Source: a virus
Virus record (IMG/VR): IMGVR_UViG_3300018013_000164
Span: 1-21,220 of that record
Reading direction: 5' to 3' (one strand)
Length of the DNA: 21,220 bases
Shown here: positions 1-21,220 of the stretch, piece after piece
Numbering within the stretch: position 1 is the stretch's first letter
How the letters are laid out: every line of letters starts with the position of its first letter
Position numbers and translations under genes: made by a program
Notes under the pieces: generated by a model
What the model was told of the DNA's origin: nothing
What the model saw: the letters and a program-made list of their open reading frames with translations, nothing else
The model's database searches: none

Positions 1-215
1 AACTTAATGATAACGGTTAAATCGAGGTTTGTCAATACTTCATGTTTCGTGCCGTTGCACACTTTTCTTTAGCTTCATCGTTTCCATTTGTTTTATTGTT
101 TCAATTCATTCAATTTTAAGCGAGAGAATGCGAGACTCGCCAAATCATATCCAGCAGGGATAACGGTAGAACGACTTATTATTTGCTACCTGTGCAATTA
201 TTTAAAACGCGCTCT
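1..215. other. AT-rich gene-free left end
   Basis: This stretch is clearly richer in A+T than the rest of the window. A plus-strand open frame covers 88-495, but it runs antisense through the replication gene and has no ribosome site, so I do not call it. A 15-residue minus-strand frame at 40-87 (start at 87) precedes the leftward promoter and may be chance. I see no hairpin with a U-tract to end the replication gene transcript. Confidence 0.5.
7..35 (-). promoter_or_regulatory. Leftward sigma70-type promoter
   Basis: On the minus strand there is a perfect -35 box TTGACA (30-35), a 17-base spacer and a -10 box TATCAT (7-12). It points out of the left edge, so its target gene lies outside the window. 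It sits about 180 bases past the stop of the leftward replication gene and could restart transcription of further early genes. The box match and spacing are read directly; activity is inferred. Confidence 0.5.
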
Positions 216-1208
216 CTATAAGGTGCGGCCACCGCGCAGCGGCTTGCCAAAGCGATCCAGCGACCCTGACGAATACTCTTTGAGCTTGCGCAGCCAACTG
301 CTCGGCAGCGCCGCCGCGTTGACCTCGGAGAGCGCCCGGTTTTTAAGTAGCCGCTTGAACTCCGCCAGCGCCATGCTTGGAGCATCGGCCAGCAGCGCTG
401 CCAAGGCGCGATCCCCGCCCTTCCAAGGGCACTCCTCATCGTCAGGATTCATCTCGCGCCAGAAGCTGAAAACCTCCTCGCGAAAACGCTCGTGACGCCG
501 ATCAAATCCGTTTCGGTGTTCCGGAGATGTTACCCCTGCGTTAAACACCCCAGCAATATTTTTTGCAGGGGCCACCACGCTCACAACGCGACCGCCGCCC
601 GCCTTCCCATCGTTCGGAGAATTTTGGCGCGTCTGAGCGCCTGTGGTGCGTTTTCGCTCTTTGTTTCCTTTAGAGTTTGCCGGGGTCGCCGCGCCAGCCT
701 GGTGGGTTTCAAGCGCAAGCCCACCCGCGCTTTTCAGCGGGGGGGATGGGGGGGGTAGCCCTTGCTTTTGTTCTTCTATACCGGTAATGGGCATTGCTTG
801 AGTAATGCTTGGAGCATCGGTTTTCTGGCCCTGTTTCGCTTTTTGTTTGCCCCATCGCGCTCGCGCCGCTTTTTGAGCTTTCTCATGCGCTTTCAATCGT
901 TTATCAAGCCATGCCTCCCGCCGACGATCCGCGCCTTTCTGGTGGAATAGCCCATCCTCACCTAAAACGAAGTACATGCTTAGAATTGCTTGCGCAATGC
1001 TCCAAGCATTCGGCTCTAATTTGGCGATTCTGGTAAGCCTGATGGGATCGTTCCGGAGTGGACCGTGCGCCCAATATTCCATGAGGAGATGGAGATAAGC
1101 TCCAGATTCTTCGGCGCTTAATTGAGCTGTGTCTTGAAGGTATGCCCCGATGTAGAGCGGCATCCAAAAATCAATTTTGAGGCTTTGCGGGGAGTTTCCA
1201 GATTTCAT
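216..1208 (-). CDS. DUF1376 (YdaU-like) phage replication protein
   Basis: The 330-residue product has a DUF1376-type N-terminal domain (about residues 12-115). It opens with FWMPLYIGAYLQDTAQLSAEE, has a central YLHLLMEYW helix and ends with a basic ADRRREAWLDKRL helix. DUF1376 proteins in phages and prophages are usually initiator-like or helicase-loader-partner proteins of the replication module. The remaining about 215 residues are low-complexity and basic, then a helical tail rich in Leu, Ala and Arg. I chose the start at 1208 because TGGAG lies 7 bases upstream; an in-frame ATG at 1271 would add 21 residues translated from a tandem repeat. Three copies of a 13-bp palindrome lie inside the coding region and three in the leader, reminiscent of phage initiator genes that contain their own origin. 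The family is fairly sure, the exact role is inferred. Confidence 0.75.
   Translation of the reverse strand: MKSGNSPQSLKIDFWMPLYIGAYLQDTAQLSAEESGAYLHLLMEYWAHGPLRNDPIRLTRIAKLEPNAWSIAQAILSMYFVLGEDGLFHQKGADRRREAWLDKRLKAHEKAQKAARARWGKQKAKQGQKTDAPSITQAMPITGIEEQKQGLPPPSPPLKSAGGLALETHQAGAATPANSKGNKERKRTTGAQTRQNSPNDGKAGGGRVVSVVAPAKNIAGVFNAGVTSPEHRNGFDRRHERFREEVFSFWREMNPDDEECPWKGGDRALAALLADAPSMALAEFKRLLKNRALSEVNAAALPSSWLRKLKEYSSGSLDRFGKPLRGGRTL
373..385. repeat. Palindrome copy 1 (ATGCT-TGG-AGCAT)
   Basis: Perfect 5-bp inverted repeat around TGG, inside the 3' part of the replication gene, encoding part of DAPSM on the minus strand. It is followed by CGG, as are the copies at 805 and 1259. Confidence 0.6.
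805..817. repeat. Palindrome copy 2 (ATGCT-TGG-AGCAT)
   Basis: Identical to copy 1 and again followed by CGG. It lies in the middle of the replication gene, where it encodes DAPSI on the minus strand. An extra GCATT...AATGC inverted pair (791-795 with 804-808) overlaps its left side. Confidence 0.6.
997..1009. repeat. Palindrome copy 3, inverted centre (ATGCT-CCA-AGCAT)
   Basis: Same arms with the centre reversed, so this copy lies in the opposite orientation from copies 1 and 2. It encodes NAWSI on the minus strand rather than DAPSI. The switch of central residues while the DNA site is kept suggests selection on DNA rather than on the peptide. Confidence 0.6.
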
Positions 1209-1212
1209 AGAA

Positions 1213-1317
1213 ATGCTCCAGGCATCGGGCTCAGGCCTTGGCCGCGATGCGCGTCGAAATGCTTGGAGCATCGGGCTCAGGCCTTGGCCGCGATGCGCGT
1301 CGAAATGCTTGGAGCAT
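1213..1317. repeat. 46-bp tandem repeat carrying palindrome copies 4-6
   Basis: Unit 1 is 1213-1258, unit 2 is 1259-1304, and a third unit is cut short after 1317. Units 1 and 2 differ only within the palindrome (ATGCTCCAGGCAT against ATGCTTGGAGCAT); the other 33 bases are identical. Each unit begins with one palindrome (1213-1225, 1259-1271, 1305-1317). The array lies in the leader of the replication gene, and on the minus strand the TGGAG ribosome site of that gene sits inside copy 4. It could be an operator array, origin iterons or an incompatibility-type locus. Confidence 0.7.
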
Positions 1318-1341
1318 CATCAAAGACAACACCCAAACAGG

Positions 1342-1372
1342 AATAAATTGAGCAACTATCAAAAACAGTCAA
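1342..1372 (-). promoter_or_regulatory. Possible promoter of the replication gene
   Basis: Minus-strand TTGACT (1367-1372) resembles a -35 box, with TTTATT (1342-1347) as a poor -10 box after a 19-base spacer. It lies between the regulator gene and the 46-bp tandem repeats, so any transcript would run through the repeat array. Only the -35 match is good. Confidence 0.25.
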
Positions 1373-1379
1373 CGTGGAA

Positions 1380-1622
1380 CTAAAGTGTTAAATTTTTCTC
1401 AACAGAAGGGAAAAATTTGCCCAGCAACTCTTCAGCCGGTGCTTCAAGAACTCGATGGGCCATGCCCACCGATGCCAGGCGCACAAACGCTGTAAAACTC
1501 AATCCGCGCCGCCGAGCGGCATTTTGGATCAAATCAATTTGTTCTTGGCTTTCAAACCGAATCAGCTTAGAAGGATTAGATTTAACGGTTTTTTTTTGCG
1601 GTATTTTTGTATTGCTTTTCAT
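1380..1622 (-). CDS. Ribbon-helix-helix DNA-binding regulator
   Basis: The 80-residue protein has a basic N-terminus (residues 1-20, many Lys) followed by a ribbon-helix-helix-like core: strand LIRFES (about 21-26), helix EQIDLIQNAARRRG, then helix SFTAFVRLASVGMAHRVL. Proteins of this Arc/CopG/MobC-like type bind short inverted repeats as dimers and repress nearby promoters or help nick DNA. It lies directly upstream of the replication gene, on the same strand, with 171 bases between them that hold the tandem palindromes, its natural candidate targets. Codons 9-12 contain a run of nine A, a possible slippage site. I see no ribosome site; the predicted leader is very short. Fold assignment is from sequence pattern only. 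Confidence 0.65.
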   Translation of the reverse strand: MKSNTKIPQKKTVKSNPSKLIRFESQEQIDLIQNAARRRGLSFTAFVRLASVGMAHRVLEAPAEELLGKFFPSVEKNLTL

Positions 1623-1640
1623 GTTTCAGAAATATATCAT
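1612..1640 (+). promoter_or_regulatory. Rightward promoter of the RusA cluster
   Basis: TTGCTT (1612-1617), a 17-base spacer and TATCAT (1635-1640) precede the RusA start by about 25 bases. The -35 box lies inside the start of the divergent regulator gene, so the two promoters overlap and could be controlled together. Confidence 0.35.
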
Positions 1641-1665
1641 AACTATGCACCAACAGATAAACCAA
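1636..1665 (-). promoter_or_regulatory. Leftward promoter of the regulator gene
   Basis: On the minus strand TTGGTT (1660-1665), an 18-base spacer and TATGAT (1636-1641) lie just upstream of the regulator start. The predicted transcript would start within about 8 bases of the ATG, which fits the lack of a ribosome site. It overlaps the rightward promoter. Confidence 0.3.
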
Positions 1666-2192
1666 TGCCGAAAATGAATCGAAAAGCGGAGCGCGAGGCA
1701 TGGACAGCCTTTGTGGAAAATCAGGCCGCTGGTGCATCCGCGCCGATGCGACCCACCTCGATCAACTTCACCGTGGAGTGCAAGCCAGCGCCGCAGGGCA
1801 GCATGAGCGGCGTGGCGATTACGCGAGACGACGGCAGCCCAGGCACGATATTCAAAGCCGACAATAAGCGCACCCACCCTTACCGCAACCAGGTTGGATT
1901 TGAGGCGTTGAGAGCGCGGGCGGCGGCGGGAGTTCACGACGTGTTTGCGCCTGCGGAAACGCCGGTCAGGCTGGGACTCACATTCTTTTTTAGCCGCCCG
2001 AAGTCAGCGCCGAAAAGCCGCGTCTATCCGGTGGTGAAACCTGACTATGACAAGCTGGCGCGATCTACAACAGACGCCCTGACAGGCATTCTTTACGCGG
2101 ACGATTGCCAGGTGGTTAGCTGTGAGATCAACAAGTTTTATGGCGAGCCTGAGCGGGTGCAGATTTCAGCCGCGATTGTCAAGGATTACTGA
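1665..2192 (+). CDS. rusA: RusA-family Holliday junction resolvase
   Basis: The 175-residue product carries the RusA signature KPDYDKLARSTTDALTG followed by ADDCQVV (residues 125-151). D127, D129 and D146/D147 correspond to the acidic residues that bind metal in RusA. RusA enzymes are dimeric endonucleases that cut four-way DNA junctions during phage recombination and tidy branched DNA before packaging. The product is longer than E. coli RusA (about 120 residues) because of an N-terminal stretch of about 35 residues and an insertion around residues 45-70. The start is placed at 1665; the ATG at 1674 is nearly as likely and neither has a strong ribosome site. It is the first gene of the rightward cluster, divergent from the regulator. 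Family confident, start uncertain. Confidence 0.85.
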   Translation: MPKMNRKAEREAWTAFVENQAAGASAPMRPTSINFTVECKPAPQGSMSGVAITRDDGSPGTIFKADNKRTHPYRNQVGFEALRARAAAGVHDVFAPAETPVRLGLTFFFSRPKSAPKSRVYPVVKPDYDKLARSTTDALTGILYADDCQVVSCEINKFYGEPERVQISAAIVKDY

Positions 2193-2204
2193 GAGGAGAA
2201 CAAA

Positions 2205-2318
2205 ATGCCGGGTTTCTGGGGGGCGATTTTTTTGCTTGGAGTAGGGTATTTTTTCGGTTGGATAGAAGGCCAAGCAGAGCTGAGAAAGGATCATGATGCC
2301 GAACGTGAAGAAGATTGA
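2205..2318 (+). CDS. 37-residue single-span membrane peptide
   Basis: A GAGAGGAG ribosome site lies 5 bases before this ATG, and the peptide has one hydrophobic segment (residues 3-20, FWGAIFLLGVGYFFGWI) followed by a charged tail rich in Glu, Asp and Arg. It begins 12 bases after RusA and its end overlaps the next gene by 26 bases, so it looks like a true member of the operon. Function is unknown; small phage membrane peptides can act as holin-like, spanin-like or superinfection-exclusion factors, but nothing here decides between them. Confidence 0.6.
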   Translation: MPGFWGAIFLLGVGYFFGWIEGQAELRKDHDAEREED

Positions 2319-2601
2319 CCGGCGCGAGGCGCTGAAGGTTTTTTATTGTGTGGTGTGCGGCGAACATATTGACCCGGCGCGAGTGATCCGCAAGGCGGTG
2401 ACATGCTCAGAGGAGCACTCGAAGATACTGACGCTGGAGCGTAGACGGCTGCGGGATTTGAGCAAATGCCGACTCTGCAATCGGCCCAGCACACCGGCAG
2501 AACGGGCCGAGTTTGCCGCCTGGAGAAGAAGCCAGGGATTTACGCAGGGGCGGAAAAAGAAGGTGGAACCGGAGATGCTTGAGGCAGATGCTGAAGCTTA
2601 A
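2293..2601 (+). CDS. Double zinc-knuckle small protein
   Basis: The 102-residue product has two cysteine clusters, C19-x2-C22 with C38-x3-H42, then C59-x2-C62, separated by a strongly basic helix (LERRRLRDLSK). This suggests a zinc-stabilised nucleic-acid-binding protein; the C-terminus is Lys/Glu-rich. AAGGA precedes the start, and a second ATG follows at once (2296), so either may be used. It overlaps the membrane peptide gene and follows RusA, which fits a role in DNA metabolism or late regulation. I do not recognise a named family. It lacks the catalytic His-Asn pattern of HNH nucleases. Confidence 0.6.
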   Translation: MMPNVKKIDRREALKVFYCVVCGEHIDPARVIRKAVTCSEEHSKILTLERRRLRDLSKCRLCNRPSTPAERAEFAAWRRSQGFTQGRKKKVEPEMLEADAEA

Positions 2602-2683
2602 AGCATTACCGCGTAACTTGCTAAATTTTTGAAAAAGGGAGATTCTTTGTTTGACGCTGGTTTGGCGTGAAGAGGAGAAAATT

Positions 2684-3280
2684 ATGTCATTGTCGGACAG
2701 GCCATACGGCCCAACTACAGGTGCGGCGAACTCCGCGGCTCAGAGCGCCCTGAACGTGCAAGCAGGCGGGGCGGCGGTGCTTCCAGTGAGCCAGACATTT
2801 GTTGCCGCAACTGAAGCGAAGATCCTCAACCCATTTAATTCGGCAGTTGCACTTGCCGTTCCCCTGCCGCCGGACACAGGGCTAGAGCAGACTGTTTTTG
2901 ATGTATTCATTTCCGGGTACATCAAGACCGGAGCATCGGGAACCATCGTGCTGGGGCTCTATGCCGATGCTCTGGCCGCCGTGACCGCCGGGAACCTGCT
3001 GCACAAGACAGCCTCAGCTGTGACGCAGAACTCAGCCACCGCACCGTTTTTCATCCACGCAACGCTGATTTACGACTCGATGAGCGGCAAGCTGACTGGC
3101 AAAGCTGGCGAGATGATCAACAACGTGATTGACCCAGAGATTGCCGTGAGCAACGTGCTGACCGGGATCTCAAACCTGGCCAACCCGGTGCTGAACTTTT
3201 CGCTGAGCGTGACCTCAAGCGGCGCAGCTGCAGGCGCGGCAGCCACCGTGATCAACATTCAGAAATTCAACGCGGGTTAA
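2684..3280 (+). CDS. Beta-rich virion-like protein (decoration or fibre type)
   Basis: The 198-residue product is rich in Ala, Gly, Ser, Thr and Val with alternating hydrophobic stretches typical of beta-sandwich virion proteins, and has no Cys. An AGAGGAG ribosome site lies before the ATG at 2684; an upstream in-frame TTG at 2651 lacks one. Its pattern (FISGYIKTGASGTIVLGLY, then a C-terminal LNFSLSVTSS stretch) resembles the outer parts of the 314-residue protein at 12990-13934, where another domain is inserted. It may be a head decoration protein or a fibre element. Its place before the terminase, away from the other virion genes, is unusual. Function unproven. Confidence 0.55.
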   Translation: MSLSDRPYGPTTGAANSAAQSALNVQAGGAAVLPVSQTFVAATEAKILNPFNSAVALAVPLPPDTGLEQTVFDVFISGYIKTGASGTIVLGLYADALAAVTAGNLLHKTASAVTQNSATAPFFIHATLIYDSMSGKLTGKAGEMINNVIDPEIAVSNVLTGISNLANPVLNFSLSVTSSGAAAGAAATVINIQKFNAG

Positions 3281-3505
3281 GATTCCCAGCGGCTGCTCCT
3301 AGAACTGGTGAAGCCTAAGGCCCTTGGGCGATTGTCGGCAGTGAACCCGCTCGACAGGCTATGCGTCAATGGTGGCTTGCGCGGGAGAAACCAGGGGTAA
3401 CCGGGACGCGCCGGCCGCGCATGGTTCCGATGCGGGTGGAAATCGGGAAGAGCTGGGTTAAAGCCAGCACAGGGCGGTGGAAGGCCGCCCACCATTGAGG
3501 ACACC
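3281..3505. other. 225-base gap with two hairpins
   Basis: No confident gene lies here. A 7-bp stem with a 3-base loop (3313-3329, one G-T pair) occurs in the first part. A GGGCGG/CCGCCC stem with a 7-base loop (3472-3490) lies just before the next gene. Neither is followed by a T-run, so they are not classical terminators; they could affect mRNA processing or translation of the gene at 3506. Confidence 0.4.
3361..3498 (+). CDS. Possible 45-residue basic peptide
   Basis: An ATG-initiated frame rich in Arg, Lys and Trp fills part of the gap and ends 7 bases before the next ATG, a spacing compatible with coupled translation. The ribosome site is poor and the frame could be chance in GC-rich DNA. 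No family recognised. Confidence 0.2.
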   Translation: MRQWWLAREKPGVTGTRRPRMVPMRVEIGKSWVKASTGRWKAAHH

Positions 3506-3880
3506 ATGGCGAAGGAAAAAGAGGGCAAGGAAGAGCCCAAGCGCGAGCGCGAAGGCGAGAAGAAAGACGGCGAAAAGAGCGAGGGCAAAGGCAAGAAGCG
3601 GCTGCATCTGCATGAAATCCGCTCGACGCAGGCGCACGATGGCTCGATTGTGCATCACCACACCTACAAAGAGCATAAAGATGCGCCTTTTACGCTTCCG
3701 GAGCGCGGGCCGGTGGCGACCAGCGCCAACCCTGAAGAGGCCGGGCAGCATGTGGCTGAGCAGTTTGGCATGAACCAGGCGCCCTTCGGCGTCGGCCAAG
3801 GCGGAGCGGATGGCGGCGGCGATGAACCCGAGCCACAAGGCGGCCAGCCTCAGCAGGCCGGGGGAATGCCCCAGGGATAG
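3506..3880 (+). CDS. Charged His-rich small phage protein
   Basis: The 124-residue protein has three parts. Residues 1-33 are almost all Lys, Glu, Gly and Arg. About 34-60 is a His-rich core (LHLHEIRSTQAHDGSIVHHH). The C-terminal half is rich in Gly, Pro, Gln and Glu and probably disordered. A GAGG ribosome site precedes the ATG. It ends 2 bases before the TTG start of the terminase, so the two are probably translated together. The position is where many phages keep a small terminase subunit, but I see no helix-turn-helix and do not assign that. Function unknown. Confidence 0.55.
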   Translation: MAKEKEGKEEPKREREGEKKDGEKSEGKGKKRLHLHEIRSTQAHDGSIVHHHTYKEHKDAPFTLPERGPVATSANPEEAGQHVAEQFGMNQAPFGVGQGGADGGGDEPEPQGGQPQQAGGMPQG

Positions 3881-3882
3881 CA

Positions 3883-5586
3883 TTGACACTTGATATTGCC
3901 CGGCTCGCAGAGGATGGCGCGTATCAGGAAGAGATGCGCCACCGCTGCTTTACCGATCATTTTTTTCTCGCTGAGTTGATGGGCTTTCACGACTTTGTGG
4001 AACGCATCCACCGACCGACCGTCGATCTTTACTTTCCCAAAAACCCCAACATCTCAATTCGCGACCAGCACCCGATCAAGAAGCGAATGCACTTGGACCC
4101 GCGCGGAACCTTCAAAACGACGCTGGGCCGCGTCGATTCGATGCAATGGCTGCTGGCTTTCTCTGCCGAGATAACCATGCTCAACGAAACTGCCACCCAA
4201 CCGCTGGCGCAAGCGATCAGCATTGCCATTGCGAAGTATTTTTATCGCGCGAAAGGAATGCCATCAAAGCCGCTGCATTTGATGTTTCCCGAGCTGGTGG
4301 TGGATAAGATGCCGACAGGCATGTGGGACGCGCCCAACCGGAGAGAAGCAGGCGACGGCGACCTGGATAAGACGATCAGTTTTACGTCGCCCGATTCGAC
4401 GCAATCGGGCTGGCACCCATGGGTGATTAACCCCGATGACATGGTGGACACCAAAAACAGCGGCATTCACGCCAGCAATGATGTGCGCAGAGGAGTGATT
4501 GATACCTATTTCACGAATGTCTACACACTCCGCAAAGGCGGCTACATCAACATTCGTGGAACTTGCTACCATCCCTTTGATCTTTATGGCGAGATTTTGC
4601 GAGGAATAGACCGCGAAAACCCCGAAGCCGCTGGGTGGAAGATTTTGATCCGAAGCGCCTGCACAGTGAAAAATGGGACCCGATTATTGCCGGGTGAATT
4701 CCCTGCTGAAAATGATTTAGTGATCAATTTCCCCGAGCTGCGAGATATGGATTACAGCAGTCTGCGCAGCAGATTTATAGACAATTTTGAAGTGTTTATG
4801 GGGCAGGACCAGAATGACCCGCAGGGCGGGGCGACGGCGCGGTTTGATGAAAAGCTTTATCGGAGCTGCTTGATTGCTCCGGAGAGGATTCCGCTGGGCG
4901 GGGAAACGTATCTGGTGTGGAGGCCGCGCTATGGCGGGAAAAACTCGATGGCCAAATTTGCCGAAGGGGCCGTGGCCAAGGTGCTGGACGGGAAGATTTT
5001 TGTGCTCGACGCATGGCAGGGCAACTATGCCCCGAGCAACGAAGCGGAGAAGATTGTGGCGCAGGCAAAAGCGCATGACGCCGACGGGGTGATGATTGTG
5101 GCCGTGCCGGGTTCTGAGTATGTGATGAATCATGTGAGGAACGAAGCCCTGCGCAGAAACCGCAGCGTGAGGATGCAATGGCTGGATTTTGAAGAGGACG
5201 ACGCCCGCGCCGCCGCCAGCATGGAGCAACTGGAGCCGCTGATGAAGGCCGGGCGCGTGCTGTTTTCAACGGGCATGGGCAAGGCAGCGGAATGCCAGAG
5301 CCAGTTTGTGCATTTTGGTTTGATGGAACAGAATGGCATTGTGGACTGCATCTCGAAATTTGCCGACCTGGTGCCGTTGTCGCAGATGCGGGCCAACATG
5401 ACCGAAGAAGAGCTGGAATGGCAACGGCGGCGGCGGGACGATGCGCTGATTTCGGCGTTTCTTGACCAGCAGGGCATGAACTCAGTGGACGAACAGGCGC
5501 GTCAGAAGGCGGATGCGCACTTGGCGGCGATGAGCAGCGTGAGTAACTTCAGCTTGCCGGCGATGCCGGGAGGATTGGATGGATGA
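3883..5586 (+). CDS. terL: Terminase large subunit
   Basis: The 567-residue product fits a large terminase, the ATPase-nuclease that drives DNA into the prohead and cuts it. A terminase-type Walker A, PRGTFKTT, is at residues 73-80. The likely Walker B is WVINPDDMV (180-188, D185/D186). The C-terminal part (about 343-500) has the layout of the RNase H-like nuclease, with a DGKIFVLDAW strand (D376) and a late IVDCISKFA helix (D488). At the place where the first nuclease aspartate is expected the sequence reads WRPRYGG (346-352), without Asp. The start is TTG, 2 bases after the previous stop, with weak AGGGA upstream; the next in-frame ATG is 17 codons further. The gene overlaps the next by 4 bases (ATGA). 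Confidence 0.85.
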   Translation: MTLDIARLAEDGAYQEEMRHRCFTDHFFLAELMGFHDFVERIHRPTVDLYFPKNPNISIRDQHPIKKRMHLDPRGTFKTTLGRVDSMQWLLAFSAEITMLNETATQPLAQAISIAIAKYFYRAKGMPSKPLHLMFPELVVDKMPTGMWDAPNRREAGDGDLDKTISFTSPDSTQSGWHPWVINPDDMVDTKNSGIHASNDVRRGVIDTYFTNVYTLRKGGYINIRGTCYHPFDLYGEILRGIDRENPEAAGWKILIRSACTVKNGTRLLPGEFPAENDLVINFPELRDMDYSSLRSRFIDNFEVFMGQDQNDPQGGATARFDEKLYRSCLIAPERIPLGGETYLVWRPRYGGKNSMAKFAEGAVAKVLDGKIFVLDAWQGNYAPSNEAEKIVAQAKAHDADGVMIVAVPGSEYVMNHVRNEALRRNRSVRMQWLDFEEDDARAAASMEQLEPLMKAGRVLFSTGMGKAAECQSQFVHFGLMEQNGIVDCISKFADLVPLSQMRANMTEEELEWQRRRRDDALISAFLDQQGMNSVDEQARQKADAHLAAMSSVSNFSLPAMPGGLDG

Positions 5587-5762
5587 AAGTCGATCTCACA
5601 AAAGAGGAATGCAAGTACCTTAGCCTGGCAATGACAGAAGCTGTGGCCCAAGCCGACGCTGACCCAGAGCAATCAAAAGAGACCATCGCGATCCGGTTTG
5701 CCTTCCAATCTATCAAGGTAAAGATGGATTATGCACTGGCGGAGCCAAAACATGGCGACTAG
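5583..5762 (+). CDS. 59-residue linker protein between terminase and portal
   Basis: This ATG overlaps the terminase stop (ATGA), and the frame ends 11 bases into the portal gene, a double overlap typical of coupled translation. The product is helical and charged (EECKYLSLAMTEAVAQA, then a basic IRFAFQSIKVKM stretch). No known family, no Zn motif, no membrane segment. The terminase-portal junction suggests a packaging accessory, but that is inference from position. Confidence 0.6.
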   Translation: MKVDLTKEECKYLSLAMTEAVAQADADPEQSKETIAIRFAFQSIKVKMDYALAEPKHGD

Positions 5763-7968
5763 CCTCGAAATCGCGGGCAAGATCTCTGGCGACGGAATGC
5801 CGCTGGGCAATGAGCTGACGCCGGAGATCCGCAAGACGCAGGTGGAGCTGGAGCCGGGAGGCGTGAGTTCGCCCGCCTTTGACGATGACGCCGCGGGAAC
5901 GATTGCCTGGATGGACTACCAGAGCTGCGCACAGTGGATTGACACCAACAGCTGGCTGGCCGAATGGCAGTATGTGGATTATCTCTATCAAAGCCCCAAC
6001 TATGATCGCGACTGGCGAAACAGCAACCGGCCGGCGCGGATTTCACGCTTTTTGGTGGCAAAAAACCGCAACACCATGAGCAACCAGGTAAAGCGAGGCC
6101 TCTTTGGCGACAGCAACCCATTTGTGCTGGAGCCACGGGGCAAACTGGCAGGCGACCCAAACTCTGAACTGATCATCAATGCCTGGACGGAACTCTTCAG
6201 CGTGCTGTGCGAACGAGCGGAGTTTGAATACCAGATGAGCCTGGCGATTGAATGCCAGGTGCTGCAAGGGACGATGATTTGCGTGCCCAACTGGGACGAG
6301 AAGACGACGATCAGAAAAACCCGCCACCGCAAAGAGCAGCCAAAGAACATCGACATGCCTCTGGGACCGCCCCGGAAAGTGAACACATGGAAGAGCGATG
6401 ACTTTTTGGTGAAAGAAACAGAGGTAACCGAAAGCTGGCCGACCTTTGAATTCCGCGAGCTGGGCACGACGATGTATGCCGAGACATGGCGGACGCCGGG
6501 AAGGCCGGATCTGACCGGTGTGTATCGCATTGACGTGGATTATGTGACGCTGCAGGACCTGCAACAGATGCGCGGAATGGAATGCTATAAGCACGAAAAT
6601 GAAGACGGTAAACTGGTTGACAATATTCCCAGCGATGAAGATCTGAAGACATTTTTCTTTGAGACCAGCCCGCGCGGCGACGCGCCGGTGGGCACGAACG
6701 TGGCCCAGAGCATGAACTCGCAGAGCACCATTGTGCTGCATGCGGCGGGAGAGAACGAAAACATCAGCCAGGACCCGAGTCTCAAGCCGCTAATGAAGAT
6801 CAGCCGCTGGAATGCGGACAAAGTGACCGAGGTGTTGTGTTATCAGGGGCGGCGGAGGACGATTAGAAACGGCAAGCACGGCATTGGCGACCATGCGCTG
6901 GGCTACTCCGCAACCTGGTGGAACATTCCGAAATGCGGCTATGGATTGGGGCAAGGCAGGCTGAACGCGGGCGACCAGAGGATTGAGCAGGGCACGCTGA
7001 ATGAAGCGCTGAAGATGATCGCCTTTCCGCTGAATGCGCCTTTGCTCTATGACCGGAGCGCAGGCAATGCGCCAACGCAGAACATGGTTGTGGGATTGGG
7101 GCAGCTACTTGGAATAGACACCGGGCCGAGCCACGACATTAACAAAGCCTTCGGCTTTATGAAGATGCCGGAGATACCGCCCGAGGCCTGGCGGCTGCTT
7201 GACCTGGCGCACAAGGGCGGCGAAAACCTGGTGGGCGCGGATTCGATTGCCATGCAGGGCAATGTGAACACCGCAGGCTCAAGCGCCATGCGCACCGCGG
7301 CGGGCGTGCAGCGGGCGGGCGGCAAGGCGGATGAGAATGTCTCGGACCCGATTGCGCACCTTGAGGGCGTGGTAGAACGCTGGCTGATGTTTCTGCACGA
7401 CCGCGTGCTGGAAGATATGCCGATTTGGGAGATTCGCGAGATTCTCAGCGACAAGTTTGGCCAGGCGATTATTGACGAAATTGAGGTGGAAGAGTTTTTG
7501 GATGCCCGCTTTGAGATCAAGATTTTGGCAGGCCAGAAGCTGGCGGCGCGGGCCGCGATTTTACAGCTGATTCCGTTTTTGCTTCAGATTGTGCAGCAGC
7601 CGCAACTGATGCAATGGCTGCATGAGAAGGGCTGGACGATCAACTTCAAGAGTATTGAAGATGTCTTCCAGCGGATGAGCGAGCTGCAGAGCTGGCAGGA
7701 TATTTTTGTGCCGCTCTCGCCCGAGGAAAAGCAGATGGTGCAGCAGATGAGCCAGGGCGCGCAGCGCGGCCAGGCCGCGATTGCCCAGGAGCAACTGCGC
7801 GGGAAAAACAAAATTGCGGAGGTGCAGGCCAAAGGCGCGCAAGAGCTGCAGAACACGCTGGTGGAAAAGGCGCTGGACAAGATTGGACCTGAGGAACTGG
7901 CCGACGCCGAAGGGCACCTGGAACGCAACACCGACACGGGCGAGCTGCAAGGTGGCGTAGGCGGCTAA
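5752..7968 (+). CDS. Portal protein
   Basis: At 738 residues this fits the larger portals of short-tailed phages. Portals form a dodecameric ring at one capsid vertex through which DNA enters and leaves, and dock the terminase and tail. Support comes from its position straight after the terminase, and from its composition. It has an N-terminal wing region rich in Trp/Tyr (about residues 45-90), a conserved-looking MSNQVKRGLFGDSNPFV segment, a helical stem region (about 560-640), and a long Gln/Ala/Glu-rich C-terminus (about 655-710) that could form the barrel seen in P22-type portals. Start at 5752 is chosen for GGAG upstream; an in-frame ATG at 5731 lies inside the linker gene and lacks a ribosome site. 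Confidence 0.8.
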   Translation: MATSLEIAGKISGDGMPLGNELTPEIRKTQVELEPGGVSSPAFDDDAAGTIAWMDYQSCAQWIDTNSWLAEWQYVDYLYQSPNYDRDWRNSNRPARISRFLVAKNRNTMSNQVKRGLFGDSNPFVLEPRGKLAGDPNSELIINAWTELFSVLCERAEFEYQMSLAIECQVLQGTMICVPNWDEKTTIRKTRHRKEQPKNIDMPLGPPRKVNTWKSDDFLVKETEVTESWPTFEFRELGTTMYAETWRTPGRPDLTGVYRIDVDYVTLQDLQQMRGMECYKHENEDGKLVDNIPSDEDLKTFFFETSPRGDAPVGTNVAQSMNSQSTIVLHAAGENENISQDPSLKPLMKISRWNADKVTEVLCYQGRRRTIRNGKHGIGDHALGYSATWWNIPKCGYGLGQGRLNAGDQRIEQGTLNEALKMIAFPLNAPLLYDRSAGNAPTQNMVVGLGQLLGIDTGPSHDINKAFGFMKMPEIPPEAWRLLDLAHKGGENLVGADSIAMQGNVNTAGSSAMRTAAGVQRAGGKADENVSDPIAHLEGVVERWLMFLHDRVLEDMPIWEIREILSDKFGQAIIDEIEVEEFLDARFEIKILAGQKLAARAAILQLIPFLLQIVQQPQLMQWLHEKGWTINFKSIEDVFQRMSELQSWQDIFVPLSPEEKQMVQQMSQGAQRGQAAIAQEQLRGKNKIAEVQAKGAQELQNTLVEKALDKIGPEELADAEGHLERNTDTGELQGGVGG

Positions 7969-8021
7969 AAAAGCTCAGATTGGGAAAACGAAGCGGGTGT
8001 ATATTTTAGGCGGAGGGTGCG

Positions 8022-8471
8022 ATGAAAAAGGAAAAACGGATTTTGGAAGTGCTTGGACACATCCTTCACGAAGTGCGAGAAATTCGCCGCGAGGTTGCGC
8101 CGCCCCAACTGTTTAACATCAAAATCATGTTTTTTGAAGGAGAACGTATGTCAATCGCAGGACCCATTACTCTGACCACCGTCGGACAGACCGCAACCGC
8201 CGTTGTACTTGGTTTCGATCAGTTTGGCGAGCCATTCACAGGCACGATTCCAACCCCAACCTTTAGCGTTGATGACACCGATGGCCTGGTTGCCACCTTT
8301 GACCCGGCTACGGGCCTGGTGACAGCCGTGGCCAACGGCGTAATCAACGTGACCGCAACCCTGACCACCGCCGAAGGCGTGACGCTGACCGACACCGAAG
8401 CCGTGACCGTTGCGATTCCGGTGGTTCCACCGCCGACCCCGGTGCTGAGCAGCATCAAGGTGGGTTTCTAA
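8022..8471 (+). CDS. Ig-like (BIG2-type) decoration protein with nested start
   Basis: The 149-residue frame has two parts. Residues 1-42 are a charged helix (ILEVLGHILHEVREIRREV), and 43-137 form a bacterial Ig-like domain of BIG2 type: FGEPFTGTIPTPTFSVDD, then ATFDPATGLVTAVANG, then INVTATLTT. Such domains decorate phage heads and tails and may bind surface sugars. A strong GAAGGAG site precedes a second in-frame ATG at 8148, exactly at the start of the Ig domain, so a 107-residue form starting at MSIAGP is likely and may be the main product. The first start (8022) also has GGAGG. Domain call moderate to good. Confidence 0.7.
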   Translation: MKKEKRILEVLGHILHEVREIRREVAPPQLFNIKIMFFEGERMSIAGPITLTTVGQTATAVVLGFDQFGEPFTGTIPTPTFSVDDTDGLVATFDPATGLVTAVANGVINVTATLTTAEGVTLTDTEAVTVAIPVVPPPTPVLSSIKVGF

Positions 8472-8482
8472 GACTGGAAGAT

Positions 8483-8512
8483 CCCCGGGCCCCTAAAAGC
8501 CAGGGACCGGGG
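8483..8512 (+). terminator. GC-rich hairpin after the Ig-like gene
   Basis: CCCCGG (8483-8488) pairs with CCGGGG (8507-8512); after one mismatch, CCC (8490-8492) pairs with GGG (8503-8505), leaving a 10-base loop. There is no T-run, so it may be an attenuator, an RNA-stability element or part of an intergenic repeat rather than a true terminator. Confidence 0.45.
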
Positions 8513-8543
8513 GCACCCAGATTTATGCTTAGAGAAAGAAACC

Positions 8544-8957
8544 ATGCCCAGCAACCATGAAAAATATCTGGCGGGCGTGCCGCTGAACCCGGAGCTCGAG
8601 GCGCTGAAGGAAGGACGCGCGCCGGAGTTTGGCATGGGGCTGGCAAGTGTGATTGCGCAGGAACCGGCTGCAAGAATTACCGACGCTGAGCGGCCGCTGA
8701 CGGCCGAGGAACGGGCGGCGCTGAGGGAGCTGCGGCAGGGTGTGGGCTGGCCAGTGCTGCAAAAATTGCTGGAAAGGGCTACACTAAGCCACGTAAGGGC
8801 AGCAACTTCACTTTCTGAAGACGATCCGCTGGCGAAAAAAGACGAGATTGCCCAGGCGTGGCTGATGGTGAAGGTTTGGAAACAGCTCAGGATTCAGATG
8901 AACGTGATGGTTGAAATTGAGTTGATGGAAGACAGAAAAGCGCGCGAGGAGGCTTAG
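8544..8957 (+). CDS. Helical head-region protein
   Basis: The 137-residue product is mostly helical. After a Pro-containing N-terminus it has a TAEERAALRELRQGVGWPVLQ segment, then SEDDPLAKKDEIAQAWLMVKVW followed by a charged tail. Only a weak AGAGAAAG ribosome site precedes the ATG. It lies between portal and capsid genes. I do not recognise a named family; small helical proteins here can be head-maturation or packaging accessories. It is followed 1 base later by the next gene. Confidence 0.55.
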   Translation: MPSNHEKYLAGVPLNPELEALKEGRAPEFGMGLASVIAQEPAARITDAERPLTAEERAALRELRQGVGWPVLQKLLERATLSHVRAATSLSEDDPLAKKDEIAQAWLMVKVWKQLRIQMNVMVEIELMEDRKAREEA

Positions 8958-8958
8958 A

Positions 8959-9249
8959 ATGGCCAAGGAAATGAAACTGAACCCGCCTAGCAAAGGGCAT
9001 AAGCCGGAAGGCGCGCACGGCCGCGCCGCCGTGCACGCGCTGGGACGCACCAAGACCACCGGCAACTTTAAGAAGATTGAAGCCGCGAAAGGCAAAGGCG
9101 CCGCGATTGGCGCGTATCAGAATGCGCTGAAGGCCCACAAGGGCGGCGAGCACAACGGGCCGCGCGAGCACATGGGCCACTCTGGCAGGTTTTATGGCGC
9201 GCATGAAGGCCACGAAGCTATAACCAGCCAGAAAGGCTGCGAGCTGTAA
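8959..9249 (+). CDS. Basic Gly/His/Lys-rich small protein
   Basis: A perfect AGGAGG ribosome site lies within the end of the previous gene, and the ATG follows its stop by one base. The 96-residue product is rich in Gly, His, Lys and Ala, with no membrane segment and one Cys near the C-terminus. Its charge suggests DNA or RNA binding, perhaps inside the head. It is not obviously related to the His-rich protein at 3506. No family recognised. Confidence 0.55.
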   Translation: MAKEMKLNPPSKGHKPEGAHGRAAVHALGRTKTTGNFKKIEAAKGKGAAIGAYQNALKAHKGGEHNGPREHMGHSGRFYGAHEGHEAITSQKGCEL

Positions 9250-9254
9250 GCTAC

Positions 9255-9290
9255 GCCCACTCATCAGCCAAAAACGCCGATGAATGGGGC
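9255..9290. repeat. CCCACTCATC/GATGAATGGG hairpin, copy 1
   Basis: TCATC (9261-9265) pairs with GATGA (9279-9283); after one C-A mismatch, CCCA (9256-9259) pairs with TGGG (9285-9288). The same element, more symmetric, recurs at 13983-14015, in both cases in a gap before a virion gene. The motif looks like intergenic repeats I remember from Acidobacteriota genomes. Confidence 0.6.
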
Positions 9291-9360
9291 ACATCTGATT
9301 TGTGCTGGATTTGCATTTGATCCGCACATAAATTGCACTTGGTTCACACAGGGGAACGGC

Positions 9361-10077
9361 ATGAAGGGTTTTTGGACAGAGACGCGATGGAACGGGCAGC
9401 CGATTGAGCCTGGAACCGTGTGCTGGGTGACCGACCTTGAGGATGGCACCAACCCGATTTATACCTATGGAGCCAACCAGGGCGAAGTGTTTGAAAAGCT
9501 GGCGCGGCAGAATGCGAACGCGCAACTGGCTTTGGCGCGGCGGTCCACGGCTTCTATCCCCACCGCTTATGAAGCCGCCACCGGGATTGACCCGGTGGAA
9601 GAGGCGCGAAGGCACTATGCCGTGCTGGCCATGGAGTGGGAGAACCAGACGCCGGAGTTTTATCCGCACCCAGGGAACCGGCAACTGGTGGGTGAAAAAG
9701 CCATCAGAATGGCGGGCGGCAAGCCCGGCCAGGTGACCAAAGAGATTTTAAGGGCTGCTTTTGAGCAGCTATATGCCGACGGGTTGCTGTTTGAGAGAAC
9801 AGGCGAGCCCGCTATCAATAACAACCAGACCACCCTCACCGCACTTCCTGGCGAGAGCCAGGTTCAGCCCCCGGAGAGGCCCAGAGGCACACGGTTTGCG
9901 ACCGGCGCGAGCAGCTTGAGATTTACCGCGCCCCAGACCGTGCAGACAAGGGCTTTGAAATATACCGAGGAGCAGATCCGAACCATGCCGGAGCGGGAGC
10001 GCAGGAAGGTGTTTGACGCCCCCGAATATATCCGCGCGTGCGAAGTCTACTTCTCTGGGGCGCGGGCCACGGCCTGA
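9361..10077 (+). CDS. Candidate scaffolding protein
   Basis: The 238-residue product lies just before the capsid gene, the usual place of the scaffold. It has an N-terminal Trp-rich strand region (residues 1-35), a helical region (YGANQGEVFEKLARQNANAQ), a TPEFYPHPGNRQLVGEKAIRMA segment with a helix-rich continuation, a low-complexity Pro/Thr linker, and a C-terminal charged helix (LKYTEEQIRTMPERERRKVF) such as scaffolds use to bind the shell. I chose ATG 9361 with AGGGGA upstream. An in-frame ATG at 9280 would add 27 residues that would be encoded by the intergenic hairpin, which I think unlikely. The role is inferred from position and layout. Confidence 0.5.
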   Translation: MKGFWTETRWNGQPIEPGTVCWVTDLEDGTNPIYTYGANQGEVFEKLARQNANAQLALARRSTASIPTAYEAATGIDPVEEARRHYAVLAMEWENQTPEFYPHPGNRQLVGEKAIRMAGGKPGQVTKEILRAAFEQLYADGLLFERTGEPAINNNQTTLTALPGESQVQPPERPRGTRFATGASSLRFTAPQTVQTRALKYTEEQIRTMPERERRKVFDAPEYIRACEVYFSGARATA

Positions 10078-10108
10078 AGGCTGAACCCAAGCCCGGGAGA
10101 CACGGGCG

Positions 10109-11293
10109 ATGAGAAGCACATGGACAACTAGACTGAGCTATGGCCTGGTGAAGTATCTGCTGTGGCCGATTTTGCAGTTTGTGGCCGCCGTGGGCGGCGC
10201 GATTGCCGTGACCGCCTCACTGGCGCTGCACGCGGCCACACTGGCCGCCCACGCGCAGGTGTTTTGCGATGGCGCCAGCCCGGCGGCGCAGACCAGCGCC
10301 AACATGCCCCAGGCGCGGCTGACGATTCACTATAACCGTGTGTTTATGCAGTGGCTGTATATGTATCTGAACAAGCTGCTGCTTTGCACCCACATGGACC
10401 TGCCGGAAAAAAGCGGCCAGACCTTCCGCAACTTTATGAGCATCCCGCTGGGCGCGGACACCGCGCAGCAGACGGAAGGAACGATCAACTCGCCTGAGCA
10501 GATCAATGTGAACTTCAGGGACATTGTGGTGGGGCAATGGGCGAACTATAACAACATCTCCGACCTGGCGTTTATGACTTCGATCTCGAACGACCTGGAG
10601 GAAAACCGCCGCATCATGGCCTACCAACTAGGCCAGACGGTGGATGACCTGGTGATGTATATGTTCGACTATCTGCGCACCTTTGACACGCGCACCGCCA
10701 ACCAGGACAGCCTGGTTGCGCCCTATGCCTTTGGCAAGAACATCATTGAGCAGATGCCCGCCAGCTTGAGCGGCGCAACCGTGCCCCCGATGGAATCTGG
10801 CACCTACAACGGCTCGATTCATCCGTTTTTTGTGGGCGACCTGCAGCTCGACAACAGCAACAACAGCGTCGTGGACATTTGGAAGCACACCGACGCCGGC
10901 CAACTGAAGCTGGAAGAGCTGACAATGGACGATGAGGGCCAGGGCGCGACAAAGATTCTGGAACTTTTTGGCGCACGCTGGCGGCAGAGCACCAATCAGA
11001 CGCAGTATGCCAACTGGCAGGGCGGTGGAACCACCGGGGTGAGCACTTATTTGGCCGGCAAGCAGGCCATGGTGTTTATCAACTTTCCGAATAAGCGCCA
11101 CACCAAGATTGACCCGCGCTGGGAAAACATGAATCTGTGGGCTGGCGAATATGTGGCCAAGACCGCCTATGACCCCAACGGGCTGATTATGGCCGGAACC
11201 GGCTATAACTGCGTGCTGGGCATTGGGCTAACACCGGACCCGGTAGCGACTAGCAGGGCGAGGATTGCGGTGGCCGTGCCGCAGACGACGTAA
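10109..11293 (+). CDS. Major capsid protein, N4-gp56-like
   Basis: From about residue 60 the protein follows the N4-gp56 capsid pattern: RLTIHYNRVFMQWLYMYLNK, then LPEKSGQTFRNFMSIPL, a TEG loop, VGQWANYNNISDLAFMTSIS, and a long helix with LGQTVDDLVMYMFDYLRT. It should form the icosahedral shell. The first about 50 residues are unexpected: a short basic start, about 30 hydrophobic residues and AHA at 47-49, much like a signal peptide or membrane span. An ATG at residue 66 (10304) would remove this, but it has no ribosome site, whereas GGGAG precedes 10109. Family fairly sure; the extension is discussed as a finding. Confidence 0.75.
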   Translation: MRSTWTTRLSYGLVKYLLWPILQFVAAVGGAIAVTASLALHAATLAAHAQVFCDGASPAAQTSANMPQARLTIHYNRVFMQWLYMYLNKLLLCTHMDLPEKSGQTFRNFMSIPLGADTAQQTEGTINSPEQINVNFRDIVVGQWANYNNISDLAFMTSISNDLEENRRIMAYQLGQTVDDLVMYMFDYLRTFDTRTANQDSLVAPYAFGKNIIEQMPASLSGATVPPMESGTYNGSIHPFFVGDLQLDNSNNSVVDIWKHTDAGQLKLEELTMDDEGQGATKILELFGARWRQSTNQTQYANWQGGGTTGVSTYLAGKQAMVFINFPNKRHTKIDPRWENMNLWAGEYVAKTAYDPNGLIMAGTGYNCVLGIGLTPDPVATSRARIAVAVPQTT

Positions 11294-11375
11294 AGCGGCG
11301 GAGTTGGCGGAGTTAGGCCGGGTTTTTAACACCGCTAACTCCGCTAACCCTGCTAACACCGCTAACAACGTTATA
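11294..11375. repeat. 9-bp-periodic inverted repeat, element A
   Basis: The gap before the zinc-ribbon gene is a run of 9-base units. The left part has GGAGTTNGC units; the right part has the complementary GCTAACNCC units. Arms 11298-11316 and 11335-11353 can pair over 19 positions (16 Watson-Crick, 2 G-T, 1 mismatch) with an 18-base loop containing TTTTT. Further GCTAAC units follow to 11366. A related element lies at 11653-11743. Confidence 0.7.
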
Positions 11376-11388
11376 GGGAGAGCGAACC

Positions 11389-11652
11389 ATGGCTGACCAG
11401 AAATTTTGCCCGCGATGCGGAAATCTGGGCGTGAAAAGAACGGACGCAACCCGGGAGATTTGGGATTGTGAAACTCATGGCGTGATTTTTGAGGTTGCGC
11501 TGCCCGTGACGGAAACCAAAGCCCTGGCGCCGGGAGTGAAACCGGTGGTAACGGCCGCGCTGCAACCAGCAGCGGCTGCGCCAGCCAAAGCCGCGGTGGG
11601 AACAAAAACGCCCACCGTGGCCTATGCGGGGGGCTATAAACCGAAGGGGTGA
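11389..11652 (+). CDS. Zinc-ribbon small protein
   Basis: The 87-residue product has a one-ribbon N-terminus, C7-x2-C10 with C27-x2-H30, followed by a Pro/Ala-rich, probably disordered tail (ALQPAAAAPAKAAVG). A GGGAG ribosome site lies just before the ATG. It is flanked on both sides by the 9-bp-periodic hairpins. Zn-ribbon peptides of this size in phages often bind nucleic acid or assist assembly; no named family is recognised. Confidence 0.6.
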   Translation: MADQKFCPRCGNLGVKRTDATREIWDCETHGVIFEVALPVTETKALAPGVKPVVTAALQPAAAAPAKAAVGTKTPTVAYAGGYKPKG

Positions 11653-11743
11653 ATAGCGGCGTTGGCGGAGTTAGCGGAGCTAAAAGCCCGGACTAACCCC
11701 GCTAACACCGCGAGCAACGCTAACAAGGCTTACCCCGCTAAAA
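11653..11743. repeat. 9-bp-periodic inverted repeat, element B
   Basis: Second copy of the element at 11294-11375. Arms 11656-11674 and 11693-11711 pair at 16 of 19 positions plus one G-T. GCTAAC-like units continue with 9-base spacing up to the AAGGAG ribosome site of the next gene. It follows the stop of the zinc-ribbon gene directly. Confidence 0.7.
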
Positions 11744-11753
11744 GGAGCGAACC

Positions 11754-12347
11754 ATGGCCGAAAAAGGGCTGCAAGAGATTGAAGCTGAGATCAAGCGCAT
11801 TCAGCTTGAGACGGCGCAGATTCAACTGGAGCAGGTGCGCGAACAAAACGAGGAATATCGCGCGCGCAGGGGCGCCAAGCTGCGCCAGAACGAGCAGAAC
11901 CTGGCGCAGCTGAGGGCCGACCATGCGGAGAAACGCGCGGTGATTGCCACTTGCACCCACCGCCAGGGTGGAAGCCCTGGACGGGAAAGAAAAGGCGGGG
12001 GGCCCAGCGCGCTGCGGGTGGTGATTTTGCCGGATAACCGTGAGCTGGTGATGTGCGCCAACTGCCCGCTGCGCGTCTTCAGCCCCTTCCCAGGCGACAA
12101 AAACCCCGGCATGAGAAAGGGTGAAAGCAAGCAGCAAGCCCAGGCCCGCGTGGAGGCCTATAACAAGGATCTGGCCGAGTTTGAGCGGCTGAAGGAACTG
12201 TCACAGGACCAGCTCACGCCGGAAGCGGCCAACCCCATGCACTGCGGCAAGACCTTTGCCTTTCAGGGCAAGGACGGCAACAACATGGTGATGCCCGCGC
12301 CCTGCGACGGCTATGCGCAGGGGCTGGATAACCGGCAGGTGGCCTGA
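11754..12347 (+). CDS. Coiled-coil zinc-binding protein
   Basis: The 197-residue product begins with a long Glu/Gln/Arg coiled coil (residues 3-62). A metal-site region follows, C67-x-H69 with C101-x2-C104, set around a strand pair (ALRVVILPDNRELVMCANC). More Cys appear at 164 and 184. AAGGAG lies 7 bases before the ATG. It is a likely dimer or oligomer with a nucleic-acid or protein-binding ribbon. I do not recognise a named family; position just after the capsid gene suggests a head or packaging accessory. Confidence 0.55.
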   Translation: MAEKGLQEIEAEIKRIQLETAQIQLEQVREQNEEYRARRGAKLRQNEQNLAQLRADHAEKRAVIATCTHRQGGSPGRERKGGGPSALRVVILPDNRELVMCANCPLRVFSPFPGDKNPGMRKGESKQQAQARVEAYNKDLAEFERLKELSQDQLTPEAANPMHCGKTFAFQGKDGNNMVMPAPCDGYAQGLDNRQVA

Positions 12348-12351
12348 AACC

Positions 12352-12528
12352 ATGGAACGCTATGAGCTGACACCGCCGGGGGCCTGGCCGAATGCTGACC
12401 ACCACTGGTATATCAACGATAAGGTGAAGGGTTTTTCAGTGTTTGTTATCGATGGGGAATTGCGCCACGCGGAAGAGATTGCCCGGTTTGCTTTTGCAAG
12501 AATAACCGAGTCAGAAGAGGGATCATGA
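12352..12528 (+). CDS. 58-residue small protein
   Basis: The product is a short acidic-basic protein with aromatic strand WPNADHHWYINDKVKGFSVF and a helix EEIARFAFARI. It starts 4 bases after the previous stop and overlaps the next start by 4 bases (ATGA). An in-frame ATG at 12313 lies inside the previous gene without a ribosome site, so 12352 is preferred. No family recognised. Confidence 0.5.
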   Translation: MERYELTPPGAWPNADHHWYINDKVKGFSVFVIDGELRHAEEIARFAFARITESEEGS

Positions 12529-12947
12529 AACGAATCGCGATCGTAGCTGTATTGATGCTGAGCATGGCGACGGCCGCGCTGGGACAGGTGGTGCTGAGCT
12601 CGGCGCTGACTTATAACTTTGTGCCGGTAAGCAACGCGACCGTAACCGGACAACTGGGAAGTTATGTGATTGCGGATGGATTGAGAGCGCCCCGGCCGGG
12701 AAACTATACCGTGGACTGGACTGCCAGCGGGACGGCTTTCAGCACCTGCACCTTTAACGCGCAGGGATCGAGCGACGGCGTGAACTGGTATTACGTGGAT
12801 GTTTCTAGCCCGGTGGCTTGCACCGCCAGCGGCAGTGAGTTTGTGACCGCGAAGCCGGTGTTGTTTTTGAGGATCAACATTGTGGCCCTGACCGGCGGGG
12901 ACGGAACCAGCAAACTAGTTTTTCACTATGTAGGCGGAAGAAGCTAA
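12525..12947 (+). CDS. Secreted beta-rich protein with signal peptide
   Basis: The 140-residue product begins with a standard Sec signal peptide: MKR, a hydrophobic core (IAIVAVLMLSMATA) and a likely signal-peptidase site after ALG (18-20). The mature part is beta-rich, with SSDGVNWYYVDV (82-93) and two cysteines (C75, C99) that could form a disulfide outside the cytoplasm. It overlaps the previous gene by ATGA and has AGAGGG upstream. Such a protein among capsid genes is unusual. It could act at the host surface, for example in superinfection exclusion, or be a virion protein that crosses the membrane. No family recognised. Confidence 0.6.
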   Translation: MKRIAIVAVLMLSMATAALGQVVLSSALTYNFVPVSNATVTGQLGSYVIADGLRAPRPGNYTVDWTASGTAFSTCTFNAQGSSDGVNWYYVDVSSPVACTASGSEFVTAKPVLFLRINIVALTGGDGTSKLVFHYVGGRS

Positions 12948-12989
12948 GAACAGTGAACGAGTGAAAAAGTGAAATGAGGAGAAAAGACC

Positions 12990-13934
12990 ATGGGCGCTGA
13001 CAGGATACAAAACGGACCGCTGGCTCTATCGGGAACCGATGCTTATGACTCGCCGGGAGCGCTGGTGGTGGACGCGCAGAATGGCGTGATGAGCGTGGTG
13101 AACAATAACAAGCAACTGCTGACGCCCGGAGTAACCCTGGCCGCGATTGGCCCGCAGGTGGCGCTGACCGCTATCACCACCGCGCAAACGCTGCTTTCGA
13201 AGGCGCTGAATGCTGGCGTGCTGAACGTGGTCGGGCGCTGGTTCAGGATCTCTGGCTGGCTGATTTACTCGTCTACCGGCGGCAACGTGGCCACCCTCAG
13301 CCTGGCTGTGACCCTGGGCGGCGTGACGCTGGCGACCATCACCACCGCCGCGACCAACACCGCCGCAAGCACCAACCTGCCCATCCAGTTTGAGTTTGAC
13401 CTCTATGTGCCCGCCGGCAACAAGGGCGGAGGATTTTCGGCGGTGACCACTCATGGCTGGGTGGGCGCCAACATCGGCACCGCCGCCGCCGGAGCGGTGA
13501 CCGAATATGTGGACACCAATGTGGCGGCGGATACCGTGACCATAGGCACCAACCCCGCCGTGGGCGACACCGTGACGGTGAACGGCACGCTGGTGACTTT
13601 TATCGTGAACGGTGGCACGCCGGTGGGCAACCAGGTGGCGCTGGGGACGACGACAACGGCCACCGCAACAGCACTCTACACGTTTTTGGCGGCATCGACG
13701 GACACGAACATTGCCAAGAGCACCTGGACCAACCCCAGCGCGGGCGTGGTGCTGGGCGTTTCGATCGCGTCGAACTTTACCACCTTTGTGGGAACCAGCG
13801 TGCCCGCGAAGATCACCACATCGACGGCAGCGATCGATCTGACCCAGGCGCTGACCCTGGCCGTGACCATTGCCGCGTCAGCCGCCGTGCCCAGCGCGCA
13901 ACTGCAAACCGCGCTGATGGAGATTGTGAACTGA
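12990..13934 (+). CDS. Two-domain beta virion protein (fibre or decoration type)
   Basis: The 314-residue product is very rich in Ala, Thr, Val and Gly, without Cys. Its outer parts (about 1-172 and 285-314) resemble the 198-residue protein at 2684: GRWFRISGWLIYSSTGG matches the style of FISGYIKTGASG, and both end in a similar Ala-rich strand. A separate module (about 178-283) reads like a common phage beta module: TVTIGTNPAVGDTVTVNG, then VGNQVALGTTTTATATALYT, then TNIAKSTWTN. AGGAG lies before the ATG. Likely on the virion surface; role not proven. Confidence 0.55.
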   Translation: MGADRIQNGPLALSGTDAYDSPGALVVDAQNGVMSVVNNNKQLLTPGVTLAAIGPQVALTAITTAQTLLSKALNAGVLNVVGRWFRISGWLIYSSTGGNVATLSLAVTLGGVTLATITTAATNTAASTNLPIQFEFDLYVPAGNKGGGFSAVTTHGWVGANIGTAAAGAVTEYVDTNVAADTVTIGTNPAVGDTVTVNGTLVTFIVNGGTPVGNQVALGTTTTATATALYTFLAASTDTNIAKSTWTNPSAGVVLGVSIASNFTTFVGTSVPAKITTSTAAIDLTQALTLAVTIAASAAVPSAQLQTALMEIVN

Positions 13935-13960
13935 ACCACCCCAGCGACGAAGACCTGTCG

Positions 13961-13973
13961 CCGGGGACCCCGG
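13961..13973. repeat. CCGGGG-A-CCCCGG palindrome
   Basis: Perfect 6-bp inverted repeat with one central base, 26 bases after the stop of the previous gene. It stands just before the second CCCACTCATC hairpin, so the gap 13935-14051 holds two inverted repeats in a row. Confidence 0.5.
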
Positions 13974-13982
13974 AAAGCACCC

Positions 13983-14015
13983 GCCCACTCATCGCAAAAA
14001 GCGCGATGAATGGGC
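13983..14015. repeat. CCCACTCATC/GATGAATGGG hairpin, copy 2
   Basis: GCCCA (13983-13987) and TCATCGC (13989-13995) pair with TGGGC (14011-14015) and GCGATGA (14003-14009), giving 12 pairs and one C-A mismatch with a 7-base loop of mostly A. It matches the element at 9255-9290. It could be a bidirectional terminator or an intergenic repeat of host type. Confidence 0.6.
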
Positions 14016-14051
14016 ACAACTTGAATCACAGAGAGACGAAAGGAGCCAGCC

Positions 14052-14153
14052 ATGGCCGTGAAGAAGAAGGAAACAAAGAAAGAGATCAAGAAAAAGGAAA
14101 CAAAGAAAGAGATCAAGAAAGAAGACCGCAAGAAAAAAGAAAAGAAGAAGTAG
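14052..14153 (+). CDS. 33-residue Lys/Glu peptide with internal repeat
   Basis: AAAGGAG lies 6 bases before the ATG. The 33-residue product is made almost only of Lys and Glu, with a 9-residue repeat KETKKEIKK twice in tandem. At DNA level a 27-base unit occurs at 14067-14093 and again at 14094-14120. It ends 7 bases before the TTG start of the adaptor gene, a layout also seen at 3506-3883. The peptide may bind DNA, or the ORF may serve to couple translation. Function unknown. Confidence 0.5.
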   Translation: MAVKKKETKKEIKKKETKKEIKKEDRKKKEKKK

Positions 14154-14160
14154 GCCAACC

Positions 14161-15177
14161 TTGCCCAATTCGACCATCACGCTGGAATCCGTGATAGACG
14201 CCATCGCGGCGAAAGGCGTGCCCGACCCGCGCAGCGGCCCCGCAGGCTATGGCGACGGGCTGGCGCTGGAGCTGGGCAACGAGGTGATGGCCGACTTGCT
14301 GGCCGGGGCCATCAGCGCCCGAGGCGACATTACCCGATTTAACTGGAAATTTAATCGCGCTGTGGCCAAACCCTTCCAGCTCAATAGCTGGCAGCAGGAC
14401 TATCCACAGAGTGTGCAGACGGCGGGGATCATTGGTTGGGGAGAAGACTGCGACATACTCGACATTAACAACACCGTGATGCCCAAGCCGCTGAACTGGG
14501 ACGGAGCCATCACCTGGAAGCGGCAACTGACCCGAACCAGCCTGAGCCGCTGGCGGCCCAGCTCGATTTGCTGGATGTATAACAGCGACCTGGGCTTTGG
14601 CAGCTGGCCAGGCCAGAATGTCACGTATCACCCCCTGCTCACCACCGTGAGCAACCCGCAAAACCCGCTGATGAGCATGGTGGACGCCAACGGGAACCTG
14701 CTGATTGTGACCGGCTTTGGCGTGACCGGAGCCGCCGCGCCCGTGCTGCCCGTGAACAGCGCGGAAGGGGTGACCGTGACCGACGGGACCGTCACCTGGA
14801 CGGTGGTAAGCCCGACCTCGCAGGGCTTCAGGATGGATTGGCTGCCCAACGCGACCAGCCCCAACTACCAGATCATTCCGTATTTTCAAATTGAGCCGCC
14901 CAAGTTTGCCAAGATGGCGCAGACGCTGAACCCGATTCCGGACAGCTTTAGCCGTCACTTTTTTGCGGGCATGGAGGCGGCGATGTTTAAAGCCAGCCCC
15001 AACCCCGGCGACATGAAGCGCGGCGAACAGGCAAAGATGGACTGGCTGAAAAGCCTGGTGGTGATGACTGGGCAGGGCAACAAAGAACCGGACGCCTATA
15101 GCATGGTGCCGATTAACCAGGCCGTGGAGCGGCGCTGGCAGAATGACGCGCCTTATACGGCGGATCACCCGATTTGA
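14161..15177 (+). CDS. Adaptor (tail tubular A-like) protein with inserted beta module
   Basis: The 338-residue product has an N-terminal helical start (TLESVIDAIAAKG), a Trp-rich beta region (NSWQQDYP, WKRQLTRTSLSRWRPSSICWM), and a C-terminal helix region (PDSFSRHFFAGMEAAMFKASP). This resembles T7 gp11/P22 gp4-type adaptors, which join portal and nozzle. A module at about 172-217 (NGNLLIVTG...TVTDGTVTWTVV) matches modules in the nozzle-like protein. The start is TTG, with a weak AGG and coupling to the Lys-rich peptide; the first ATG is 42 codons in. Fold match is by pattern and position only. Confidence 0.5.
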   Translation: MPNSTITLESVIDAIAAKGVPDPRSGPAGYGDGLALELGNEVMADLLAGAISARGDITRFNWKFNRAVAKPFQLNSWQQDYPQSVQTAGIIGWGEDCDILDINNTVMPKPLNWDGAITWKRQLTRTSLSRWRPSSICWMYNSDLGFGSWPGQNVTYHPLLTTVSNPQNPLMSMVDANGNLLIVTGFGVTGAAAPVLPVNSAEGVTVTDGTVTWTVVSPTSQGFRMDWLPNATSPNYQIIPYFQIEPPKFAKMAQTLNPIPDSFSRHFFAGMEAAMFKASPNPGDMKRGEQAKMDWLKSLVVMTGQGNKEPDAYSMVPINQAVERRWQNDAPYTADHPI

Positions 15178-15184
15178 GGCTGCG

Positions 15185-15892
15185 ATGGCGGTAACCCAGA
15201 ACGTGATGAACTCGGTGGTTTTTGCCCAGACGCTGATTAAAAATCAGCGTTTGAATGTGAATGGGCAGGAGCCGGGGCTGACCGCCGCGAATATTGTGCT
15301 GCAGCGCATACTAGCCCCGCCCTTTAAGTGGCGGCAAAACCGCGCCAGCTTGGCTGTGGCGATTAACACAGCAGGAAGCACAGACTACGCGGTGAGCGTG
15401 CCCACGCTGGGATGGATTGAGACACAATGGCTGACCAACGCGACGGGGCAGATCTTCGAGTTGGGCGGCGAAGTGAGCCTGCCCAAGATTGGATCGACGC
15501 GCAGGCCAACAAAGGTTGCGCCGGTATATGACGACAATGCGGGGAACATCACCTTCCGCTTTAATTCGATTCCGGACCAGGCTTACACCGCATGGTTTGA
15601 CTATCAGCAGAAGGCGCAACTGATCACGAGCTGGGCAAACCCCTGGGGCTGTGTGCCGGATGAGTGCGGATATATCTATAACAAAGGCTTTTTGGCGCTG
15701 GCGGCGCTGCTGGTGAATGACGCCCGCTTTACCATCTGGGAGAAAGACTTTGTGGCCGGTTTGCTGGGCGCGCAGGATGGCCTAGACGAGCAGCAGAAGG
15801 CGATATTTTTGGGCGACTGGCTAGCGGCCACACGCACCGCCGCGCGCAGCGCAAGCGCGGTGAATGGCGGCGTGGCGGGACGGGGGCAATAG
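15185..15892 (+). CDS. Adaptor (tail tubular A-like) protein
   Basis: The 235-residue product has a short N-terminal helix (AANIVLQRIL), beta strands (YAVSVPTLGWIETQWL, NITFRFNSIPDQAYTAWFDY), and C-terminal helices (YNKGFLALAALLVNDARF). The layout mirrors the C-terminal half of the previous gene, so the two are probably related adaptors of T7 gp11/P22 gp4 type between portal and nozzle. GAGG lies before ATG 15185; an in-frame ATG at 15143 lies inside the previous gene and is not favoured. The next gene starts directly after the stop. Confidence 0.55.
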   Translation: MAVTQNVMNSVVFAQTLIKNQRLNVNGQEPGLTAANIVLQRILAPPFKWRQNRASLAVAINTAGSTDYAVSVPTLGWIETQWLTNATGQIFELGGEVSLPKIGSTRRPTKVAPVYDDNAGNITFRFNSIPDQAYTAWFDYQQKAQLITSWANPWGCVPDECGYIYNKGFLALAALLVNDARFTIWEKDFVAGLLGAQDGLDEQQKAIFLGDWLAATRTAARSASAVNGGVAGRGQ

Positions 15893-18787
15893 ATGCCAGG
15901 ACCAATTGCCGCCACCGGAGCGATCAGCAATCCGACGCGCTATGGCGCGCTGAATATGCAGGGCGAGCAGTTTACCGGCCTGTGGACGCAGCGCTCGCCC
16001 ATTCGCGATGCGGCGACGGCCTACCTGGTAAAAAGGTTTTACTTAGGATCTCGCTTTGACTCGATGCTGGACGGCATCAACCGCGAGATCACCGCCAGGT
16101 TGACCGACGGGCGCAGGCCGGGCACCAGTGTTTATAACTCAAACACCTTTCCGCCGATTGGGCGGTTTTATAGCTTCAAATCAACAAACAACACAGGCAG
16201 CGAAGTGATACGGCTGATTGCCGACTCTGCGGCGACGATTTATGACGCCACCGCCGGGCAGCAGAGCGCCATCTTCACCAAAAGCGCGGGCGCGGGCAAG
16301 ACCAGCTTTTTGAGCGTGGGAACCAGCCTGTATTTTGGCGACGGCGTGGACCTGAAAAAATGGCTGATGCCGGGAGGATGGCAAGCCGCGACCAATGTGC
16401 CGCCAGGCACGCTGATCAACGTGGGCGCGGAGCCCGGCACGATGCAGATGGCGCTGGGCGGCATCACCATGACTGTGGTGGCGACCGAAAGCTTCGGCAC
16501 CAATGTGGTGATTTGGGTAGACCCGCAGAATGTGCCGGCTAACTTTACCAACCTGCAAGGCGTGAAAGTTACATTTGCCGGGTTGACAGGACCGGGGAGC
16601 TATTTGAACGGCAACACCTATGCGGTGGCCACGATTCTGTCAACCACGCTGGGGATTTTTACCATTGGGGTTTCGCACGCGCCTTATGCCTATGCGCTGG
16701 ACACGGGCAGCGGGACGACGGGCAACGGCACGACTGGAGGCGGAGCGCCCACCTTCAGCGGCGTGGAATTTGCGGTGACGGCCGACGGCGGGCAGCAATG
16801 GAAATGTTATGGGACGGCCGTTGAAAACTGGGGGTTGGCATCGCCAGCGGTAAATAACATCACGCTGACCCAGCTGATTGGAACCCGCTATTGGCGGCCC
16901 GCGCACGCGCTGGGCGCGCTGTATAGCATTTTAGATAACAACCAGAACATCGAGGTGGTTTCAACAGCGGGAACAAGCGGACTGGTTTACCCTACCTTTC
17001 CTGGTGTTTCAACTTCTTCGATTTTGGCGCAGACCACCGATGGTACGGCAATATGGCAGAACTGGGGAACGATTGGCAGTTGGGCGCCGACAACCCTTTT
17101 TGGATCGCCGCAGATAGCCGGTCAGTTTGCCGTGATATTGGACACCAACAACAACCTGCAACTGGTGACCGCAGGCAACGGGGGAAGCTCTGGCGGGACT
17201 GTGCCAGTGTGGAATGCGGCGACCGGAGGAACCACGACGGACGGCGCGCTGACCTGGACCAACCTGGGCGCTGGCGTGAAGCTGACCACAGCGCCGATCA
17301 GCTATAGCTTTTCAACTCATGCAATTGATGGAAGTGTTTCGACCGCCAGCCAGATTGTGACGATTTATGGCGGGATTTTGGGGCCTGCGATTGCGCTGGG
17401 ATGGGGAATTATCACCTATATTCAACTTACGGCACCCTTTACACCCGACCCGCAGATTGACCAGATTTGGATTTGGCGCACCCCGCAGGGGCAAAGCACG
17501 CTGATTTTGGAAGACCAGATACCCGTGGACGGCCTGGCTGGAGTTTTCAGCTACAACGAACTGGGTATACCTGATACCAGCGCCAATGGCGGCGGCGCGC
17601 TGAATGCCTTTATTGCGGCCCCAGAGGCCCACCAGAACGACCCACCGCCCGCGGGGATGGTTGCGCCCGTCTACCACCTGGAACGCGTCTGGGCGGCCGT
17701 GGGGGGCCGCGTGGTGCGATCGCAGGGGCCAGATGCGGTGGTGGGCAACGGCAACACCGCCTTTGCCCCGCTGAGCTTTAACACTCCGCCCGCAAAGCCG
17801 GCGCGGCTCGTTGCAGTGACGGTGCAGGATGGTGGGCTGATGGTTTTCACGACCAGCGGCATCGAGATTATTTTGGGCACCGGCACGGCCAGCGACCCGT
17901 TTTATATGACCAGCTACTTTCACAAAGTGGCGTTGGCGGGCTATGACGCCCTGGATGTGATAGGCACACAAATCTACCTGATGGAATCGAATGCCAAGGT
18001 TTCGACGATTCAGGTGGAGTATCCCTTTAACCCGCAGACCGGCTACTCGGAAGTCGGCTTCCCGATTGGCGACCAGTTTATGCAGGTGACCACGGGCGGC
18101 GTGAACGCGGCGCTCTATAACCCGGCGACGGCGTTTTTGACCTGGAACATTGCAAACAGTAAGGACACCGGCATGTATGTGGCCGACGGGGCAGTGGGAT
18201 GGTTAAGAATGGGCGTGATTAACCCGCCAGAAAGCGGCCTGGTTTGGAGCCCGAGGGCGGCGATCGCGGGAGGCACCAGCGCCGTGCAAAGCGTGGAAAC
18301 CGCGCCGGGAGTGTATACCCTGCTGATTGGCCCGGCTATGAGTGGGCCGATTTTGATGCGCGACGTGACCGGCGCGGTGTGGGGAGATAACGGAACCAGT
18401 TACCCAAGCTGGGACGCCAAGGGCGTGAATCTGCTCTGCTCGACCGGGCAGACGGCCGAGGTGGCGCACATCAGCGCCAAAAGCGCGGCGGTGGGCGCGA
18501 GGCCGATTGTGAGCGTGCTGATGGGTGAGATTGCGCCCAGCCTGAAGCGGCCGTGGAACCTGCTGGCCGTGACCAGCACCGACCCACCCGACACCCGGCC
18601 GAGCGTAAGTATTTACTCAGACCGCTATGCCCTGGCGCAAAACGGCGTGCCGGACACCGGCGACTGCCTGCTGACGAAGTTTGATTATGGGACGCAAGCC
18701 GTTGGCGACGAGCTGCTGGACTGGGGTATTTTTGCCTCGACAGACGACGAGCGCAAGGAAGAAGCGCAGAATACTGGCAGGGGGTAA
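15893..18787 (+). CDS. Tail nozzle-like protein (gp12/gp10-type)
   Basis: The 964-residue product begins with WTQRSPIRDAATAYLVKRFY and DGINREITARLTDGRRPG, the type of N-terminus seen in nozzle proteins of short-tailed phages (T7 gp12 and P22 gp10 class), which form the tail tip tube. The middle (about 278-460) holds three beta modules with a G..P...DG..W pattern (about 278-307, 350-395, 408-457). The C-terminal half reads like a beta-propeller or beta-barrel: GGRVVRSQGPDAVVG, then DGGLMVFTTSGIEIILGTG. No Cys-rich or enzymatic motifs are seen. AGGGGG-type spacing and TAG-ATG contact suggest translation coupled to the adaptor. Confidence 0.65.
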   Translation: MPGPIAATGAISNPTRYGALNMQGEQFTGLWTQRSPIRDAATAYLVKRFYLGSRFDSMLDGINREITARLTDGRRPGTSVYNSNTFPPIGRFYSFKSTNNTGSEVIRLIADSAATIYDATAGQQSAIFTKSAGAGKTSFLSVGTSLYFGDGVDLKKWLMPGGWQAATNVPPGTLINVGAEPGTMQMALGGITMTVVATESFGTNVVIWVDPQNVPANFTNLQGVKVTFAGLTGPGSYLNGNTYAVATILSTTLGIFTIGVSHAPYAYALDTGSGTTGNGTTGGGAPTFSGVEFAVTADGGQQWKCYGTAVENWGLASPAVNNITLTQLIGTRYWRPAHALGALYSILDNNQNIEVVSTAGTSGLVYPTFPGVSTSSILAQTTDGTAIWQNWGTIGSWAPTTLFGSPQIAGQFAVILDTNNNLQLVTAGNGGSSGGTVPVWNAATGGTTTDGALTWTNLGAGVKLTTAPISYSFSTHAIDGSVSTASQIVTIYGGILGPAIALGWGIITYIQLTAPFTPDPQIDQIWIWRTPQGQSTLILEDQIPVDGLAGVFSYNELGIPDTSANGGGALNAFIAAPEAHQNDPPPAGMVAPVYHLERVWAAVGGRVVRSQGPDAVVGNGNTAFAPLSFNTPPAKPARLVAVTVQDGGLMVFTTSGIEIILGTGTASDPFYMTSYFHKVALAGYDALDVIGTQIYLMESNAKVSTIQVEYPFNPQTGYSEVGFPIGDQFMQVTTGGVNAALYNPATAFLTWNIANSKDTGMYVADGAVGWLRMGVINPPESGLVWSPRAAIAGGTSAVQSVETAPGVYTLLIGPAMSGPILMRDVTGAVWGDNGTSYPSWDAKGVNLLCSTGQTAEVAHISAKSAAVGARPIVSVLMGEIAPSLKRPWNLLAVTSTDPPDTRPSVSIYSDRYALAQNGVPDTGDCLLTKFDYGTQAVGDELLDWGIFASTDDERKEEAQNTGRG

Positions 18788-18789
18788 GA

Positions 18790-19521
18790 ATGATGCTGAT
18801 GCAGCGGTTTGGAAACTACAAGGTGACACGGATCAGGATTCAATGCGCAGAGGTGAAGGACCATGCCAAGATTTTGATGCTGGGCGAACACAGCCGCGAA
18901 TATGCCGAACAGCTGGGCGACCTGCTTTGCGGAACTTCGAAGTTTTATGTTTGCAAGCCGCAGGACCGGAGCCCGATTGGAAAATGCGCGCTGTGCGGGG
19001 GGAAGCTGAGCTATGAAGTGCAGCATGTGGCCGCGCAGACTGTGGAACCGGCCGAGTTTGAATTTGCGGGCCTGATGGTGCGCCGCAGCGGGCCGGATGA
19101 CCTGGAGATGGCCGAAGACTGGACCGCGGCCGATCCTGACCACGCAAACCGCGTGGACCCCCGTTTTTGGCTGAGCCAGAGCGAACTGATGCAAAGCTAT
19201 TTGGTAAGCGATGGCGACGGGCCGCTGTATTTTTTCACGGGCCGGCTGACGCCGGGCAAGACGCTGGAGATTCATGTGCAGTTTGCGCCGGATGAAATGT
19301 ATCAGACCCCGGAGAGTCGGCACGCGCTGCGCGGCCGCGTGATGCGGGCCTTGATTGACAGCACCGCCTGGCTGGAAACGCGGATGCGCGGCGTGGCGAA
19401 GGAAATGGTGTTTGACAGCGCGAATGAGGGGCTGATTCGCTTTTGCGTGAAGCGCATGGGCTTTGCGGCAGTGAACGGAAAACTGAGCAAAAAAGTGGAA
19501 CGTGTGAACGTGAAGGCATAA
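18790..19521 (+). CDS. GNAT-like virion protein with N-terminal zinc ribbon
   Basis: The 243-residue product has an N-terminal part with four Cys and a His (C47, C55, C66-x2-C69, H79) that may bind zinc. A second part (about 110-240) has the layout of GNAT acetyltransferases: WLSQSELMQSYLVSDGDGPLYFF, then an IHVQFAP strand, RALIDSTAWLE helix, and the closing IRFCVKRMGF motif. In T7-like phages a GNAT-like protein (gp13) occupies this spot before the ejection proteins. The true start may be 18790 or 18793 (ATGATG). Whether it acetylates anything is unknown. Confidence 0.55.
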   Translation: MMLMQRFGNYKVTRIRIQCAEVKDHAKILMLGEHSREYAEQLGDLLCGTSKFYVCKPQDRSPIGKCALCGGKLSYEVQHVAAQTVEPAEFEFAGLMVRRSGPDDLEMAEDWTAADPDHANRVDPRFWLSQSELMQSYLVSDGDGPLYFFTGRLTPGKTLEIHVQFAPDEMYQTPESRHALRGRVMRALIDSTAWLETRMRGVAKEMVFDSANEGLIRFCVKRMGFAAVNGKLSKKVERVNVKA

Positions 19522-19531
19522 GGAGCACGCC

Positions 19532-20137
19532 ATGTGTGGAAGCACGGCGGCACAAGACGAGTTGCAGCAGGAGCAGATCTCTGCCTACCAGCAAGCCCAG
19601 CAGATGACTGCCCAGCAGTATGCCAACCAGCAGGCGATCTACGCGCCCATGGCAGCGCAGTTTCAATCGATTTTTAATAAAGGGCCGAATCAGGAAGGCT
19701 TTAGCACGGAGGAAACCAACACCCTGAATGCCCAGGCCGTGGCGGGCACGGCGACCAACTATAGCCAGGCTGAAAAAGCCGTGGGCGAGAGCCTGGCGGC
19801 CGAAGGCGGCGGCGATGAATATATGCCCAGCGGCGGGGCGGACCAGATCAAAGAAGAGGTGGCCAACAGCGCCGCCGCTCAGGAGAGCGGGCAGGAAACC
19901 CAGATTAAGGAAGCCGACTATCAGGAGGGGCTGAGCGAATGGAACGCTGCCGCCGGAGGGCTGGAGACCATTGCCTCTGGGCAGAACCCGCTGGGCTATG
20001 AACAGGAGGCCACCGGGGCCGGCAGCGCCGCCTCAACCACGGCCAACGACATTGCCACGCAAGACAACAGTTGGATTAACGCGGCGGTGGGCGCGGCAGG
20101 ATCGGTGGCAAGCGCTGCGATAAAGAAGTGGGGATGA
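19532..20137 (+). CDS. Internal virion (gp14-like) protein
   Basis: AAGGAG lies before the ATG. The 201-residue product is rich in Gln, Ala and Glu: its first 100 residues (EQISAYQQAQQMTAQQYANQ) look like a coiled, amphipathic helix bundle, and the last 25 (WINAAVGAAGSVASAAIKKW) form a short amphipathic or membrane-prone helix. This matches small internal virion or ejection proteins such as T7 gp14, which form a channel in the outer membrane. Its place between the GNAT-like gene and the large Gln-rich gene supports this. Family by pattern, not by search. Confidence 0.6.
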   Translation: MCGSTAAQDELQQEQISAYQQAQQMTAQQYANQQAIYAPMAAQFQSIFNKGPNQEGFSTEETNTLNAQAVAGTATNYSQAEKAVGESLAAEGGGDEYMPSGGADQIKEEVANSAAAQESGQETQIKEADYQEGLSEWNAAAGGLETIASGQNPLGYEQEATGAGSAASTTANDIATQDNSWINAAVGAAGSVASAAIKKWG

Positions 20138-20146
20138 TGGGAAAAT

Positions 20147-21220
20147 ATGGACGCACCTGAGACACAAGGCGGAGCAACGGCGACGGCGGAACCCACGGCA
20201 ACGGCGCAACCGGAAGCAACCGCGCCCGCAAACGAGAATGTGGCCGCGCGCGATAGTTGGCTGAAGACGGCCCAAAGCAGCGACACCGCGCCCAAACCCC
20301 AGGAAACAGCCCAGCCGCAAACAGAGAGCACGCCGGGCGCGGAGCTGCCGCAAGAGCAGATGCAGGATTTTGTGCCCAAAGGCGTGGTGATTACCCCGGC
20401 CAAGCGCAGCGGAATTTTAGGCATGGTGGATTCGCTGGCCGATGCCCTGGCCGGCAAGACGCGGCCCGAGCTGGGCGTTGACCAGGACGGCGACAAATAT
20501 ATCAAGACCCATGTGATGGGCCGGGGCGAGCAATGGATGAAGATTGCCGCAGAAGCCATGCACGGCGCGGCGGCGGGCTATGCGGCGGGCCAGGGCATCG
20601 GCAACCGCGGCAAAGCGCCGCTGGCGGGCTGGCAGGCTGAGCAGCAGGATGCCGACGCGCAGAAGAAAAATGCCGAAGATATGCAGGGGCAGGTGGACAA
20701 GCAAAAGCTGGAACAGGCCAACAACCAGAGGCTGCAAATGCAAGTGGCCGAGCACGCCTGGACCAACACCCGCAACCAGGCCGTGGCCAGCCAGCAGGAT
20801 ATTGATTGGGAGAAAAAGCAGAAAACGGAGCTGAGAGAAGAAAATGCGCAGTTTTTGGGCACGACGGCGCACTCGGGCGACATAAACCACATTTTGGAAG
20901 CGCACCCCGGCATAATGAAAAGCCTGGTGGGCTATCAGGGCGCCGAGCAGGACCTGGCGTTTATTCCGCATTTTGCCAACGGCAAGGCGGCGGGCTTTGA
21001 TGTTTACCGGACCAAGCCCGGAGCTTTGGACGAGGTGCTACCCAAAGGAACGACCTTTTCGACCTGGGACCCGATCAAAAAGGCCTATCAGGAGAATGCC
21101 GCGTCAGACGGCATGACCAAGCGCCAGCTGATGCAATATCAGATGGCCGCCTATGTGGCGAAAAGCGACGACGAAAAGAAGCAGGCGGATCTGGAGCACG
21201 TGAGACAGGGGACGGCCACA
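20147..21220 (+). CDS. Large Gln/Ala-rich virion protein, cut by window end
   Basis: The frame opens at ATG 20147 and runs through the last base without a stop, so at least 358 residues are present. The first about 60 residues are Pro/Thr/Ala/Glu-rich. Then comes FVPKGVVITPAKRSGILGMV and a Gly/Ala segment (MHGAAAGYAAGQGIGN, about 147-162) that may be membrane-active. A long Gln/Lys/Glu/Asp coiled helix region follows. The composition fits the large ejection proteins (T7 gp15/gp16 class). It starts 9 bases after the previous stop, with GGGATGATGGG upstream. Role inferred from order and composition. Confidence 0.6.
   Translation, partial: MDAPETQGGATATAEPTATAQPEATAPANENVAARDSWLKTAQSSDTAPKPQETAQPQTESTPGAELPQEQMQDFVPKGVVITPAKRSGILGMVDSLADALAGKTRPELGVDQDGDKYIKTHVMGRGEQWMKIAAEAMHGAAAGYAAGQGIGNRGKAPLAGWQAEQQDADAQKKNAEDMQGQVDKQKLEQANNQRLQMQVAEHAWTNTRNQAVASQQDIDWEKKQKTELREENAQFLGTTAHSGDINHILEAHPGIMKSLVGYQGAEQDLAFIPHFANGKAAGFDVYRTKPGALDEVLPKGTTFSTWDPIKKAYQENAASDGMTKRQLMQYQMAAYVAKSDDEKKQADLEHVRQGTAT

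Follow-up and report, generated by a model that had tools for sequence, protein, structure and literature searches.

The window examined here is the entire IMG/VR virus record IMGVR_UViG_3300018013_000164 (21,220 bases) and represents a tailed phage, in which terminase and major head genes were identified. The major head protein gene (10109-11293, + strand, stop codon TAA at 11291-11293) matches PHROG 1357 (E 1.2e-4); its product is 71-85% identical to its relatives and 32% identical to the major head protein of Tunturiibacter phage Tunturi_3, the sole named phage among its relatives, whose record gives Tunturiibacter, of the Acidobacteriota, as its host. Downstream of this gene lie, in order, 1) gap 1 (11294-11388); 2) a zinc-ribbon gene (11389-11652, + strand, 87 amino acids, CPRCG...CETHG), with Pfam matches below the cutoff to DUF6758 (E 2e-4) and Zn_ribbon_RPB9 (E 0.0035); 3) gap 2 (11653-11753), the end of which had earlier been placed at 11743 and is corrected here; and 4) a gene of unknown function (11754-12347, + strand, 197 amino acids), which follows further downstream in each of the 18 related phage loci that were inspected. 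Elsewhere, the window carries a perfect 46-bp tandem duplication at 1222-1318 (2.1 copies, 100%).

Both gaps contain arrays of a 9-bp unit, arranged as two arms in the same order, with the complement GGNGTTAGC first, then a short loop and then the forward GCTAACNCC. The left arm of gap 1 consists of two GCTAACNCC units on the - strand (11298-11317) and the right arm of five phased 9-bp units on the + strand (11325-11370). The stem thus begins about 4 nt past the stop codon of the head gene, within the limit of about 15 nt by which we judged likeness to REP/BIME elements. In gap 2 a left arm of about three units (11654-11682, - strand) begins immediately past the zinc-ribbon stop codon and is followed by a right arm of degenerate phased 9-bp units (11692-11741, + strand). 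The Shine-Dalgarno sequence of the zinc-ribbon gene, together with its start context (11380-11396, + strand), recurs at 11745-11761 with 94% identity, and the gaps themselves, compared in direct orientation, are alike over 54 nt (72%).

Taking a phased chain to be at least two GCTAACNCC units with at most one mismatch per unit, we find that such chains are confined to these two gaps within the window (11334-11369 +, 11658-11675 - and 11692-11709 +; 8 units) and that none arises in 200 dinucleotide shuffles of the whole window. Single 9-mers with at most one mismatch number 28 in the window versus 14.5 +/- 4.0 in the shuffles. On the + strand, the computed folds of gap 1 (-39.3 kcal/mol, z -3.95) and gap 2 (-40.7 kcal/mol, z -3.67) each beat all 200 shuffles. 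The longest uninterrupted stems in the two repeat gaps are 10 and 8 bp; among ten other listed window gaps of more than 25 bp the longest stem is 2-7 bp in nine and 10 bp in one (3281-3505). The unit chains, the inverted units and the fold z-scores therefore confirm the original prediction that both gaps form hairpins of 9-bp units. The same prediction took a 9-base period to be close to one helical turn, but a turn is about 10.5 bp, so that proteins bound to the array would wind around the helix. No Rfam family matched the window above its gathering score, and no DNA similar to the gaps and gene was found among named phages and plasmids.

Three perfect units were sought in a collection of 84,980 species genomes and occurred in 88 stretches; by record title, 59 of the 80 listed belong to Acidobacteria, mostly Acidobacteriaceae. 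Within one genus, GCTAACNCCGCTAACNCC with at most one mismatch was matched in 53 of 59 genomes, between 1 and 259 times each and at least five times in 32 genomes, versus 0-6 times per genome for a reversed-pattern control. This array-rich genus includes a MAG deposited as Terracidiphilus (L111, G005); of 150 genomes sampled from the family of G001, 22 match, mostly once or twice. BLAST of gap 1 gave matches in 35 of the 59 genomes of the genus, the best of them 93-97% identical over 32-40 bases. The short unit is repeated head to tail in intergenic regions at many loci per genome, and such arrays belong to a lineage of Acidobacteriaceae, in which they are dispersed between genes. Searching for the unit elsewhere, as had been suggested with the original prediction, thus revealed the same units in host-type genomes and, since the same arrays occur in the same arrangement in gaps of Acidobacteriaceae, the virus seems to carry the gap filler of its host and not a cassette. 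A search for the host through the terminase gave no match in genome contigs, and 398 genomes of the family yielded no close homologue of the head protein, one of them having two distant matches (29%).

The placement of the arrays in host DNA was analysed in 56 stretches (1.037 Mb) from three genomes, picked around pattern matches and annotated with our own gene caller. Here 73 of 79 arrays are intergenic, in DNA of which 19.5% is non-coding, and four control units gave 2, 0, 0 and 0 arrays in the same stretches. After three of the 73 were dropped for having no gene on one side, the arrays follow an edge rule in which the left edge of a gap bears the GGNGTTAGC strand and the right edge the GCTAACNCC strand, regardless of the directions of the genes (58 of 70, p 2e-8). 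By class the rule is followed in 42/50 co-directional, 11/14 convergent and 5/6 divergent cases, the last two classes each not being significant alone, and it extends to single-arm gaps, which have no partner array (39 of 47). Both phage gaps follow it as well. The hairpin order is found in 23 of 23 two-arm host gaps of 40-260 nt, and the host gaps L203, L209, L211, L213, L224 and L238 resemble those of the phage. Among 57 host array gaps, 13 are two-arm and 44 single-arm, and single-arm gaps form no hairpin of the phage kind.

By position, 32 host arrays are stop-proximal versus 22 start-proximal. Among the former, 27 start no more than 15 nt from the stop codon, many of them being single-arm, and on the start side of co-directional gaps all 16 arrays are in forward sense. 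An unselected sample of G005 (222 kb) showed a small excess of GCTAAC before starts (4 versus 1). The GC palindrome CGCGCGAAGCGCG, or close variants of it, often lies between the 9-bp units in host gaps (L217, L203, L138, L211). We also considered whether the arrays supply in-frame backup stop codons and rejected this, the phase of the 32 stop-proximal arrays being unskewed (12, 13 and 7; p 0.38). In a test for selection at the RNA level based on G-U asymmetry, the sense strand folded better in 6 of 20 co-directional two-arm host gaps and was on average 3.2 kcal/mol worse than the antisense strand, so nothing in these folds suggests that the host stems were selected as sense RNA.

One orthologous gap, that between accB and accC, was compared in 30 of 48 matching genomes, namely those given a locus. 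Within 60 nt upstream of the start codon, 25 of the 30 have a sense-oriented unit and 3 a reversed one. The gaps are otherwise largely unalike, ranging from 32 to over 200 nt (the end of the upstream gene was not found in 3 of the 30), and the theme is kept while the sequence turns over. By eye, we spotted 8-bp variants (GCTAACTT, GCTGACTT and GCCAACTT) in place of the 9-bp unit in the accC leaders L253, L257, L263 and L264.

Elements of at least three units are present in 6 of 89 viral loci tested (L006-L094). In one of these contigs, L012, a stop codon is joined directly to three units (TAGTTAGCGGAGTTAGCGG), which run in the direction that the host rule predicts; its neighbouring frames read like tail genes from their translations, which suggests that it is a second tailed-phage contig. 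A hairpin of the GGATGGGGCACCC type adjoins the array of L012 (2875-2960). Such hairpins form a second dispersed family (CCCATCC...GGATGGGG-type, motif GGATGGGGCACCC) that is seen next to 9-bp arrays in L183, L200, L227, L241 and L012, and the GGATGGGGCACCC motif occurs 15 times in 1,036 kb of host stretches versus 0 times in 357 kb of control Acidobacteriaceae DNA. A two-unit pattern was found in 70 viral contigs, with both orientations close together only in L033, where ten units in both orientations (5546-5731) lie inside a 932-codon open reading frame, 9 bp corresponding to three codons.

Relatives of the head protein were found at 19 loci in viral contigs, and the slot after the major head gene was compared in 15 of these after dropping one duplicate contig, two near-identical ones and one that is cut before the end of the gene. 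In 6 of the 15 distinct relatives, and in the window, the head gene is followed by an uninterrupted stem 9 bp or longer, versus 8 of 640 random windows (Fisher test on the relatives alone, 1e-7). Shuffled-energy z-scores across the 15 are weaker, with L084, L087 and L092 below -3 and L079 and L082 between -2 and -3, and in four relatives (L077, L078, L080, L081) the zinc-ribbon gene comes almost directly after the head gene with no strong stem. The hairpins that do occur in relatives are unrelated in sequence to the arrays of the window. Since relatives often place unrelated hairpins after the head gene, the slot seems to want a stem, which in the window seems to be supplied by host-type repeats.

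Other short repeats occupy the same slot in L089 (GGGATTAGGGGTTAGGG, after 4217) and L087 (GTTGTCAGTTGTCAG, after 5149). A separate intergenic element of 210 nt, at 3281-3505 of the window and before an open reading frame at 3506-3880, is 87% identical to L076 5175-5380, where it occupies the head-to-zinc-ribbon gap and hence a different gene junction from that in the window. A 74% copy is present at L319 1501-1690, in one of the 398 Acidobacteriaceae genomes. This element has no match in Rfam or among named phages and folds no better than its shuffles (z -0.65); it is possibly a mobile intergenic element or a structured RNA.

On balance, we lean towards the view that the two gaps hold copies of a host-type intergenic repeat and that their role is that of a stop-proximal intercistronic stem built from these copies, which the phage would have acquired from its host. 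The layout reads stop codon - (GGNGTTAGC)n - loop - (GCTAACNCC)n - ribosome site - start codon; in the phage each copy forms a stable stem that stands only a few bases past the stop codon of the preceding gene, and the next ribosome site is left free. Acting at the RNA level, and by analogy with stop-proximal REP hairpins, the stems after the head and zinc-ribbon genes may shield the upstream message at its 3' end and may slow the passage of ribosome or polymerase into the next gene, and in this way would influence expression. Against a combined stop-plus-start role, the edge rule seems to hold also in convergent and divergent gaps, where such a role cannot fit both sides. The folding test in host gaps, the predominance of single-arm gaps, the small GCTAAC excess in G005 and the four relatives that have no strong stem in the slot also speak against the favoured view.

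The original prediction had offered a different account, in which the paired repeats bracket the zinc-ribbon gene and allow it to be gained or lost by recombination. The similarity of the two gaps in direct orientation, including their start contexts, would suit such a cassette. However, of the 18 related loci readable beyond the head gene 10 contain the zinc-ribbon gene and 8 do not, and none of the 19 loci carries an element of at least three units, although single, chance-like unit matches do occur. Nor was any locus seen that keeps a single remnant element. The gene varies among relatives without arrays, so the repeats do not bring or remove it, and we reject gain or loss through the repeats as extremely improbable. 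The presence of the gene is thus unlinked to the arrays, which are nevertheless not absent elsewhere. Intrinsic termination is also quite improbable. Stable GC-rich stems do follow the stop codons and the relative L079 has a stem and then a T run in its post-head slot, but a T run is absent after the stems of the window and a terminator scan of 10900-12100 gave 3 sites versus 2.0 +/- 1.4 in shuffles; both the scan and the sequence lead us to reject a Rho-independent terminator (a GC stem, then a T run) here.

It is harder to set aside the idea that the arrays are neutral debris of slippage or template switching, that is, mutational sequence of the host which fills gaps without function and which the phage acquired by recombination. 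The rapid turnover of the accB-accC gap with its changing unit numbers, the lack of any sign of RNA-level selection and the counts of 0-259 across genomes of one genus are all consistent with this. It does not sit well with the strong rule of edge and orientation, which includes the single-arm gaps, with the unit retained before accC, or with two copies kept within a compact phage structural operon, and we regard neutral filler as possible but rather doubtful. Equally tentative is a model, of the kind proposed for TAACTGA arrays, in which the forward array acts as a leader for translation that a factor associated with the ribosome (S1, cold-shock or CsrA-like) would bind, with the inverted arm as a tuner. 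The uniformly forward start-side arrays of co-directional gaps and the forward unit in the accC leaders argue for it, as do the TAACTGA arrays reported with the same placement (PMC4679880, in the part consulted). This model explains the start side, but leaves unexplained the stop-side and convergent arrays, the stop-proximal ones being at least as frequent as the start-proximal. A further, unlikely reading is that the arrays are gene-edge punctuation common to host and phage, which Rho or some RNA-binding protein could recognise and so gate transcripts where genes begin and end. Each array is G-rich outward from either gene end, and incoming RNA, whether leader or antisense, could then present unstructured C-rich units every 9 nt; phages could copy the mark into their structural operons, following the rules of the host.

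The stop-proximal stem that we favour can be compared with known systems. In enterobacteria, REP hairpins occur near the preceding stop codon, and those within 15 nt are described as stalling ribosomes (PMC12306157, in a passage citing earlier work), REPs being, according to an abstract, single palindromes of 20-40 bp (PMC3733652). The likeness here is the stem close to a stop codon, whereas the arms consist of tandem 9-bp units in variable number. Short intergenic arrays as such are already known from cyanobacteria and Beggiatoaceae. The cyanobacterial STRR are, according to the excerpt consulted, short tandem units in intergenic gaps, some of them capable of forming hairpins between the genes of a single operon (PMC2670836). 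The phage and host arrays share with them the short tandem intergenic units, some hairpin-capable, but STRR units are usually 7 bp, not 9 bp, and belong to another phylum, and the arrays here differ further in being placed in inverted fashion at the two edges of a gap and in having copies in phages. The TAACTGA arrays of marine Beggiatoaceae are, in the portion of the account consulted, intergenic and mostly sense-oriented just before start codons, mostly without a ribosome site, with 169 direct sets versus 1 inverted (PMC4679880). That unit is 7 bp and almost never inverted, whereas the Acidobacteriaceae unit has a different sequence of 9 bp and is mirrored, sharing the orientation towards the start codon on the start side. 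The string "Acidobacteri" is absent from the same text (PMC4679880), and our own literature search, which covered titles and abstract openings outside subscription journals, found no description of the repeat in Acidobacteria. As far as that search extends, the 9-bp unit of Acidobacteriaceae, its mirrored rule at both gap edges and its carriage by phages seem to be undescribed.

These observations describe an intergenic repeat that is restricted to one lineage of a soil phylum of scant genetics, that is strictly placed at the borders of genes and that phages carry as well. The repeat provides a mark in the sequence by which phages may be assigned to hosts, and the accB-accC gaps form a natural orthologous set for testing the function of short intergenic arrays, a question that STRR and TAACTGA arrays left open.
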